Shown piece after piece: positions 1 to 64,000 of a DNA stretch of 64,000 bases (positions within the stretch are counted from its first letter, which is position 1; each line of letters opens with the position of its first letter). The position numbers and the translations under genes were made by a program. The DNA comes from Turicibacter sanguinis. GTDB lineage: Bacteria > Bacillota_I > Bacilli_A > MOL361 > Turicibacteraceae. A model generated the notes under the pieces. The model did not search any database, was not told where the DNA came from, and saw only the letters and a program-made list of their open reading frames with translations. Location of the stretch: the NCBI RefSeq assembly GCF_013046825.1, contig NZ_CP053187.1, positions 857,501 through 921,500 on the forward strand, in the 5' to 3' direction.

Positions 1-1493
1 TTTGCCTTACGTGCTCCTCTTACAAATACATCTTTTGCTTCATCTATATTATTAAAAAATTCAAATTCAGCACCATCTTCTTCATAGTTATTAGCATATA
101 AGACCATGTCAACAGGACGCCCAGTTGTAATATCTTTATAAGTTGCAACTGGAATTACAATACGTGCATTCGTTTTATCTGGATTCATAAAAATACTTCG
201 ATCAATTGTGCGATATGCATATCCTGTATCCAAATCATCTAAGCGTACAAAGGCTCCAATCTCAGTACCGTACGCACGAATTTCACCTTTTTCGATTGCC
301 AACGTTCCCATGTCATCAAAAATAGTTTTCATATCTTTAATTTCATCTTCTGCCATCAAACGCATTGCTTCTAGTGTTTCTGACTTACCTGCTCCACTAT
401 CTCCAATTACTACAATATTACTTTGAATACCATTTTTTAATGTTAATTCAATCATAGCACCATGTAATGGAAGTTTTTTCTCATTAATCATTTTGACATT
501 ATATAAAGTTAAAATCATTTTTTTCATATAACCAAAATAATCGTGATTTTCACTATAGGTCGCATATCCAATCATAATGTCATTTTCTTTATCTTGATAG
601 AATACCGCACGATCTTCTTTATCTTTATTTCCATAAACATAAATTAAATCAGGTTTTCTGTCTTTACATTCTTCCAACTCTGCTAATTCAAATAAGTTAC
701 ACATTGTAACCCCTTGAGCCATAAAATCACGATGAAAATATACGTAGGCTAGGGCAGTTCCTACTTTTGCAGGATACACAAACCAATTATTTGGATCTAG
801 ATATAATCCATCAAGTGGATTTATAAAAACCTCTTCGAAAATTCCATCCCTTTTTGTTCGTTTAGGATAAGTGATAAATGGCGGTGTTAATACAATGGAC
901 TCAATAAACGCCGGATATCTTAGCCCCCTATATTGCATTGGAAAATCCCATTGAATTTCATTTAATACTAAACCTGCATTTGCTCCAACAATTAATTGGC
1001 GATACACATTTTGACGATGTCCCATTAAACGCTCTTCAATAGTACGATAAACCTTTAATACTAAATTAGTAAAGTCATTATTTGCCTCGATAAATTTTAT
1101 TTTTTGAATCCCAGTTCCTTCTGTACTGTTATAAATGACACTGTACCGTTCTAGACGACGCCAGTAATCGTATAATGCTTCAATAAATTCTATCAATGTA
1201 TCCTTGTGTTGAAGTAACACTATAAATGATCGATTCATTTGCATAACTTCATCAATCTCTAATACCAATAATAATTTAAAAAGTGATGTTAACTCCGTTG
1301 CTACTCGATTTTCACCACATACATAAACTAATTGTTCATAAATTGGTGATTCTTTCTTTTTCAATCTATTTAAGAAACGTGTTAATACTTTCTCAAACCC
1401 TTGACTATTTAATAATTCATCTTCAGTATTGCAATAATGTGCAGAAAAGTTAATAACTGCAGTATTACGTTCTAATTCGAATTGTGGCTTCAT
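1..1493 (-). CDS. PEP carboxykinase-like / HPr kinase-like P-loop protein (partial, 3' end cut by window)
   Basis: The frame is open from the ATG at 1493 to the window edge, giving 497 visible codons. The start is supported by a GAGGGGAG ribosome site. The N-terminal ~350 residues are a helical region I cannot place. Near residue 364 there is a P-loop, GDSGAGKSE, closer to HPr kinase (GxxGxGKSE) than to classical ATP-PEPCK (GLSGTGKTT). After it come FDDMG, an EIGAFVRLDDL stretch and MNPDKTNARIV, which line up loosely with the kinase-2 and EGGCYAK regions of ATP-dependent PEPCK. The PEPCK and HprK folds are known to be related. It probably binds a nucleotide; whether it decarboxylates oxaloacetate or phosphorylates a protein cannot be told. 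It lies directly downstream of the class V aminotransferase, 21 bp away, so the two may be cotranscribed. Confidence 0.6.
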   Translation of the reverse strand, partial: MKPQFELERNTAVINFSAHYCNTEDELLNSQGFEKVLTRFLNRLKKKESPIYEQLVYVCGENRVATELTSLFKLLLVLEIDEVMQMNRSFIVLLQHKDTLIEFIEALYDYWRRLERYSVIYNSTEGTGIQKIKFIEANNDFTNLVLKVYRTIEERLMGHRQNVYRQLIVGANAGLVLNEIQWDFPMQYRGLRYPAFIESIVLTPPFITYPKRTKRDGIFEEVFINPLDGLYLDPNNWFVYPAKVGTALAYVYFHRDFMAQGVTMCNLFELAELEECKDRKPDLIYVYGNKDKEDRAVFYQDKENDIMIGYATYSENHDYFGYMKKMILTLYNVKMINEKKLPLHGAMIELTLKNGIQSNIVVIGDSGAGKSETLEAMRLMAEDEIKDMKTIFDDMGTLAIEKGEIRAYGTEIGAFVRLDDLDTGYAYRTIDRSIFMNPDKTNARIVIPVATYKDITTGRPVDMVLYANNYEEDGAEFEFFNNIDEAKDVFVRGARKA

Positions 1494-1514
1494 TATGTAT
1501 TCTCCCCTCTAAAG

Positions 1515-2618
1515 CTACTTTTGACATTCCGGTAAAACTTCTTTTATGTATTGCACTAACAAATCAATTTCTTGTTTTGTGATTTCCCCTATAATTCCAA
1601 CGCGTAACATTTTACCTGCATATGAACCCATTCCACCTGCTACAGTAAAGTTATATCTTTCATCAATTAAAGCAGTCAATTTGCTAGCATTGATATTTTC
1701 AGGAGCTAATACGGGAACTAACACATTTCCTCTAATACTTTCGTCTTTAATAAATAATTCAAGGCCGAGATTTGCAAGTTTTTCTTCAGCATATTTTCGA
1801 ACTTGAACTTTATTTGCAATCACGCTTTCAAGACCTTGATTCAACAATCCATCTAATGCTGTTTTTAATGCTACAACGATAGAAATTGCTGGAGTAAATG
1901 GCTGTTCTGATTTTACTTCATAATAATGAAGATATTTTTTATAATCGAAATAATATTTTGGGAGATTTGAATATTCTAAACTCAATTTTGCTTTATCACT
2001 TAAGGCTACAAAACTCAATCCAGGAGGTAAGTGGAATCCTTTTTGACTACTTGCCACCGCACAATCTACTCCCCATTCATCTAAATGGAACTCTTGTACA
2101 ACCATCCCACTAATACAATCCGCAATTAATAAACGATTTGTATCTTTCGTTAAATCCCCTAAAGCTTTCAAATTATTTACAACACCTGTTGCTGTCTCAT
2201 GATAAGTTACAAATACACCTTTAATTTCGGGATATTTTTCTAAAATTTCTTTTACATCATTTAACTCATAACTTTTTCCCCAATCATAAGCTAACTCATG
2301 TACTTTTAATCCATATACAGTACAAATTTCAATAAATCTTTGACCAAACCATCCTGTATTAATGACTAAAACTTCATCCCCATTAGAGAATAGGTTAACG
2401 ATTGTTGACTCCATTGACCCTGTTCCTGAAGATGTTAAAATAATTACATCATTTTTAGTATCAAATATTCTTTTTAACCCTTCGTTTACATCTTTAATTA
2501 ATTGATGATAATCAGCCATACGATGATGAATTAAATCTTGCCCTAATACTTCTCGAATTTCCATTGGAATATTCGTAGGACCTGGCGTAAATAATACCTT
2601 ACTCACTTTCTCACCCAC
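1515..2618 (-). CDS. class V aminotransferase (serine-pyruvate / alanine-glyoxylate type)
   Basis: PLP-dependent fold-type I aminotransferase of the PucG/SPT/AGT family, about 367 residues, which is normal length. The N-terminal LFTPGPTNIP and the SSGTGSMES phosphate-binding region near residue 63 are typical. The PLP lysine is K193 in SSQKGFHLPPG. Substrate cannot be fixed from sequence; glyoxylate with alanine or serine as donor is the usual choice, and phosphonate transaminases are a more distant alternative. The annotated start is GTG; a second GTG at 2606 (giving MSKVLFTPG) is also preceded by GGGTGAG and may be the true start. A hairpin at 2706-2732 separates it from purD, so it is probably outside the purine operon proper. 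Confidence 0.82.
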   Translation of the reverse strand: MGEKVSKVLFTPGPTNIPMEIREVLGQDLIHHRMADYHQLIKDVNEGLKRIFDTKNDVIILTSSGTGSMESTIVNLFSNGDEVLVINTGWFGQRFIEICTVYGLKVHELAYDWGKSYELNDVKEILEKYPEIKGVFVTYHETATGVVNNLKALGDLTKDTNRLLIADCISGMVVQEFHLDEWGVDCAVASSQKGFHLPPGLSFVALSDKAKLSLEYSNLPKYYFDYKKYLHYYEVKSEQPFTPAISIVVALKTALDGLLNQGLESVIANKVQVRKYAEEKLANLGLELFIKDESIRGNVLVPVLAPENINASKLTALIDERYNFTVAGGMGSYAGKMLRVGIIGEITKQEIDLLVQYIKEVLPECQK

Positions 2619-2705
2619 TTCATAAAATTACAAGCTCATTTATAAAATACATCTTTTTAAAAATTTTGTCATTATGCTTTGCAAATATGTAATAAAAATA
2701 GACTT

Positions 2706-2735
2706 AAAGGGAGATTACAAAGATCTCCCTTTTTA
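2706..2735 (-). terminator. hairpin downstream of purD, probable purine operon terminator
   Basis: A 10-bp perfect stem (AAAGGGAGAT / ATCTCCCTTT) with a 7-nt loop lies just past the purD stop. The T-tract is better on the plus strand than on the minus strand, so termination of the minus-strand operon here may be leaky. Confidence 0.5.
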
Positions 2736-2740
2736 TATTT

Positions 2741-3991
2741 TTACTCGACAAATTTCTTTGCAATGTCTAGTCTGTAGAACAAATCATCACAAGTAATTTT
2801 TTCTATTTGTCGATAAACATTAGTTCGAGCTTTGTCTAAAGTTTCACCACTTCCAACAACAAAGAGAACGCGTCCACCGTTTGTTGTATAGTCTCCATCT
2901 ACTAATTTAGTTCCCATGTGACAAACGTCTACATCTTCCAGTAAATCAAGACCTTTAATAATTGCGCCTTTATTATAATTTCCTGGATAACCTTTAGCGG
3001 CTAACACAACTCCAACAGTTGGTTTATCTGACCATACACACTCGATTTCTTTCCCCTCAAGCAGTGATAACATGATTTCAGAAAGGTCTGTCTCTAAACG
3101 AGGAAGTAGCACTTCCGTTTCTGGATCTCCAAAGCGAGCATTGAATTCAATAACTTTAATACCTGACGATGTTTTCATTAATCCAGCATATAAGATTCCC
3201 GTAAATGGTATATTTTCAGCAATCATTGCCTTCGTCATTGGTCCAATAACCATTTTAATCGCTTCCTCATAATCTGATTCCAAAATAAGCGGATGTGGAC
3301 TGTGATTCCCCATTCCTCCTGTGTTCAACCCTTCATCATTATCATATGCACGCTTATAATCACGTGCAATAGGCATTGGGTTATAAAGTTCATTTGCGAC
3401 AAAAGCCATTAACGAAAACTCTTCACCTTCCAAGAACTCCTCGATCACTACTTTCGAAGAGGCCTCATCAAACTGACGATATAATAACATTGATTCTAAA
3501 GTCTCAATTCCTTCTTCTAATGTTTGACAAATAACTACACCTTTGCCAGCAGCTAGTCCATCTGCTTTAATAACAATTGGCATAGACTGTGTTTTTAAAT
3601 ACTCAACCGCGGGCTCAAATTCTGTAAATTCTTTATATACTGCCGTTGGAATATTATATTTTGACATCATCTGCTTAGCAAAGGCTTTACTGCCTTCAAT
3701 TAAAGCTGCTTCTTTAGTTGGGCCAAACACTTTTAATCCTTTTGAATTGAAACTATTAACAACTCCCGCTACAAGAGCCATTTCTGGCCCCACTATGGTT
3801 AAATCAATTTGATTTTCCAACGCAAAGTCAGTAAGTGCCGCTACGTTTGTTTCCTCAATTGGTACTAAAGTTGCCTCAATCATTCCATCATTTCCTGGTG
3901 CACAGAAAATTTGAGAAACTTTTTTATCGCGCATTAATTTTTTTATGATGGCATGCTCACGTCCCCCACGCCCAATAACTAAAACTTTCAT
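2741..3991 (-). CDS. purD: phosphoribosylamine--glycine ligase (GAR synthetase)
   Basis: Second step of de novo purine synthesis: joins glycine to phosphoribosylamine with ATP. 416 residues, normal for PurD. N-terminal MKVLVIGRGGREHAI is the family hallmark; the ATP-grasp core has IVIKADGLAAGKGVVI (near residue 137), GGMGNHSPHP and EFNARFGDPE, all expected. The start is preceded by GGGAGAAATTT. It is the last gene of the purine run, 24 bp after purH, and is followed by a hairpin. Confidence 0.97.
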   Translation of the reverse strand: MKVLVIGRGGREHAIIKKLMRDKKVSQIFCAPGNDGMIEATLVPIEETNVAALTDFALENQIDLTIVGPEMALVAGVVNSFNSKGLKVFGPTKEAALIEGSKAFAKQMMSKYNIPTAVYKEFTEFEPAVEYLKTQSMPIVIKADGLAAGKGVVICQTLEEGIETLESMLLYRQFDEASSKVVIEEFLEGEEFSLMAFVANELYNPMPIARDYKRAYDNDEGLNTGGMGNHSPHPLILESDYEEAIKMVIGPMTKAMIAENIPFTGILYAGLMKTSSGIKVIEFNARFGDPETEVLLPRLETDLSEIMLSLLEGKEIECVWSDKPTVGVVLAAKGYPGNYNKGAIIKGLDLLEDVDVCHMGTKLVDGDYTTNGGRVLFVVGSGETLDKARTNVYRQIEKITCDDLFYRLDIAKKFVE

Positions 3992-4015
3992 AAATTTCTC
4001 CCTATCCTCACCAAA

Positions 4016-5548
4016 TTAATGTTTAAAATGTCTTACTTTTGTAAATACCATCGCAATTCCAAATTTATTACAAGCATCAATAGAATCTTGATCTTTAATC
4101 GATCCACCTGGTTGAATGATTGCTTTAACTCCATATTTAGCAGCTAATTCAACTGTATCCGACATCGGGAAGAAAGCATCTGATGCTAAATATGAACCTG
4201 ATGCCAATTCATTAGCTTGTTCAAGTGCAATTTTAGCCGCACCGACGCGATTCATTTGGCCTGCACCAACTCCTACAGTCATATTATCTTTCACTAAAGC
4301 AATCGCATTCGACTTCACATGTTTTACAACTTTAAATCCAAATAATAATTGTTCTAAGTCTTCTTGTGTTGGTTTTACTTCTGTTACACATTCTAAGTCT
4401 TCAAGTGTTACTTCTAGTGTGTCTAAGTCTTGTTGTAATAATCCACCTTTAACTGTTGTTAATTTATGTCCTAGTTGACGACGATTTGACATGTCTGTTG
4501 TTAATAGGCGGATATTTTTCTTTTGTTTTAAAATTTGTAATGCTTCTTCTGTAAAACTTGGTGCAATAATAATTTCTAAGAAGATTTTATGAAGTTCTGT
4601 TGCTACTTCTTTGCTAACTTCACGGTTAAGAGCAACAATTCCACCAAAGATTGACGTTGAATCTGCTTCATATGCTTTTGCATAAGCTTCCTCGATTGTT
4701 GATCCAATTCCAACACCACATGGATTCATATGTTTTACCGCAACCGCTGCTGGTGCTTCAAATTCAGCTAAAATTTCAAGTGCCGCATTAGCATCTGCAA
4801 TATTGTTGTATGACAATTCTTTTCCATGTAATTGTTCACTCGCCACTACACTGTAAGATGGTTTTTCTAATGTTTGATAAAATGCTGCTGACTGATGTGG
4901 ATTTTCTCCATAGCGTAATGATTGTTTTAGGTCGTATGTAACAGTAAGTTTTTCTGGAATTTCAATTTCGTTGATTTGATTAAAGTAGTTTGCAATCATT
5001 GCATCATAGGCTGCTGTATGATTAAATACTTTTCCAGCTAATTTTTGACGCGTGTTTAAGGTTGTATTTCCATGTTCACGAATTTCATCAATAATTTGAT
5101 CGTAATCTTTAACATCTACAACGACTGTTACGTCATTAAAGTTTTTAGCTGCAGAACGTAGCATTGAAGGTCCACCGATATCGATGTTTTCAATTTTATC
5201 TTCATGTGTTGATTCAGGATTTTGAATTGTTTTTGCAAATGGATATAAGTTAACACAAACTAAATCTATGTACTCGATGTTGTTTTTTGCTACTTGTTGT
5301 TGGTGATATTCATCACCACGTTTTGCTAATAGACCACCATGAACTAATGGATGAAGCGTTTTGACACGTCCTTCTAAAATTTCCGGGAACCCTGTCACCT
5401 CGTCAATGGAAATAATATTCATTCCCGCTTCTTCTAATGACTTTTTTGTTCCACCTGTTGAAATAATATCGTATCCTAATTCAATTAAATTTTGTACAAA
5501 TGGCACTAAGTTTGTTTTATCTGACACACTTACTAATGCACGTTTCAT
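4016..5548 (-). CDS. purH: bifunctional AICAR transformylase / IMP cyclohydrolase
   Basis: Last two steps to IMP. 510 residues. The N-terminal MGS-like cyclohydrolase domain (about 1-150) shows ALVSVSDKTNL, ISTGGT and GRVKTLHP. The C-terminal AICAR formyltransferase part has LRYGENPHQSA and KHMNPCGVG, the latter in the folate/AICAR site. It uses the 10-formyl-THF that the first gene of this operon (fhs) makes. A strong AGGAGG ribosome site precedes the ATG. Spacing to purN is 14 bp, so cotranscription is expected. Confidence 0.97.
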   Translation of the reverse strand: MKRALVSVSDKTNLVPFVQNLIELGYDIISTGGTKKSLEEAGMNIISIDEVTGFPEILEGRVKTLHPLVHGGLLAKRGDEYHQQQVAKNNIEYIDLVCVNLYPFAKTIQNPESTHEDKIENIDIGGPSMLRSAAKNFNDVTVVVDVKDYDQIIDEIREHGNTTLNTRQKLAGKVFNHTAAYDAMIANYFNQINEIEIPEKLTVTYDLKQSLRYGENPHQSAAFYQTLEKPSYSVVASEQLHGKELSYNNIADANAALEILAEFEAPAAVAVKHMNPCGVGIGSTIEEAYAKAYEADSTSIFGGIVALNREVSKEVATELHKIFLEIIIAPSFTEEALQILKQKKNIRLLTTDMSNRRQLGHKLTTVKGGLLQQDLDTLEVTLEDLECVTEVKPTQEDLEQLLFGFKVVKHVKSNAIALVKDNMTVGVGAGQMNRVGAAKIALEQANELASGSYLASDAFFPMSDTVELAAKYGVKAIIQPGGSIKDQDSIDACNKFGIAMVFTKVRHFKH

Positions 5549-5562
5549 CTCTCTTCATCCTC

Positions 5563-6123
5563 CTAAATATTTAGCAATTGTTTAATGACAGTTGGATATA
5601 GCTCATGTTCTAAGTCATGAATTTTTTGCTCTATTTCTTCTCTTGTCTCTAACCCTGTACGTTTAAAACAAACTTGGTCAATAATCATCCCTGTATCAAT
5701 ACCTGAATCAACGTAATGAACAGTCACTCCCATAATTTTAACCCCATATTTTAATGCGTCTGTGATTCCATCCCGACCAGGAAAAGCTGGTAATAATGCA
5801 GGATGGATGTTAATGATTTTTCCTTCGTAAACATCTAATAAAGTTTGACCAACAATGCGCATGTAGCCTGCTAAAACAATTAAATCTGGGTTAAGGGGGA
5901 TTAACTGAGTACAGATTTCTTGTTCGAAGGCTTCTTTACTAGAATATTCTTTTGAATTAAAAACGAAGGTTGGAATGTTCATTTTATGAGCTCTTTCAAT
6001 GCAATAGGCACCCGGTTTATCACAAACAAGCAGTGCTACTTCGCAGGCTTGTTTATGTAATTTTTCAACGATAGTTTGAAAGTTACTACCATTCCCTGAA
6101 GCAAAGACAACTATTTTTTTCAT
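5563..6123 (-). CDS. purN: phosphoribosylglycinamide formyltransferase (GAR transformylase)
   Basis: Third step of purine synthesis: transfers formyl from 10-formyl-THF to GAR. 186 residues, normal for PurN. The catalytic set is visible: [13 protein letters not shown] carries the Asn and His, and [10 protein letters not shown] carries the Asp. N-terminal ASGNGSNFQ binds the phosphate. The start codon overlaps the purM stop by four bases (ATGA), so translation is probably coupled. No formate-dependent purT is in the window. Confidence 0.97.
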
Positions 6124-7145
6124 ACTAGTTGTACTCCTTCTTCAGCTACAACGTGACCGATGATATGTGGAGTTTCTCCTGCTTCTGTTAAGACCTCCAT
6201 TGTTTTTTGAACTGAGTCTTTTGATACAATGATAATCATTCCAATTCCCATGTTAAAGACGTTATACATTTCGCGCTCGTCTAAGTTTCCAAGTTCTTTT
6301 AAGTAATTAAAGATTGGAGGCATTGGATATGAGTTTTTATTAATGACGACTCCGTGCCCCTCTGGTAATGTACGTGGAATGTTCTCATCAAATCCTCCAC
6401 CTGTAATGTGAGCCATCCCATGTACTTCAACTTCTTTTAGTAAAGCCAAGATTGGTTTAACGTAGATTTTTGTTGGTGCTAAGACGGCCTCTGCTACTGT
6501 GGCTTGAAGTGATTCAACGTATTGGTTTAAATCGACGTTATGGTCTTTGAATAAGATTTTACGTACTAATGAGTATCCATTTGAGTGAATTCCACTTGAT
6601 GAAAGTCCGATGATGATATCACCTTCACTTACTTTTTCACCCGTGATTAATTCATCTTTTTCAACAACTCCAACTGCAAATCCAGCTAAATCATAATGTC
6701 CATGCTCATACATATCTGGCATTTCGGCTGTTTCCCCACCGATTAAAGCAGCTCCCGCTTGCTCACATCCATCTGCTACTCCTTTAACGATAGCCTCAAT
6801 TTTAGCAGGTTCATTTTTTCCAACCGCCACGTAATCTAAGAAATATAAGGGTTCTGCTCCTTGTACAACGATATCATTCACACACATTGCGACGCAATCG
6901 ATTCCAATTGTGTCATGAACATCTGCTTTAATTGCCACCATTAACTTAGTTCCGACTCCATCTGTCCCCGATACTAAGAGAGGGTTTTGGTAATCAAGTG
7001 ACGATAAATCAAACATAGCACCAAATGATCCAATTCCCGAAAATACTCCTGGACGATTCGTTTTTGCGATATGTTTTTTGATTCGATTAACCGATTCGTA
7101 ACCTGCTTCTAGACTTACACCTGATTGTTCGTACGCTTTACTCAT
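6120..7145 (-). CDS. purM: phosphoribosylformylglycinamidine cyclo-ligase (AIR synthetase)
   Basis: Fifth step: closes the imidazole ring of FGAM using ATP. About 341 residues. Motifs [20 protein letters not shown] and [13 protein letters not shown] match the PurM family. The frame extends upstream to a GTG at 7154, but the ATG at 7145 sits well behind GGGGTGGAG and is chosen as start. It overlaps purN by four bases and follows purF with a 12-base gap. Confidence 0.96.
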
Positions 7146-7157
7146 CTTCTCCACCCC

Positions 7158-8588
7158 TTATTTAACTTCTTTGTTTGCATTTATAACATCTTCATATAGA
7201 TATGTCGGATAGTCTCCATTAAAACATGCGACACATTGACCACAGTTTTTACCGTAAGTTACAGGTCGGCCAATACCTTTTGTTAGTCCTTCTACTGAAA
7301 TAAAGGCTAATGAATCGGCTCCAATTACGTGTCTTATTTCTTCTGTTGTATGGGTTGCAGCAATTAATTCATCGTATGTTGAGAAATCAACTCCATAAAA
7401 ACATGGAAATTTGATTTCTGGTGAGGCGATACGCACGTGAACTTCTTTAGCCCCTGCATCACGTAACATATCTACCATTCGGCGTGATGTTGTCCCACGA
7501 ACAATTGAGTCATCAATTAAAATAACGCGTTTATCTTTAACGATTGAACGAACAGCTGATAATTTCATCTTAACGCCTTGTTCACGAAGTTCTTGTGAGG
7601 GCTGGATAAAGGTTCGTCCAATGTATTTATTTTTAATCATGCCAATTTCAAATGGAATATTAGCTTCTTCTGCATATCCGATAGCTGCACTTAATCCCGA
7701 ATCTGGTACTCCTACAACGATATCTGCTTCAACGTGTGATTCTTTAGCTAGAACTCGGCCACAATTTTTACGTGCTTGGTGAACGTTAATTCCTTCTACA
7801 TCACTATCTGGTCTTGCAAAGTAAACGTACTCCATGCTACACATGCTACGATGACAAGTTTTGGCGTAGCGGTCTGACGTTATCCCATTTAAGTCAATTC
7901 TGATGACTTCTCCTGGATGAACATCTCGCAAATATTCTGCTCCAATCACATCAAAAGCACATGTTTCCGATGCAACGACAATTCCTTTATCACCAATTCG
8001 ACCAAGAGATAGTGGACGTAATCCCAGTTTATCTAAAGCGATGTACATTTCATTTTCTTTTAATAGTAGGAAGGCGAAAGCTCCCTCGATATAAAGTAGG
8101 GATTCCTTCAAAGCTGTCATCATATCTCCACGTTGGCGTTTGATTAAATGAGCGAGAATTTCTGAATCAGAGGTAGTCTGAAAGATGCTTCCCTCGTTTT
8201 CAAGATAGACTTTAAGTTGATTTGCATTGACTAAATTTCCATTATGACAAAGACCAAGTGGTCCTGATTGAGAGCGGAATAGGAAAGGTTGAACGTTCAT
8301 AATTCCGCCTCCGCCTGCTGTTGAATAACGAACGTGTCCAATCGCATGGATTCCCTTTAGACGATCGATATCTTGTTGAGTAAAAACATTTCGAACAAGT
8401 CCTTCTCCTTTATGTTGATGAAGCATTTTGCCATCACTCGTAACGATTCCAGCGCCTTCTTGACCACGATGTTGAAGAGCATGTAATCCGTAATAAGTTA
8501 ATTCAGCTGCATTTTCATGATTGAAGATTCCAAAGACTCCACACTCTTCATTCATTTTATTTTCGAAAAATAAATCTAATTCTGCCAT
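7158..8588 (-). CDS. purF: amidophosphoribosyltransferase (glutamine PRPP amidotransferase)
   Basis: First committed step of purine synthesis: makes phosphoribosylamine from PRPP and glutamine. Start taken at the ATG at 8588 after AAGGTG; the upstream GTG at 8597 lies within that ribosome site. The N-terminal nucleophile is Cys16 (NEECGVFGI), so a 15-residue propeptide is likely cleaved, as in the Bacillus enzyme. HRGQEG and HVRYSTAG follow. The PRPP site is VILIDDSIVRGTTSR. C-terminal CGQCVAC plus an upstream Cys suggests the [4Fe-4S] type of PurF, which in Bacillus is oxygen-labile. Confidence 0.97.
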   Translation of the reverse strand: MAELDLFFENKMNEECGVFGIFNHENAAELTYYGLHALQHRGQEGAGIVTSDGKMLHQHKGEGLVRNVFTQQDIDRLKGIHAIGHVRYSTAGGGGIMNVQPFLFRSQSGPLGLCHNGNLVNANQLKVYLENEGSIFQTTSDSEILAHLIKRQRGDMMTALKESLLYIEGAFAFLLLKENEMYIALDKLGLRPLSLGRIGDKGIVVASETCAFDVIGAEYLRDVHPGEVIRIDLNGITSDRYAKTCHRSMCSMEYVYFARPDSDVEGINVHQARKNCGRVLAKESHVEADIVVGVPDSGLSAAIGYAEEANIPFEIGMIKNKYIGRTFIQPSQELREQGVKMKLSAVRSIVKDKRVILIDDSIVRGTTSRRMVDMLRDAGAKEVHVRIASPEIKFPCFYGVDFSTYDELIAATHTTEEIRHVIGADSLAFISVEGLTKGIGRPVTYGKNCGQCVACFNGDYPTYLYEDVINANKEVK

Positions 8589-8598
8589 ATTATTCACC

Positions 8599-9309
8599 TT
8601 AGCGACTTACGCGATTTAAGATTTCAATATAGGCTTCTTCAACATTTCCTAAGTCGCGACGGAAACGATCTTTATCTAACTTTTCGTTTGTTTTTTTATC
8701 CCATAAACGGCATGTATCTGGTGAGATTTCATCGGCTAACACAATTTCCCCATTTTTTGTACGTCCAAATTCAATTTTGAAATCAATTAAGCGAATGTCT
8801 TGTGCGTCGAAGAATTCAATCAATGCTTTGTTGATTTCTAATGTCATTTCTTTAATTTTTGCTAACTCTTCATAAGTCGCTAAATCTAATGCTACCGCGT
8901 GATCTTCATTAATCAACGGATCCCCATAAGCATCATTTTTATAACATAATTCATAAACCACGTTCGATGGAATTGTCCCTTCTTCGATTCCTAAACGTTT
9001 TGCCATACTTCCTGCAATAATGTTGCGCACGATAATTTCTAAAGGAACAATTTCAACTTTATGACATAATTGATCACGATCATTTAATTTTTCAATGAAA
9101 TGGGTTTTCACTCCACGTTTTTCTAACATTTCAAAAATGATTGTTGTAATCGCATTGTTTAAAATACCTTTGTTTGCGATGCTTGATTTTTTTACCCCAT
9201 TAAATGCTGTTGCATCGTCTTTATAATGAATAATAACTTTGTGATCATCGTCCGTTTTAAAAATTTGCTTTGCTTTTCCTTCATATAACATTACTCGAGT
9301 TGGGTTCAT
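8599..9309 (-). CDS. purC: SAICAR synthetase
   Basis: Joins aspartate to CAIR. 236 residues, normal length. [19 protein letters not shown] and [13 protein letters not shown] are family signatures; [10 protein letters not shown] is near the C-terminus. The frame continues upstream to 9432, but that extension (41 residues, Lys-rich) lacks family similarity and overlaps a hairpin; the ATG at 9309 has GGAGG eight bases upstream. A 333-bp spacer separates it from purL, the only large gap inside the operon. Confidence 0.95.
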
Positions 9310-9401
9310 GGCCTTATCCTCCGTTTTTCTCTCTTTGTATAGTCTCTCTTTTATCTTTTTACTTGTTAGGGTGACGCTGTGCTTTCTCATTAGATATATA
9401 A

Positions 9402-9633
9402 GAACCTCTAAGTTTTGTGGATTTTTAAACATTTAGCGGTTCTATAGTTATACCTTAGTATCAAAAGGGTTTAAATACTAAGCCTGATGATAAAACGATT
9501 GATTACATTTCAGTTTATATATAGAACTTTTGAATCTAGTTTCTTCTCGCAATACGCTCGTAAAGTTCTAAAGCCTCTTCTGTCTCCCGATAATTCAGAC
9601 TTTATTCACTTCCTACGCGTGTTAATTGCGAGA
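9402..9633 (-). ncRNA. folded purL-purC intergenic region (three successive hairpins, unknown RNA)
   Basis: Three inverted repeats lie in this transcribed spacer. The first pairs TCTCGCAAT with ATTGCGAGA (9625-9633 with 9545-9553), and inside it ACGC/GCGT, AAGT/ACTT and AAAGTCT/AGGCTTT can stack. The second is a perfect 8-bp stem CTTAGTAT/ATACTAAG (9454-9482). The third is GAACC.CTAA/TTAG.GGTTC with one mismatch (9402-9442). None has a good U-tract. I do not recognise a known riboswitch core. It could be a processing site, a regulatory RNA or decayed sequence. Confidence 0.35.
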
Positions 9634-9642
9634 CTCAACGTT

Positions 9643-12600
9643 TTATTTAAAGTATTTTACTCCGCTTTGGAACAGTAATTGATCGTAATTACCTGGGACA
9701 TTTTTGAAAATTTGACTTCCGATGCGCTCTGAGTGCCCCATTTTTCCAAGAATGCGTCCATCTGGACTTGTAATTCCTTCAATGGCAGCGATTGATCCAT
9801 TAGGATTGTAGATTCCATCCATTGTTGGTTTTCCAGTTACGTCTACGTATTGAGTCGCGACTTGACCATTTTTGATTAATTTTTTAATCACAGCATCATT
9901 CGCTACAAATTTCCCTTCTCCATGCGAAATTGCGATATTGTGAATATCTCCAACGTTTGCCCCCGATAACCAAGGTGATTTGTTTGAGGCAATACGTGTT
10001 TGTATAATTTTTGACATATGTCGGTTCGTATTGTTTTTAACTAGAGTTGGTGAGTCTTCAGTTACCATTCCAAACTGTCCATATGGTAATAATCCTGATT
10101 TAATTAATGCTTGGAATCCATTACAAATACCTAAGATTAATCCATCACGCTCTAATAATCCTTCAATACTTTCACGTACCTGTTCATTCATTAAAACTGA
10201 TGTAATAAATTTTCCTGATCCATCTGGCTCATCTCCAGCACTGAATCCTCCAGATAGCATTAACATTTGAGATTCATTAATGTGTTTAACCATACGTTCA
10301 ATTGAAGCTTCAATATCTTGATGATTTTGATTACAAAATACATCAATGATTGATTTTGCCCCAGCTTGTTCGAAGGCTCTTGCACTATCATATTCGCAGT
10401 TTGTTCCTGGGAATACTGGCAAGAATACTTGTGGTGTTGATTTTATTGATGATGTTTTAATGATGGTATTTTTATAGTCAATGATTGGAACCTCTATTTT
10501 TTCAGCTTCAGCGGCAACTGGATATAAATTGCCAAATGTTCCTTGCCATGCTTCTAAGCTTTCTTCAATCGTGATGGCCTCTTGATTGATGACGATTAAA
10601 GGTTCCGATGTTGTTTTTCCAAGTAAGTGCGCATGATCAAATAATAATGGTCGATCAGACTCTACGATAATCGATCCCAGTTCTAAGTCGAATACATCAT
10701 AACCTGTTTTAATGGTTGCACCAATTTTATTCCCGAAACTCATTTTTGCTAATGCTTCAGCAATCCCTCCCTGTTTAACCGAGAAAGCTGATTTAATACA
10801 TCCGACTGTAACCATGTCATAAATATAGTCAAAGTTAGTTTTTAACTGTTCAATATTTGGCATTAAATCTTTAGTTGGTTCATGTTTAATTAAATAAATA
10901 TAGTTTTCCGGTGCCTTGAATTCTGGTGATAAAACTTTGTTTGCTTTTTCTGTTTGAACTGCAAATGAAATGAATGTCGGTGGAACATGTAATTCTTCAA
11001 ATGATCCACTCATACTATCTTTTCCACCGATTGCAGGTAAATTAAACCCTTTTTGAACGTAAATTGACCCGAGTAGCGCTGCAAACGGTTGTCCCCAGTT
11101 TTGTGGGTCTTGTCCTAAACGACGAAAGTATTCTTGAAATGAGAAACGAATTCCTTGCCATCTTCCACCTAAGGCAATGATTCTTGCCATTGATTCAACT
11201 ACTGCATAAGCTGCTCCATGGAATGGTGACCAGGATGTAATTTCTGGATTATATCCATAAGTTAACATACTAACTGTATTTGTCACACCATGACGTAGTG
11301 GAATTTTATGAACTGATCCTTCCGTCTCAGTTAATTGATATTTTCCTCCATAAGGCATTAAAACAGTCGTTCCCCCAATGGTTGAGTCAAACATTTCAAC
11401 CATTCCTTGCTGTGATGCAACATTTGGTTGTTTTAAATTATTTAGGAATTTATCTTTAATTGTGTTTCCTTGTATTTTACTTTGGAATGGATTAGATTCT
11501 AAATCTGTTTTAATTGTAACGTTTGTTGTTTGACGCGCACCATTTGTATCTAAGAAAGTACGTGATAAGTTGACGATTGGACGACCATTCCAATTCATCA
11601 CTAAACGATTGGTATTTGTCACTTCTGCAACAACAGTTGCTTCTAAGTTTTCATGATGTGCAAAGTTAATAAAAGTTTCTACATCTTTAGAAGCGACCAA
11701 GACTGCCATACGCTCTTGCGATTCTGAAATTGCAAGTTCTGTTCCATTTAATCCATTGTATTTGACTGGAACAGCATTTAAGTCGATGTTTAATCCATCA
11801 GCAAGTTCCCCAATGGCAACAGCTACGCCTCCTGCTCCGAAATCATTACATTTTTTGATTAAGCGCGTTACTTCTCCATTTCTAAATAAACGCTGAATTT
11901 TTCTTTCAGTCGGAGCATTTCCTTTTTGAACTTCTGATGAAGCTGTTTGAATTGATGTTTCATTATGAGCTTTGGATGATCCTGTTGCCCCACCAATTCC
12001 ATCTCTTCCTGTACGCCCACCAAGTAGAATGATGACGTCTCCAGGAGCTGGTTTTTCACGGCGAACATCACTTGCTTTAACTGCTCCGACTACTGCTCCG
12101 ACTTCCATGTGCTTTGCTTTGTATCCTTCATGATAAACTTCACGAACAAAGCTTGTTGGTAATCCAATTTGATTTCCGTAAGAGCTATTTCCATCTGCTG
12201 AACGTTTTGAAATAATTTTTTGAGGAAGTTTACCTTCCATCGTATCTTCGATAGATTCTAAAACATTTGCTCCACCACTAATACGCATCGCTTGGTAAAC
12301 ATATGAACGTCCAGATAGTGGATCACGAATTGCTCCACCAATACATGTTGAAGCCCCACCAAATGGTTCAATTTCTGTTGGATGATTGTGTGTTTCGTTT
12401 TTAAACATTAATAACCATGGTTCGTTAACCCCATCAACATCGACATCTATATAAACACTACAAGCATTAATTTCGTCTGACACTTCTAAATCATTTAATA
12501 ATCCTAATTTGCGTTGTTCTTTCATTGCAATAGTTGCCATATCCATTAATGTCATTGGCTTTTTATTATGGTGAACACGCTCTCGCATTGCGCAGTATTC

Positions 12601-13350
12601 ATTGAAAGTTTGTTGTAAAATTTCATGGAATCGTCCACTTTCGAATGTTACATTTTCAATTAATGTTTCAAACGTTGTGTGACGGCAGTGATCTGACCAG
12701 TAAGTATCTAATACTTTTAACTCTGTTTCTGTTGGATTTCGTTTTTCTTCCTTTAAGAAGTAATCTTGAATTAATTTGATGTCTGCTAGGGACATGGCCA
12801 TCCCGTGTGTCTTTAAGAATGCCGCTAACGCTTCCTCTTTATAGTCAACGAATCCTTCATATGTTTTGACATCTTCAATTTCTATTGATTCATCTAATTG
12901 AAGTGGTGCTGTTAAATCTTTTTCACGCATTTCAATCGGATTGATATAGTAGTTTTTAATTTTAGCTAATTCTTCTTTTGACTGTACTCCATCCAAAATA
13001 ATCACTTTTCCACTCTTAACACGAACCTCATCATTTCCTGTTAAAAGTTGAATACATTGAATTGCTGAGTCGGCACGTTGATCATATTGCCCGGGTAAAT
13101 ATTCTACTGCAAAATAGGTTTTATCACTTAACTCAATTGAGTCACTTGTCATATCTGTTACAATTTCAGATAAAACATTTTGCTTCGCTGTTTCAAGTTC
13201 TGTTTCATTAACGTTAAATAAATCATATATATTAATGACACGAGTATTAGTTAGGTTTAAATGTAAATTTTCATTCAAATCATGCCGTAAACTTTTAGCT
13301 TCTGTTGCATAGATATCCTTCTTCTCCACAAAAATACGATACTGACTCAT
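9643..13350 (-). CDS. purL: single-chain phosphoribosylformylglycinamidine synthase (PurS+PurL+PurQ fused)
   Basis: Fourth step: converts FGAR to FGAM using ATP and glutamine. About 1235 residues, so this is the large fused type rather than the three-subunit Bacillus type; no purS or purQ is present. The N-terminal ~170 residues are PurS-like, the middle holds two synthetase lobes (SDHCRHTTF near 225, NETHNHPTEIEPFGGA near 325, GGKDSMSGSF near 790), and the C-terminal ~260 residues are a class I glutamine amidotransferase with nucleophile Cys in LGICNGFQ and His in ISHGEGKF. Start chosen at the ATG at 13350 behind GGATGAGG; GTG 13365 and ATG 13359 are alternatives. It follows purK by 20 bp. 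Confidence 0.96.
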   Translation of the reverse strand: MSQYRIFVEKKDIYATEAKSLRHDLNENLHLNLTNTRVINIYDLFNVNETELETAKQNVLSEIVTDMTSDSIELSDKTYFAVEYLPGQYDQRADSAIQCIQLLTGNDEVRVKSGKVIILDGVQSKEELAKIKNYYINPIEMREKDLTAPLQLDESIEIEDVKTYEGFVDYKEEALAAFLKTHGMAMSLADIKLIQDYFLKEEKRNPTETELKVLDTYWSDHCRHTTFETLIENVTFESGRFHEILQQTFNEYCAMRERVHHNKKPMTLMDMATIAMKEQRKLGLLNDLEVSDEINACSVYIDVDVDGVNEPWLLMFKNETHNHPTEIEPFGGASTCIGGAIRDPLSGRSYVYQAMRISGGANVLESIEDTMEGKLPQKIISKRSADGNSSYGNQIGLPTSFVREVYHEGYKAKHMEVGAVVGAVKASDVRREKPAPGDVIILLGGRTGRDGIGGATGSSKAHNETSIQTASSEVQKGNAPTERKIQRLFRNGEVTRLIKKCNDFGAGGVAVAIGELADGLNIDLNAVPVKYNGLNGTELAISESQERMAVLVASKDVETFINFAHHENLEATVVAEVTNTNRLVMNWNGRPIVNLSRTFLDTNGARQTTNVTIKTDLESNPFQSKIQGNTIKDKFLNNLKQPNVASQQGMVEMFDSTIGGTTVLMPYGGKYQLTETEGSVHKIPLRHGVTNTVSMLTYGYNPEITSWSPFHGAAYAVVESMARIIALGGRWQGIRFSFQEYFRRLGQDPQNWGQPFAALLGSIYVQKGFNLPAIGGKDSMSGSFEELHVPPTFISFAVQTEKANKVLSPEFKAPENYIYLIKHEPTKDLMPNIEQLKTNFDYIYDMVTVGCIKSAFSVKQGGIAEALAKMSFGNKIGATIKTGYDVFDLELGSIIVESDRPLLFDHAHLLGKTTSEPLIVINQEAITIEESLEAWQGTFGNLYPVAAEAEKIEVPIIDYKNTIIKTSSIKSTPQVFLPVFPGTNCEYDSARAFEQAGAKSIIDVFCNQNHQDIEASIERMVKHINESQMLMLSGGFSAGDEPDGSGKFITSVLMNEQVRESIEGLLERDGLILGICNGFQALIKSGLLPYGQFGMVTEDSPTLVKNNTNRHMSKIIQTRIASNKSPWLSGANVGDIHNIAISHGEGKFVANDAVIKKLIKNGQVATQYVDVTGKPTMDGIYNPNGSIAAIEGITSPDGRILGKMGHSERIGSQIFKNVPGNYDQLLFQSGVKYFK

Positions 13351-13370
13351 TTTCCTCATCCTCACCCTTT

Positions 13371-14501
13371 TTACTTTGGAAAGTTTTCTAAAAACAGTTC
13401 CACAGTTTTATGTAAATCTTCTCTCTTCTTACTTGTAAATGTCATATGTCCAACTTTACGATTTGCTCGTAATTCTTCTTTTCCATAAAGGTGAACTTTT
13501 GCCTGATGAAATTCAGGTGTTGTCCACATTTTTAAGGCATAGTCAACATGTTGGCCTAGCAAGTTGACCATGATAGCTGGCTCTATTAGGGTTGGCTTAA
13601 TTAGTGGTAAGCCACATACTGCTCGAATATGTTGTTCAAATTGCGAAATGTTGCAAGCATCAATTGTATAGTGTCCTGAATTATGAGGACGTGGTGCTAA
13701 TTCATTAATAATAATGTCATCACCTATAACAAACATCTCAATCGCAAGTGTTCCAACAAAATCTAAACGTTCAATTAAAGTTCTTGCTATTTCTTCCGCC
13801 TTTATCATAAGCTCTGAACTAATATCAGCTGGTACGATACTTAAGTGTAAGATATGATTTTGATGAATATTCTCCGCTACCGGGAATGTCTCGACATCAC
13901 CATTTGTGCCTCTTGTTACGATGACTGAGATTTCTTTTTCAAAAGGAACAAATCCTTCGAGGATACATTCTGTTCCTTCGACAATAGGAATAACTTCTAA
14001 GATATCTTCATCAGTTTTTAGCATCCATTGTCCTTTGCCATCATATCCACCACACGTCGTTTTCAAAATAGCTGGGTACCCTAATTGCTTAATGGCATAT
14101 CTTAACTCCGCTTCACTTTCGACTTTCATGAATGGTGCTGTTTTAAATCCACAATCATTAATGGCGATTTTTTCTAAAAAGCGATGTTGAGTAATCGCAA
14201 TTGGTCGATTTCCTTGGGGGAGATACCCTTTAGATTCTAGTTGCTTAATCATCTCACTTGAGACATTTTCAAACTCATAGGTAATGACGTCACTTTGTTT
14301 AAATAAGGATAACAATGCTAATTCATCATCATAAGTTGCATTAATTTCGATATCAGCAACTTGGGCAAGTGGTCCATTTGCTACTGGTTCTAAAACGGCA
14401 ATTTTATATCCCATTTGTTTAGCAGCAATTGCCATCATTCTTCCAAGTTGTCCTCCACCGATAATTCCAATCGTTGATGGGGGTAATATTAACTTACTCA
14501 T
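13371..14501 (-). CDS. purK: N5-carboxyaminoimidazole ribonucleotide synthase
   Basis: ATP-grasp enzyme that carboxylates AIR with bicarbonate to N5-CAIR. 376 residues. N-terminal [13 protein letters not shown], middle [17 protein letters not shown], and [17 protein letters not shown] are typical. The start overlaps the purE end by eight bases, the usual purE-purK coupling. Together with PurE it shows the bacterial two-step route to CAIR. Confidence 0.96.
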
Positions 14502-15006
14502 TTAAATCGCAATCTCCCAGTACTGAATCCGTCATCTCTTTACGATAATTTTCTAAATAAACTGCAATTTCTTGATATGATGTGCTTAACATGGAAGCTG
14601 CTAATAATCCTGCATTTTTGGCTCCAGCTTTTCCAATAGCTACTGTAGCTACCGGAATTCCTCCTGGCATTTGAACAATAGATAGTAACGAATCGAGTCC
14701 ATTTAAAGCTCTTGATTGAACCGGTACTCCAATAACCGGAAGTGTTGTTTTAGCAGCAACCATTCCAGGAAGGTGCGCAGCACCTCCTGCTCCTGCAATG
14801 ATTACTTTAATTCCCCTATTACGTGCAGCCTCTGCATATTCAAACATTTTATCTGGTGTTCGATGCGCTGAAACGACACTAGCTTCATAAGAGATTTCTA
14901 ATTGCTCTAAAACTTTCATCGCTTCTTGCATTGTTTCGAAATCTGATTTACTTCCCATGATAATTCCAACCAATGGTTTGGGTGAGATTTCGTATATTCT
15001 CTCCAT
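14494..15006 (-). CDS. purE: N5-CAIR mutase
   Basis: Moves the carboxyl group of N5-CAIR to give CAIR. 170 residues, normal for class I Pur[25 protein letters not shown] and [14 protein letters not shown] are the active-site motifs. The start is the ATG at 15006 behind GGGAGG; a TTG one codon upstream is in frame. It lies 46 bp after fhs, with no terminator seen between, so fhs likely heads the same transcript. Confidence 0.96.
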
Positions 15007-15052
15007 CAAAAATCCTCCCTATTTTATTTTTTCTATCCTTATATATATGCTT

Positions 15053-16714
15053 TTAGAATAACCCGATACATTCACCCTCTGGTGTTACATCCATTTTTAA
15101 AGCAGCTGGTTCTTTCGGTAATCCTGGCATTGTTAAGACGTTACCTGTTAAGCAAACAATGAATCCAGCTCCTGCTGAGATACGAACTTCACGAATTGTA
15201 ATGTCAAAATCAGTTGGACGTCCAAGAACTTTTGGATCATCACTTAATGAAACTGGTGTTTTAGCCATACATACTAAGTAATCTTCGTATCCTAATTTTT
15301 TTATTGTTTCTAATTGCGCTTTTGCTTCGTCTGTATAGTTTACTCCGCGTGCCCCATAAATTTTTTGAGCGATTGTTAAGATTTTCTCCTCTAATGTTTG
15401 GTTACGCTCATAAATTTGATTAAATGTTTGATTGTTCTCTTCAATTAGTGAGACAACTCGAGTTGCTAATTGCTTAGCACCAGCTCCTCCATTTAACCAA
15501 ACATTTGCGATTTCGCATGGATGATTATTTTGTTCACACCAAGATGTTAAGAATTCAAGTTCTGCCTCTGTATCATGCGTGAATTGGTTAACTGCTACGA
15601 TGTATGGCAAATTAAATTGCGTGATTGAATCAATATGTTTAGCTAAGTTTTCGATTCCTTTTGATAAGGCTTCAACGTTTTCTTCTTTTAAATCTTCATA
15701 TTCAACGCCACCATGCATTTTTAATGCACGAATTGTTGCGACGATAACAACACAGTCTGGTGTAAGTTTTCCTTCACGACATTTAATATCTAAGAATTTT
15801 TCTGCTCCTAAGTCAGCTCCAAATCCGGCCTCAGTAATCACATAGTCTCCAAGTTTTAAAGCAGTTTTAGTTGCAATAATAGAGTTACATCCATGAGCAA
15901 TATTTGCGAATGGTCCTCCATGAACGATAGCTGGTGTATGCTCGCATGTTTGAACTAGATTCGGTTTAATTGCATCTTTTAATAACATGGCAATTGCACC
16001 TTCAATTTTTAAATCTTTAACGTGAACTGGGTGATCATCCGGAGTATAAGCGACGATGATATTTCCTATACGAGCTTTTAAATCCTCTAAGCTTGTAGCT
16101 AAACAAAGGATTGCCATAATTTCAGAAGCAACTGTAATGTTAAATCCATCTTTACGTTCAATTCCATTAACTTTTGAACCTTGTCCAATCGTGATATCAC
16201 GTAATGTACGATCGTTTAAGTCTAAACAGCGTTTGAATACAATTTTAGTTGGATCAATATTACATTCGTTACCTTGATACATATGATTATCTAGTAATGC
16301 ACAAATAGCATTGTTTGCTGTTGTAATAGCGTGAATATCTCCTGTAAAGTGAAGATTTAAATCTTCCATCGGTAATACTTGTGAGTACCCTCCACCAGTT
16401 GCTCCACCTTTAAGTCCCATAACTGGTCCAAGTGATGGTTCACGTAAGGCGATAACAGATTTCTTATCAATATGGTAAAAACCTTGCCCAAGACCTACTG
16501 TCATCGTTGTTTTTCCTTCTCCGGCTTTAGTTGGGCTAATAGCTGTTACTAGGACTAATTTTCCGTCTTTTTTATTTTGATTCATGACACTTAAGTCAAT
16601 TTTCGCCTTATATTTTCCATAACATTCAACTTCATCTTCAATCCCTAATTGTTTAGCAATCTCAATAATTGGTTTTAATTCAATTTCTTTTGCAATTTGT
16701 AAATCATTTTTCAT
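15053..16714 (-). CDS. fhs: formate--tetrahydrofolate ligase
   Basis: Makes 10-formyl-THF from formate, THF and ATP; 553 residues, normal length. The P-loop is TPTKAGEGKTTMTVGLGQG (near 62-80). The PGLPKEPAALKMD stretch near the C-terminus is typical of the family. As first gene of the purine operon it supplies the one-carbon unit for PurN and PurH, and formate would come from the PflB encoded at 43189-45414. AGAGGAG precedes the ATG. Its leader holds a guanine-type riboswitch and terminator, so it is probably repressed when guanine is plentiful. Confidence 0.97.
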   Translation of the reverse strand: MKNDLQIAKEIELKPIIEIAKQLGIEDEVECYGKYKAKIDLSVMNQNKKDGKLVLVTAISPTKAGEGKTTMTVGLGQGFYHIDKKSVIALREPSLGPVMGLKGGATGGGYSQVLPMEDLNLHFTGDIHAITTANNAICALLDNHMYQGNECNIDPTKIVFKRCLDLNDRTLRDITIGQGSKVNGIERKDGFNITVASEIMAILCLATSLEDLKARIGNIIVAYTPDDHPVHVKDLKIEGAIAMLLKDAIKPNLVQTCEHTPAIVHGGPFANIAHGCNSIIATKTALKLGDYVITEAGFGADLGAEKFLDIKCREGKLTPDCVVIVATIRALKMHGGVEYEDLKEENVEALSKGIENLAKHIDSITQFNLPYIVAVNQFTHDTEAELEFLTSWCEQNNHPCEIANVWLNGGAGAKQLATRVVSLIEENNQTFNQIYERNQTLEEKILTIAQKIYGARGVNYTDEAKAQLETIKKLGYEDYLVCMAKTPVSLSDDPKVLGRPTDFDITIREVRISAGAGFIVCLTGNVLTMPGLPKEPAALKMDVTPEGECIGLF

Positions 16715-16897
16715 TTAAAATCCACTCCTCTTTGTTTTAATAGCTAACCAAGATATTTCATCTATCTAGAAATAGATATGTTTTTAATAGTTTTAATCCG
16801 ACTCAGTATCTAAATCTTTTCAATACGAAGATTAACTACAATGCATTTATCACTTAGCAATTATCCAAAATAATCTATTCTTAACTGCTAGGACACG

Positions 16898-16927
16898 CAG
16901 AAGTTTTTCAAAGTTTAGAAACTTCTG
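16898..16927 (-). other. hairpin in the 288-nt stretch between leader terminator and fhs
   Basis: A 9-bp perfect inverted repeat (CAGAAGTTT / AAACTTCTG) with a 12-nt loop lies in the untranslated region between the riboswitch terminator and fhs. No U-tract follows on either strand, so it is not a terminator. Nothing else recognisable was found in 16715-17002. Confidence 0.35.
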
Positions 16928-17002
16928 TACAATGACATATCTATATTCTTTACTTTAATAAAGCAAAAGAATCTTTTTAGCTACTTTTTTATTTGTAGAA
17001 AT

Positions 17003-17036
17003 AAAAAAGCACCTTTAGGACTTAACTAAAGGTGCT
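17003..17036 (-). terminator. intrinsic terminator of the purine riboswitch leader
   Basis: Perfect 11-bp stem (AGCACCTTTAG / CTAAAGGTGCT) with a 7-nt loop, followed by TTTTTTA on the minus strand. The 5' arm ACCUUUA can pair with UAUGAAGGU, part of the 3' strand of aptamer helix P1, which would make a ligand-sensitive antiterminator. That switching model is inferred. Confidence 0.85.
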
Positions 17037-17151
17037 AATAGTTAAATGTAACTCTAAAGAATTATATTAGGTAAGTTAAATAAAGCCTTCATCGAGACTA
17101 TTTTTGCTTTCACTAACATATGACTTTGCGATACACTTTATTATTAGACAA

Positions 17152-17220
17152 CCTTCATAGTCCCTGTATTTACGGTAAGGGGTAGAAACTTTCGAACCAT
17201 ATTATCGATGATATATGAAT
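17152..17220 (-). ncRNA. purine riboswitch aptamer (guanine type)
   Basis: The minus strand carries the conserved core: ATATGG, GTTTCTACC, a CCGTAAA loop and GACTATGAA in order. P1 pairs TTCATA (17214-17219) with TATGAA; P2 is UCGA/UCGA; P3 starts CCCU/AGGG. The discriminator base that follows P3 is C (GACTAT), which in this class selects guanine or hypoxanthine; adenine switches have U (GATTAT). It sits 438 nt upstream of fhs with a terminator in between, so ligand binding should stop transcription of the purine operon. Confidence 0.93.
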
Positions 17221-17226
17221 GCTGTG

Positions 17227-17255
17227 ATTTTTATGTGATTTACTGTAGGTATCAA
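17227..17255 (-). promoter_or_regulatory. weak candidate promoter just upstream of the riboswitch
   Basis: TTGATA (17250-17255) and AAAAAT (17227-17232) are 17 bp apart on the minus strand, placing a start about 10 bases before aptamer P1. The -10 is poor. If real, the riboswitch transcript starts here rather than at the stronger promoter at 17438-17466. Confidence 0.3.
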
Positions 17256-17264
17256 ATTAATTGT

Positions 17265-17306
17265 AAAAAAAAACATATGCGTTAGTAAAAACACTTAACC
17301 CATACG
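17265..17306 (-). terminator. upstream leader terminator
   Basis: The minus strand has an 11-position stem, CGTATGGGTTA with TAACGCATATG, with one G-G mismatch and one G-U pair, followed by nine T residues. It directly follows the small ORF at 17308-17394 and precedes the guanine riboswitch. Confidence 0.75.
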
Positions 17307-17307
17307 T

Positions 17308-17394
17308 TTAACTTTTTCGATACACTATTTTTAATTGTAGGCATACGATTGGTGTAAATTGATTCATCTGTTTTGTCATTTGAATTCGCTCCAT
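17308..17394 (-). CDS. 28-codon leader ORF (candidate small peptide)
   Basis: ATG at 17394, with GGAG four bases upstream, opens 28 codons (MERIQMTKQMNQFTPIVCLQ and eight more, ending YRKS) to a TAA that abuts the upstream terminator. No family is recognised. The same DNA can fold: TTGTAGG (17407-17413) pairs with CCTACAA (17335-17341), inside which TTGG/CCAA can pair. It may be a leader peptide, a free small transcript with its own terminator, or only a structured RNA. Confidence 0.3.
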   Translation of the reverse strand: MERIQMTKQMNQFTPIVCLQLKIVYRKS

Positions 17395-17437
17395 TTTCTC
17401 CAACCCCCTACAAATTCTACAACTTATTTACAATTGC

Positions 17438-17466
17438 ATTATAAACTAATAAAAAATAAATATCAA
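17438..17466 (-). promoter_or_regulatory. sigma-A promoter of the purine leader
   Basis: TTGATA (17461-17466) and a perfect TATAAT (17438-17443) lie 17 bp apart on the minus strand. Transcription would start near 17431, giving a leader of about 717 nt before fhs if both terminators are read through. No PurBox (CCGAACATT-like) was seen around it. Confidence 0.75.
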
Positions 17467-17614
17467 TATCGTTTAGCAAATTTTTCATATGAAAACGAAA
17501 TAAACATTTTTCATTTTTAGATCCCCTTTAATAGGTTATTATCGTTAACCAAATTGAAGAACACTTTTTGAATCATTTTTTATAAAACTATTAATTTTGA
17601 AAAATTATTTTCTA

Positions 17615-17643
17615 TTGCACAGTGTTTGAGTATATGCTATCAT
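17615..17643 (+). promoter_or_regulatory. promoter of guaB
   Basis: TTGCAC (17615-17620) and TATCAT (17638-17643) with a 17-bp spacer. The transcript would begin near 17650. A hairpin GGGCTATT/AATAGCTC lies in the short leader before the ribosome site but has only three T residues after it. An inverted repeat GGTTA-N7-TAACC about 80 bp upstream could be an operator. Confidence 0.65.
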
Positions 17644-17711
17644 GTTTACAACTAAAAAACGGGCTATTCATTAAATAGCTCTTTGAGGACATGAACATGA
17701 TTATAACATAA

Positions 17712-19202
<1,491 letters not shown>

Positions 19203-19205
19203 CAT

Positions 19206-19245
19206 AAAAAAAGAGAACCTTCAAAAAAGATGGTTCTCTTTTTTT
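19206..19245 (+). terminator. guaB terminator
   Basis: Stem AAAAAGAGAACC / GGTTCTCTTTTT with a 12-nt loop and a long T-run directly after the guaB stop. Confidence 0.9.
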
Positions 19246-19404
19246 ATGAATCTTGTATTCTTCAATTGTGGATAAGTTTTACACAGAAAATTCATTATAT
19301 GTTCCTTCGCCAGGATAGCATTAAAATTTTTCCAAGTAAGAAAATCTTATCTCAAATTAAGTTTTTTTGTCTGACATCAATTGAAATTGAAAAGTTATTA
19401 GTAT

Positions 19405-19440
19405 AAAAAAAGGAACTTATCCATGATTGTGGATAAGTCC
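19405..19440 (-). terminator. spoVT terminator
   Basis: On the minus strand GG.CTTATCCA pairs with TGGATAAG.CC around a 6-nt loop and is followed by seven T residues, just past the spoVT stop. Confidence 0.85.
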
Positions 19441-19448
19441 CTAACCTA

Positions 19449-19988
19449 TTAACCTTCTAGGTATTTACCTAAGAATGCTGTAGCAATTTTAACGCTATTG
19501 ATGTCTAGTTCATTAACTAATTCGTCTTCTTCAGTTCCAACTAAGATAACAGCTCCTAAGCTATCTCCATTAGAAATGATTGGAATCATAACAAATGAAC
19601 GTTCAGTTGTTTCACCATCAACGATTTCTAATACTTCTTTACCTTCAGCAATTTTAGAAGTACGATTTTCAATCATATCACTTAATGGACGGCTAACACG
19701 ACGATTTAAGTATTGTTTTTTGATGTCCCCTGCAGCCGCAATAATATCTTCACGATCTACAATTAAAATACCTTTTTTAGTTGATGCTTGCATAGCATCT
19801 GCATATTGTTGTGCAAAAGCTGAAATATCAGCAATTGGAGAGTATTTTTTTAATACTACTTCACCTGATTGATTAACGAAAATTTCTAATGAATCCCCTT
19901 CGCGAATACGCATAGTTCTACGGATTTCTTTTGGGATTACGACACGACCTAAGTCGTCAATACGACGAACAACTCCTGTTGCTTTCAT
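19449..19988 (-). CDS. spoVT: stage V sporulation transcription factor SpoVT (AbrB family)
   Basis: Forespore regulator acting late under sigma-G in Bacillus. The N-terminal AbrB swapped-hairpin DNA-binding domain (residues 1-52) begins MKATGVVRRIDDLGRVVIPK, nearly identical to the Bacillus protein; the rest is the GAF-like effector domain. About 179 residues. The frame opens at a TTG at 19997, but the ATG at 19988 matches the family start and has GAGG upstream. Same place after mfd as in Bacillus. Confidence 0.95.
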   Translation of the reverse strand: MKATGVVRRIDDLGRVVIPKEIRRTMRIREGDSLEIFVNQSGEVVLKKYSPIADISAFAQQYADAMQASTKKGILIVDREDIIAAAGDIKKQYLNRRVSRPLSDMIENRTSKIAEGKEVLEIVDGETTERSFVMIPIISNGDSLGAVILVGTEEDELVNELDINSVKIATAFLGKYLEG

Positions 19989-20046
19989 CTTTCTCAAAAC
20001 CTCACTTTCAAATTATCTAACATTAGTTTTTATTTTTTTTAATAAA

Positions 20047-23000
20047 TTATACCTTTTTTACATCTTTTTTGAATCTTTCGAAATTTGTAAATAGTTGCAA
20101 AGCGTATTCAAACCATTGAAGTCTTTTTACAGCTGGTAAATCAAAAATAATATTTATTTTATTCTCTTTATACGCTAAACGAATCATAGAACCAATTTGA
20201 TGAACAGCCTCAAATAATTTCTGTCCATCAATATCTTGTGTAATTTCTTCCTTTAATATGAATTCTATCGTATTTTTAGTCGATTTTGTTTTCACAAGAT
20301 AAGGTTCAGTTAAATTTTTTAAAAACGTTAAATCAATTAAATATTTCACATCATCTGGGAAATCACCAAAGCGATCAATTAACTCATCGATGATGTCATC
20401 ATATTCAGTTTGGGTTTTAATATTTTTAATTTTTTGATAAATCTCAATCTTAGTTGATTCATCACTAATGTAAAAGTCTGGTATGTAAGCGTCAACTTTC
20501 GTTGGAAAGTCAAATTCTAATTTTGGCATTTCAAAAGAAGCGACTTCAAAGTTGCTACCTTCTCTTGCGTGCACAACTGCTTCACTTAACAATTGAGTGT
20601 ATAAATCTAACCCAACTGTATCAATGAATCCATATTGTTGTGCTCCTAGCATATCTCCAGCACCTCGTATTGCTAAATCTCGCATTGCAATTTTAAATCC
20701 TGAACCAAGTTCAGTAAATTCCTTAATGGTTTGTAACCTTTTTTCAGCATTTTCTGTTAATACTTTATTCTTTGGATACATGCAATAGGCATATGCAATA
20801 CGATCGCTTCGGCCCACTCGTCCTCGTAACTGATAAAGTTGCGATAACCCCAGTCGATAAGAGTCTGATATGATCAGAGTATTAGCATTTGGTATATCAA
20901 TCCCTGTTTCGATAATTGTTGTACAGACTAGAACGTTGAATTTTTTATCCTCAAAATCAGCCATCGTTTGTTCGAGTTGCTCTTTACTCATTTGGCCATG
21001 AGCATATTCAACAATTGCATCCGGAACTAATTTTTTAATTCGTGCCGCACGCTTTTCTATATCTGAAACCCTGTTATATAAATAAAAAACTTGTCCATCC
21101 CTAGCTAATTCACGTTCGATTGCATCACGAATCACCCCATCATGTTCTTCAAGTACATAAGTTTGCACTGGATAGCGATTCATTGGTGGGGTTTCAATAA
21201 GCGATAAACTTCTAATTCCAATCATCGACATTTGTAATGTCCTTGGAATCGGCGTTGCAGTAAGCGTTAAGACGTCAACTTCAGTTTTAAACTCTTTGAT
21301 TTTCTCTTTATGTTCAACTCCAAATCGTTGTTCCTCATCAATAATTAAAAGACCTAAATCTTTGAATTTTACATCTTTCGATAATAATCGATGAGTTCCG
21401 ACAACGATATCTATTTTACCACTTTTTATATTTGTTAGCAATTCTTGTTGTTCTTTTAGTGAGACATAGCGGTTTAATAGACCAATTTTAACCGGAAACT
21501 CCTTAAATCTAGAAACAAATGACTCATAGTGTTGTTTTGTTAAAATAGTAGTTGGTGCTAAATACGCAACTTGTTTCCCATCCATAACGGCTTTAAATGC
21601 AGCACGCATAGCTACCTCAGTTTTTCCATATCCAACATCTCCAATTAATAATCTATCCATTGGATGAGGTTGCTCCATATCTTCTTTAATTTCAGTAACA
21701 GCCTTTAATTGATCTTCTGTTTCAACATAAGGAAATGCATTTTCAAATGCATGTTGTTCGATAGTATCTTTTGAAAAAGCATATCCTGGTAAATGCTCAC
21801 GTTGGGCATAAATTTTAATCAATTTGTCTGCAATATCTTTTACTGTTTTCTTAACTTTAGCTTTCGTTTTTTCCCATTCAGATGTTCCCAGTTTATTAAT
21901 CTTTGGTTTTGCTCCTTCAGAACCAACATATTTTTGAACCATCTGAATTTTATCGATAGGAACGTATAATTTATCATCTCCACGATAAGCAATCATTAAG
22001 AAATCTTTTCTAGCTCCATTACTTTCAAGCGTCTCGATTCCAATATATTGTCCGATTCCGTGTTGAACATGAACCACATAATCACCGATTTTAAGTTCAT
22101 TAAAATCTTTAATTTTCTTGCCTTCTTTAAATGAACTTTTATAAGTTGGTTGCTTTTTACGCTTAGTATTAATTTCATAATCGGTATAAACGACAATATT
22201 AGAGTCAATCAATTCAAATCCAAGAGGAAGAGGCTCATAAATAATATGAATCGATCCTTCCCTAACCTCATCAGGCTGAGTTGGAATAGCAACCATAATT
22301 CCTGATTCCTCTAGATAATTAGCCAATTTATTACGACTCTCTACACTTGATACCGCAATAAACACAGTACTCTTATTCTCTTTTAATCGTTTACACTCTT
22401 TAGCAAAAAACTCCAACTGTCCATGAAACTCTGAAACACTCTTTGTTAAAATCTTGACTGTATCCGTCAATTTAACATCTTGTAATTGGCTTGTATGCTC
22501 AAGTAGATATAACTGTGTTGAAGCTTCAATTTCTGTAATCGGGCGATATAAATTTAAATCAACAACTGTTTTACCATTAATAATTGCGCCTTCTTGCCAA
22601 GAAAGTGCATCTTCATTCATATGATTTTGGTTCTCAATAATGCGGTTATAATCAATATAAATCACCAATGGATTCGTAAAATACGACAATAAGGTATCTG
22701 GATTTTCATAAAGTAATGAAATGTATTTGTGCATGATTTCGAGATTATTATGATTTTTAATATTCTCAATATCATTAAATACCTTCTCACGCAATTGATC
22801 TTGCGTCTCAATATCTAATAATTTTAATGTTTTACTTAAACGAGATTTAATCTGTGCTTCAAATACCTCTACTTGTTTATCTGAGTATACCAATTCATAT
22901 GTTGGCGGAATCGAAATTTTTTGAATTTGATGAATTGAACGCTGTGTTTCAGTTGAAAAATAACGAATAGAATCCACTTCATCATCAAAGAATTCAATAC

Positions 23001-23577
23001 GAATTGGATTTTCCTCAGTCATCGGGAAAATATCTATGATTCCGCCACGAACACTGAACTCTCCCATCCTCTCAACAGCACGTACTGAATTATAACCAAG
23101 CTCAACTAATTTACGCTTTAATTTATCTAATTCATATTCATGACCACACTCTAGAATAATTTCTGCTTGTTCAAATATTGATTTTGGCGTTAAAAAGCGC
23201 GTGGCTCCCGCTACATGGGTAATCACAATCTTCACTTCATTCTCAAGAATAGAAGCTAACGTATTCATACGTTCTATTCTAAGTTCAGAACTTGAAGCTA
23301 ACATCTCGGCTGTAATAAATTCATCCATAGGAAAAAGACGGACTGAACCCTCGTCCATCAAATTTGATAACTGATCATATAATCGTTGAGCATGATATAA
23401 ATTTTGCATTAAAATAACAACAGGACGTTGTTGTTTTTCATAAATCATTTGTAACAACGGACCATAAAATGATGATGTTACACCACTTAATAAAATATTT
23501 CTTTGTTCCCCTTCAAGTGTCTTCATCAGCGAATCTAATTCGTTTGACTTTAACAAGTAATCATTCATAACATTCAT
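20047..23577 (-). CDS. mfd: transcription-repair coupling factor
   Basis: Removes RNA polymerase stalled at DNA lesions and recruits UvrA. About 1176 residues. Domains in order: UvrB-homology region (about 1-380), RNA polymerase-interaction domain (about 470-560, GDYVVHVQHGIGQY), SF2 translocase with Walker A GDVGYGKTEVAMRAA, Walker B LLIIDEEQRFGVEH and motif VI QLRGRVGRSDR, then the C-terminal domain. Start set at the ATG at 23577 (MNVMNDYLL) with GTGGGTG upstream; in-frame GTG 23607 and ATG 23598 are alternatives. Order pth-mfd-spoVT is conserved with Bacillus, although fin is missing between pth and mfd. Confidence 0.96.
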   Translation of the reverse strand: MNVMNDYLLKSNELDSLMKTLEGEQRNILLSGVTSSFYGPLLQMIYEKQQRPVVILMQNLYHAQRLYDQLSNLMDEGSVRLFPMDEFITAEMLASSSELRIERMNTLASILENEVKIVITHVAGATRFLTPKSIFEQAEIILECGHEYELDKLKRKLVELGYNSVRAVERMGEFSVRGGIIDIFPMTEENPIRIEFFDDEVDSIRYFSTETQRSIHQIQKISIPPTYELVYSDKQVEVFEAQIKSRLSKTLKLLDIETQDQLREKVFNDIENIKNHNNLEIMHKYISLLYENPDTLLSYFTNPLVIYIDYNRIIENQNHMNEDALSWQEGAIINGKTVVDLNLYRPITEIEASTQLYLLEHTSQLQDVKLTDTVKILTKSVSEFHGQLEFFAKECKRLKENKSTVFIAVSSVESRNKLANYLEESGIMVAIPTQPDEVREGSIHIIYEPLPLGFELIDSNIVVYTDYEINTKRKKQPTYKSSFKEGKKIKDFNELKIGDYVVHVQHGIGQYIGIETLESNGARKDFLMIAYRGDDKLYVPIDKIQMVQKYVGSEGAKPKINKLGTSEWEKTKAKVKKTVKDIADKLIKIYAQREHLPGYAFSKDTIEQHAFENAFPYVETEDQLKAVTEIKEDMEQPHPMDRLLIGDVGYGKTEVAMRAAFKAVMDGKQVAYLAPTTILTKQHYESFVSRFKEFPVKIGLLNRYVSLKEQQELLTNIKSGKIDIVVGTHRLLSKDVKFKDLGLLIIDEEQRFGVEHKEKIKEFKTEVDVLTLTATPIPRTLQMSMIGIRSLSLIETPPMNRYPVQTYVLEEHDGVIRDAIERELARDGQVFYLYNRVSDIEKRAARIKKLVPDAIVEYAHGQMSKEQLEQTMADFEDKKFNVLVCTTIIETGIDIPNANTLIISDSYRLGLSQLYQLRGRVGRSDRIAYAYCMYPKNKVLTENAEKRLQTIKEFTELGSGFKIAMRDLAIRGAGDMLGAQQYGFIDTVGLDLYTQLLSEAVVHAREGSNFEVASFEMPKLEFDFPTKVDAYIPDFYISDESTKIEIYQKIKNIKTQTEYDDIIDELIDRFGDFPDDVKYLIDLTFLKNLTEPYLVKTKSTKNTIEFILKEEITQDIDGQKLFEAVHQIGSMIRLAYKENKINIIFDLPAVKRLQWFEYALQLFTNFERFKKDVKKV

Positions 23578-23609
23578 TTTTAACACCCACTTTCCCATCA
23601 ATAACACTA

Positions 23610-24170
23610 TTACTTACTGTATTCAGTCATTACCTTATTAAATGAATCAGTTAATGCTAATGTACAAGCCCCAACTGCTAAATCGATTGCTTGATTCACA
23701 AGAGCTAACTCATCTTCAGTAAATTTGCCAAGCACGTAATCTACAACAGGAATTTTAGGATGGCGATCGATTCCTACACGAATACGTTTAAACTCCTGAG
23801 TTTTAACGTGAGCAATTAACGATTTAATTCCGTTATGACCACCTGCACTACCTTTTAAACGTAAGCGGATTTTTCCATGGGGTAAATCTAAATCATCATA
23901 AATAACCACTAAATCTTCGATATCAATATCATAAAAATCCATGACGGCACGTACCGATTCTCCAGATAAGTTCATAAAAGTCGTTGGTTTTAATAAAATA
24001 ACCTTTTCACCTTTTACAACTCCTCGTCCAATCTGACCTTTGAATTTTTTCTCATCAGTTAACTCAATATTCCACTCTTTACTTAATGCATCAATTACCA
24101 TAAAACCAGCATTATGACGCGTTCTTTCGTATTTTGAACCCGGATTTCCGAGACCTACAAACAATTTCAT
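23610..24170 (-). CDS. pth: peptidyl-tRNA hydrolase
   Basis: Frees tRNA from prematurely released peptidyl-tRNA. 186 residues. [18 protein letters not shown] holds the catalytic His and neighbouring Asn; PTTFMNLSG and [13 protein letters not shown] with [11 protein letters not shown] are all present. The start at 24170 has GAGGTG eight bases upstream; the GTG at 24179 lies in that ribosome site. Confidence 0.97.
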
Positions 24171-24344
24171 TTTCTTCACCTCTAAAGTTTAAATAACATA
24201 TCTATTTTACAGTAATCGCATATGATTTACCAATATTTCTTCCTAGTATTTCAATCACTTTCAATATATTACAATTATTTCAAATAAAACATCAAAGCTT
24301 CCTATAGTTTGAACCTTTATAAGAAAAATATATCTTTTTTCAAA

Positions 24345-24380
24345 AATAAAAAAGACAGTGCTCACACACTGTCTTTTTTA
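24345..24380 (-). terminator. prs terminator
   Basis: Stem AAAAGACAGTG / CACTGTCTTTT with a 6-nt loop, T-rich on both strands, just past prs. The 24171-24344 stretch before pth is AT-rich and otherwise unremarkable. Confidence 0.88.
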
Positions 24381-24388
24381 CTTTAATA

Positions 24389-25363
24389 CTAGAAATTGTA
24401 TAAATCACGGTTATAAACGAATAAGTCTGATACCGGCTCATCGTTTAAGATATGTAAAATACCTTCGGCTAATAATTCACCCACTGATAATTGAGTGATT
24501 TTAGGACTTTGTTTTTCTTTTGGCAGATTAATAGTATTTGTCGTCACTAATTCTTTGATAGCTGAGTTTTCAATACGCTCAACAGCTGGCCCTGACAGAA
24601 TTGGGTGTGTACATGCTGCGTAAACAGATAACGCTCCACGTTCTTTTAAAGCATTTGCTGCAATTTGGATTGTTCCAGCAGTATCGATCATGTCATCAAT
24701 GATGATAGCATGTTTTCCATCTACTTCACCAATTAAGCCCATTACTTCCGCTACGTTTGGTTTTGGACGACGTTTATCAATGATAGCGATTGGTGCATTT
24801 AAATATTCAGCTAATGTACGAGCACGAGTTGCTCCACCATGGTCTGGTGATACAACTACAATATCTTCTAATTTTTTATCAATAAAATACTTCGCAATGA
24901 TTGGCATTGCACGGAAATCATCAATTGGGATATCGAAGAATCCTTGAATTTGAGTTGCATGTAAGTCCATCGTCATAACGCGAGTTGCACCAGCTGCCTC
25001 AATTAAGTTAGCAACTAATTTTGCTGTAATTGGTTGACGAGCTTTAGCTTTACGGTCTTGTCGTGAATATCCGTAATAAGGCATGATAACGTTGATAGTT
25101 TTTGCTGACGCACGTTTTAACGCATCAATCATTACTAAAAGTTCCATTAAATTCTCGTTAACAGGCGCATGTGTTGGCTGAACAACAAAACAATGATGCC
25201 CACGAACAGTTTCATTAATATTGACTTGAACCTCTCCATCAGCGAAGCGATTTGAAGTACAGTCTGATAATGGAACACCGATGCGGTCTGCAATTTCTTG
25301 TGCTAACTCACGATTAGCATTCAAACTAAAAATTTTAAACTTCTTACGATTAATTTCTGCCAT
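24389..25363 (-). CDS. prs: ribose-phosphate pyrophosphokinase (PRPP synthetase)
   Basis: Makes PRPP, the substrate of PurF and of nucleotide salvage. 324 residues. The flexible loop [26 protein letters not shown], and the PRPP site [13 protein letters not shown] are complete. TAGGAGG precedes the ATG. It sits between glmU and pth as in Bacillus, except that ctc (general stress L25 protein) is absent. Confidence 0.98.
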
Positions 25364-25479
25364 GATGATTTAACCTCCTAGAATAAACACACTTCAGACA
25401 GTATTTTACACAATTTATCGTTTTTTTTCAATTATTTCGACGGATGTTTCATGCCTTATTGGTAAAAAAACGAAATTTA

Positions 25480-26850
25480 TTACAGTTTCTGACGAATTTT
25501 GTTAGCGTAACCTTCTTTTGTTACTTGTTTTGGACGAGCAATTGCAAATCCATCTGCAGGTACATCCTGATTAATTGTTGATCCAGCTGCTAAATAAGCA
25601 TTTGGTTCAATCGTAACAGGTGCTACTAAGTTTACGTTACATCCAACCATTGTATTTGCACCAATCACTGTTTTATGTTTGTTTTTACCATCATAGTTTA
25701 CAGTAATTGATCCGCAACCCATATTGACATTCTCACCAAGTTCTGCATCACCAATATAACTTAAGTGTGCCGATTTTGCTCCATCTTTAAACACAGATTT
25801 CTTAATTTCTACGAAATTACCGATACGTGCTTGATTACCAATCTCAGCATGCATACGAATGTGAGCAAATGGTCCTACTGTTGTATGATCACCGATAACA
25901 GAATCTGAAATAACAGAAGCATTCACAGTTGTATTTTCCCCAATTTTTGAATTAATAATTTGTGAATTTGCACCGATTACTGTATTAGCACCAATTACTG
26001 TATTTCCAGAGATAATTGTTCCTGGATAAATCACAACATCTTGTCCAATCACAACATCAGTGCCAATATAAGTCGCTTCTGGATCAATAATTGAAACACC
26101 GTTACGCATATGTTGTTCATTGATTCGTTTACGAAGTACTTTTTCTGCATACGCTAATTGAACACGATCATTTACACCTAACGTTTCTTCAAAATCTTCA
26201 TTTACATAAGCAACAACTTTTAATCCCATGTCACGAATAATTCCAACTAAATCCGTTAAATAATACTCACCTTGAGAGTTATTATTTGTAATTTTAGTTA
26301 AAGCTTCAAATAATACTTTATTATCATAACAGCAAACACCAGTATTAATTTCTTGAACTAATAACTCCTCTGCATTTGCATCTTTTTGCTCAACAATTCG
26401 TAAAACATTTCCTGCTTCATCACGAATAATACGTCCATATCCTGTTGGATCTTCAGCTTTAGCAGTTAAAATAGTAATAGCTGCTTCTTGTTGTTGATGA
26501 TAATCAAATAAGTTAGCAATCGTTTGTTCCGTTAACAATGGAACGTCCCCATACGTTACAATTGTTACACCTTCTAATCCTTCTAGTTGATCTTTTGTCA
26601 TCATTACAGCATGACCTGTTCCTAATTGTTCAGTTTGCATCGCATACTCAACACGATCTTTTAATTCAGCACGTACTGAATCTGCTTCATAACCAATAAC
26701 GGTAACAATTTTTTCAACACCAATTTTTTGTAAATTAGTAACTGCATGATCGACCATTGATTTTCCTAATACAGGATGTAAAACTTTATGTAAACTCGAC
26801 TTCATACGCGTCCCTTTTCCTGCTGCTAAAACAACCGCATATTTATTCAT
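25480..26850 (-). CDS. glmU: bifunctional GlcNAc-1-P uridyltransferase / GlcN-1-P acetyltransferase
   Basis: Makes UDP-GlcNAc for peptidoglycan. 456 residues. N-terminal pyrophosphorylase domain with LAAGKGTRMKS at residues 7-17 and YGDVPLL; C-terminal left-handed beta helix of hexapeptide repeats from about residue 250, with the acetyl-CoA region near YDGKNKHKT. The frame runs upstream to 26943, but that extension is not family sequence; the ATG at 26850 follows GGAGGG. A hairpin at 26943-26980 lies between spoVG and this gene. Confidence 0.97.
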   Translation of the reverse strand: MNKYAVVLAAGKGTRMKSSLHKVLHPVLGKSMVDHAVTNLQKIGVEKIVTVIGYEADSVRAELKDRVEYAMQTEQLGTGHAVMMTKDQLEGLEGVTIVTYGDVPLLTEQTIANLFDYHQQQEAAITILTAKAEDPTGYGRIIRDEAGNVLRIVEQKDANAEELLVQEINTGVCCYDNKVLFEALTKITNNNSQGEYYLTDLVGIIRDMGLKVVAYVNEDFEETLGVNDRVQLAYAEKVLRKRINEQHMRNGVSIIDPEATYIGTDVVIGQDVVIYPGTIISGNTVIGANTVIGANSQIINSKIGENTTVNASVISDSVIGDHTTVGPFAHIRMHAEIGNQARIGNFVEIKKSVFKDGAKSAHLSYIGDAELGENVNMGCGSITVNYDGKNKHKTVIGANTMVGCNVNLVAPVTIEPNAYLAAGSTINQDVPADGFAIARPKQVTKEGYANKIRQKL

Positions 26851-26942
26851 AAAATGATCCCTCCAATGATTTATTTTCAATACTCCTAGTATAACATATT
26901 TCGTGTTTTGTGCGTGTTTTAATTTATATCCAACTGACGACA

Positions 26943-26980
26943 AAAGCCCATAAATCTATGTTAAGATTTATGGGCTTTTT
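26943..26980. terminator. hairpin between spoVG and glmU
   Basis: AAAGCCCATAAATC pairs with GATTTATGGGCTTT around a 9-nt loop. The T-run is short on the minus strand (four) and longer on the plus strand, so it probably ends the spoVG transcript with partial efficiency. Confidence 0.7.
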
Positions 26981-27083
26981 GATGCTTTTTCGTGAAGTTT
27001 AATTATATAAATATTCATCAATAATAAATTATTGAGTAGTATCTTGCTTAATAAAACTCCCCTAATTTTCACTTATACAGAAA

Positions 27084-27338
27084 TTATTCTGTAGCTTCAT
27101 AAGCTTTAATAACGAATTGCTCTAATTCTTGACGTGTTTCGTGGTTGATTGGATGTGCAATATCCTTAAATTCCCCCGTTGATGTTTTACGACTTGGCAT
27201 CGCCACAAACAAGTGTTCATCCCCTTGGATCACTCGTAAATCATGAATGACGAAACAATCGTCTAAAGTAATTGATGCGATAGCTTTCATTCTGTTGTCT
27301 GTTTCTACTTTGCGAATTCTTACATCCGTAATATTCAT
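27084..27338 (-). CDS. spoVG: regulatory protein SpoVG
   Basis: Small nucleic-acid-binding regulator, in Bacillus under sigma-H and acting on septation at the start of sporulation. 84 residues. [29 protein letters not shown] and [11 protein letters not shown] match the family. The open frame extends to 27470, but the ATG at 27338 has AGGAGG upstream and matches the family start. purR and yabJ, which lie upstream in Bacillus, are absent: ispE is the next gene. Confidence 0.96.
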
Positions 27339-27541
27339 TTCTCTCATCCTCCTAATCGTCATTACTTTCTCCGAGATAACTATACCATGTATTGTAAGCA
27401 CTTTTATGTTCTTTTTGTGTTCTACGTCATTTTTTACAGTTTTATACAATTTAATGGCATCGTTCATCAAAATCCATATCTTTTGCCTACAAATACCCTT
27501 TTATTGTAACATTAAACATCTTAAAAAACGTGTCCTTAACG

Positions 27542-27580
27542 AAAAAAAGACATTTTATTTTACATAAAATGTCTTTTTTT
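27542..27580. terminator. ispE terminator (bidirectional)
   Basis: AAAAAGACATTTTAT pairs with ATAAAATGTCTTTTT around a short loop, with T-runs on both strands, just downstream of ispE. Confidence 0.88.
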
Positions 27581-27592
27581 GAATTTTTATCA

Positions 27593-28447
27593 CTATCCAA
27601 TTAATCTAACAGCATGAACCTCATGTTCACGGAAACATCCATTAATACTATTTATAATACGTCTTAATTTATATTCTTTACGCACTAATGCAAACACTGT
27701 TGGTCCACTTCCACTCATTAAAACAGCATCAGCCCCAAATTGAACCAATTTATTCTTAATTTCCGCAACAACTGGATAACGTTCAAATGTTACAGATTCC
27801 AATGAGTTTCCAAGTCTTGTGCAAATTCCTTGATAATCTTTTTCATTGATGCACTCTAACATTCCCTCAATATCTAAATGCTCAACATTTTTAGCATCTA
27901 ATGCTTCATAAACTTCTTTTGTTGAAACCCCAATACGTGGTTTAATTAAAATAACCCAACATTTTGGTGGTGATGGAATTTGTTGAATTTTTTCTCCACG
28001 TCCTGTCGCTAAAGCTGTTCCGCCGTACACACAAAATGGCACATCAGATCCAAGTTTTGCCCCAAGTTCTGCTAACTCATCAATTGTACAATCTACTTGC
28101 CACAATTCTTTTAATGCTTTTAAGGTTGCCGCAGCATTGCTACTACCACCCGCTAATCCCGCAGCAACAGGAATACGTTTTTTAATATAGATTTCAACCC
28201 CTTTATCTATATTAAAATGTTCTTTAAATAACTTTGCTGCTTGATAAGCTAAATTCTTTTCATTTAAAGGCATTGTGAATTCATTTGATTTGATTTTGAT
28301 TTCATTTTTTTCAAGGGGAGTGACTGTAATATAGTCGGCTAAATCAACAGTTGTCATAACCATCTCAACTTCATGATAGTTATCTTCACGTTTATAAAGC
28401 GTATCTAGTGCTAAGTTAATTTTTGCTGGAGCTTTAATTGTCACCAT
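27593..28447 (-). CDS. ispE: 4-diphosphocytidyl-2-C-methyl-D-erythritol kinase
   Basis: GHMP kinase of the MEP isoprenoid pathway. 284 residues. [11 protein letters not shown] at the N-terminus and [17 protein letters not shown] as ATP site (about residues 92-108); [11 protein letters not shown] near the C-terminus. Start at the ATG at 28447 with GGAGG seven bases away; an ATG two codons upstream touches the ribosome site. Its product path feeds the prenyl synthase pair at 38692-40060. Confidence 0.96.
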
Positions 28448-28504
28448 AGCCATTCCTCCAATCGTTATGACTTTATTTTATCACAGGAATTTATTTTATT
28501 ATAC

Positions 28505-28540
28505 AAAAAAAGTAGTAAACTATGTTGACTACTTTTTTTT
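28505..28540 (-). terminator. veg terminator
   Basis: AAGTAGT pairs with ACTACTT around an 11-nt loop followed by a T-run on the minus strand, directly after veg. sspF, found between veg and ispE in Bacillus, is absent. Confidence 0.8.
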
Positions 28541-28544
28541 AATA

Positions 28545-28784
28545 TTAATTAAATTTTAATTCTACCGATCCAGTTAAAATATCAATATAGCTATAAGAAA
28601 CACGATCAACCGAATCGCGGTCATTATCTAAATCAATTACAAAAATAGAAGGATACGTACTTGATAAAACACCTGTGTGTTCAATCACACGGTTACGACT
28701 TTCATAGGCAGTTAATTTAACTTCCTTACCTACTTGTTCACTTAACTCTTGACGAATATTCACTATATTATTAGCCAAAAACAT
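28545..28784 (-). CDS. veg: Veg family protein
   Basis: Small conserved Firmicute protein, in Bacillus linked to biofilm gene control. 79 residues. NIRQELSEQVGKEVKL and TYPSIFVIDLDNDRDSVDRV followed by SYSYIDIL match. The start at ATG 28784 follows AAAGGG; a TTG two codons in (MANNIV) is closer to the Bacillus N-terminus. The upstream part of the frame (to 28832) is not family sequence. Position after yabG is conserved. Confidence 0.9.
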   Translation of the reverse strand: MFLANNIVNIRQELSEQVGKEVKLTAYESRNRVIEHTGVLSSTYPSIFVIDLDNDRDSVDRVSYSYIDILTGSVELKFN

Positions 28785-28890
28785 CACGCCCTTTCCATTA
28801 TAAAGCATACCATAAAAAGAAAATTTTTTCAATATTATTATGCGCTAAAGACTTGAAATTATGTATTAAGAATGATAAAATAAAATATTT

Positions 28891-29703
28891 TTAAACTTTT
28901 CTAATCCCATAGCGGAGAGTACCTTTAGTTTGCAAGCCCCCGATACCTGCTATTTTAGCAATTGTTTTTTCAATTGCCTCTCTTAAATCCACTTCTTCTT
29001 CATAAGGAGTTAACGCTACTGTTGATGCAATAATAGCAGGGTCTAACGCATGAATATTAATTCGCTTTGGTGAAGAAGCAAAATTTGCTCCTGAGCCGAT
29101 TAATGCTTCAAAATGTGATTGACAAGCTCCTGCAATAACGATTAGATAATCCAAAGAAGGTTCAATTTCACGTAAAGCATTAACTGTTTCAACAAAGTAT
29201 TTCGAACTACGATAAGAATTCAAGTCTTCCTCATGTTCTTTATCTTCTAACGCATCATGGCCTGTTATCACAACGATATTAGGTCTTAATTTTTTAACAA
29301 GTTCGGGAACTCGAACTCCCATTTCTTTTTCCGGTATTGCAAAGGCTTGGGCATAAACTTTTGCATATTTATATAATTTTATACTTTTTTGTAAATATTC
29401 TTCATCTCCATCAATGTGTAAGATACGACCACTGATATAAAAATCCCCATTATCATAGCTCCGCATTTGACTCATAACAGGGGGTAAAATCGTCCGGTAT
29501 TGATCAAATTCTATTTGTTCAGCACGTTGATACTCTTCTCGCGAAATAATCTCTAAATCACTAATAGGAGCATCAGCAGTTAGTCGAAAGAAAATTCCCT
29601 TCAAATAGGCTATATCTCCATGAATTTCTTCAATCCTAAACATGGTATCTGAATTATAAGAACGTCTTCCCACAATGTCTCCAACTTTCACCACGTCACT
29701 CAT
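28891..29703 (-). CDS. yabG: sporulation-specific protease YabG
   Basis: Spore coat-processing cysteine protease. 270 residues. Family features: KVGDIVGRRSY at the start, VVITGHDALE near residue 145, YFVETVNALR, and IAGACQSHFEALIGSGANFASSP in shorter parts, where the Cys and His are candidate catalytic residues. It lies between rsmA and veg as in Bacillus. In clostridia YabG also processes germination proteins, which may be relevant to CwlJ/GerQ encoded at 34831-35906. Confidence 0.94.
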   Translation of the reverse strand: MSDVVKVGDIVGRRSYNSDTMFRIEEIHGDIAYLKGIFFRLTADAPISDLEIISREEYQRAEQIEFDQYRTILPPVMSQMRSYDNGDFYISGRILHIDGDEEYLQKSIKLYKYAKVYAQAFAIPEKEMGVRVPELVKKLRPNIVVITGHDALEDKEHEEDLNSYRSSKYFVETVNALREIEPSLDYLIVIAGACQSHFEALIGSGANFASSPKRINIHALDPAIIASTVALTPYEEEVDLREAIEKTIAKIAGIGGLQTKGTLRYGIRKV

Positions 29704-29770
29704 ATCATCACCTCACATTATTATATGTCTAAGTCATGATTTGGGTACAAAAACCTAATCTTTATAAAGA

Positions 29771-29811
29771 AAATGAGCATCAAACCTAAAAATGGTCTGA
29801 TGCTCATTTTT

Positions 29812-29812
<1 letters not shown>
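29771..29812 (-). terminator. rsmA terminator
   Basis: AATGAGCATCA pairs with TGATGCTCATT around an imperfect loop, followed by T residues on the minus strand; the 3' end of rsmA touches it. Confidence 0.82.
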
Positions 29813-30690
<878 letters not shown>

Positions 30691-30702
30691 TTAATACTCC
30701 TC

Positions 30703-31245
30703 TTACTTTTTAGATAACGCTTCAATGACTTGTTCCTTCGAAATACCAAACATCATTAAACGTTTTTGCAGTTGTTTCCCATTAACATATCCAATCCCTA
30801 AAACATCACTTAGGTGCTCACGAAGAGATGAACTATTAGCATGTCCAATGAGTTGATTTTCAATTAAAAACTGCATTTCAATTTCCTCTACAATTGTTTT
30901 ACTTGCAGTTAATAAATTTTCAAGCGCTGCTTTGATTGCCTCATTAGAGGCGTGTTCTACTCCAACACCACTTCCATTTTTAGCGATTGCATCTTGTTTT
31001 TTTAAATAAGCATGTTTACATTCAGGAACAACCTCAGTGACTGCCTGTCTAATTTTATTTCCTGGAAAATCAGGATCAGTAAAAACGATAACTCCTCGCG
31101 TCTCATTTAAAATTTTAATGCGTTCTAAAGTAGGTTTATCAATCGCTGAGCCATTTGTCTCAATTGTCTCTATATCGGGAAAAATCTCTTTTAATCGACG
31201 TGTATCGTCGCGCCCTTCTACTACAATTACTTCTTTAAATAACAT
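30703..31245 (-). CDS. rnmV: ribonuclease M5
   Basis: Toprim nuclease that matures 5S rRNA in low-GC Firmicutes. 180 residues. VIVVEGRDDTRRLKE is the Toprim glutamate motif; FTDPDFPGNKIR is the DxD motif; GVGVEHA follows. Located upstream of rsmA, as in Bacillus. The tatD-like gene often found before it is replaced by an HD-domain gene. Confidence 0.96.
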   Translation of the reverse strand: MLFKEVIVVEGRDDTRRLKEIFPDIETIETNGSAIDKPTLERIKILNETRGVIVFTDPDFPGNKIRQAVTEVVPECKHAYLKKQDAIAKNGSGVGVEHASNEAIKAALENLLTASKTIVEEIEMQFLIENQLIGHANSSSLREHLSDVLGIGYVNGKQLQKRLMMFGISKEQVIEALSKK

Positions 31246-31261
31246 ATTTTAGCCTCTACTT

Positions 31262-32578
31262 CTATCTCTGTCTACCTTCATCTCGAACATTTTCATATAA
31301 TAATTCAAGAATTTTAATCTTTGCATCACAGTTCTCACACTTTTCGATTAAATCTAATGGAAAATAGATTTTATGTTCTTGTTTTGCTTTAACTGCAATA
31401 ATTCCTTTAATAATCGTTGATACCTCTGAAATTTCTTGAATTGAACCATCACGCATCAGTAATTCAATGCAATCTGGTAAACAATTTGTTTTGTGTCCAT
31501 AATAATCATAAGGCGTCTTCATACTATGGTCAGTTAGTAAATAATAATTTGGGTCAATTCCTAATTCAATCATATAATTTTTTATATTTTCTAATTTATC
31601 GTGCGATTGCTCACTTGGAATATAGTGAACTTCCTTAAATAATCGACGACTCATAAAACGATCGGCGAAATCACGTAAAATAGCATCATCTTCTTCAGTA
31701 AATTGTGCAGCATAATACTGAATAGTTGAATCATCAAATTTTAAATACGTTTCAATCGATGGTTCTGCTTGTAAAAATAGATTTCTCAAATCATCAATTG
31801 GTTTTTTAAATTCATAATCTGATTCAATTAATTCTCGAACACGACGAAGCATATTTTGAATAATTAAATCAAAACTACGCCCTGTTGAATGTAAATAGAC
31901 TTGCCAATACATTTGATAACGACTCATTAAATAATCTTCAATCGCATGCATTCCTGAAACTTTATAGACAATTTTATTATTAATCACTCGCATTGTTCTT
32001 AAAATACGATCAACATCAATCTCTCCATAAGGTGCTCCAGTAAAATAAGCATCTCTTAATAAATAATCTAAACGGTCTGCATCAAGTTGACTAGAAATGA
32101 TATTGATAACGAGTGGATTTGGATAAGTCTTATTAATAACATCTCTAACTTTTTTCGCAAATCCAGGCTGATAATTTTCAAGAACTGCATTAACTTCCGT
32201 ATTTTCCATAATAATACGCTCAGTAAACACCTCATGTCGAACTTCAAACACTGATTCAAAAGAATGCGAAAAAGGTCCATGTCCTAAATCATGCAGTAGA
32301 GCAGCAGACAAAATTAATAAACGTTCTTCTTCATCTAGCTCAATTTCACGATGAAATAAAGCACGAATCATTTGTCTTGCCATTTCATAAACACCTAGAG
32401 AGTGTGAAAAACGACTATGTTCTGCAGTATGGAAAACCATATACGTTCCACCTAATTGTTTAATGCGGCGTAAGCGTTGAACCTCTTTTGTTTGAATTAA
32501 ATCCCAGATTAACTTATCATAAACATGAACATATCCATATACAGGGTCTCTAAAAACCTTCTCTTCTAACATTTTCAT
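31262..32578 (-). CDS. HD-domain phosphohydrolase (dNTPase-like, YwfO type)
   Basis: 438 residues. The HD metal site is visible: HSRFSHSLGVYEMA (near residue 54) and ALLHDLGHGPFSHSFE (near 91), then SSQLDADRLDYLLRDA, the usual order of the YwfO/SAMHD1-like group of dNTP triphosphohydrolases. Substrate is inferred only from family. The gene ends 16 bp before rnmV so it probably heads the rnmV-rsmA transcript. The ribosome site (GGTGATAG) is weak; ATG at codon 3 is an alternative start. Confidence 0.85.
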   Translation of the reverse strand: MKMLEEKVFRDPVYGYVHVYDKLIWDLIQTKEVQRLRRIKQLGGTYMVFHTAEHSRFSHSLGVYEMARQMIRALFHREIELDEEERLLILSAALLHDLGHGPFSHSFESVFEVRHEVFTERIIMENTEVNAVLENYQPGFAKKVRDVINKTYPNPLVINIISSQLDADRLDYLLRDAYFTGAPYGEIDVDRILRTMRVINNKIVYKVSGMHAIEDYLMSRYQMYWQVYLHSTGRSFDLIIQNMLRRVRELIESDYEFKKPIDDLRNLFLQAEPSIETYLKFDDSTIQYYAAQFTEEDDAILRDFADRFMSRRLFKEVHYIPSEQSHDKLENIKNYMIELGIDPNYYLLTDHSMKTPYDYYGHKTNCLPDCIELLMRDGSIQEISEVSTIIKGIIAVKAKQEHKIYFPLDLIEKCENCDAKIKILELLYENVRDEGRQR

Positions 32579-32754
32579 TGCACTATCACCATCTATATTA
32601 AATTAAATACTTTTTTCATTTTAATCAATGTAAATAAACTCATTTCTTACATTATTAGTATACCACATAATATAGCGACTTAAAGCCAGACAACAAAAGC
32701 TTTGACAATAATTAAGATAAATACAAGGCTTTTACAGGTTTCGACATTCAAATA

Positions 32755-32763
32755 TGATATAAT
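32755..32763 (+). promoter_or_regulatory. extended -10 promoter element
   Basis: TG-A-TATAAT lies 36 bases upstream of the orphan gene, without a clear -35. A small hairpin (CTGATAA / TTATCAG) follows between the expected start and the ribosome site. Confidence 0.5.
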
Positions 32764-32798
32764 CATCTCTGATAACGCTTTTATCAGGATGTGATTTC

Positions 32799-33125
32799 AT
32801 GTGTATAAAGACCTACAATCAACTGATGCAGAGGCAAGAATCTTTTTTAAGAAAACATTATTTATTTGAAATGCTCATTTTTGAAATTTATAATACGCTA
32901 CAATCTTTTTCTCCTAGTTCATTAAATACAGTAGAACTCTTTTCTGAACTATCCCCCTTTTTAAAGGCGCGCATCTCATTTATAATGCATTCTCAGACAG
33001 ACGCTTCCGATTTATTTAAAACTCATGAAGAAATCATAAAATATGTTGCCGATCTTTTAGCAGACAAAATATTTTCAATTCATGTTAAAAATGGAGGCTA
33101 TTATTATGAACAGGTAGAAAAATAA
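32799..33125 (+). CDS. hypothetical protein, 108 aa
   Basis: I do not recognise a family. The protein is predicted soluble and mostly helical, with no Cys cluster, signal peptide or membrane segment; only one Cys, at residue 2. It reads MCIKTYNQLMQRQESFLRKH at the start and ends KNGGYYYEQVEK. An AGGATGTGATTTC ribosome region, an extended -10 promoter and a terminator frame it as an independent single gene, opposite in direction to both neighbours. A hairpin directly upstream of the ribosome site could modulate translation. Confidence 0.7.
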   Translation: MCIKTYNQLMQRQESFLRKHYLFEMLIFEIYNTLQSFSPSSLNTVELFSELSPFLKARISFIMHSQTDASDLFKTHEEIIKYVADLLADKIFSIHVKNGGYYYEQVEK

Positions 33126-33165
33126 ACTTTCTATCCTAATCATGACCACAGCTTTTCTAATTCAA

Positions 33166-33204
33166 ACAAAAAAGACGATAAATAATCATTTATCGTCTTT
33201 TTTG
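33166..33204. terminator. bidirectional terminator
   Basis: AAAAGACGATAAAT pairs with ATTTATCGTCTTTT, with T-runs on both sides, between the convergent orphan gene and the DUF1450 gene. Confidence 0.9.
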
Positions 33205-33456
33205 TTATTTTCCTAAAAATTCTTTAACTTTTGCAATTAATTCATCTTCATTCGTAGCTAAAATCGGTTTATTATTAACAAATACAAACGCTCGATCACG
33301 ACCTGGGCCACAATATGATTGACATCCAGTATAGATCTTTGCTTTTGGGTCAATTGCTTTTAACCGTGGTAATAATGTATTTACATTTGTTGCCTTACAT
33401 TTATCGCAAATGCGGAACTCATTTGGTTCTGCAAATAAATCATCTAAATTAAACAT
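33205..33456 (-). CDS. DUF1450 family protein
   Basis: 83 residues, small Cys-containing protein of the YuzB-like DUF1450 group. Two Cys pairs are visible: CDKCKAT near residue 17, and [11 protein letters not shown] near residue 45, the latter the family hallmark (GCxxYCG). The C-terminal [18 protein letters not shown] resembles the family tail. Function unknown; a thioredoxin-like or metal-binding fold is suspected. Start at ATG 33456 after GGAAGGTG; the upstream frame to 33483 overlaps that ribosome site. Confidence 0.75.
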
Positions 33457-33712
33457 ATTGCTACACCTTCCTTTTCCTCTCATGCTTCAAGTGTATCTCT
33501 ATAGAGTTTATAAAAAAATAAAGATTGTGTCAACTATAACACTAATTCAACAGACATGAAGAAACCTCCTATTCATAATATAGGAGGTCTTATTATTTAT
33601 ATATAGAAATTTTCAGTCCTAGGTCTCTATCCTCGAAAAGTCACCTTTCTCTAATAAAGAAAGTAAGAATTTATCCAGTATGAAAAACTTATCTGGACCT
33701 ATATATTAAATA

Positions 33713-34678
33713 TTATAATAAAGTTTGGTTAGCTGTAATGATTGCAGTGCTGTACACATCTTCTGGTGAACATCCACGTGATAAATCATTTACTGGTTTA
33801 TTTAATCCAGCTAAGATTGGCCCTACTGCTTCAAATCCACCTAAACGTTGCGCAATTTTGTATCCAATATTTCCAGCATTTAAATCAGGGAATACGAATA
33901 CGTTAGCATGCCCTGCAACTTTTGAATCTTTAACTTTTGTAGCAGCTACTGATGGAACGAAGGCGGCATCAAATTGTAATTCTCCATCATAGTCAAAATC
34001 AAGTTCCATACCATTTAAAATTTCCATTGCATCTGTTACTTTTTTAGTTTCTTCTGTTTTTGCAGAACCTTTTGTTGAGAAGCTTAATAATGCTACTTTC
34101 GGCTCCATATCAAACATACGTGCAACACGTGCAGACTCGATTGCAAATTCAGCTAAATCGCTGCTTGATGGATTTGGATTGATTGCGCAATCACCAAAGA
34201 TATAACGCTCATCTCCACGTAACATTGCGAAGTATCCAAATGTTTTTGAAATTCCTGGTTTAGTTTTGATAATTTGTAATGCAGGGCGAACTGTATCTCC
34301 TGTTGAATGAATTGCTCCTGATACTAATCCTGCTGCTAATCCCATATGAACTAACATTGTTCCAAAATAGTTTACATTTAATACTAATTCACGAGCTTGT
34401 TCTTCAGTTACTTTTCCTTTACGAACTGCTACTAATTCAGCAACCATTTCATCTAATTTGTCATAATGTTTTGGATCGATAATTTCGCATCCTTCTAATG
34501 AATATGTTCCTGCTGCTGCTTGAACTTCTTCAGCTGAACCAATTAAAATTGGTTTTAACATGTTTTCGCGTGCTAATAAGCTTGCTGCTTGAACAACGCG
34601 TGGTTCATTACCTTCAGGGAATACGATACGAATATTTTTCCCGATAATTTGATTCTTTAAACTTGTCATGATATCCAT
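33713..34678 (-). CDS. pta: phosphate acetyltransferase
   Basis: Converts acetyl-CoA and phosphate to acetyl phosphate, leading to ATP through acetate kinase (not in this window). About 321 residues, the short Firmicute type. IRIVFPEGNEPRVVQAA at the start, LVSGAIHSTGDTVRPALQI and VFPDLNAGNIGYKIAQRL are typical. Start at ATG 34678 behind AAAGGTGG; ATG 34669 is also possible. It suits a fermentative cell with Pfl as acetyl-CoA source. The 33457-33712 gap contains a 9-bp hairpin (33564-33588) without a good T-tract. Confidence 0.96.
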   Translation of the reverse strand: MDIMTSLKNQIIGKNIRIVFPEGNEPRVVQAASLLARENMLKPILIGSAEEVQAAAGTYSLEGCEIIDPKHYDKLDEMVAELVAVRKGKVTEEQARELVLNVNYFGTMLVHMGLAAGLVSGAIHSTGDTVRPALQIIKTKPGISKTFGYFAMLRGDERYIFGDCAINPNPSSSDLAEFAIESARVARMFDMEPKVALLSFSTKGSAKTEETKKVTDAMEILNGMELDFDYDGELQFDAAFVPSVAATKVKDSKVAGHANVFVFPDLNAGNIGYKIAQRLGGFEAVGPILAGLNKPVNDLSRGCSPEDVYSTAIITANQTLL

Positions 34679-34803
34679 CGAATTTACCACCTTTAATATA
34701 TGTTCTATATGTCTACTTTCATTTTACTCCTTTTGCTAAAAAAATAAAAGGTTAATACCTTTTATTTTTTTTATTTTTTTTATCATTTTTTGGCAACCGA
34801 TAC

Positions 34804-34811
34804 CATATGAT
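34804..34811 (+). promoter_or_regulatory. candidate sigma-E -10 element for cwlJ
   Basis: CATATGAT resembles the mother-cell sigma-E -10 (CATACAAT-like). A TCATTTTT stretch lies 13 bases upstream. cwlJ is sigma-E dependent in Bacillus; this match is by eye. Confidence 0.35.
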
Positions 34812-34830
34812 TTACAGAGAGGTGATGGTC

Positions 34831-35253
34831 ATGGCGGTTATTAAAGCTACACAAAAAGATGTGGAACTACTCGCTAGACTCATGCGTGCCGAAGCTGAGA
34901 GTGACGGAAATATGGGAATGCTATGCGTTGGAAACGTTGGCGTTAACCGTGTTCTTGCAGATTGTCTCGACTTCAAAGACATTAATTCGGTTGAACAAAT
35001 GATATTTCAATCACCTGGTGGATTTGAAGCAACACAATATGGTTACTTTTATCAACGCGCACGTGAAAATGAAATTCAACTCGCTCGTCGAGTGATTAAT
35101 GGAGAACGGTTCGAACCTGCAAGTACAGCACTTTGGTTCTACAACCCTTTCCAAGAGGATTGTCCTATTAAATTCTGGGGACAATGGAATTCTGGTCGAT
35201 ATGGAGAGCACTGCTTCTATATTCCACTAGAATCTGAAAATTGTTACGATTAA
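34831..35253 (+). CDS. cwlJ: spore cortex hydrolase CwlJ
   Basis: Cortex-lytic enzyme placed in the coat by the mother cell, needed for calcium-dipicolinate germination in Bacillus. 140 residues; Hydrolase_2 (SleB/CwlJ) domain spans the whole protein. MAVIKATQKDVELLARLMRA is close to the Bacillus start, with the conserved Glu right after; GMLCVGNVGVNRV and GYFYQRAR follow. No signal peptide, as in CwlJ and unlike SleB. Start ATG 34831 behind GAGGTG. gerQ follows after 26 bp, a pairing known from Bacillus. Confidence 0.95.
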   Translation: MAVIKATQKDVELLARLMRAEAESDGNMGMLCVGNVGVNRVLADCLDFKDINSVEQMIFQSPGGFEATQYGYFYQRARENEIQLARRVINGERFEPASTALWFYNPFQEDCPIKFWGQWNSGRYGEHCFYIPLESENCYD

Positions 35254-35279
35254 GGCAGTAATCTGAAAGGAGAGACATT

Positions 35280-35906
35280 ATGAGTTATTATTATTCTTAC
35301 CCTTATGGTCCAGTTCCAAATCCAATGGATTCTTATTGGCGATATCAATCTGTAACACCTGGAGGTACAAATCAAAATACGATTCCTCCATATCCTGCAG
35401 GAGCACCTATTACTCCACAAACACCAGATGAACCAAACCAAGTCCCACAACCTCCTCTTTACAATCCAGCAATCGTGCCATTTGGAAACACTTTAGCAAG
35501 AGGGATTAACTCTTATATTGAAAATATTTTACGATTAAATCGTGGAAAAATGGCAACTGTTTATATGACTTTCCAAGCTGGACAAACGGCAATGAACAAA
35601 AGCTTCACAGGGGTAGTTGAAGCAGCCGGAAAAGATCACATTATTTTAAGTGATCCAAACACAGGACATCGATATATTTTATTAATGGTATACGTAGACT
35701 ATATCGAATTCCCTGAAGAAATCAACTACTACTATCCAATCGATAATACACTCAATATTGTCGATCCTGATTTATTAGAAAAATATCCAGACCTTGCGGC
35801 CGTTTACAATTATGTAAAACAACAACAAGAACAACAATTCCAACAATTAAAACAGCAACAGCAGCAACAACAAATGACTCAAGGTGATTTAACTCAACAA
35901 TACTAA
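35280..35906 (+). CDS. gerQ: spore coat protein GerQ with Gln-rich C-terminal tail
   Basis: Inner coat protein needed for CwlJ localisation. 208 residues. The conserved core is about residues 75-165: INSYIENILRLNRGKMATVY, then AAGKDHIILSDPNTGHRYILL and VYVDYIEF. The N-terminal ~70 residues are Pro/Tyr/Asn-rich, as usual for GerQ. Residues 179-208 form a tail of about 30 residues with 16 Gln, including a run of seven. In Bacillus, GerQ is cross-linked by transglutaminase through Gln and Lys; whether this tail serves that is inference. Strong AAGGAGAG ribosome site; terminator follows. Confidence 0.95.
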   Translation: MSYYYSYPYGPVPNPMDSYWRYQSVTPGGTNQNTIPPYPAGAPITPQTPDEPNQVPQPPLYNPAIVPFGNTLARGINSYIENILRLNRGKMATVYMTFQAGQTAMNKSFTGVVEAAGKDHIILSDPNTGHRYILLMVYVDYIEFPEEINYYYPIDNTLNIVDPDLLEKYPDLAAVYNYVKQQQEQQFQQLKQQQQQQQMTQGDLTQQY

Positions 35907-35908
35907 TT

Positions 35909-35957
35909 AAAAACAGCACAAATAGTCTAATTAAGAACTATTTGTGCTGTTTTTTTA
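35909..35957. terminator. bidirectional terminator between gerQ and ung
   Basis: AAAACAGCACAAATAG pairs with CTATTTGTGCTGTTTT. T-runs occur on both strands; on the minus strand the stem begins at the ung stop codon. Confidence 0.92.
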
Positions 35958-36620
35958 TCTTAATGTCCAATCAATAGGCTTTAAGCCTTGAGAAATCAAA
36001 AATTCATTTGTACGTGAAAATGGATGACTACCAAAAAAACCACGGTAAGCTGATAAAGGAGAGGGATGTGCTGATTCAATCACAAAGTGACGTGATTGAT
36101 CAATTAACTTCGCTTTATTTCTTGCATGTTTTCCCCATAAAATAAATACAATTGGAGTTTGCTTTTTATTTAACTCTTTTAAAACTTGATCTGTAAAAGT
36201 TTCCCACCCCATGCCAACGTGTGACATTGGTTCTCCCTCTTTTACCGTTAACGTTGTATTTAGCAATAGTACTCCTTGCTTTGCCCATTGACTTAAATCT
36301 CCACTCTGTGGATAAATGCATCCGATATCGTCCACTAGTTCAGTAAAAATATTTCGAAGTGATGGTGGGAATGCTGTCCCTTTTTCAACTGAAAAACTCA
36401 ATCCATTTGCTTGATGGGGTCCATGATAAGGATCCTGACCTAAAATGACCACCTTCACTTCTGAATAAGGCGTTAAATTAAAAGCGGAAAAAACTTTTTC
36501 ACGAGGAGGATAAACAGTCGTTGTTTCATAAGCCTCTTTCAATTGTGAAAATAATTGTTTCATATACGGCAGTTCAAATTCTTTAGATAACACTAACTGC
36601 CAATCATTATGTAGAATCAT
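35955..36620 (-). CDS. ung: uracil-DNA glycosylase (family 1)
   Basis: Removes uracil from DNA. 221 residues. The catalytic motif GQDPYHGPHQANGLSFSV (residues ~60-77) holds the Asp, and HPSPLSAYRGFFGSHPFS is the His-containing intercalation loop. LNTTLTV and GWETFTDQVL are also typical. It is convergent with gerQ. Confidence 0.97.
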   Translation of the reverse strand: MILHNDWQLVLSKEFELPYMKQLFSQLKEAYETTTVYPPREKVFSAFNLTPYSEVKVVILGQDPYHGPHQANGLSFSVEKGTAFPPSLRNIFTELVDDIGCIYPQSGDLSQWAKQGVLLLNTTLTVKEGEPMSHVGMGWETFTDQVLKELNKKQTPIVFILWGKHARNKAKLIDQSRHFVIESAHPSPLSAYRGFFGSHPFSRTNEFLISQGLKPIDWTLR

Positions 36621-36669
36621 CTGGCTTCACCTCATTACTTAATCTTTTAAAATTTATATCATTTACTAT

Positions 36670-36699
36670 AAAAATAAAGGAACCTATTACAAGGTTCCG
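36670..36699 (-). terminator. terminator after the ECF T component
   Basis: GGAACC pairs with GGTTCC around an 8-nt loop and is followed by TTTATTTT on the minus strand. Confidence 0.75.
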
Positions 36700-36703
36700 C
36701 TAT

Positions 36704-37474
36704 TTAAACAAGAACTATACCGGCTAATACGATACAAGTCAAACTAACCATCACTGTATCTTTATTCTTCCACGTTAATTGATAAATAGAAGTTCGGTGC
36801 TCACCCACAATATAACCTCGGCAATCCATGACGTCCATCATCATCGTTAAACGTTTAATAGTATTAGCAATTGCCGGAATAATGATAGACATGAGTTTAT
36901 TTAGTTTTTCCATAAATGGTAGTTCACTAAAATCTAACCCACGTGATTGTTGAGCACTATAAATAACTTTGACTTCATCTAAAATCATTGGAATTAAACG
37001 AATGGCTAGACTAGTCATAAATGCAAATTTTTCAGCTGCAACACTATTAAATAATCGTCTTGCACCTGCAACTAATTCATTTGGCGCTGTTGTAAAAGTC
37101 AATAAAGCACCCATTAATACAAATAATATCATTTTACTACTATAGAAAAGACCTTGAATAAATCCATCTGAAAAAATTTTAATAAAACCAAACTCAAATA
37201 ACAGACGATTACCTTCTGTTAAGGTGAAAAAGATAATAAAGAATAGATACATGTACTTTAAAAACATCGCCTGTTTTAAATAAAATTTGAGTGGAATATT
37301 ACTCATTAATAAAAAGCAGATCATAAATAAAAAACCAATTAACAATTGAGTCCACGATGAAATCATAATAATCATTAATACATTTAAAAACATAATGATG
37401 ATTTTAGCTCGTGGATCAAGATTATGATAACTCGATGATGTAGGGATATATCGCCCAAGCCATAATTTTTTCAT
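36704..37474 (-). CDS. ECF transporter transmembrane (T) component, CbiQ/EcfT family
   Basis: 256 residues with about five hydrophobic segments. LDPRAKIIIMF near the N-terminus is the EcfT opening. Two coupling motifs of the A-R-G type are seen: SAQQSRGLDF near residue 178 and MDCRGY near 221, both expected to contact ATPase subunits. No ECF ATPase genes are in this window, so they must be encoded elsewhere or shared. It lies 16 bp behind the Gx-family gene, a probable operon. Confidence 0.85.
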   Translation of the reverse strand: MKKLWLGRYIPTSSSYHNLDPRAKIIIMFLNVLMIIMISSWTQLLIGFLFMICFLLMSNIPLKFYLKQAMFLKYMYLFFIIFFTLTEGNRLLFEFGFIKIFSDGFIQGLFYSSKMILFVLMGALLTFTTAPNELVAGARRLFNSVAAEKFAFMTSLAIRLIPMILDEVKVIYSAQQSRGLDFSELPFMEKLNKLMSIIIPAIANTIKRLTMMMDVMDCRGYIVGEHRTSIYQLTWKNKDTVMVSLTCIVLAGIVLV

Positions 37475-37489
37475 CTATCTCTCCTACTA

Positions 37490-38038
37490 TTATGCTGTTA
37501 ACTTATAGTTTTTTTTGAATAAATCAAATTCATTTAAACGTGACATTGTCAATTTAGCAACGATTCCAACTGCAACACCAGTCACTAGTCCTAGTGGTAA
37601 TAAAAGCATCATATAATACGCAATCGCTTTTGTTTGAATTAAAATCATGGCTACAATTATCTGTCCAATATTGTGCATGACTCCACCAATCATACTAACA
37701 CCTATTAAACTTACTTGATTTTTTCCTAGTTTAAAGACTGTGATCATAGCAATATAACTTAAAATTGCCCCCACAAAGCCATAGAAAAACATTGAGAATG
37801 TCCCTAGTAATAGGGTCGTTAATACGGTTTTTAATATAATAACAAACAACATATCTTTAACATCTAAATAATATAATCCAATTACTATCATAATATTAGC
37901 TAACCCTAGTTTCATCCCTGGAATCGGTAATTTAATAGGAAGCATTGCTTCAACAATTCCTAGGACAATCGCTAATGCCGCAATTAAGACGACTAACATC
38001 ATTTTCTCTAAATTCTCACGATTATTTTTACGATTCAA
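37490..38038 (-). CDS. Gx transporter family membrane protein (old name: heptaprenyl diphosphate synthase component I)
   Basis: 182 residues, five or six hydrophobic segments. The KLPIPGMKLGLANIMIVIGL region and GGVMHNIGQII fit the PF07456 group, now regarded as S-component-like membrane proteins rather than prenyl synthase subunits. The partner EcfT gene downstream supports a transport role; the substrate is unknown. The name should not be confused with the true HepS-like ORF at 38692. Confidence 0.75.
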   Translation of the reverse strand: MNRKNNRENLEKMMLVVLIAALAIVLGIVEAMLPIKLPIPGMKLGLANIMIVIGLYYLDVKDMLFVIILKTVLTTLLLGTFSMFFYGFVGAILSYIAMITVFKLGKNQVSLIGVSMIGGVMHNIGQIIVAMILIQTKAIAYYMMLLLPLGLVTGVAVGIVAKLTMSRLNEFDLFKKNYKLTA

Positions 38039-38196
38039 TATTGAAACCTCCCGACTTTGAACCTCTATATTATATCACGACAAATACCGTCTTTTTAACC
38101 CCTACCTTGCACATAATGTTAGCACTTTAAAGTTTACAAATTATTTGATAAAATTAAGACCATGAAGATTGAAAGTTAAGATAGGAGGGCTACTCA

Positions 38197-38616
38197 ATGA
38201 GCCAATGTATTTTTTGTAAAATCATTAATAAAGAAATTCCAGGACATGTCGTTTATGAAGATGAATTTGTATTAGCATTTTTAGATATTTCTCAATCAAC
38301 AAAGGGTCACACTCTAGTTATTCCTAAAAAACACGCTCAAGATGTATTTTCAATGACTGCAGAAGATATGAGTCATGTCTTTAGCATCGTGCCAAAGTTA
38401 GCAAATGCATTAAAAACAACATTCAATTGTAACGGATTAAATGTTGTTAATAATAACGGTGTGGCAGCTGGACAAACGGTATTCCACTATCATGTGCATT
38501 TAATTCCCCGTTATGATGAAACAGATGGTTTTTCAAATTCTTATGCAAACAATATGGAAAATTATACGCCTGAAACGTTAGCAGCACTTAAAGAAGAGGT
38601 TATTAAAAGTCTGTAA
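38197..38616 (+). CDS. HIT family nucleotide hydrolase (Hit/YhiT-type)
   Basis: 139 residues. CIFCKIINKEIPGHVVYED at the start and the histidine triad HYHVHLIPR near residue 98 define the family. The two N-terminal Cys may bind zinc with downstream His. Probably cleaves adenosine phosphoramidate or dinucleoside polyphosphates; exact substrate unknown. AGGAGG ribosome site. Confidence 0.95.
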   Translation: MSQCIFCKIINKEIPGHVVYEDEFVLAFLDISQSTKGHTLVIPKKHAQDVFSMTAEDMSHVFSIVPKLANALKTTFNCNGLNVVNNNGVAAGQTVFHYHVHLIPRYDETDGFSNSYANNMENYTPETLAALKEEVIKSL

Positions 38617-38691
38617 TCTTCGTCTGTATATTTATCCCTTAATTTCAAATAATAATTATGTTAAAACTTTGAATAATAGGGAGAAATATGC

Positions 38692-39120
38692 ATGAACGAA
38701 CAGGTTATATCAGAAATTAAAACTTTAATTGCTCCACATATTTCATTAACTATCTCCGTGAATGAAGACTTATTAGCAAATCTTGAGACATATTTTATTT
38801 CGAATAAAAAGACTTTCAAGGAGTATAAATCAACATTAGTGGCGATAGGTTTATTAAGCTTATACATTAATTGTCATCAACAAATTAACAATACTTTATC
38901 TCATCAGGAGATTTCAAGATTCATTTTATTGGGAGATTATTTCTATAGCCTTTATTATCATTATTGCTCCCTTAACGCTTTTCATCTCGTGAAATATAAT
39001 TTAGCACAGAAGCTTAAACAAATAGAATTAGTCACAATTAATCAAGACCTCCCCTCTTTAACATCTGAAATCATAAAATTCTTTAATGAGGAGGTCCCTT
39101 ACGATGAGCTTATTATGTAA
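38692..39120 (+). CDS. HepS-like heptaprenyl diphosphate synthase small subunit
   Basis: 142 residues, helical. LLGDYFYSLYYHY near residue 80 resembles the most conserved patch of HEPPP synthase subunit 1 (GDYxSSxxY), and it is followed at once by a polyprenyl synthetase, with a 17-base overlap (39104-39120). In Bacillus HepS plus HepT form the active enzyme, with menG between them; menG is absent here. Assignment rests on this motif and position, as overall similarity is weak. Start ATG 38692 follows GGGAGAAATATGC. Confidence 0.6.
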   Translation: MNEQVISEIKTLIAPHISLTISVNEDLLANLETYFISNKKTFKEYKSTLVAIGLLSLYINCHQQINNTLSHQEISRFILLGDYFYSLYYHYCSLNAFHLVKYNLAQKLKQIELVTINQDLPSLTSEIIKFFNEEVPYDELIM

Positions 39121-40060
39121 ATTTGGGTACGATGAGCAATACTTTAATGACCTACTCCTTAAAGCTGTGAGCTCGGATTCAACACTTTTTTCTGATCCTA
39201 AAATGATGAACGATCTTCTTCAAATCATTATGAACGGTGGTAAAAGAATTAGACCTTTATTCGTGTTATTGGCAGCTGATTTAAAAGAGAATGTCAATAA
39301 ACAAGAGATTTATACAGCTGCAGTTGCAATTGAGTTAATGCATGTTGCGTCATTAATTCACGATGATATCATCGATGAATCAACAACAAGACACAATGTG
39401 ACCACTCTGCATGAGCAATATTCACTTACGGTCGGCGTACATCTTGGAAATTTTGTTTTAAATAAAAGTTTAGAGCTTTTTTCTGAATTTAAAATTCCAA
39501 AATTACATCAAGAAATTGCGGTTGTTATGAATAACCTTTGCTTAGGCGAGCTTAATCAACAGCATAATCACTTTAATTTTGACTTAAGTTTTGATGATTA
39601 CATCAATAAAAGCTATCAAAAAACAGGTGCTTTAATTTCTTTAAGTTTAGTTGTTGGTGGATTAGTAGCGGGATTAGATGCCAATATCATCAATCAACTC
39701 TCTACTATTGGGAGTCAAATCGGTATCGCTTATCAATTAAAAGACGATATTCTTGATTTTACAAGTACATCAAAGAAAATAGGCAAACCTGTTGGCTATG
39801 ACTTAAGAAATGGTATTATTACATTGCCAACGATTTTTGCATTAGAGGATTCCCTTTTAAAAGACGATCTTTTATCACTTAATGTTGAAACGGAAAAAAG
39901 TAAATTTGATTTATTATGTGAGCAAATTAAAAATAGTGAACATATCCAAAGAGCAAACGACATTTGCTTCAAGTATATCAATTCATCTAAAAATTTAATT
40001 AATGAATTACCCCTTCAAAAAAATCAGTTTTTAAATCTAATAAATTTAATATTCAACTAA
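39104..40060 (+). CDS. trans-polyprenyl diphosphate synthase (HepT-like)
   Basis: About 318 residues. NGGKRIRPLFVLLAAD, first Asp-rich motif HDDIIDESTTRH (near 90) and second LKDDILDF (near 220) are intact. Small residues Ala and Ser at positions 5 and 4 before the first motif fit long-chain products. The usual GDYLLA after the first motif is GNFVLN here. Likely makes the prenyl chain of a quinone or similar lipid; chain length is unproven. GAGGAGG precedes ATG 39104; the frame extends to 39086. Confidence 0.88.
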   Translation: MSLLCKFGYDEQYFNDLLLKAVSSDSTLFSDPKMMNDLLQIIMNGGKRIRPLFVLLAADLKENVNKQEIYTAAVAIELMHVASLIHDDIIDESTTRHNVTTLHEQYSLTVGVHLGNFVLNKSLELFSEFKIPKLHQEIAVVMNNLCLGELNQQHNHFNFDLSFDDYINKSYQKTGALISLSLVVGGLVAGLDANIINQLSTIGSQIGIAYQLKDDILDFTSTSKKIGKPVGYDLRNGIITLPTIFALEDSLLKDDLLSLNVETEKSKFDLLCEQIKNSEHIQRANDICFKYINSSKNLINELPLQKNQFLNLINLIFN

Positions 40061-40070
40061 GGAGAAAACT

Positions 40071-40880
40071 ATGAGTTATAAAATGATCGTGTTAGATTTA
40101 GATGGAACGTTAATGTCATCTAGAAATGAAATTTTACCAGAAACTAAACAAGCGTTATTCAAAGCACAAGAAAATGGAGTTATGATTGTTTTAGCTTCTG
40201 GACGTCCAACTTATGGAATGATTAAAGCTGCTAAAGAATTAAGATTAGATGAATATCCAGGATACATCTTATCTTATAATGGGGGACGCATCATTTCAGT
40301 TCAAACTGATGAACTAATTTATGATAAATCATTAACACCTGAAATTTGTCATGAATTATATGATTTAGCACGTGAAATGAATGTAAATATTATGGCGTAT
40401 GAGGATGAAGCTATTATTACAGAAGATGATGATCAATATATCCGTAAAGAAGGAGCTATTAATAATATGCCTCTTAATCGTGTTAAAGGATTTAAAGAAG
40501 CAGTCACATTTAATTCAGTTAAATGTTTATGTACAGGCGAACCCGAATACCTAGCAGAAGTTGAAATGAAATTTAAAGAACGTCTTGGAGAACGTCTAAG
40601 TGTTATGCGATCAATGCCATTCTTCTTAGAAATTATGCCTCAAAATATTAATAAGGCATATTCTTTACAAAAATTACTTGATCACGTAGGATTAGATAAA
40701 TCCCAGTTAATTGCTTGTGGAGATGGATACAATGACCTTCCAATGATCGAATTTGCGGGACTTGGTGTTGCAATGGGGAATGCAGTCGATGAGGTAAAAG
40801 CAGCTGCTAACTACGTAACTGCATCAAATAATGACAATGGAATTGCTCAAGTTATTGAAAAATTTATCTTTAACAAATAA
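40071..40880 (+). CDS. Cof-type HAD sugar-phosphate phosphatase (YidA-like)
   Basis: 269 residues. HAD motif I LDLDGTLMSS (nucleophile Asp in residues 7-12), motif II ASGRPTYGM, motif III Lys region QNINKAYSL, motif IV GDGYNDLPMIEFAG. The C2-type cap is between motifs II and III. Substrate cannot be told. It follows the prenyl synthase by 10 bp and may be cotranscribed. Confidence 0.93.
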   Translation: MSYKMIVLDLDGTLMSSRNEILPETKQALFKAQENGVMIVLASGRPTYGMIKAAKELRLDEYPGYILSYNGGRIISVQTDELIYDKSLTPEICHELYDLAREMNVNIMAYEDEAIITEDDDQYIRKEGAINNMPLNRVKGFKEAVTFNSVKCLCTGEPEYLAEVEMKFKERLGERLSVMRSMPFFLEIMPQNINKAYSLQKLLDHVGLDKSQLIACGDGYNDLPMIEFAGLGVAMGNAVDEVKAAANYVTASNNDNGIAQVIEKFIFNK

Positions 40881-40885
40881 ATATT

Positions 40886-40921
40886 AAAAAGCAATTATCA
40901 GTATATGATAGTTGCTTTTTC
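40886..40921 (+). terminator. terminator after HAD phosphatase gene
   Basis: AAAAGCAA(T)TATCA pairs with TGATA(G)TTGCTTTT, followed by T residues. Confidence 0.8.
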
Positions 40922-40981
40922 TTATGCTTAAATATTAAGAATTATTACTGATATTTTATATAAAAGTTGCTTCTATCACCC

Positions 40982-41009
40982 TTGATAAATAGTTTCTATA
41001 TGCTAAGAT
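40982..41009 (+). promoter_or_regulatory. promoter of first rubrerythrin gene
   Basis: TTGATA (40982-40987), 16-bp spacer, TAAGAT (41004-41009) with an extended TG before it. No PerR-like box was seen. Confidence 0.65.
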
Positions 41010-41055
41010 AAGCTTGTAAAGATGATTTAACTTATCTTATCGGGGGGATTATCAA

Positions 41056-41595
41056 ATGACAAATTTAAAAGGTAGTAAAACAGAAGCAAACTTATTAACA
41101 GCCTTTGCTGGGGAATCAATGGCTCGTAATAAATATACCTATTACGCATCCCAAGCTAAAAAAGAAGGATATGAACAAATCTCTAATATCTTTTTAGAAA
41201 CAGCTAACAACGAAAAAGAACACGCAAAAATGTGGTATAAATTATTAAATGATGGTATCGGAAATACAATGGAAAACTTAAAAGCAGCGGCTGCCGGTGA
41301 ACACGATGAATGGACCCATATGTACGCTGAATTTGCCGAAGTTGCTCGTGAAGAAGGATTCACTCGTATTGCCTACCTATTTGAACAAGTAGCAACAATC
41401 GAAAAACATCACGAAGAACGTTACTTAAAACTACTTCAAAATATCGAAGAAGGAACAGTATTTGAACACGAAGGAGAGGAAGCTTGGATTTGCCTAAACT
41501 GCGGACATATCCACTATGGTAAAAAAGCACCTAAAGCTTGCCCAGTTTGCGCGCATCCACAAGCATACTTCCAACAAGAAGCAAAAAATTACTAA
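41056..41595 (+). CDS. rubrerythrin (copy 1)
   Basis: Non-haem diiron peroxidase of anaerobes, reduces hydrogen peroxide. 179 residues. The N-terminal four-helix diiron domain has the ExxH and EKEHAKM ligands ([21 protein letters not shown]); the C-terminal rubredoxin domain has CLNCGHIH and CPVCAHP. GGGGGG-rich ribosome site. Its own promoter and terminator flank it; a close paralogue follows. Confidence 0.96.
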   Translation: MTNLKGSKTEANLLTAFAGESMARNKYTYYASQAKKEGYEQISNIFLETANNEKEHAKMWYKLLNDGIGNTMENLKAAAAGEHDEWTHMYAEFAEVAREEGFTRIAYLFEQVATIEKHHEERYLKLLQNIEEGTVFEHEGEEAWICLNCGHIHYGKKAPKACPVCAHPQAYFQQEAKNY

Positions 41596-41636
41596 TTAAA
41601 AAGTTGAGTCCAGTAATTAGTAACCACTATATAAAT

Positions 41637-41668
41637 CAAGCTATATTCCTTTGAATATAGCTTTTAAA
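41637..41668 (+). terminator. terminator after rubrerythrin copy 1
   Basis: AAGCTATATTC pairs with GAATATAGCTT around a 4-nt loop, followed by TT and AT-rich sequence. Confidence 0.75.
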
Positions 41669-41702
41669 TTTTCAAAAACAATATCATTAAATTTATAGTT
41701 CC

Positions 41703-41732
41703 TTGAACAACTGTCAAGTAAAATGCTATAAT
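41703..41732 (+). promoter_or_regulatory. promoter of second rubrerythrin gene
   Basis: TTGAAC (41703-41708), 18-bp spacer, perfect TATAAT (41727-41732) with extended TG. The element is stronger than that of copy 1. Confidence 0.72.
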
Positions 41733-41772
41733 TTAATTCGTAACCATTTATTTACATTATGGAGGAAGAAAA

Positions 41773-42315
41773 ATGAGTAACTTAAAAGGAACTAAAACTG
41801 AACAAAACTTAATGACAGCTTTTGCTGGGGAATCAATGGCTCGTAATAAATATACTTATTATGCAGCTAAAGCTCAAGAAGAAGGATATGAGCAAATTGC
41901 TAACGTATTCCTTGAAACTGCTCGCAACGAAATGGAGCATGCAAAATTATGGTATAAATTACTTCATGACGGAGAAGTTGCTGATACAATGACTAACTTA
42001 AAAGATGCTGCTGCTGGGGAAAATGGTGAGTGGACAGATATGTATGCTCGCTTCGCTGAAGTTGCTCGTGAAGAAGGATTAAATCGTATCGCGGTATTAT
42101 TTGAAATGGTTGGGAAAATTGAAAAACACCATGAAGAACGCTACCTAGAATTATTAAAAAATCTTGAAGAAGGTAAAGTTTTCGAGCGTGAAGAAGAACA
42201 AGCATGGGTTTGTTTAGAATGTGGACATATCCACTATGGAAAAAAAGCACCTAAAGCTTGCCCAGTATGCACTTATCCACAAGCACACTTTGAATTACAA
42301 GCTAAAAACTATTAA
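41773..42315 (+). CDS. rubrerythrin (copy 2)
   Basis: 180 residues, largely the same as copy 1 in both domains (diiron ligands [12 protein letters not shown] and EKHHEERY; rubredoxin CLECGHIH and CPVCTYP). The differences are spread over the protein, which suggests an old tandem duplication rather than a recent one. AGGAGG ribosome site, own promoter and terminator. Confidence 0.96.
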
Positions 42316-42335
42316 TATTTGAACATTATAAAGTT

Positions 42336-42372
42336 AAAAGGTTCTATCTCATAATGAGATAGAACCTTTTTT
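42336..42372 (+). terminator. terminator after rubrerythrin copy 2
   Basis: AAAAGGTTCTATCTC pairs with GAGATAGAACCTTTT around a 5-nt loop, followed by T residues. Confidence 0.92.
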
Positions 42373-42377
42373 AACAT

Positions 42378-42417
42378 ATAAAAACCGCTAATCCTACAAA
42401 AAGGAAGGATTAGCGGT
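42378..42417 (-). terminator. pflA terminator
   Basis: ACCGCTAATCCT pairs with AGGATTAGCGGT around a 10-nt loop, followed by TTTTTATAT on the minus strand. Confidence 0.88.
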
Positions 42418-42426
42418 AGAAGGAAT

Positions 42427-43158
42427 TTAGATTGCTTTACCTAAAATTTCTTCAGCATGTTTAACAACTTCATCACTTGGAGCCTCTTGTCCTTTTAATG
42501 GATAATCATACCCCATTTGAGTCCATTTATACTCACCCATGCTGTGATAAGGTAAAACTTCGATTTTTTCAACTGTTTTCAGAGTTTTAATATATTCGGC
42601 TGTTTGTTTAAGATCTTCTTCATCATCAGTTAATCCTGGTACTAAAACACGGCGAATCCACATTGGAATACCAGCATCCGATACAAGTCGACCAAATTCT
42701 AATATGTGTGCATTATCTTTACCAGTTAACTGTTTATGTTTGTGTGCGTCAAACATTTTGATATCCAACATTAGCATATCTGTTACTGATAATAATTCTT
42801 TAAGTTGTGCTTTACGTTCTTCAGTATTGAAATGTAAATCACCTGAAGTATCGATGTTAGTATGAATGCCATGTTTTTTACACTCTTTAAATAATTCTGT
42901 CACAAATGGCATTTGTAATAAAGGTTCTCCACCACTTACAGTGATTCCTCCACCTGAAGCCTCAAAAAACTCTTTATACTTAATTAATTCGTCAACAATT
43001 TCTGAAACTTCCGTTACTTTCCCTTCTTTCATTTTCCATGAATCTGGGTTGTGACAATAAGCACATCGTAAGCCGCATCCTTGGACAAAGACGATAAATC
43101 TAAGTCCAGGACCATCAACTGTTCCGAAAGATTCTACTGAGTGTACATATCCATTCAT
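42427..43158 (-). CDS. pflA: pyruvate formate-lyase activating enzyme
   Basis: Radical SAM enzyme that makes the glycyl radical on PflB. 243 residues. SFGTVDGPGLRFIVFVQGC leads into the cluster motif CGLRCAYCHNP (CxxxCxxC, near residues 28-35). GGGITVSGGEPLLQ and the later DxK motif are typical. Start at ATG 43158 with AAGGTG seven bases upstream. It follows pflB by 30 bp. Confidence 0.97.
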   Translation of the reverse strand: MNGYVHSVESFGTVDGPGLRFIVFVQGCGLRCAYCHNPDSWKMKEGKVTEVSEIVDELIKYKEFFEASGGGITVSGGEPLLQMPFVTELFKECKKHGIHTNIDTSGDLHFNTEERKAQLKELLSVTDMLMLDIKMFDAHKHKQLTGKDNAHILEFGRLVSDAGIPMWIRRVLVPGLTDDEEDLKQTAEYIKTLKTVEKIEVLPYHSMGEYKWTQMGYDYPLKGQEAPSDEVVKHAEEILGKAI

Positions 43159-43188
43159 ACTAATCACCTTATCTTCTATTCTTCCCAA

Positions 43189-45414
43189 TTACATTTTTTC
43201 ATGCATTGTACGGTTAATAACGTCTAATTGTTGAGCACGAGTTAACTTGATGAAGTTTACCGCATACCCAGATACACGAATTGTTAATTGTGGATATTTC
43301 TCTGGATGTTCCATAGCATCTAATAAAGTATCACGGTTAAATACATTGATATTTAAGTGATGTCCTTTTTTGTTTACATAAGCATCCATGATTGCTACTA
43401 AGTTTTTGTTACGTTCTTCATCTGTACGTCCTAATGATTTTGGTACTAATGAGAATGTATTTGAAATACCATCTTGTGCAGACTCGAATGGTAATTTAGC
43501 TACAGATGACATTGAAGCGATAGCTCCGTGAGAGTCACGTCCGTGCATTGGGTTAGCACCTGGAGCGAATGGTTCACCAGCTTTACGACCACATGGAGTT
43601 GTTCCTGTTTTCTTACCGTAAACAACGTTTGAAGTGATTGTTAAGATTGATTGAGTTTGTAATTTAGCACGGTATGGTTTATGTTTACGTACTTTTGTCA
43701 TGAATGAAGACATAACATCAATTGCAATTTGGTCTACGCGATCATCGTTGTTTCCGTATTTAGGGAAATCTCCTTCAACTTCGAAATCAACTGCGATTCC
43801 AAATTCATCACGAACTGGTTTAACTTTAGCGTATTTGATAGCTGATAATGAGTCAGCTACTACTGATAATCCGGCAATACCAGTTGCTGAAACGCGTTCT
43901 GCATCTGTATCATGTAATGCCATTTCGATACGCTCATAGCTATATTTGTCATGCATGTAGTGGATGATATTTAATGTATTAACATATAAATCTGCTAACC
44001 ATTCCATTACTTCATCATAACGTTCCATTACTTTATCGTAATCTAATACTTCGTCAGTAATTGGAGCCCAATGTGGTCCAACTTGTGCTTTAGATTTTTC
44101 ATCTTTACCACCGTTGATTGCATATAATAATGCTTTTGCTAAGTTTGCACGAGCACCGAAGAATTGTAATTGTTTACCAACTTTCATTGGTGATACGCAA
44201 CATGCGATAGCATAGTCATCTCCATAGATTGGACGCATGATGTCATCATTTTCATATTGGATAGCTGAAGTTTTGATTGACATTTTTGCACAGTATTCTT
44301 TGAATCCTTGTGGTAATTTAGTTGACCATAATACTGTTAAGTTTGGTTCTGGAGCTGGTCCTAAGTTATCTAATGTATGTAATACACGGAATGAGTTTTT
44401 AGTTACTAATGGGAATCCATCAGTTGACATACCAGCGATTGATTCAGTTACCCAAGTTGGATCTCCTGAGAATAATTCATTGTAGTCTGGAGTACGAGAG
44501 AATTTAACTAAACGTAATTTCATTACGAAGTGGTCCATCATCTCTTGTGCTTGTTCTTCTGTGATTACTCCATTTTGTAAGTCACGTTCAATATAGATAT
44601 CTAAGAATGTAGAAGTACGTCCTAAAGACATTGCAGCACCGTTTTGTTCTTTGATTGCTGCTAAATATCCGAAGTATAACCATTGGATAGCTTCTTTAGC
44701 TGTTGTAGCTGGTTTAGAAATATCGAAACCATGTTTCGCAGCCATTTCTTTTAATTCTTTTAACGCACGGTATTGTTCTGAAATCTCTTCACGTAAACGA
44801 ATAGTTTCTTCGTCCATGATACGAGATGTATTGTTATGATCATTTAATTTTTCAGCCATTAAACGGTCGATTCCGTATAAAGCTACACGACGGTAGTCCC
44901 CGATAATACGTCCACGTCCATAAGCATCTGGTAATCCTGTGATAACACCTGATTTACGAGCAGCACGGATTTCTGGAGTATAAGCATCGAATACACCTTG
45001 GTTATGAGTTTTACGGTATTCAGTGAAAATGTGAGATACTTCTGGATCTACATGGAATCCATAAGATTCAGCAGCTTTTTCAGCCATACGAATTCCACCA
45101 AATGGTTGTAAAGAACGTTTGAATGGTTTATCAGTTTGGAAACCAACGATTGTTTCTAACTCTTTATTTAAGTATCCTGGTTCATGAGAAGTAATAGTTG
45201 ATACGATTTTAGTATCTAAATCAAGAACTCCACCAGCCTCACGTTCAGCTTTAGATAATTCCATTACTTGATCCCATAATTTTGTTGTTGCTTCTGTTGG
45301 TCCTGCTAAGAATGAATCGTCACCCTCATAAACAGTAATGTTTTGATTGATAAAGTCACGCACATCAATTTTTTCTTTCCAGTTTTCACCTTTAAAGCCT
45401 TGCCAAGCTTCCAT
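43189..45414 (-). CDS. pflB: formate C-acetyltransferase (pyruvate formate-lyase)
   Basis: Cleaves pyruvate with CoA to acetyl-CoA and formate. 741 residues. The active Cys pair is in AIACCVSP (near 413), and the glycyl radical is in RVSGYAVNF near residue 715. The frame extends upstream to 45660, but the ATG at 45414 has AAGGAGGAATTATC before it and matches the family start. Acetyl-CoA goes to Pta and formate can feed Fhs, linking it to the purine operon. Confidence 0.97.
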
Positions 45415-45484
45415 GATAATTCCTCCTTGTGGTCCAATTTGAACCTCTCTCTGAAATTTCGAATACCTGTTACTGCACTTTGAT

Positions 45485-45512
45485 TTTATAACAGATAGCC
45501 TCATTTTGTAAA
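45485..45512 (-). promoter_or_regulatory. promoter of pflB
   Basis: TTTACA (45507-45512), 16-bp spacer, TATAAA (45485-45490) with extended TG. The leader to pflB is about 64 nt. A perfect 12-bp palindrome lies upstream at 45552-45563. Confidence 0.65.
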
Positions 45513-45551
45513 GGGTTTGCATAGCATCATAACATTTAACTATCCCCATAA

Positions 45552-45563
45552 ACGTTATAACGT
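45552..45563. promoter_or_regulatory. 12-bp palindrome upstream of pflB promoter
   Basis: ACGTTATAACGT is a perfect palindrome centred about 80 bp before the expected pflB start. It does not match Rex or Fnr consensus. It could be an operator. Confidence 0.3.
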
Positions 45564-45662
45564 ATATATCTTTTACATTGTCTATTATATTGCCGATAAT
45601 GGAAAAAATCAACTTATATGCTCTAATATTTTGAAATTTTATTGTGACATTTTTATCCACCT

Positions 45663-45699
45663 AAAAAAACTTCTTTAAGATACATCCTAAAGAAGTTTT
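45663..45699 (-). terminator. mntP terminator
   Basis: AAACTTCTTTA pairs with TAAAGAAGTTT around a 10-nt loop and is followed by T residues on the minus strand. Confidence 0.85.
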
Positions 45700-45702
45700 A
45701 TA

Positions 45703-46329
45703 TTAGGACAATATAGATTTTATTCCTAATATAACAATTAATATTCCACCAAATATATTAGCTTTATTTCCAATTATATGACCTAATTTTCTACCAAAGG
45801 TTGCTCCCATATAAGATAAAAGAAAGGCAACACCTGAAATGCAAATGACAGCTAACATAATCTGCTCATAAATTAGTCCATACGTAATTCCAGCAGCTAA
45901 CGCATCGATACTTGTCGCAATACCAAACATCACTAATAATCTAAACGTGATTTTATTTGTTTTTCCAGTTCGTAAACACTTAACCTGACTACACTTTTTT
46001 TGTTGGCAAATCGGATACGGACAATTATCTGGTTCTTCTTCAAATGTTTCTTTAATCATTCTTGACCCCAAAATGATTAAAATAACACCTGCAATATATT
46101 GATTATAAGTTGTAATATTTCCACTTACGATTGTCAGCGAGATAATTCCTAAAATAAATAATAATCCTTGAAAAAATCCAAAGCTTGTCGCTACCTTCAA
46201 GCGCTGTCTTATTGAACTTGTAGCTCCATCCATTCCGAGTGTTATTGAAACAGCAAAAGCATCCATTGCCAACGCTACTGACATTGTAATAATAACAATA
46301 ATGTAATCATTCAATAAAATCTCCCCCAT
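45703..46329 (-). CDS. mntP: manganese efflux pump MntP
   Basis: 208 residues, six hydrophobic segments in two repeats, each with a conserved Asp: VALAMDAFAVS near residue 20 and GIATSIDALAAGITYG near 145. A loop with several Cys (CPYPICQQKKCSQVKCLR, about residues 102-119) lies between the halves and is longer than in Bacillus or E. coli MntP; it may bind metal. Start may instead be TTG 46314, which has GGGGGAG at ideal spacing. No yybP-ykoY manganese riboswitch was found upstream. Confidence 0.88.
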   Translation of the reverse strand: MGEILLNDYIIVIITMSVALAMDAFAVSITLGMDGATSSIRQRLKVATSFGFFQGLLFILGIISLTIVSGNITTYNQYIAGVILIILGSRMIKETFEEEPDNCPYPICQQKKCSQVKCLRTGKTNKITFRLLVMFGIATSIDALAAGITYGLIYEQIMLAVICISGVAFLLSYMGATFGRKLGHIIGNKANIFGGILIVILGIKSILS

Positions 46330-46511
46330 CTCTAATCTTCCTTGCTCCTACATCTTATCTATTTACCTCATTTAATATACCTATTTTAAAATTAATCTAG
46401 AATTATTAAATATTGTATAAAAAATTAGGAACGCTAAACAAAAAAATATTTTTTAATTTCTTACCTTATATATATGTATTTCTGTATAAGTTAAAAAATG
46501 GAAAAAATAGA

Positions 46512-46539
46512 TTGACTTTTAAACTAAACGCCTTATAAT
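46512..46539 (+). promoter_or_regulatory. promoter of the met operon
   Basis: TTGACT (46512-46517), 16-bp spacer, perfect TATAAT (46534-46539). Transcription would start about 40 nt before the SAM riboswitch. Confidence 0.75.
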
Positions 46540-46584
46540 AAGTATTAAGTCACAACAAACTAAAATTTTATACAGATACACAAA

Positions 46585-46690
46585 CTCTTATCAAGAGCGG
46601 CGGAGGGACAGGCCCTGTGATGCCCGGCAACCATCAATTAATGATACGGTGCCAATTCCTGCAGATTTTTATCTGACAGATGAGAGAAAG
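46585..46690 (+). ncRNA. SAM-I (S-box) riboswitch
   Basis: CTCTTATCAAGAG, GGCGGAGGGAC, GGCCCTGTGATGCCC and GGCAACC appear in order, then GGTGCCAATTCC and the closing AGATGAGAG of P1. This is the standard S-box core. It lies upstream of the methionine ABC transporter genes and is followed by a terminator, so high SAM should stop transcription. Confidence 0.96.
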
Positions 46691-46715
46691 TGTGACATTA
46701 CATGCAAATGTAGTC

Positions 46716-46750
46716 CACCTTTCTACTTATCTAAGTAGGAAGGTTTTTTT
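46716..46750 (+). terminator. S-box expression-platform terminator
   Basis: ACCTT.CTACTT pairs with AAGTAG.AAGGT around a short loop, followed by TTTTTTT. It ends 43 bases before metN. Confidence 0.9.
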
Positions 46751-46792
46751 GTATCAATGTTAAATGACTTATCTAAGGAAAGGGGAGAGAAT

Positions 46793-47809
46793 ATGATTAT
46801 CCTTGATCAAGTTAAAAAAGTATTCCAAACTTCATCCGGCCAAGTAACAGCAGTTGATTCTGTTAATCTAGAGATTAAAAAGGGAGAAATCTTCGGAATT
46901 ATCGGCTACAGTGGTGCTGGAAAAAGTACATTAATCAGAATGTTAAACTTACTCGAACGACCAACCGACGGGACCGTTACAATTGACGGAAAAGATCTAA
47001 CTAAGGTATCTGCTAAAGAACTTCGCTTAGCACGTCAACAAATCGGAATGGTATTTCAACACTTTAACCTACTTTGGTCTCGAACTGTTTATGAAAATAT
47101 CGCCTTTTCTCTTGAAATTGCTGGCGTTAAGAAAAATGAAATCAAACCTCGTGTACTAGAATTAATTCAATTAGTTGGATTAAGCGGGAAAGAAAATAAC
47201 TACCCTTCCCAATTAAGTGGAGGTCAAAAGCAACGTGTCGGAATCGCTAGAGCGTTGGCAAATAACCCAAAAGTTTTACTGTGTGATGAGGCTACATCAG
47301 CCCTCGATCCACAAACAACAGACGAAATCCTAGACTTATTAGTCACAATTAATAGAAAATACAATTTAACTATCGTTCTAATTACACATGAAATGCATGT
47401 CATTCAAAAAATCTGTCACCATGTTGCCATTATGGAAAATGGTCGTATCATCGAACAAGGTGATGTCTTAACTGTCTTTAGAACCCCAAGTCACTCCGTT
47501 ACTAAACGATTTGTAAAGCAAGTTGTCAATGAAGACGAATCACTTAATACGTTAGATACCCTATCAAAACAATTCCCTGATGGAAAAATTGTTTTATTAA
47601 AATACTTCCAAGGAAATGCTGAAAAACCATTTATCACAAACGTTATTCGACAATATGATGTTGATATTAATATTATTCACGGGAAAGTTGTTCAAACACA
47701 AGATGGTGGTTATGGATCACTTTACGTTCAACTAACAGGAAATGATATTAATTCTGCACTTAATTATTTAAAAGAGGCAGGAGTAGAAATTGAGGTGATG
47801 GCACGATGA
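46793..47809 (+). CDS. metN: methionine ABC transporter ATP-binding protein
   Basis: 338 residues. Walker A GYSGAGKST (residues ~37-45), signature LSGGQKQR, Walker B LLCDEATSALD. The C-terminal ~90 residues are the NIL domain, the methionine-sensing regulatory part. Start ATG 46793 after AGGGGAG; frame continues upstream to 46757 into the terminator region. The end overlaps metI by four bases. Confidence 0.97.
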   Translation: MIILDQVKKVFQTSSGQVTAVDSVNLEIKKGEIFGIIGYSGAGKSTLIRMLNLLERPTDGTVTIDGKDLTKVSAKELRLARQQIGMVFQHFNLLWSRTVYENIAFSLEIAGVKKNEIKPRVLELIQLVGLSGKENNYPSQLSGGQKQRVGIARALANNPKVLLCDEATSALDPQTTDEILDLLVTINRKYNLTIVLITHEMHVIQKICHHVAIMENGRIIEQGDVLTVFRTPSHSVTKRFVKQVVNEDESLNTLDTLSKQFPDGKIVLLKYFQGNAEKPFITNVIRQYDVDINIIHGKVVQTQDGGYGSLYVQLTGNDINSALNYLKEAGVEIEVMAR

Positions 47810-48474
47810 TTTCATCATTACTACCGAATGTACGCTTTGATAAAATGTTTGATGCCACAACTGAAACACTATATATGTCACTAATTGCTTGTATTTGTGT
47901 TTTCTTATTAGGTCTTATCATCGGATTAATCTTATTCTTAACAGGACCTAATCAGTTACTTGAAAATAAATGGATTAATCGTATTTTATCTGCTTTCGTC
48001 AATATATTCCGATCAATTCCATTCGTTATCTTAATTATTTTGTTACTTCCATTCACAAAATGGTTAGTCGGAAGTATGTTAGGTCCGAATGCTGCACTTC
48101 CTGCTCTAATTATTGGAGCAGCACCATTCTATGGTCGATTAGTAGAAATCGCTCTTCGCGAAATCGATAAAGGAGTTATCGAAGCTTCAGTCGCAATGGG
48201 AGCTTCAATATGGACAATTATTTGGAAAGTTTTAATTCCTGAAAGCTTACCTGCATTAGTATCTGGTATTACTGTCACAACGATTTCTCTTGTTGGTTAC
48301 ACAGCAATGGCCGGTGTAATCGGAGCAGGAGGGCTTGGTAATTTGGCCTATCTTGATGGATTCCAGCGTAATCGCATGGATGTTGTATTTGTAGCGACAG
48401 TCATCATTTTAATTATTGTCTTTACCATCCAAATGCTCGGAGATTTTATTACTAAAAAAATCGATAAACGTTAA
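47806..48474 (+). CDS. metI: methionine ABC transporter permease
   Basis: 222 residues, five hydrophobic segments. The EAA coupling loop is near residue 125: REIDKGVIEASVAMGAS. FRSIPFVILI and GLGNLAY are family motifs. Translationally coupled to metN by the ATGA overlap. Confidence 0.96.
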   Translation: MISSLLPNVRFDKMFDATTETLYMSLIACICVFLLGLIIGLILFLTGPNQLLENKWINRILSAFVNIFRSIPFVILIILLLPFTKWLVGSMLGPNAALPALIIGAAPFYGRLVEIALREIDKGVIEASVAMGASIWTIIWKVLIPESLPALVSGITVTTISLVGYTAMAGVIGAGGLGNLAYLDGFQRNRMDVVFVATVIILIIVFTIQMLGDFITKKIDKR

Positions 48475-48591
48475 AAGAAATCTGACGTTAAGTAACTATT
48501 AGATAAATCCTTAATTTTTCACGAAATTGAGATTTATATAGGAATCGTGGGGGAACACGATAAAAACAAAATCCAAGGAGGAGAATTAAAT

Positions 48592-49455
48592 ATGAAAAAA
48601 TTATCTTTAGGTTTATTAAGCTTTGCTGCAGCCCTAACATTAGTTGGTTGCCAAAATGACACAAAACCAGAAACTTCTACACCAGAAGCGCCAGAAACTG
48701 AGGAAGTAAAACCTGCAGAAACGACAAAGTTATCTATTGGAGCATCTGCGGTCCCTCATGCTGAAATATTAGAGTTTGCTGCTCCATTATTATTAGAAGA
48801 AGGAATCGAGCTTGATATTACAGTATTCCAAGACTATGTTTTACCTAATACAACGGTGGAAAATGGAGAATTAGATGCAAACTACTTCCAACACATTCCT
48901 TATTTAGAAGAATTCAATGTTGAGCATGGAACAAACCTTGTAAATGCGGGTGGAATTCATATCGAACCTATTGGAGTTTATTCTAAAAAATATACATCAT
49001 TAGATGAATTGCCAGAAGGAGCAACAATCATCATGAGTAATTCAGTTGCTGATCACGGACGTATGCTAGGATTATTACAAACAGAAGGCTTAATCAAATT
49101 AGATGATTCTGTTGAAGTTAGCAAAGCAACTGTAGAAAATATCATTGAAAATCCTAAAAACTTAAAATTCCAAACAGATATCGATCCAGGATTACTAGTT
49201 CAAGTTTATAATGCTGAAGAAGGTGATGCTGTTTTAATTAATACAAACTACGCGCTTGATGGTGGATTGAATCCAATGAATGATGCTATCGTAATGGAAG
49301 GATCACAGTCACCATATGTGAACATCGTTGCAGTTAAGAGCGGAAATGAAAATAATGAAGCAATTCAAACATTAGTTAAAGTGTTACACTCTGAAGAAGT
49401 TCAACAATTCATTATTGATACTTACGAAGGAGCAGTTGTCCCTGTATCTGAATAG
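48592..49455 (+). CDS. metQ: methionine-binding lipoprotein
   Basis: 287 residues, NlpA family substrate-binding protein. Signal peptide residues 1-19 with lipobox LVGC; the Cys would be lipidated and anchor the protein on the outer face of the membrane. An acidic Pro/Thr/Glu linker follows. VTVF-like strands, DANYFQHIPYLEEF and GVYSKKYTSLDELP are typical of MetQ. Strong AAGGAGGAG ribosome site. The 117-bp gap after metI contains no terminator, so it is in the S-box operon. Confidence 0.96.
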   Translation: MKKLSLGLLSFAAALTLVGCQNDTKPETSTPEAPETEEVKPAETTKLSIGASAVPHAEILEFAAPLLLEEGIELDITVFQDYVLPNTTVENGELDANYFQHIPYLEEFNVEHGTNLVNAGGIHIEPIGVYSKKYTSLDELPEGATIIMSNSVADHGRMLGLLQTEGLIKLDDSVEVSKATVENIIENPKNLKFQTDIDPGLLVQVYNAEEGDAVLINTNYALDGGLNPMNDAIVMEGSQSPYVNIVAVKSGNENNEAIQTLVKVLHSEEVQQFIIDTYEGAVVPVSE

Positions 49456-49462
49456 TGAATCA

Positions 49463-49492
49463 AATGGCTCTCATAACGAGAGTCATTTTTTA
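49463..49492 (+). terminator. metQ terminator
   Basis: AATGGCTCTC pairs with GAGAGTCATT (one G-T), followed by TTTTTT. Confidence 0.85.
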
Positions 49493-49594
49493 ATAAATAT
49501 AATAGATTTAGAATGAAAGTAAAAAAAAATTCTATCCTAAAAATGAGAAAAAGTATAAAATATAAGCTTTTTTCAAACTGGAAACTTTTAACTA

Positions 49595-49603
49595 TGTTAT
49601 AAT
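49595..49603 (+). promoter_or_regulatory. extended -10 promoter of aminopeptidase gene
   Basis: TG-T-TATAAT 26 bases before the ATG; the leader would be about 20 nt. No clear -35. Confidence 0.5.
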
Positions 49604-49628
49604 AATGACAAATGAAAGGGTGAGAAAC

Positions 49629-51089
49629 ATGATTCAATTTAAATCAACAGTAAATTTTAAAAATGAAAAAACAAATTTAGTAGTTGGTGTATTTAGCGAT
49701 ACGACACATCCATTATTCTTGCAATTAGATAAGGCGTTAAATAAACGTTTATCTGCTTCTTTAGAAGAAAAATTAATTCCTACTACTTTCAAAGAGATTA
49801 CACCAATTTATCCACTTGGACAAATTGAAAGCAAAAAAGTTTATATCGTTGGTTTAGGAAAATCAACAGACTTTAATACTGAGAAGTGCCGCCAAGTAAT
49901 CGGACAAGTTGCAAAAATAGCAAAAGATGATGTAACAATCCTACTTGAAACATTTGATAGCAAACAAACCTCAATCAATGAGTTAGCAACGATTTGTGGT
50001 GAAGCTATTACACTTGCAACTTATAAGATGGAAACATATAAAACAGAAGAAAAAGTAAAAACTCCAGTCAAGTTCTACATTCATAGTGAATGTTCAATTG
50101 AAGCAGATTTAAAGCGCGGTATTATCTACGGAGAAGCAACAAATAGTGCTCGTCAATTATTAAATGAACCAGGAAATAAATTAACAGCAACTAATTTAGC
50201 AAATGCTGTTGCAACGTTCGCAAACGAACATAACCTTGAAGTTCGTATTGTTGAAAAAGAAGAAATGGAGCAATTAGGAATGGGAGGAATTCTTGGTGTA
50301 AATCAAGGTTCTGTTGAACCTCCAAAAATGATTGTTGCTAAATATCAAGGAACACCTCGTTTTGAAAACATTACAGCTTTAGTCGGTAAAGGTTTAACAT
50401 TTGATACAGGGGGATATTGTTTAAAACCACGCGCTGGAATGGAAAATATGAAATCTGATATGGGGGGAGCTGCTTCAGCATTTGGAGCATTCCAAGTAGC
50501 TGTCCGCTTAAACCTACCCGTTAACTTACTATTAGTTATCCCTTCAACAGATAACATGATTAGCGGTAATGCAATTAAACCAGGTGATGTTATTAAAACG
50601 ATGAATGGAAAAACAGTTGAGGTAACCAATACAGATGCTGAAGGTCGTTTAATCTTAGCAGATGGAATTACATTTGCTAAACATTTAGGAGCTAGTAAAA
50701 TTATCGATTTAGCCACTTTAACGGGAGCTATTATCGCAGCTTTAGGAACGGATACAACAGGTGCCTTCACAAATAACCAAACCTTCTATAATCAATTCTT
50801 AAAAGCAGCAGAATTAACAAACGAATACGTTTGGCAAATGCCACTTCATCCACGTGATCAAAAAGCATTACGTTCCAGTGATGTTGCCGACTTAAATAAT
50901 GCACCAATTGGAAAACCAGGAGCAATTATGGCGGCTGCTTTCTTAAAAGAATTCGTTGAAGAAACACCATGGATTCACTTAGACATCGCAGGAACTGCTG
51001 ATACAAAGGCAGCTCATGACTTAGGACCAAAAGGTGGAACTGGGGTTATGGTTCGTACCATTGCTAAATTATTAGAACTACAAGCTTAA
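49629..51089 (+). CDS. M17 leucyl aminopeptidase
   Basis: About 486 residues. The catalytic C-terminal domain holds GLTFDTGGYCLKP with the metal-binding Asp, MKSDMGGAA, and the signature NTDAEGRLILADG. The N-terminal regulatory domain is more variable, as usual for the family. Cytosolic hexameric dizinc or manganese enzyme that trims N-terminal residues from peptides. Start ATG 49629 behind AAAGGGTGAG; the earlier ATG 49605 lies in the promoter. Confidence 0.94.
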   Translation: MIQFKSTVNFKNEKTNLVVGVFSDTTHPLFLQLDKALNKRLSASLEEKLIPTTFKEITPIYPLGQIESKKVYIVGLGKSTDFNTEKCRQVIGQVAKIAKDDVTILLETFDSKQTSINELATICGEAITLATYKMETYKTEEKVKTPVKFYIHSECSIEADLKRGIIYGEATNSARQLLNEPGNKLTATNLANAVATFANEHNLEVRIVEKEEMEQLGMGGILGVNQGSVEPPKMIVAKYQGTPRFENITALVGKGLTFDTGGYCLKPRAGMENMKSDMGGAASAFGAFQVAVRLNLPVNLLLVIPSTDNMISGNAIKPGDVIKTMNGKTVEVTNTDAEGRLILADGITFAKHLGASKIIDLATLTGAIIAALGTDTTGAFTNNQTFYNQFLKAAELTNEYVWQMPLHPRDQKALRSSDVADLNNAPIGKPGAIMAAAFLKEFVEETPWIHLDIAGTADTKAAHDLGPKGGTGVMVRTIAKLLELQA

Positions 51090-51096
51090 TCATTAA

Positions 51097-51133
51097 AACG
51101 TAGGAATTACTTATGAATTCCTACGTTTTTTTA
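51097..51133 (+). terminator. aminopeptidase gene terminator
   Basis: AACGTAGGAATT pairs with AATTCCTACGTT, followed by TTTTTT. Confidence 0.9.
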
Positions 51134-51200
51134 ATACATAATTTCTTAAGTTGATAAATAAGATAGTTAACAAGGATGGAAAAAAAGATGGGGGACTTAT

Positions 51201-52493
51201 ATGATAAAAGAAATAGAACACATTATTTGGTCTTACTTAGCAATTCCCACTTTGTTAATCGTAAGCTTAATTTTTACTTTTTATTATAGAGGGGCACAAT
51301 TTCGATTTAAGGAAATGATTAAATGTTTAACCAAAAAAACACCAACTAGTGAGGGTGTTTCATCTTTTCAATCCTTTACTATGGCCCTCGCTGCACGAGT
51401 AGGGGTAGGTTCTTTGGCCGGGGTTGCACTCGGAATTTATATTGGAGGACCGGGAAGTGTTTTTTGGATGTGGGTCAGCGCATTTATTACAGCTGCCGCT
51501 TCGTTTGCAGAAAGTACACTTGCCCAAATTTATAAACGAAAAGATGGAAAGATGTATATTGGAGGACCGGCCTACTATATTGAAGATGGCTTACATAAAA
51601 AATCTTTTGCTATCATTTACGCTATTATTATTATTCTAACTTATACTTTTGGTTTTAGTGCAATTCAGGCTAATACAATTGCGACTTCATTTAATGATGT
51701 ATTATCTATCCCTCCGCTTATAACAGGAATCTTTCTTGCCATTTTAAGTGGATGCATTATATTTGGAGGGGCTGCATCCATAGCTAAAATGACTTCAAAA
51801 ATCGTACCTATTATGGCGCTATTTTACATTGGAATTGGGATATTTGTTATGCTGACGCATCTTTCATATATTCCCACATTCTTCACTACAATTCTCGAAG
51901 ATGCCTTTCAACCCTCTCCATTAATCGGGGGCACCGTAATGTTTACAATTATTACAGGAATTAAACGCGGGGTTTTTTCAAATGAAGCGGGAATGGGATC
52001 GGGTGCTCACGCGGCTGCAACAACAGATAGTGAGTTTCCAATTGAACAAGGTTATATCCAAGCATTTGGTGTTTATGTTACAACCTTATTCATTTGTACT
52101 ATTACAGCCTTTTTAATCATGGTAACAGATGCTATCAGTGTTGCTGATAACTATAGTAATGGGATTGAACTGACTCAATATGCTTTAACAAGTTTATTTG
52201 GTCCAATTGGAGGAATTATTCTAGCAATTGCTATCTTCTTCTTCGCCTTTAGTACGATTTTAACTGGATATTTTTATGGCGAATCTAACGTCAAATATCT
52301 CTTTAAAACCAATCATGTCCTCTTCCTCGTACGAATTATTGTGATTGTGGTCATCATTATCTCTGCCTGTGCTTCAGCAGGACTTATTTGGTCACTAGTT
52401 GATATCGGTGTTGGATTAACTGCAACCATTAACATTATTGCTCTTTGCTATTTAGCATCAGAGGTGAAAAAGCGCCTGCGAAAATTACCATAA
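51201..52493 (+). CDS. alanine/glycine:cation symporter (AGCS family)
   Basis: 430 residues with about ten hydrophobic segments. ALAARVGVGSLAGVALGIYI (family GTGNIAGVA region), GGPAYYIEDGL, and NEAGMGSGAHAAAT are family hallmarks. Imports alanine or glycine with sodium or protons. The exact amino acid is unknown. Ribosome site GGGGGAC is weak but present. Confidence 0.92.
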   Translation: MIKEIEHIIWSYLAIPTLLIVSLIFTFYYRGAQFRFKEMIKCLTKKTPTSEGVSSFQSFTMALAARVGVGSLAGVALGIYIGGPGSVFWMWVSAFITAAASFAESTLAQIYKRKDGKMYIGGPAYYIEDGLHKKSFAIIYAIIIILTYTFGFSAIQANTIATSFNDVLSIPPLITGIFLAILSGCIIFGGAASIAKMTSKIVPIMALFYIGIGIFVMLTHLSYIPTFFTTILEDAFQPSPLIGGTVMFTIITGIKRGVFSNEAGMGSGAHAAATTDSEFPIEQGYIQAFGVYVTTLFICTITAFLIMVTDAISVADNYSNGIELTQYALTSLFGPIGGIILAIAIFFFAFSTILTGYFYGESNVKYLFKTNHVLFLVRIIVIVVIIISACASAGLIWSLVDIGVGLTATINIIALCYLASEVKKRLRKLP

Positions 52494-52520
52494 AAAAAGC
52501 CATCGTATGATGGCTTTTTC
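52492..52520. terminator. bidirectional terminator
   Basis: AAAAAGCCATC pairs with GATGGCTTTTT around a 4-nt loop, between two convergent genes. Confidence 0.9.
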
Positions 52521-52521
52521 T

Positions 52522-53073
52522 TTATTCTTCGTTAGAAGGAAAGACATGACTTAAATAATTTGGATTTGATTTATCATAAATCAAATCCGATTCCTCTGCT
52601 GTCTTTCTAATTTCATCTTCAATTTCTTGAATTTTATTTAAAATTGATTCTGCATGGAATTTTTCAACATTGTAATACAAGAACAAATCTTCAAAAGCCT
52701 TTGCGGTTTTATTTAACTCTTGATTGATTTTAATGAATGAGGCAATATTTTTACTCTTTGCCGCATTTTTAAATTGCTCTAAATCAATTTTAATGGTTTC
52801 AATAACATCCTCTTCATTTTCGTATTCTTTAAGAGGAAGGGGATATGGTTTTAATCGTTCTAAGAAGTAACGATTTGATTTGTTAATGTTGTAAACATAC
52901 GATAAGCGGAAATCACCAATATGGAATCTTACATAACAGCAACTACTTGGGAGTTGTAAAACTTCTCCACCCATTTGACGTAAAACCATTTCATGTTGAT
53001 TGGCTTGCATACGCATATAACTAGCGTTCGTAAAAATACCTGCACCTGTAAATTCCGGATTAAATTTATCCAT
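52522..53073 (-). CDS. hypothetical protein, 183 aa
   Basis: Not recognised. Residues 1-75 look like a small compact domain with GAGIFTNASYMRMQANQHE, a Cys-Cys pair (SSCCYVRF, near 45) and GDFRLSYVYNINKSNRYFLE. Residues 85-165 are strongly helical and charged, likely coiled coil. The C-terminus is acidic. No signal peptide or membrane segment. AGGAGATAT ribosome site. It lies 36 bp downstream of the ArsB/NhaD-type gene on the same strand, so cotranscription is possible. Confidence 0.75.
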   Translation of the reverse strand: MDKFNPEFTGAGIFTNASYMRMQANQHEMVLRQMGGEVLQLPSSCCYVRFHIGDFRLSYVYNINKSNRYFLERLKPYPLPLKEYENEEDVIETIKIDLEQFKNAAKSKNIASFIKINQELNKTAKAFEDLFLYYNVEKFHAESILNKIQEIEDEIRKTAEESDLIYDKSNPNYLSHVFPSNEE

Positions 53074-53109
53074 AATATATCTCCTTTATCATCAAATTAT
53101 TTAATCACA

Positions 53110-54384
53110 TTATACATAAAAGATTAGAAGATAAATAGTAGAAATGATAACAGAAATAATCATAATAGGGAATCCAATCTTTAAAAAATCCCCAAACGAT
53201 AATTTATATCCTTTCTTATGAAGCATTCCACTAACAATAACATTTGATGAAGCTCCAACGATACTACCATTACCACCTAGACAAGCTCCTAAGGCTAACG
53301 CCCACCATAACGGTGCAATATTCATTCCAGTCATTGTTCCGATATTAATAATTAAAGGAATCATTGTTGCAACGAATGGAATATTATCTAAGAATGCAGA
53401 GGCAATAGCTGCAACCCATAAAATAAGTAATGCAGTAATCATTAGATTTCCACCTGTTAACTCAATCAATCCGCTGGCTAAAACTTCAAGTACCCCTACT
53501 TTTTCTAGTGCTCCTACCATGACGAATAATCCCATGAAGAAGAAGATCGTTGGCCATTCAACTTCTAATAAAACTTCTTCAACATCAATTCTACTAATTA
53601 ATAACAAGACTCCAGCCCCAAACAATGCAATAGTTGCTGACTCAATTCCAAGTGCATGATGAGTTGCAAACCCTGCGATAGTTAGTAGTAAAATAATCCC
53701 GCTTTTTTTTAGCAACGTAGGATTTGTAATAGTTTTAGAAACATCGAATTCAGCAATTTTAGCTTTATTCTCATCACTGATAACAAAATGTTTTCTAAAT
53801 ACAAATTTTAAGATGAATAAGACTGTTGCAAAAATTACAAGAACAACTGGTCCTAAATTAAATAAGACATCTGTAAATGATAGCCCTGTCGCTCCACTAA
53901 TCATAATGATTGTTGGATCTCCAATTGAAGTAGCTAATCCACCGATATTGGCACTAAATACCTCGGTTAATAAAAATGGTATGGCATTAAGTCCAAGCGT
54001 TTCTGTAATAACAAACGTAACCGGTGCAATTAATAAAATAGTTGTTACATTATCTAACAAGGCAGAAGAAATAGCTGTAATAACCGCAAAATAAATCATA
54101 ATTCTCCATGGACTACCTTTAGATAATTGTGCTGTTTTGATTGCAACATATTGGAAAATTCCAGTTCGTTTTAAAATATTAACAATAATCATCATACCGA
54201 TTAAGAGCCCGACCGTATTGAAATCAATAAAGCCTAATGCTTCTTCCTGTGTTAAGATATGAAAAACTAACATCAGAACTGCTCCTAATAGAGCTATAAC
54301 TGTTCTATTAAATTTTTCAGAAATAATAAGGCCATATGCAATCAAGAAAATAACGATTGCCGGAAGAAATAATTGACTCGCCAT
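53110..54384 (-). CDS. ArsB/NhaD-type ion transporter (SLC13/IT superfamily)
   Basis: About 424 residues, 11-12 hydrophobic segments in two inverted halves. Each half has the family hairpin: SALLDNVTTILLIAPVTF with GDPTIIM near residues 115-165, and SAFLDNIPFVATMIPL with GASSNVIVSG near 330-390. Ion unknown: Na+/H+, arsenite and anion members look alike; no arsR or ATPase is nearby. Start ATG 54384 behind AAGGAG. Confidence 0.85.
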   Translation of the reverse strand: MASQLFLPAIVIFLIAYGLIISEKFNRTVIALLGAVLMLVFHILTQEEALGFIDFNTVGLLIGMMIIVNILKRTGIFQYVAIKTAQLSKGSPWRIMIYFAVITAISSALLDNVTTILLIAPVTFVITETLGLNAIPFLLTEVFSANIGGLATSIGDPTIIMISGATGLSFTDVLFNLGPVVLVIFATVLFILKFVFRKHFVISDENKAKIAEFDVSKTITNPTLLKKSGIILLLTIAGFATHHALGIESATIALFGAGVLLLISRIDVEEVLLEVEWPTIFFFMGLFVMVGALEKVGVLEVLASGLIELTGGNLMITALLILWVAAIASAFLDNIPFVATMIPLIINIGTMTGMNIAPLWWALALGACLGGNGSIVGASSNVIVSGMLHKKGYKLSFGDFLKIGFPIMIISVIISTIYLLIFYV

Positions 54385-54729
54385 CCCGTACCACTCCTTT
54401 ATACACAAAATATACATATTTTTTTCTTCAAATGATTATAGGATAAAAAACTACCAATTAATACAAGAAATTATTGTAATATTTAGGAATTAATTAGGTA
54501 GATTTAGGTAAACGATGGTTTTAATTAACAAAAAATGTAAAAAAATATCCGTTTTAAAACGTTTTTTTCTATAAAAAACTATTTTTTAATATATCCAAAT
54601 AAAAATTTTTTAAACGTTTTTATTTCATTCTCTTCTAACAATCAATAATTAACAATTTATGTAAAGTGATTTTTCTTTAAATTTACATATACTATTTTAA
54701 AAAGATTAAATTATAACGTGGTGAAAAGA
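54385..54729. other. AT-rich intergenic region between divergent transporter genes
   Basis: 345 bp, very AT-rich. It holds a CGTTTTAAAACG palindrome (54550-54561) followed by seven T residues and a second AAACGTTTTT copy at 54612. No gene or known RNA seen; promoters for both flanking genes must lie here but none is convincing. Confidence 0.4.
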
Positions 54730-56088
54730 ATGACATCTAGAAGTGATTTTTTAGGAAGTGAGAAAGTTGGAAAGCTTCTTTTTTCTTTTTCACTTCCTGC
54801 TTTTTTAGGAATGTTTGCCAGTGGTATCTATAACATTGTTGATACAATATTCATTAGCAAGGGCGTTGGAATTTTGGCTGTCGGTGGGGTTGGAATTGTT
54901 TATCCAATTCAAACCCTTTATGTAGCCTTTGCTCAGATGATTTCAATTGGAGCAGCTTCTGCTATTTCGCGAAGTCTCGGTGAAAAAAATGAATCCCGAG
55001 CAAATCAAATTACAACAAATTCCTACGTGTTAACCTTAATAATTTCCATTATCTTAATGATTTTAACCTTTCTTTTTACAGATAAAATTTTATATTTTTT
55101 CGGCGTCAATCAAGATTTAGCTCCATTTGCTAAAGATTACTTACGCATGTCTATTTGGGCTATTCCATTCAATGCTCTAGCCTTAATTTCAAGCGCCGTT
55201 TTCCGTGCAGAAGGAAATATTAAAATATCAATGGTAACAGTCTTAATTGGTGCTCTTGTTAATATTGCACTCGATCCTCTTTTTATTTTTATCTTTAAGC
55301 TTGGAATAAAAGGTGCTGCTTTAGCAACGATTATCGCACAGATGCTTGCAACAGCTTTTTCACTATTTTATATTTTGAGTCATCGAAGTATCGTCAAATT
55401 TGAAAAGAAATACCTAATTCCCAATTTAGAAATTATCAAGTCCATCATTAGTGTCGGATTTTCAGCTTTCGCAAGAAATGGTGCAAGCTCATTATTTGCG
55501 CTCATTACCAATGCAACTCTTAGAACCTATGGTGGCACAGCCTCTTTAACAGCATTCGGTACTGTTAACCGCATTATCTCCTTTTTCTTTCTTCCTATCA
55601 TGGGAATCAATCAAGGAATGCAACCGATTGCTAGCTATAACTATGGCGCAAAACAACCAGACCGAATTAAACAAGTTGTTAAATTATCCTTAATTTATAC
55701 AACTGTTATTGGAGTTATAGCCTCTGTCATTGGAATTCTATTTCCTTTTGCAACGATTAGTTTATTCCTAAAAGATACTACAATTATGCAAGAAGCATCA
55801 TTTGTTTTAAAACTACAATTATTTTTCTTTTGGACCATCGGACTTCAAATGGTCACCTCTACTTTATTTCAATCTCTTGGTCAGGCCATCCCCTCTTTAT
55901 TCCTATCTATTCTCAGACAATTCATTATTCTGATTCCATTAATTCTTATTCTTCCTAGATTTACACCATTAGGAATTAATGGAGTCTGGTATGCCTTCCC
56001 TATCTCCGATTTTATAGCCTTTATAATTATCGCTATTATCTTAAAAATAAAATGGAACAAATTAGATAAAACAGTGCCAAAAACATAA
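54730..56088 (+). CDS. MATE family multidrug/metabolite exporter
   Basis: About 452 residues, 12 hydrophobic segments in two halves. LLFSFSLPAFLGMFASGIYN near the start, GAASAISRSLGEKN near residue 80, FRAEGNIKISM, and GINQGMQPIASYNYGAKQ near 300 are family features. It is of the DinF/NorM-like Firmicute group; substrate unknown. The ATG at 54730 has GGTG upstream; two in-frame GTG codons at 54718 and 54721 are alternatives. Confidence 0.93.
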   Translation: MTSRSDFLGSEKVGKLLFSFSLPAFLGMFASGIYNIVDTIFISKGVGILAVGGVGIVYPIQTLYVAFAQMISIGAASAISRSLGEKNESRANQITTNSYVLTLIISIILMILTFLFTDKILYFFGVNQDLAPFAKDYLRMSIWAIPFNALALISSAVFRAEGNIKISMVTVLIGALVNIALDPLFIFIFKLGIKGAALATIIAQMLATAFSLFYILSHRSIVKFEKKYLIPNLEIIKSIISVGFSAFARNGASSLFALITNATLRTYGGTASLTAFGTVNRIISFFFLPIMGINQGMQPIASYNYGAKQPDRIKQVVKLSLIYTTVIGVIASVIGILFPFATISLFLKDTTIMQEASFVLKLQLFFFWTIGLQMVTSTLFQSLGQAIPSLFLSILRQFIILIPLILILPRFTPLGINGVWYAFPISDFIAFIIIAIILKIKWNKLDKTVPKT

Positions 56089-56149
56089 AAACGATTTAGC
56101 AATATTATTTAAAATTACAATTTTATTCAAACTCATTCGTCTCTCACTC

Positions 56150-56176
56150 ACCATATTAAACTTTTATCATATGCTA
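56150..56176 (+). promoter_or_regulatory. candidate sporulation (sigma-K/E-like) promoter for the cotJ cluster
   Basis: CATATGCTA (56168-56176) fits the sigma-K -10 CATANNNTA, with AC at 56150-56151, 16 bases upstream, as a minimal -35. In Bacillus cotJ depends on sigma-E. Match by eye only. Confidence 0.35.
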
Positions 56177-56273
56177 GAATTAGGCAAAGATGTTGCCAAT
56201 AAGTAATGAATTTCTAATAAATTTGGAGGATTTTATTAGTTTTAATTACTGTTTAATATGGAGGTGCAAACCG

Positions 56274-57293
56274 TTGATTTATAATTCGAATTCTAATCAG
56301 TCACGTGCCTGTGGAGGTTCTAACGTAGCTGCAATGCCATTTTATCAACCTATGATGGCTTCTCAGCCTATGGTACAACCTACTATGGTACAGCCTATGA
56401 TGGCTTCTCAAGCTATGGCCCAACCTGTTATGATGCAACAACCTATGATGACTTCTCAAGCTATGACCCAACCTGCTATGATGCAACAACCTATGATAGC
56501 TTCTCAAGCTATGACTCAACCCGCTATGATGCAACAACCTATGATGACTTCTCAAGTTGTGTCTCAGCCTGCTATGATGCAACAGCCTATGATGACTCCC
56601 CAAGCTACGGTTCAACAAGCTGTGACTCAACCAAATATGGTTGATAATACCCTTAGTTACGACCAAAATATGACTCAACCTAACTATCAAAATGCAATGA
56701 TTTCTACACAATCAATGCCTCTTGCTAGTTATCCAGCATACGGTACTGCTTCTATTTATAGTAGCCAAGTTGGAATGCCAACTAATCAACTTGTAACAAC
56801 ACAAACGACTCAATCAGTTCCAGTTGCACAGAATCAATCTACGACTACCCATCATAAAAAAACAACTTATGTTGAAACTTATGCGCAACCATGTACAAAC
56901 CAAGAACCTGTAAGTAATCAAATAACAACAACCAAAACGACAACTGAGAAATATCCACTAACCGGTAATATGGTTTATAGCGTTCAACAACAACCAAAAG
57001 GTTCAACTATGCAAGACTATAACTTATACTTGCTAGAAAAAGAATACTATGGTGATGATACCGATCAACCTGTGTATACTAAAACACAATCTTATCGAGA
57101 TGGTCGTGCTGATGGATCACCACTCATCTCTTGCGATAATATTCCACTCGCAACTAGTTGTGTTAAAATGCAATCTTATCAAAATTTAAATGATTCTACT
57201 AATACACTTCAACAAGGAACTGCCTTTGCAGATTTATACATGCCTTACACTCCTAGAAAAGTTCCTGTAAGAGGAGGTAACCGCTATGAATAA
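56274..57293 (+). CDS. cotJA: CotJA-like spore coat protein with Met/Gln/Pro repeat extension
   Basis: 339 residues if started at TTG 56274, which has GGAGGTG seven bases upstream; an ATG at 56190 in frame lacks a ribosome site. Residues 42-120 are 16-residue repeats of the type MMTSQAMTQPAMMQQP (four full, one decayed). A Gln/Thr/Tyr-rich middle follows. The last ~50 residues (IPLATSCVKMQSYQ then TLQQGTAFADLYMPYTP) resemble CotJA, which is normally only about 80 residues. cotJB overlaps its end by eight bases and cotJC follows, so this occupies the cotJA place. The fusion is inferred from the tail and position. Confidence 0.7.
   Translation: MIYNSNSNQSRACGGSNVAAMPFYQPMMASQPMVQPTMVQPMMASQAMAQPVMMQQPMMTSQAMTQPAMMQQPMIASQAMTQPAMMQQPMMTSQVVSQPAMMQQPMMTPQATVQQAVTQPNMVDNTLSYDQNMTQPNYQNAMISTQSMPLASYPAYGTASIYSSQVGMPTNQLVTTQTTQSVPVAQNQSTTTHHKKTTYVETYAQPCTNQEPVSNQITTTKTTTEKYPLTGNMVYSVQQQPKGSTMQDYNLYLLEKEYYGDDTDQPVYTKTQSYRDGRADGSPLISCDNIPLATSCVKMQSYQNLNDSTNTLQQGTAFADLYMPYTPRKVPVRGGNRYE
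56397..56634 (+). repeat. 48-bp tandem repeat inside cotJA-like gene
   Basis: Four nearly identical 48-bp units (56397-56588) and a diverged fifth encode a 16-residue motif. Copies differ at a few third and some first positions. The unit number could vary between strains by slippage. Confidence 0.9.
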
Positions 57294-57534
57294 AAACGAA
57301 CTACTACGTAACATCCAAGCAATCAGTTTAGTTGCAGTAGATTTAAGACTTTTTCTCGATACACATCCAGGCAATCAAAAAGCACTAGCTGATTACAAAA
57401 ATGCTACTGCTCAATATCAATCATTAAAAGATCAATACGAAAAAGAATATGGTCCACTCCTTAATTTCGGTCACAGTGATTTAACAGGAAAGTATAATTG
57501 GATAGATGAACCATGGCCATGGAAAAATAAATAA
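57286..57534 (+). CDS. cotJB: spore coat protein CotJB
   Basis: 82 residues. The LRNIQAISLVAVDLRLFLDT opening and DTHPGNQKALADY match CotJB; PLLNFGHSD and the WIDEPWPWKN end are also typical. It has GAGGAGG upstream and overlaps the preceding gene by eight bases, so they are translated together. Role: coat component needed for CotJC incorporation in Bacillus. Confidence 0.94.
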   Translation: MNKNELLRNIQAISLVAVDLRLFLDTHPGNQKALADYKNATAQYQSLKDQYEKEYGPLLNFGHSDLTGKYNWIDEPWPWKNK

Positions 57535-57548
57535 GGGGGACATATTAA

Positions 57549-58139
57549 ATGTGGGTATATGAAAAAAGATTACAAATTCCAGTGGATATAAAAAAACGTG
57601 ATTTAAAAATGGCTAAAGATATTTATGATGCCCTAGGAGGTGCTGATGGAGAATTAACTGCTTCAATGGAATATCTTCATCAACGTTATACAATGCCAAC
57701 AGGACAATCAATTGCAACTTTAACCGATATTGGTACCGAAGAATTAGCTCATCTTGAAATTGTGGCCTCTTTAATTTATCAGTTAACAGATGGTGCAAGT
57801 ATTGAGGAAATTAAAGCTGCTGGTCTTGATACTAGCTATGCAGGACGAGGAACAGGGATTTTCCTAGCTGATCCAAATGGCGTTCCATGGAATGCAGGTT
57901 ATGTCGCACTTAAAGCTGATCCAGTAGCAGATTTAACAGCTGATATGGCGGCTGAACAAAAAGCAAGAGCAAGTTATGAACATTTACTTGATTTAGCTAC
58001 AGACGAAGATGTTCGTCAGGTACTAAGTTATTTAAGAGAACGAGAAGTTGTTCATTTCCAACGTTTTGGAGAAACATTAATGAATGTTCAAAATCATTTT
58101 GAACATGACCGTTATTTCTTTATGAATGATCAAGATTAA
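57549..58139 (+). CDS. cotJC: spore coat protein CotJC (manganese catalase family)
   Basis: 196 residues. MWVYEKRLQIPVDIK, GADGELTASMEYLHQRY and GTEELAHLEIVASLI carry the first Glu and ExxH ligands; later EQKARASYEHLLD and REREVVHFQRF give the second set, so the dimanganese site looks complete. CotJC proteins in clostridia have catalase activity. GGGGGA ribosome site, 14 bp after cotJB; a terminator follows. Confidence 0.95.
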   Translation: MWVYEKRLQIPVDIKKRDLKMAKDIYDALGGADGELTASMEYLHQRYTMPTGQSIATLTDIGTEELAHLEIVASLIYQLTDGASIEEIKAAGLDTSYAGRGTGIFLADPNGVPWNAGYVALKADPVADLTADMAAEQKARASYEHLLDLATDEDVRQVLSYLREREVVHFQRFGETLMNVQNHFEHDRYFFMNDQD

Positions 58140-58155
58140 CCTTTTCCTAGGTAAT

Positions 58156-58188
58156 AAAAAAAAGCTTCCATCTAGGAAGCTTTTTTAT
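58156..58188 (+). terminator. cotJ cluster terminator
   Basis: AAAAGCTTCC pairs with GGAAGCTTTT around a 5-nt loop, T-run after. Confidence 0.9.
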
Positions 58189-58276
58189 TTTGTGATGAAC
58201 TGAGACATATTTCTTTTATAAAATACCATTAAAAACTTAAGAAATTACGACAATATTCCTTAAGTTTTTCTTAACA

Positions 58277-58309
58277 TAAAAAGGCCCCCAAAGAGAGGGA
58301 CCTTTTTTT
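58277..58309 (-). terminator. sulP-type gene terminator
   Basis: AAAAGGTCCC pairs with GGGGCCTTTT (one G-T) on the minus strand, then TTTTT. Confidence 0.82.
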
Positions 58310-58310
58310 A

Positions 58311-59966
58311 CTAAGCAATCAGTTGTTTTGCTCTTGTAATCGCATCTTCAAATCCGCGGCAAACATTTGCGCGACCGATGTGTTTGACTAAACCAACACG
58401 TTTGATAACTTGATATGGTCGATCTGCGACTTCAGACAAGACTAAAACCGTATTTGAACGTTCACAATTATCATATAATAAATCTAATGCATGAACAGCT
58501 GTAGCATCAATAACAGGTACATTTCGCAATCTTATAATTAATACTTTAGATGGCCCCTGTAACGACTGAATTGAATCTAAAAATTTATCAGCAGCTCCAA
58601 AGAAAAATGGGCCATTAATTTCATAAACTAAAATTTCATCTGATAATACCTCTTTTAATTCATCATCTAACAATTCACTGTCTTCATGATCATCCATTAA
58701 ATCTAATCCATAAACATCCGTTACATCTGTCATACGTTTTAAGAATAAGAATGATGATAAAACCATCCCAACACTAATAGCAAGTGTTAAATCAAATAAT
58801 ACTGTTAAAAAGAAGGTCGTTAATAAAACTGCGACATCACTTTTTGGTGCATGCAATAATTTTTTAAACATACGCCACTCACTCATATTATAAGAAACCA
58901 TAATTAAAATTGCAGCTAACGTAGCTAATGGAATTAACTTTACTAACGGCATTAACACTAATAAAATAAATAATAATGTTAACGCATGAATAATTCCAGC
59001 AATTGGAGTACGTCCTCCATTTTTAATGTTTGCAACTGTTCGTGCGATTGCCCCCGTTGCAGGCATTCCACCAAATAATCCTGATGCAATATTAGCAATC
59101 CCTTCTGCTACTAATTCCATATTTGATCGATGTTTACTCCCAATCATACCATCCGATACAACAGCTGATAATAATGATTCCATCGAACATAAAAATGCAA
59201 TCGTAAATGCCGGTGCTAATAAAACTTGAATCTTAGCCCATGTAAAGTGAGGAATTGATGGCATTGGAAATGAAGAAGATAAATTTGCATACTGACTTCC
59301 GATAGTTTGCACATCTAACTTTAAGACAGATACCAGAAATGTTGTTACAACGATCGCAATTAAAGACCCTGGAATCTTTTTATTAATTTTAGGCCAAATA
59401 ATTAAAATAGCTAAAGCTAACGAACCTATAATAAATGGTAACAACCTTGCTTTATCAAATGACTCAAAATAATAAATCCATTTCTCAATAAATTCTGTTG
59501 GCACAGTCCCGATATTCATTCCAAAGAAATCTTTAATCTGTGAACTAAAAATGGTAACTGCAATTCCACTTGTAAATCCTACCGTAATTGGATACGGGAT
59601 ATACTTAATCATACTACCTAATTTACAGAGTCCAAATAAAATCAATATAATTCCAGCTAAAATCGTAGTAATCAATAACCCCTCAGTTCCATGAGTAGCT
59701 ACGACTCCATAAACCACCACCATGAACGTAGCACTCGGTCCCCCGATTTGGACACGACTACCTCCAAGTAAAGAAATAAAAAAACCAGCAATAATAGCAG
59801 TATATAACCCTTGTTCAGGTGAAACCCCCGAAGAAATTGCTAATGCAATTGAGAGTGGTAAAGCAATAATAGCAACAATTAATCCAGCTATTACGTCTTT
59901 AATAAACTGCTCCTTATTATAAGTTTTCATAACAGATAATAATTTAGGTTTTAGTCTTGTTGACAC
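58311..59966 (-). CDS. SulP family anion transporter with STAS domain
   Basis: 551 residues. N-terminal membrane part of about 10-12 segments: VAIIALPLSIALAISSGVSPEQGL near residue 33 and GGSRVQIGGPSATFMVV near 68 are the SulP signature. C-terminal STAS domain from about residue 435, with RLRNVPVIDATAVHALD. Transports sulfate, bicarbonate or other anions; no neighbour tells which. Start at the first ATG with a moderate GGGAGATAT ribosome site. Confidence 0.93.
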   Translation of the reverse strand: MSTRLKPKLLSVMKTYNKEQFIKDVIAGLIVAIIALPLSIALAISSGVSPEQGLYTAIIAGFFISLLGGSRVQIGGPSATFMVVVYGVVATHGTEGLLITTILAGIILILFGLCKLGSMIKYIPYPITVGFTSGIAVTIFSSQIKDFFGMNIGTVPTEFIEKWIYYFESFDKARLLPFIIGSLALAILIIWPKINKKIPGSLIAIVVTTFLVSVLKLDVQTIGSQYANLSSSFPMPSIPHFTWAKIQVLLAPAFTIAFLCSMESLLSAVVSDGMIGSKHRSNMELVAEGIANIASGLFGGMPATGAIARTVANIKNGGRTPIAGIIHALTLLFILLVLMPLVKLIPLATLAAILIMVSYNMSEWRMFKKLLHAPKSDVAVLLTTFFLTVLFDLTLAISVGMVLSSFLFLKRMTDVTDVYGLDLMDDHEDSELLDDELKEVLSDEILVYEINGPFFFGAADKFLDSIQSLQGPSKVLIIRLRNVPVIDATAVHALDLLYDNCERSNTVLVLSEVADRPYQVIKRVGLVKHIGRANVCRGFEDAITRAKQLIA

Positions 59967-60093
59967 GGTAAAAATATCTCCCTTCCAATTCTCACATCTG
60001 GCACAATATATTTATTTTAACACCATAGCTCTTGTAGCGATAGGAAAAAATTAGTTATTTTGTTAATACTATTTCATAGAATTTAAAAACAGG

Positions 60094-60128
60094 AAAAAGC
60101 CTCCATAAAGATTATGAAGGCTTTTTTT
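60094..60128 (-). terminator. DEAD-box helicase gene terminator
   Basis: AAAGCCTTCATAA pairs with TTATGGAGGCTTT on the minus strand, T-run after. Confidence 0.88.
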
Positions 60129-60149
60129 ATATAACATCAACGCTACTAA

Positions 60150-61766
60150 TTAGCGATCTTTAGGCATTGCCGCACCAGGAGCTGTTTTTTCAGCACGAAT
60201 TGGTTTACCATTAATTAATTTTGAGTTTAATTTACGGATAATGTTATTAGCGTGTGCTTTATCAACATTAATGAATGTGAATTTTTTATAAACGTCGATA
60301 TCTCCGATTGCACGTGCAGGAATATCAGACTTTTTAGTTAACATTCCAACGAAGTCTTTAGCCTTAACTTTTTGCTTAGAACCAACGTTTACGAATAAAC
60401 GAACTTCGTTTTTACGCATTCCTTTAGCTTTTGGATTACCTGCTGTAACTTCTTCGATATGAGCATATTTCTTAGTGCTTTGACCAATTTTCATTTGTAA
60501 TAAACCAGCCGCAACTTGTTCAATTGTGAATCCTTTTTCTAAGATTGCAGCGATTAATTCGTTTTCTTTAGAGAAATCTTTTCCTTCTAAATTAGCAACG
60601 ATTTCGTCAATAACATTAGTAGATTTTTTCGCTTGAATTTCTTCTACTGATGGAATTGGCATTTTAGACATTTTTGTTTTTGTGTAATCTTCAATACGAC
60701 GGATACGGAACATATCTTTTCCGAATACAAACGTAATTGATAATCCAGTCATCCCCGCACGACCAGTACGTCCGATACGGTGAACATAGTTTTCTTCATT
60801 TAATGGGATATCGTAGTTGAATACTGCTTCAACGTTACTTACGTCGATACCACGAGCAGCGATATCAGTTGCAACTAAGATATTAACATTTTTACGACGG
60901 AAGCTGTTCATAACGCGGTCACGTTGAGCTTGTTTTAAGTCTCCGTGTAACCCTTCAGTTACGTAACCTTCTTCTTGTAATTTAGAAACTAATTCATCAA
61001 CTTCACGTTTAGTATTAGTGAAGACGATAGAAGAAGTTAATCCCATCATATCGATACAACGAATCATCGCTTGAACACGGTCTTGGCGTTTAACTTCAAC
61101 GTAGTATTGATCGATTTTTTTGTTTGATAATTCTTCTGAAACGACTTTAACCACTTCAGGATTTTTTTGATAAGTTTTAGCAATGTTCATGATTTCACGA
61201 GCCATTGTCGCTGAGAACATAACTGTTTGACGAGATTCAGGTGTTTTTTCTAAGATTTCTTCGATATCATCTTTGAATCCCATGTTTAACATTTCATCAG
61301 CTTCATCTAAAACTAACATTTTTAAGTTTTCTAGTTTTAAAGTGCCGCGGCGCATGTGGTCCATAACTCGTCCTGGAGTTCCGACAACGATTTGAACACC
61401 TTTTTTAAGTGCGCGGATTTGAGGATCATATGATTGTCCTCCATAAATTGATAAAATGTGAACATCACGGTTGTTACGTGAGAATTTTTTAGATTCTTCA
61501 TGAACCTGTACCGCTAACTCACGAGTTGGACATAATACTAATGCCTGAACATTTTTATTTTTAGGATCAATTTTTTCAAGGATTGGTAACATAAATGCTG
61601 CCGTTTTCCCTGTTCCTGTTTGTGCTTGTCCGATAATATCTTTTCCAGCTAATACTACTGGGATTGCTTCTGCTTGGATTGGTGATGGTTTAACGTACCC
61701 GATCTCCTCAATTGCTTTTAATGTTGATGGTGATAAAGCAAGATCTTTAAATGTAATTTCTGTCAT
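60150..61766 (-). CDS. DEAD-box ATP-dependent RNA helicase with DbpA-type RNA-binding domain
   Basis: 538 residues. Q motif PSPIQAEAIP, motif I AQTGTGKTAAF (near 46), PTRELA, GTPGR, DEAD (near 155), SAT, and the second RecA domain with HGDLKQAQRD, ATDIAARGID and HRIGRTGR. The last ~75 residues (RLFVNVGSKQKV to GKPIRAEK) are a DbpA-like RRM that binds structured RNA. CshA/DeaD-type role in ribosome assembly or cold adaptation is likely. AAAGGAAG precedes the ATG. A promoter and a terminator hairpin lie in its 85-nt leader. Confidence 0.94.
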   Translation of the reverse strand: MTEITFKDLALSPSTLKAIEEIGYVKPSPIQAEAIPVVLAGKDIIGQAQTGTGKTAAFMLPILEKIDPKNKNVQALVLCPTRELAVQVHEESKKFSRNNRDVHILSIYGGQSYDPQIRALKKGVQIVVGTPGRVMDHMRRGTLKLENLKMLVLDEADEMLNMGFKDDIEEILEKTPESRQTVMFSATMAREIMNIAKTYQKNPEVVKVVSEELSNKKIDQYYVEVKRQDRVQAMIRCIDMMGLTSSIVFTNTKREVDELVSKLQEEGYVTEGLHGDLKQAQRDRVMNSFRRKNVNILVATDIAARGIDVSNVEAVFNYDIPLNEENYVHRIGRTGRAGMTGLSITFVFGKDMFRIRRIEDYTKTKMSKMPIPSVEEIQAKKSTNVIDEIVANLEGKDFSKENELIAAILEKGFTIEQVAAGLLQMKIGQSTKKYAHIEEVTAGNPKAKGMRKNEVRLFVNVGSKQKVKAKDFVGMLTKKSDIPARAIGDIDVYKKFTFINVDKAHANNIIRKLNSKLINGKPIRAEKTAPGAAMPKDR

Positions 61767-61792
61767 TCTTTGCTTCCTTTCTATTTAAACAC

Positions 61793-61829
61793 AAAAAAAA
61801 CGTAAATGAGCAGACGAACATCACTTACG
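61793..61829 (-). terminator. terminator hairpin in the helicase leader (possible attenuator)
   Basis: On the minus strand CGTAAGTGA pairs with TCATTTACG (one G-U) around an 11-nt loop, followed by eight T residues, then 26 bases to the helicase ATG. The promoter lies only ~25 bases upstream of it, and no other minus-strand gene precedes, so it is in the helicase's own leader. Confidence 0.75.
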
Positions 61830-61858
61830 ATAGTGTCATGTTTACGAAGTGTCAATAA

Positions 61859-61887
61859 ATTATACACTATTTTAAACCCCTTTGCAA
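61859..61887 (-). promoter_or_regulatory. promoter of the DEAD-box helicase gene
   Basis: TTGCAA (61882-61887), 17-bp spacer, perfect TATAAT (61859-61864) on the minus strand. The transcript would start near 61852. Confidence 0.8.
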
Positions 61888-62084
61888 CCTAACACGTCGA
61901 ATGATATCGTTTCCTAGCTAATATTCTGTGCTTATTCTCTCTTTATTTTTTTAACGTAACTACAATCTTATTTAGTATGGACCAATTACCTGATTTATTT
62001 TCATCAGAACATAAATAAAAACAAAAATCTTAACCATTTAATAATTCCAAAACAATGCTCCTATCAAGGATTGTATCTTATTAA

Positions 62085-62118
62085 TCACATGTGACATCTA
62101 TCAAAAATGTGATATAAT
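62085..62118 (+). promoter_or_regulatory. promoter of ABC-F gene with overlapping dyad
   Basis: GTGACA (62091-62096), 16-bp spacer, perfect TATAAT (62113-62118) with extended TG. TCACAT (62085-62090) and ATGTGA (62107-62112) form an inverted repeat across it, and TCACATGTGA (62085-62094) is itself a palindrome on the -35. Operator role is inferred. Confidence 0.65.
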
Positions 62119-62151
62119 GTTTCAAGATAAATTACACGGAGGTGTTTTAGC

Positions 62152-63735
62152 ATGCTTACAGTATCAAACGTTGGTTTACGATATGGTGATAAAAAATTAT
62201 TTGAAGAAGTTAACTTAAAATTCACTCCAGGAAATTGCTACGGAGTAATCGGTGCAAACGGAGCTGGAAAATCTACGTTTTTAAAAATTTTAGCGGGTGA
62301 AATCGAACCTAATACAGGTCATGTAAGTTACCCAAAAGATATTCGTATGTCAGTTTTAAAACAGGATCATTATCAATACGATGAATTACCAGTTTTAGAA
62401 ACAGTAATTCGTGGTAATGAACGCCTATTTGAAATTACTCAACAAAAAAATGCGTTATATATGAAAGAAGATTTCTCTGAAGAAGATGGAATTTTAGCAG
62501 CTGAACTTGAAGGTGAATTTGCTGACTTAAACGGGTGGGAAGCAGAATCAGATGCTGCCTCTTTATTACAAGGTTTAGGTGTTCCAACAGAATTACATGA
62601 TAAATTAATGAAAGAATTAACAGGGGCTGAAAAAGTCAAAGTATTATTAGCTCAAGCATTATTCGGAAACCCTGGAATCTTAGTACTCGATGAGCCTACC
62701 AACCACTTAGATATTCAATCAATTAACTGGTTAGAAGAATTCTTAATCAACTTCGAGGGAACAGTTATCGTTGTATCCCATGACCGTCACTTCTTAAATA
62801 AAGTGTGTACTCATATTTGTGACGTTGACTTTGGGAAAATCAAATTATTCGTTGGTAACTATGATTTCTGGTATGAATCAAGCCAATTATTAAATCGTAT
62901 GGCTAAAGAACAAAATAAGAAAAAAGAAGAACAAATCAAAGAATTACAAGAATTCATTGCACGTTTCTCTGCTAATGCTTCTAAATCTAAACAAGCGACA
63001 TCTCGTAAAAAATTATTAGATAAGATTACATTAGATGACCTTGAACCATCAAGTCGTCGTTATCCATACGTTGGATTCAAACCAGAACGTGAAGTTGGGA
63101 ATGACATTTTATTCGTTGAAGGATTAACAAAAACAATCGATGGAGTTAAAGTTTTAGATAACGTAAGCTTCATGGTTAATAAAGATGACAAAATTGCATT
63201 TATCGGTGATGAAATTGCCGTTACAACATTATTCAAAATCTTAAACGGTGAAATGGAACCAGACAGTGGAAAATTCAAATTTGGTGTGACAATCAAAACA
63301 GCTTATTTCCCTAAAGACAACTCAGAATTCTTTAATGGATCTGACTTATCATTAGTTGACTGGCTACGTCAATATTCTGATGACCAAACAGAAAGCTATG
63401 TTCGCGGATTCTTAGGACGTATGTTATTCTCTGGTGAAGAAGCCCTTAAAAAAGCTTCAGTATTATCAGGGGGAGAAAAAGTACGCTGTATGTTATCACG
63501 CATGATGTTAACAAATGCTAACTTATTAATGCTTGATCAACCTACAAACCACTTAGACCTTGAATCAATCACAGCGGTTAATAATGGATTAAAAGACTTC
63601 TCAAGCAACGTCTTATTCGCATCACATGACCACCAATTTATTCAAACAATCGCTAACCGCATCATCGACATCAAAGAAGACGGAACAATCGTTGACAAAC
63701 AAACAACATACGATGAATATTTAGCATTAGCATAA
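62152..63735 (+). CDS. ABC-F family ATPase (YkpA/YbiT-like)
   Basis: 527 residues, two ABC domains joined by a Lys-rich linker (about 245-290), no membrane part: a ribosome-associated ABC-F protein. The N-terminal RYGDKKLFEEVNLKFTPGN is very like Bacillus YkpA. Domain 1 has intact Walker A (GANGAGKST, residues 34-42) and Walker B (E181), but its signature is LTGAE (156-160). Domain 2 has a broken Walker A (GDEIAVTTL, from 352), an intact signature LSGGE (438-442) and Gln463 in place of the catalytic Glu (LDQPTNHLD). So one composite ATP site is intact and the other decayed. CGGAGG ribosome site. Confidence 0.94.
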   Translation: MLTVSNVGLRYGDKKLFEEVNLKFTPGNCYGVIGANGAGKSTFLKILAGEIEPNTGHVSYPKDIRMSVLKQDHYQYDELPVLETVIRGNERLFEITQQKNALYMKEDFSEEDGILAAELEGEFADLNGWEAESDAASLLQGLGVPTELHDKLMKELTGAEKVKVLLAQALFGNPGILVLDEPTNHLDIQSINWLEEFLINFEGTVIVVSHDRHFLNKVCTHICDVDFGKIKLFVGNYDFWYESSQLLNRMAKEQNKKKEEQIKELQEFIARFSANASKSKQATSRKKLLDKITLDDLEPSSRRYPYVGFKPEREVGNDILFVEGLTKTIDGVKVLDNVSFMVNKDDKIAFIGDEIAVTTLFKILNGEMEPDSGKFKFGVTIKTAYFPKDNSEFFNGSDLSLVDWLRQYSDDQTESYVRGFLGRMLFSGEEALKKASVLSGGEKVRCMLSRMMLTNANLLMLDQPTNHLDLESITAVNNGLKDFSSNVLFASHDHQFIQTIANRIIDIKEDGTIVDKQTTYDEYLALA

Positions 63736-63762
63736 AAAACTAAGTGTTACACTTAATCTTCC

Positions 63763-63798
63763 AAATCCCATGTACAAAATGTACATGGGATTTTTTTC
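63763..63798 (+). terminator. ABC-F gene terminator
   Basis: AAATCCCATGTAC pairs with GTACATGGGATTT around a 5-nt loop, T-run after. Confidence 0.92.
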
Positions 63799-63823
63799 TT
63801 CTCAACATTAATTTCTAGACGTT

Positions 63824-63850
63824 AAAAGGGGCTATTTCATTATAGCCCCC
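63824..63850 (-). terminator. terminator of the endonuclease/phosphatase-family gene
   Basis: On the minus strand GGGGCTAT pairs with ATAGCCCC around a 6-nt loop, followed by TTTT, just after the stop codon at 63865. Confidence 0.78.
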
Positions 63851-63864
63851 CCTTAAAATTATCT

Positions 63865-64000
63865 TTATTTAAATGTTACCCTCACCATCACTGGATAATG
63901 GTCTGACAAATAAACACCATCAAAACAGTCTGCCCAAGCAACAGCTTTAGAGGCATTTACACTTTTAGTCGCAAAGATATAGTCAATTTTAATCTTTATT
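63865..64000 (-). CDS. endonuclease/exonuclease/phosphatase family protein (partial, only C-terminus visible)
   Basis: The last 45 codons are visible; the rest lies beyond the window. IKIDYIFATKSV and YLSDHYPVMVRV are the closing motifs of the EEP fold, with the catalytic SDH triad (Ser-Asp-His) in the second. It could be a DNase, a sphingomyelinase-like enzyme or a phosphatase; the visible part does not tell. Confidence 0.8.
   Translation of the reverse strand, partial: IKIKIDYIFATKSVNASKAVAWADCFDGVYLSDHYPVMVRVTFK

Follow-up and report, generated by a model that had tools for sequence, protein, structure and literature searches.

The purine biosynthesis operon of the gut bacterium Turicibacter sanguinis is preceded, on the minus strand of the 64,000-nucleotide stretch analyzed here (the window), by a promoter, a 28-codon open reading frame (ORF) and two terminators, T1 and T2, with a guanine-type aptamer between them; a further 288 nt separate T2 from fhs and the pur genes. 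Comparison of genome sequences confirms that this two-terminator leader is real and conserved. It also brings out a feature that an earlier note on this DNA missed, namely that the stop codon of the ORF lies in or next to the 5′ arm of T1, which suggests how T1 may be controlled. With somewhat better than even confidence, and by analogy with the pyrBI and pil1 leaders, we read T1 as a translation-controlled attenuator placed before an ordinary guanine OFF riboswitch, in which case the purine genes would probably respond both to translation by the ribosome and to the level of guanine. The features, in the order of transcription, are as follows.

17438..17466, minus strand: leader promoter, TTGATA-17-TATAAT, 11 of 12 consensus bases.
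17398..17409, minus strand: Shine-Dalgarno region AGGGGGTTGGAG of the leader ORF, with AGGGGG at 17409-17404.
17308..17394, minus strand: leader ORF, 28 codons and a stop, MERIQMTKQMNQFTPIVCLQLKIVYRKS, following the Shine-Dalgarno.
17265..17306, minus strand: T1, core hairpin and nine U, −11.4 kcal/mol, z −4.93.
17138..17238, minus strand: purine (guanine-type) riboswitch aptamer, RF00167, 69.8 bits against a cut-off of 37.
17151..17157, minus strand: P1 3′ strand UGAAGGU, antiterminator half for T2, pairing with ACCUUUA of T2.
17003..17036, minus strand: T2, expression platform of the riboswitch, −15.4 kcal/mol, z −5.27.
15053..16714, minus strand: fhs, first gene of the operon, NF010030, 912.8 bits.
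2741..15009, minus strand: rest of the operon, comprising purE, purK, purL (1240 aa) and purC, assigned with NCBIfam, and five more ORFs.

The last five ORFs of the operon we take from their translations to be purF, purM, purN, purH and purD, and guaB (IMP dehydrogenase) diverges from the fhs leader at 17724. No PurR of the B. subtilis type scored above the cut-off in the genome of the window (best 58.2 against 258.7 bits), so no PurR repressor need be assumed. A TTGTAAAYA motif at 17437-17415 (minus strand), right after the −10 element of the fhs leader, occurs again at about 17650 (minus strand) in the guaB promoter and is possibly an operator common to both. An inverted repeat that resembles a hairpin, with GAGGACAT after it, lies in the guaB 5′ leader (17600-17723, plus strand) and is seen again in congeners. 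A SAM riboswitch is found at 46585-46686 (plus strand) with 98 bits.

When 40 relatives were searched at the DNA level, the region turned up in congeners. We aligned the fhs/guaB intergenic region of the window with those of four genomes of the same genus (G004, G001, G003 and G002) and with the fhs side of the region from G006, which belongs to another genus of Turicibacteraceae and whose locus (L031) stops short of guaB. The order promoter, Shine-Dalgarno, ORF, T1, aptamer, T2, fhs is found in all six genomes, five Turicibacter and G006. The ORF, peptide and T1 of G006 are unrelated in sequence to the others, and a 12-pair outer stem with the stop codon in its 5′ arm is nonetheless present, so that it is the layout and not the sequence that is kept. 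This likeness is the strongest sign of selection on the layout. The arrangement is not family-wide, since fhs is present in all eight family genomes and in two of them (G005 and G007) it is without such a leader; each of these two has one purine aptamer, on a contig other than that of fhs, before what we presume to be a permease-like ORF. The possibility that the unit is a repeated element was rejected, as a search of four Turicibacter genomes gave good matches only at the fhs leaders of G000, G004 and G001, other matches being short and at chance level and the G003 fhs leader being too divergent to appear. A pair of equal-scoring purine aptamers 318 nt apart, each with its own terminator, lies before an ORF of no assigned role at another locus (L035; G000:C1:2571396, 2571714), with a similar pair in G004.

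The strong minus-strand promoter proposed at 17438-17466 holds up well, as all six genomes keep 10–11 of 12 consensus bases with a 17-nt spacer. We believe this promoter because it is conserved, the promoter scan as a whole being no better than chance (7 found, with 8.3 expected in shuffles), and the leader transcript is expected to start near 17430. The earlier note had left open whether the two terminators are stacked attenuators of one transcript or whether the first unit is separate, with the riboswitch starting at a weaker promoter at 17227-17255. The comparison favors stacking, because promoter, ORF and T1 are kept before the aptamer in all six genomes and no promoter conserved in position lies between T1 and the aptamer. 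What speaks for the weaker promoter is its 9/12 match to consensus, and it is not consistently kept.

That promoter, ORF and T1 form a separate small transcript, for a small protein or RNA, with the riboswitch operon starting between T1 and the aptamer, is in our view unlikely, although it is the strongest of the rival explanations. It is consistent with T1 being a good terminator, with the 9/12 promoter at 17255-17227 in the window, matched at the same place by a 9/12 promoter in G004, and with a 10/12 promoter that overlaps T1 in G002. However, the best promoter of the interval, which scores 9, 9, 7, 9, 10 and 8 of 12 in the window, G004, G001, G003, G002 and G006 respectively, is lowest in G001 and G006 and differs in place, and the gap between T1 and P1 (52, 52, 38, 36, 31 and 24 nt in the same order) leaves just 24 nt in G006. 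A small-protein gene would also be expected to show purifying selection, of which little is seen, and no second good copy of the unit was found in the four genomes searched. Among other purine-riboswitch loci of the family, 8/25 have a promoter of at least 10/12 ending at most 16 nt from the aptamer, compared with 0/5 fhs leaders.

The terminator with nine T residues that had been noticed at 17265-17306 folds with the energy listed above, and none of 200 shuffles was equally good; a simple terminator scan, using a stricter stem and loop form, missed it. As to whether this first terminator is always kept, T1 is present in all six aligned leaders, being weak in G003 (−6.1 kcal/mol). The covarying stems that the note had proposed to look for did not appear in the T1 helix, where two-sided changes occur in none of 16 pairs among the five Turicibacter sequences. 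Nascent folds gave no pairing partner of the T1 5′ arm that is common to the genomes. By eye, and in the window only, the sequence after the aptamer AGTGTATCGCAAAGTCATATGTTAGTG (17140-17105, minus strand) resembles the T1 lead-in AGTGTATCGAAAAAGTTAAACGTATGGGTTAAGTG.

The short ORF of the earlier note likewise stands, with 28 amino acids at 17394-17308 and its AGGGGG Shine-Dalgarno. The corresponding element is AGGAGG in G004, G003, G002 and G006 and GGAGG in G001, and the ORF has 28, 32, 32, 32, 32 and 29 codons in the window, G004, G001, G003, G002 and G006. In the four genomes with 32 codons the length is fixed despite 21–46 differences in 93 bases (five pairs compared), and the chance of the ORF remaining open under random substitution is 0.08–0.27 per pair. 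Among four genomes there is little purifying selection on the peptide (pN 0.20–0.45, pS 0.34–0.79). As selection on the peptide is weak and the chance of an open frame is of that size, the claim that the ORF is coding rests on the position of the stop codon and on the Shine-Dalgarno. The peptide sequence is poorly conserved, whereas the position of the ORF and its stop are kept: the stop lies inside the 5′ arm of T1 in 5/6 genomes, and in the window it starts 4 nt before the T1 core. Relative to the start of the extended T1 stem, its first base falls at −1 in the window and at +12, +12, +10, +14 and +6 in G004, G001, G003, G002 and G006, the window ORF ending just before the stem core after a one-base length difference. 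In minimum-energy folds codons 18–21 close over the Shine-Dalgarno. Against 150 downstream shuffles per genome the result is mixed, with closure of the Shine-Dalgarno standing out in G003 (3/150) and closure of the ATG in G004 (3/150) and G001 (0/150), and the other genomes unremarkable or opposite in each case.

The placement of the stop codon bears on a second rival, in which the leader is stacked but T1, as a fixed and partly leaky terminator, does no more than lower output, the ORF being incidental. We consider this improbable, slightly more so than a separate transcript: it would fit the weak conservation of the peptide and the outcome that neither a sensing element nor a T1 antiterminator was found, but a Shine-Dalgarno, an ORF and a stop at the T1 5′ arm are seen in 6/6 genomes, including the sequence-unrelated G006. 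Still less probable, and in our opinion very doubtful, is that T1 is switched, in the manner of bmrC or trp leaders, by a ribosome that stalls at a codon of the ORF in response to a drug or an amino acid, for although a C-[LP]-[QK]-[FLY] stretch is common to the five Turicibacter peptides and such leaders are known from Gram-positive bacteria (PMC4191407), the stretch is absent from G006, no run of a single codon occurs in the six leader peptides and nascent folds gave no conserved T1 antiterminator. An amino-acid leader-peptide attenuator was rejected on the same absence of a codon run in six peptides and of a shared T1 antiterminator. A nucleotide-specific pause tract of the pyrBI type, looked for as a purine-rich tract before T1, was not supported, the tract being exceptional in G002 only. 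Sequence windows that equal or exceed the purine content of the 16 nt before T1 number 51/109, 21/118 and 50/117 in the window, G004 and G001, and 15/118, 1/118 and 22/101 in G003, G002 and G006, so a purine-rich pause tract is not exceptional, G002 excepted.

The riboswitch that follows appears to be of ordinary design. The earlier note had placed a guanine-type aptamer at 17152-17220; its identity is borne out by RF00167, while those limits cover only the core of the full 17238-17138 match. We take it to be guanine-type from the C in GACTA. The UGAAGGU/ACCUUUA pairing has 7 pairs in five genomes and 6 in G006, and as predicted from these sequences the alternative pairing of the P1 3′ strand with T2 is the standard OFF design. 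The second terminator proposed at 17003-17036 is present in all six genomes, with energies from −13.7 to −21.0 kcal/mol; a simple terminator script omitted T2 of G004 and G006, where the hairpins fold at −15.4 and −13.7 kcal/mol. Our measurement agrees with the 288 nt reported between T2 and fhs, a long stretch peculiar to the window, as the distance is 106, 107, 77, 77 and 44 nt in G004, G001, G003, G002 and G006. This stretch (16715-17003, minus strand) has by eye an inverted repeat, AGAAGTTT...AAACTTCT, without a T run. A tandem guanine-PRPP riboswitch was considered and rejected, as the 15 matches obtained over 16600-17760 at a threshold of E up to 10 include no PRPP (ykkC 2b) aptamer.

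To place the leader among other purine riboswitches we searched 247 Bacilli genomes, found RF00167 in 146 of them and collected 114 loci, of which 84 come from this search (24 plus 60 from the best-scoring rest) and 30 from the family. The 105 examined exclude nine missed by the aptamer pattern; the G004 leader lies outside the 114 records, yet has the layout. All five fhs leaders and 1/100 other loci passed, a ratio that is descriptive only, since the criteria were set from the fhs leaders after inspecting them, several of the 100 are duplicates or near neighbors, and some, L088 for example, sit at the end of a contig where little upstream DNA is available. The sole other pass is a purE operon of G014 (L071) with an ORF, a terminator and a purine aptamer. 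It was rejected as support, as the terminator and ORF end copy, at 80% identity, the terminator region that follows the upstream gene, and from this copy the arrangement is probably a gene-end remnant. Among 23 pur-type loci examined closely, two were unrecognized by the aptamer pattern and of the rest only L071 had passed. The view that a guanine riboswitch normally works through a single terminator is in line with this survey, but needs qualifying, as two-input guanine-PRPP leaders are known, as passages of PMC5912903 describe.

Translation-relieved termination at T1 is the best reading of the leader because the geometry of stop and terminator is the same as in cases from E. coli and from pil1. 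Parts of PMC4824070 state that in E. coli ribosomes repress almost completely those terminators that lie a few bases past a stop codon, and parts of PMC3894217 that in S. gallolyticus pil1 termination is relieved and read-through raised by a leader peptide whose end lies within or close to a hairpin. One transcript from about 17430 would thus meet two terminators in turn before fhs. A ribosome reaching the ORF stop would cover the T1 5′ arm and block the hairpin, and RNA polymerase would continue; were the ORF untranslated, or the ribosome lagging or stalled early, T1 would form and transcription end. With guanine bound, P1 would be held and T2 would form (OFF), whereas without guanine the P1 3′ strand would take up the 5′ arm of T2 and transcription would continue into the operon. 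The leader would then act as a two-input AND gate, open when translation is competent and guanine is low. We infer that T1 terminates in the cell and that translation relieves it, and by analogy with pyrBI the signal we favor for T1 is how closely transcription and translation are coupled. In Bacillus-type bacteria RNA polymerase is said to outpace the translating ribosome, which counts against a ribosome-controlled T1.

The controls familiar from Firmicutes purine operons are PurR and riboswitches of the guanine or guanine-PRPP kind. If the proposed reading is true, purine synthesis is tied to translation and guanine in a genome without a B. subtilis-type PurR over the cut-off, and the leader offers a simple natural case in which to ask if, in a Gram-positive bacterium, an early terminator can be under ribosomal control. 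More tentatively, the leader may be an RNA-only AND gate in which the leader-ORF attenuator senses the coupling of ribosome and RNA polymerase, and through it translation capacity or nucleotide supply, and lets transcripts through to the guanine riboswitch. The open-licence PMC literature gave nothing relevant on Turicibacter riboswitch leaders and no leader peptide or leader-ORF attenuator that accompanies a guanine riboswitch before purine genes. Leaders of this general kind are known, but we did not find the combination described. Like guanine riboswitches elsewhere, the fhs leader has a guanine aptamer that would act through a terminator to shut down purine synthesis. The tandem guanine-PRPP riboswitch is also a two-input leader (in parts of PMC5912903), but there the PRPP aptamer sits after the guanine aptamer with one shared terminator, whereas in the fhs leader the second input is upstream with its own terminator and ORF. 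Salmonella mgtCBR, as parts of PMC3641672 describe it, likewise has two attenuators with independent signals in one leader and an unconserved mgtM ORF peptide; both of its attenuators are ORF-based, while the second of the fhs leader is a riboswitch. In Streptococcus gallolyticus pil1 the leader-peptide stop lies 4 nt before or inside the terminator (passages of PMC3894217), but pil1 is a pilus operon with a varying repeat number, whereas in the fhs leader the stop of the ORF is constant and the genes that follow serve purine synthesis. A further parallel is E. coli pyrBI, where, in passages of PMC4824070 and PMC3641672, a short ORF overlaps the terminator before nucleotide-synthesis genes and a nearby ribosome prevents the hairpin, as proposed for T1. 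Unlike pyrBI, which senses UTP through a U-rich pause tract and without a riboswitch, the fhs leader is without a supported purine pause tract and is followed by a guanine riboswitch; if the more tentative AND-gate reading is correct, it would be the purine equivalent of pyrBI joined to a riboswitch and kept across two genera while the peptide drifts.

Follow-up and report, generated by a model that had tools for sequence, protein, structure and literature searches.

CotJ proteins are widespread spore-coat components whose roles are poorly understood. In the stretch of Turicibacter sanguinis DNA that was analysed (64 000 nucleotides, hereafter the window), the gene lying ahead of cotJB and cotJC encodes 339 residues, and this locus raises the question of whether the product is a genuine CotJA protein and what its long N-terminal extension might do on the spore.

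A long protein ending in a CotJA domain

The operon in the window is composed of the following features.

56274..57293, + strand: extended cotJA, TTG start, 339 aa
56346..56607, + strand: 48-bp tandem array, 5.5 copies, encoding 16-residue Met/Gln/Pro repeats
56835..57071, + strand: conserved block, residues 188-266, TTxxHKKTTYVExY...QDYNLYL..EYY
57144..57248, + strand: CotJA domain (PF11007), residues 291-325
57286..57534, + strand: cotJB (PF12652, E 9.5e-28), overlapping the end of cotJA
57549..58139, + strand: cotJC, Mn catalase family (PF05067, E 1.5e-48)
58158..58186, + strand: terminator-like hairpin at the operon end, 12-pair stem and T-run

The protein was compared with the Pfam profile PF11007, which has a curated cut-off of 25 bits. 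The whole 339-aa sequence scored 25.4 bits (E 1.3e-5) and the CotJA tail alone 28.7 bits (E 1.2e-6), with all 35 of the 35 profile positions aligned to residues 291-325. The open reading frame and its CotJA-like end, as described in the first-pass annotation, are both borne out, the latter by the very profile comparison that the annotation had proposed. The size of 339 aa stands against about 50-100 residues for CotJA, a range that is typical and not strictly defining, and the long form is therefore classed as a protein with a CotJA domain in a new architecture. Pfam matches to Extensin_1 and SURNod19 were weak, lay far under the cut-off and were set aside as low-complexity noise. The long protein matched no NCBIfam family, a search of solved structures found nothing related to the CotJA tail, and a single-sequence AlphaFold model of the long CotJA (mean pLDDT 34.8) carried no structural information. 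The long protein is a genuine CotJA-domain protein, a variant of known CotJA with a genus-specific architecture.

A GGAGG Shine-Dalgarno sequence at 56260-56264 lies nine bases 5' of the TTG start, and alignment shows the same MIYN start in three sister species. An in-frame ATG at 56190, which would give a product of 367 aa, was rejected as the start because both the MIYN start and the Shine-Dalgarno sequence are kept across the sister species.

The annotation had also placed the protein next to a manganese catalase coat protein, and a genuine cotJB followed by cotJC is indeed found directly after the long cotJA. CotJC matched only Mn catalases among solved structures, and in an alignment with known Mn catalases it keeps the residues aligned with the metal ligands and metal-binding stretches, which makes peroxide handling beside the long CotJA plausible as far as the alignment can indicate. 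The CotJ proteins belong to the inner coat, and a mutual influence of CotJA and CotJC has been reported (PMC5061772).

A second, ordinary cotJABC operon in the same genome

When PF11007 was searched against the window's genome, a single contig of 3.0 Mb, it matched in two places only, the second being the following.

G000:C1:2526217-2526321, - strand: ordinary CotJA domain (PF11007), window's own genome

This ordinary CotJA has 75 residues and opens a cotJABC operon of its own. Because the ordinary operon is present in the same genome, the long CotJA counts as an extra copy, and its operon is a second, paralogous cotJABC operon. The earlier statement that the 339-residue protein holds the place of cotJA is therefore correct for the operon in the window but not for the genome, which also has the ordinary set. 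The annotation had named a normal cotJA elsewhere and a tail lacking a profile match as the signs that would count against its reading; the first was found, whereas the tail does match the profile. Short and long operons stand in tandem in one sister species, and only the long form was found in two others. In a CotJC tree the two copies from short operons grouped together (82/99), but the resolution was too low for the operon duplication to be dated.

A gene for a divergent Mn-catalase-like protein that shares 34% identity with CotJC was also observed directly after the ordinary cotJABC (G000:C1:2524627-2525181, - strand). In a sister species a gene of this type stands alone elsewhere (G002:C1:415464-416018).

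Conservation of the long form within Turicibacter

All four Turicibacter members with CotJA have a long form (339, 328, 277 and 311 residues), and it always lies 5' of cotJB-cotJC. The N-terminal extension is about 290 residues in the window and 224-290 across the genus. The layout is the same in the four species: a MIYN(PYN) start, a charge-poor stretch, a Tyr- and Lys-containing block of ~80 residues with 34 invariant columns, and the CotJA domain. Over the block and the CotJA domain dN/dS was 0.23-0.46 with dS about 1; by this sequence measure, both are under purifying selection. A SulP transporter lies downstream in 4/4 species and a MATE transporter upstream in 3/4.

CotJA was present in 37 of 395 Bacilli genomes, and frames of >200 aa occurred only in Turicibacter. 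Longer CotJA frames outside the genus, where readable, proved to be either fusions of CotJA with CotJB or frames that take in upstream codons. Searching 392 Bacillota genomes with the block gave no convincing match outside the four Turicibacter members; one marginal match elsewhere in this set contains an internal stop and looks like chance. A scan of genome contigs with the long protein recovered no long relative, and only Clostridium muellerianum was found, through the CotJA part. A related genus has a CotJA of 116 residues that begins MYFNPYQ and carries a short Gln/Pro/Tyr-rich front, and this protein is a plausible intermediate.

The long CotJA shares with that of Bacillus subtilis (cotJABC, PF11007) the CotJA domain, the position as first gene before cotJB and cotJC and a mother-cell-type promoter motif. 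It differs from the B. subtilis protein (about 80 aa) in its length of 339 aa with the CotJA domain at the C-terminus only, in the extra conserved block and Gln/Pro-rich front, and in belonging to a second operon copy. The fusions of Clostridium muellerianum (L007) likewise place a CotJA domain in a longer cotJ-operon frame, but there CotJB is added at the C-terminus, whereas in Turicibacter the addition is N-terminal and CotJB is a separate gene.

A divergent gene beside the cotJ operon of C. muellerianum (L007 4986-5627, - strand) encodes a Met/Gln/Pro-rich protein (MMQQPMMQQPMMQQMP) with Gly/His- and Tyr-rich repeats after that part. It matched no Pfam or NCBIfam family; its composition is like that of the repeats in the window, but it is a separate protein.

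The 48-bp array and the composition of the front

Tandem Repeats Finder reported the array at 56346-56607 with a period of 48, 85% matches and a score of 335, by far the strongest in the 64-kb window. Read in frame it gives PMMTSQAMTQPAMMQQ, with the unit pattern PMM(T/A)SQAM(T/A)QPxMMQQ, and the 16-residue Met/Gln/Pro repeats from 48-bp units noted at first reading were thus confirmed. The richest 100-residue stretch of the long CotJA holds 25 Met and 24 Gln; the other long open reading frames in the window reach 9 or fewer at their Met/Gln peak per 100 residues.

In a four-species alignment the array and the strong Met enrichment were confined to the window's species, in which Met makes up 16.6% of the front stretch as against 10, 5 and 5% in the three sister species. 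The charge-poor stretch itself is common to all four species, where it spans 119-187 residues with Gln at 16-18.5%, Pro at 11-20%, Lys at 0-2% and Glu at 0-1%, and its length and sequence vary freely. The repeats are probably a spacer expanded at the level of this species. Self-assembly would also be compatible with the low charge of the front and its Gln content.

A possible role for the extension

A promoter motif precedes the gene.

56149..56176, + strand: sigma-K-like promoter, CACC, 15 bases, CATATGCTA

The pattern CAC[ACT]-N15/16-CATANNNTA occurred once per 10-12 kb locus, at the same place, in 4/4 species, and agrees with the sigma-K consensus (AC, 16-17, CATANNNTA). As B. subtilis cotJ is described as sigma-E controlled in the title of a reference in PMC8745062, the late timing of long CotJA suggested here is motif-based only.

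With some reserve, we favour a reading in which the CotJA tail fixes the protein to the CotJ layer and the extension serves as a disordered spacer that offers a conserved segment for docking. The long CotJA would be made by the mother cell late in sporulation, and its tail would bind CotJC/CotJB and become part of the coat. The disordered spacer would be the front, rich in Gln and Pro and almost without charge, whose exact length and composition would matter little; specific contacts with a further coat layer would be made by the block beside the CotJA domain and by the invariant MIYN at the N-terminus. In this way the long form might widen or link the CotJ layer, alongside short CotJA or, in two sister species, in its place. 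A structural or surface role for the Met/Gln-rich segment, as the first-pass annotation had suggested, is plausible. An elaboration of CotJA kept throughout a genus, and sometimes the sole CotJA, provides a natural experiment for finding out what CotJA anchors.

Chemical roles were also considered. Tyrosines of the block and front might be oxidatively cross-linked (dityrosine) as the coat matures, with CotJC adjusting the peroxide level. Every long CotJA has 20-23 Tyr, Tyr makes up 9-10% of the block against a background of 3.6%, and the notion that coat proteins become oxidatively cross-linked is accepted; however, no cross-linking enzyme was identified at the locus, and the invariant tyrosines may be mere contact residues. 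Tyrosine cross-linking appears unlikely, yet among the chemical rivals it ranks first, since the number of Tyr stays constant and these residues cluster in the block.

The annotation's oxidant-absorbing idea, in which the Met-rich repeats would act as a sacrificial methionine sponge beside the CotJC catalase, proved weak. The peak of 25 Met per 100 residues and the residues in CotJC aligned with Mn-catalase ligands would suit it, but the sister species lack the array and have less Met in the front. As the enrichment is not conserved, such a sponge is at most a species-level addition, and we consider it improbable as the role of the extension.

It is equally improbable that the extension as a whole is neutral low-complexity sequence, grown by replication slippage and tolerated. 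An array present in one species only and a front differing freely in length and sequence are what such growth would leave, but the block, the MIYN start and the composition have been kept in four species ~one synonymous change per site apart. Slippage is likely to be true for the 48-bp array itself and not for the whole extension.

Least probable is a form of the cross-linking put forward at first reading, in which the spore-coat transglutaminase (Tgl) would join Gln and Lys of the extension and so harden the coat: a Gln-rich front and Lys in the block are present in 4/4 species, but PF20085, the Tgl family, had no match in five Turicibacter genomes while the B. subtilis control was positive. 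This result disfavours the idea for the Tgl family, the one transglutaminase type that the search covered.

A structured leader and group I introns at the Shine-Dalgarno sequence of coat genes

Comparison of the upstream regions yielded a lead more novel than the repeats, of which only the empty site lies within the window.

56178..56259 (or 56178-56262), + strand: 5' leader with two hairpins, directly after the promoter-like motif, common to four species
Between 56264 and 56265, + strand: empty intron site, GGAGG then TGCAAAC (56260-56270)
L008 ~3299-3697, L009 ~5383-5793, L010 ~3247-3655: sister-species cotJA introns, no ORF
G000:C1:2971400-2971730 (L012, L024): cotZ intron of the window's own genome, RF00028 E 2.3e-23

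The second of the two hairpins has the invariant loop of the leader, TTGGAGGA at 56223-56230 (the UUGGAGGA loop), on stems varying in a compensated way. Folding z-scores were -2.0 for the window and -4.1, -3.4 and -3.9 for the three sister species, and 6 of 20 consensus pairs showed a kept two-sided change. Each genome has a single copy of the leader, at extended cotJA, which speaks against an element of a wider regulon. Its hairpins are kept with or without the intron; its role may be to act as a standby site for ribosomes or to decoy the guide sequence of the intron.

No Rfam riboswitch was found beside the leader or the intron. Elsewhere in the window, a SAM (S-box) riboswitch (46585-46686, + strand) and a purine riboswitch (17138-17238, - strand) scored above the Rfam gathering score.

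Each of the three sister species has a group I intron (399-411 nt) placed exactly after the GGAGG Shine-Dalgarno sequence of extended cotJA, with full-length matches to the RF00028 covariance model (E 7e-20, 1e-19 and 2e-15). In the predicted fold the CCUCC guide of the intron pairs with GGAGG to form P1. The window's genome has its own intron at cotZ (PF10612, E 2.6e-15), between Shine-Dalgarno sequence and ATG, the same position as at cotJA; it is 73-75% identical to the sister-species cotJA introns, and the cotZ site is empty in four sister genomes. RF00028 matches were found in 16 of 395 Bacilli genomes, and none of the other orientable matches in this set had GGAGG at the intron start.

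At the sister cotJA genes and at cotZ, excision is exact only if the 5' exon ends in G. A final G in the 5' exon is published for group B IStrons, one of which, BcISt1, splices in vivo behind such a G, and a Turicibacter intron with a GGAGG site is on record (Tourasse et al. 2014; PMC4227781). The introns described here share with that published group IA2 intron and with group B IStrons the preceding GGAGG, the U start, the G-ending 5' exon and exact empty sites. They differ from IStrons in being 399-420 nt without a transposase ORF, and from the introns of that paper in that the site is the Shine-Dalgarno sequence of two spore-coat genes; a text search of the paper gave no hits for ribosome binding sites, start codons or spores. 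In the c-di-GMP-II riboswitch/group I intron of Clostridium difficile, as described by Lee et al. 2010 according to PMC3984707, splicing brings a ribosome-binding site before the start codon. Both systems have structured RNA upstream of the intron, and in Turicibacter splicing would likewise set a ribosome-binding site beside the start codon, but the introns described here have no adjacent c-di-GMP aptamer or other Rfam riboswitch, the leader hairpins are kept where the intron is absent, and the host genes are spore-coat genes.

Translation of these coat genes might be licensed by self-splicing, the Shine-Dalgarno sequence being hidden in P1 and held apart from the start codon until splicing, with the UUGGAGGA leader modulating splicing or ribosome loading and the window carrying an intron-free cotJA allele. 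We regard this scheme as rather doubtful, and the intron may just as well be an almost neutral passenger. The introns nevertheless provide a testable case of a mobile ribozyme possibly joined to sporulation control in a common gut commensal. The cotZ intron ends in UAAGG, seven bases before the ATG, and this end could be a weak ribosome-binding site; strict dependence on splicing at cotZ is doubtful because UAAGG could itself serve ribosomes. The end of the intron at cotJA offers much less of a ribosome-binding site than at cotZ.
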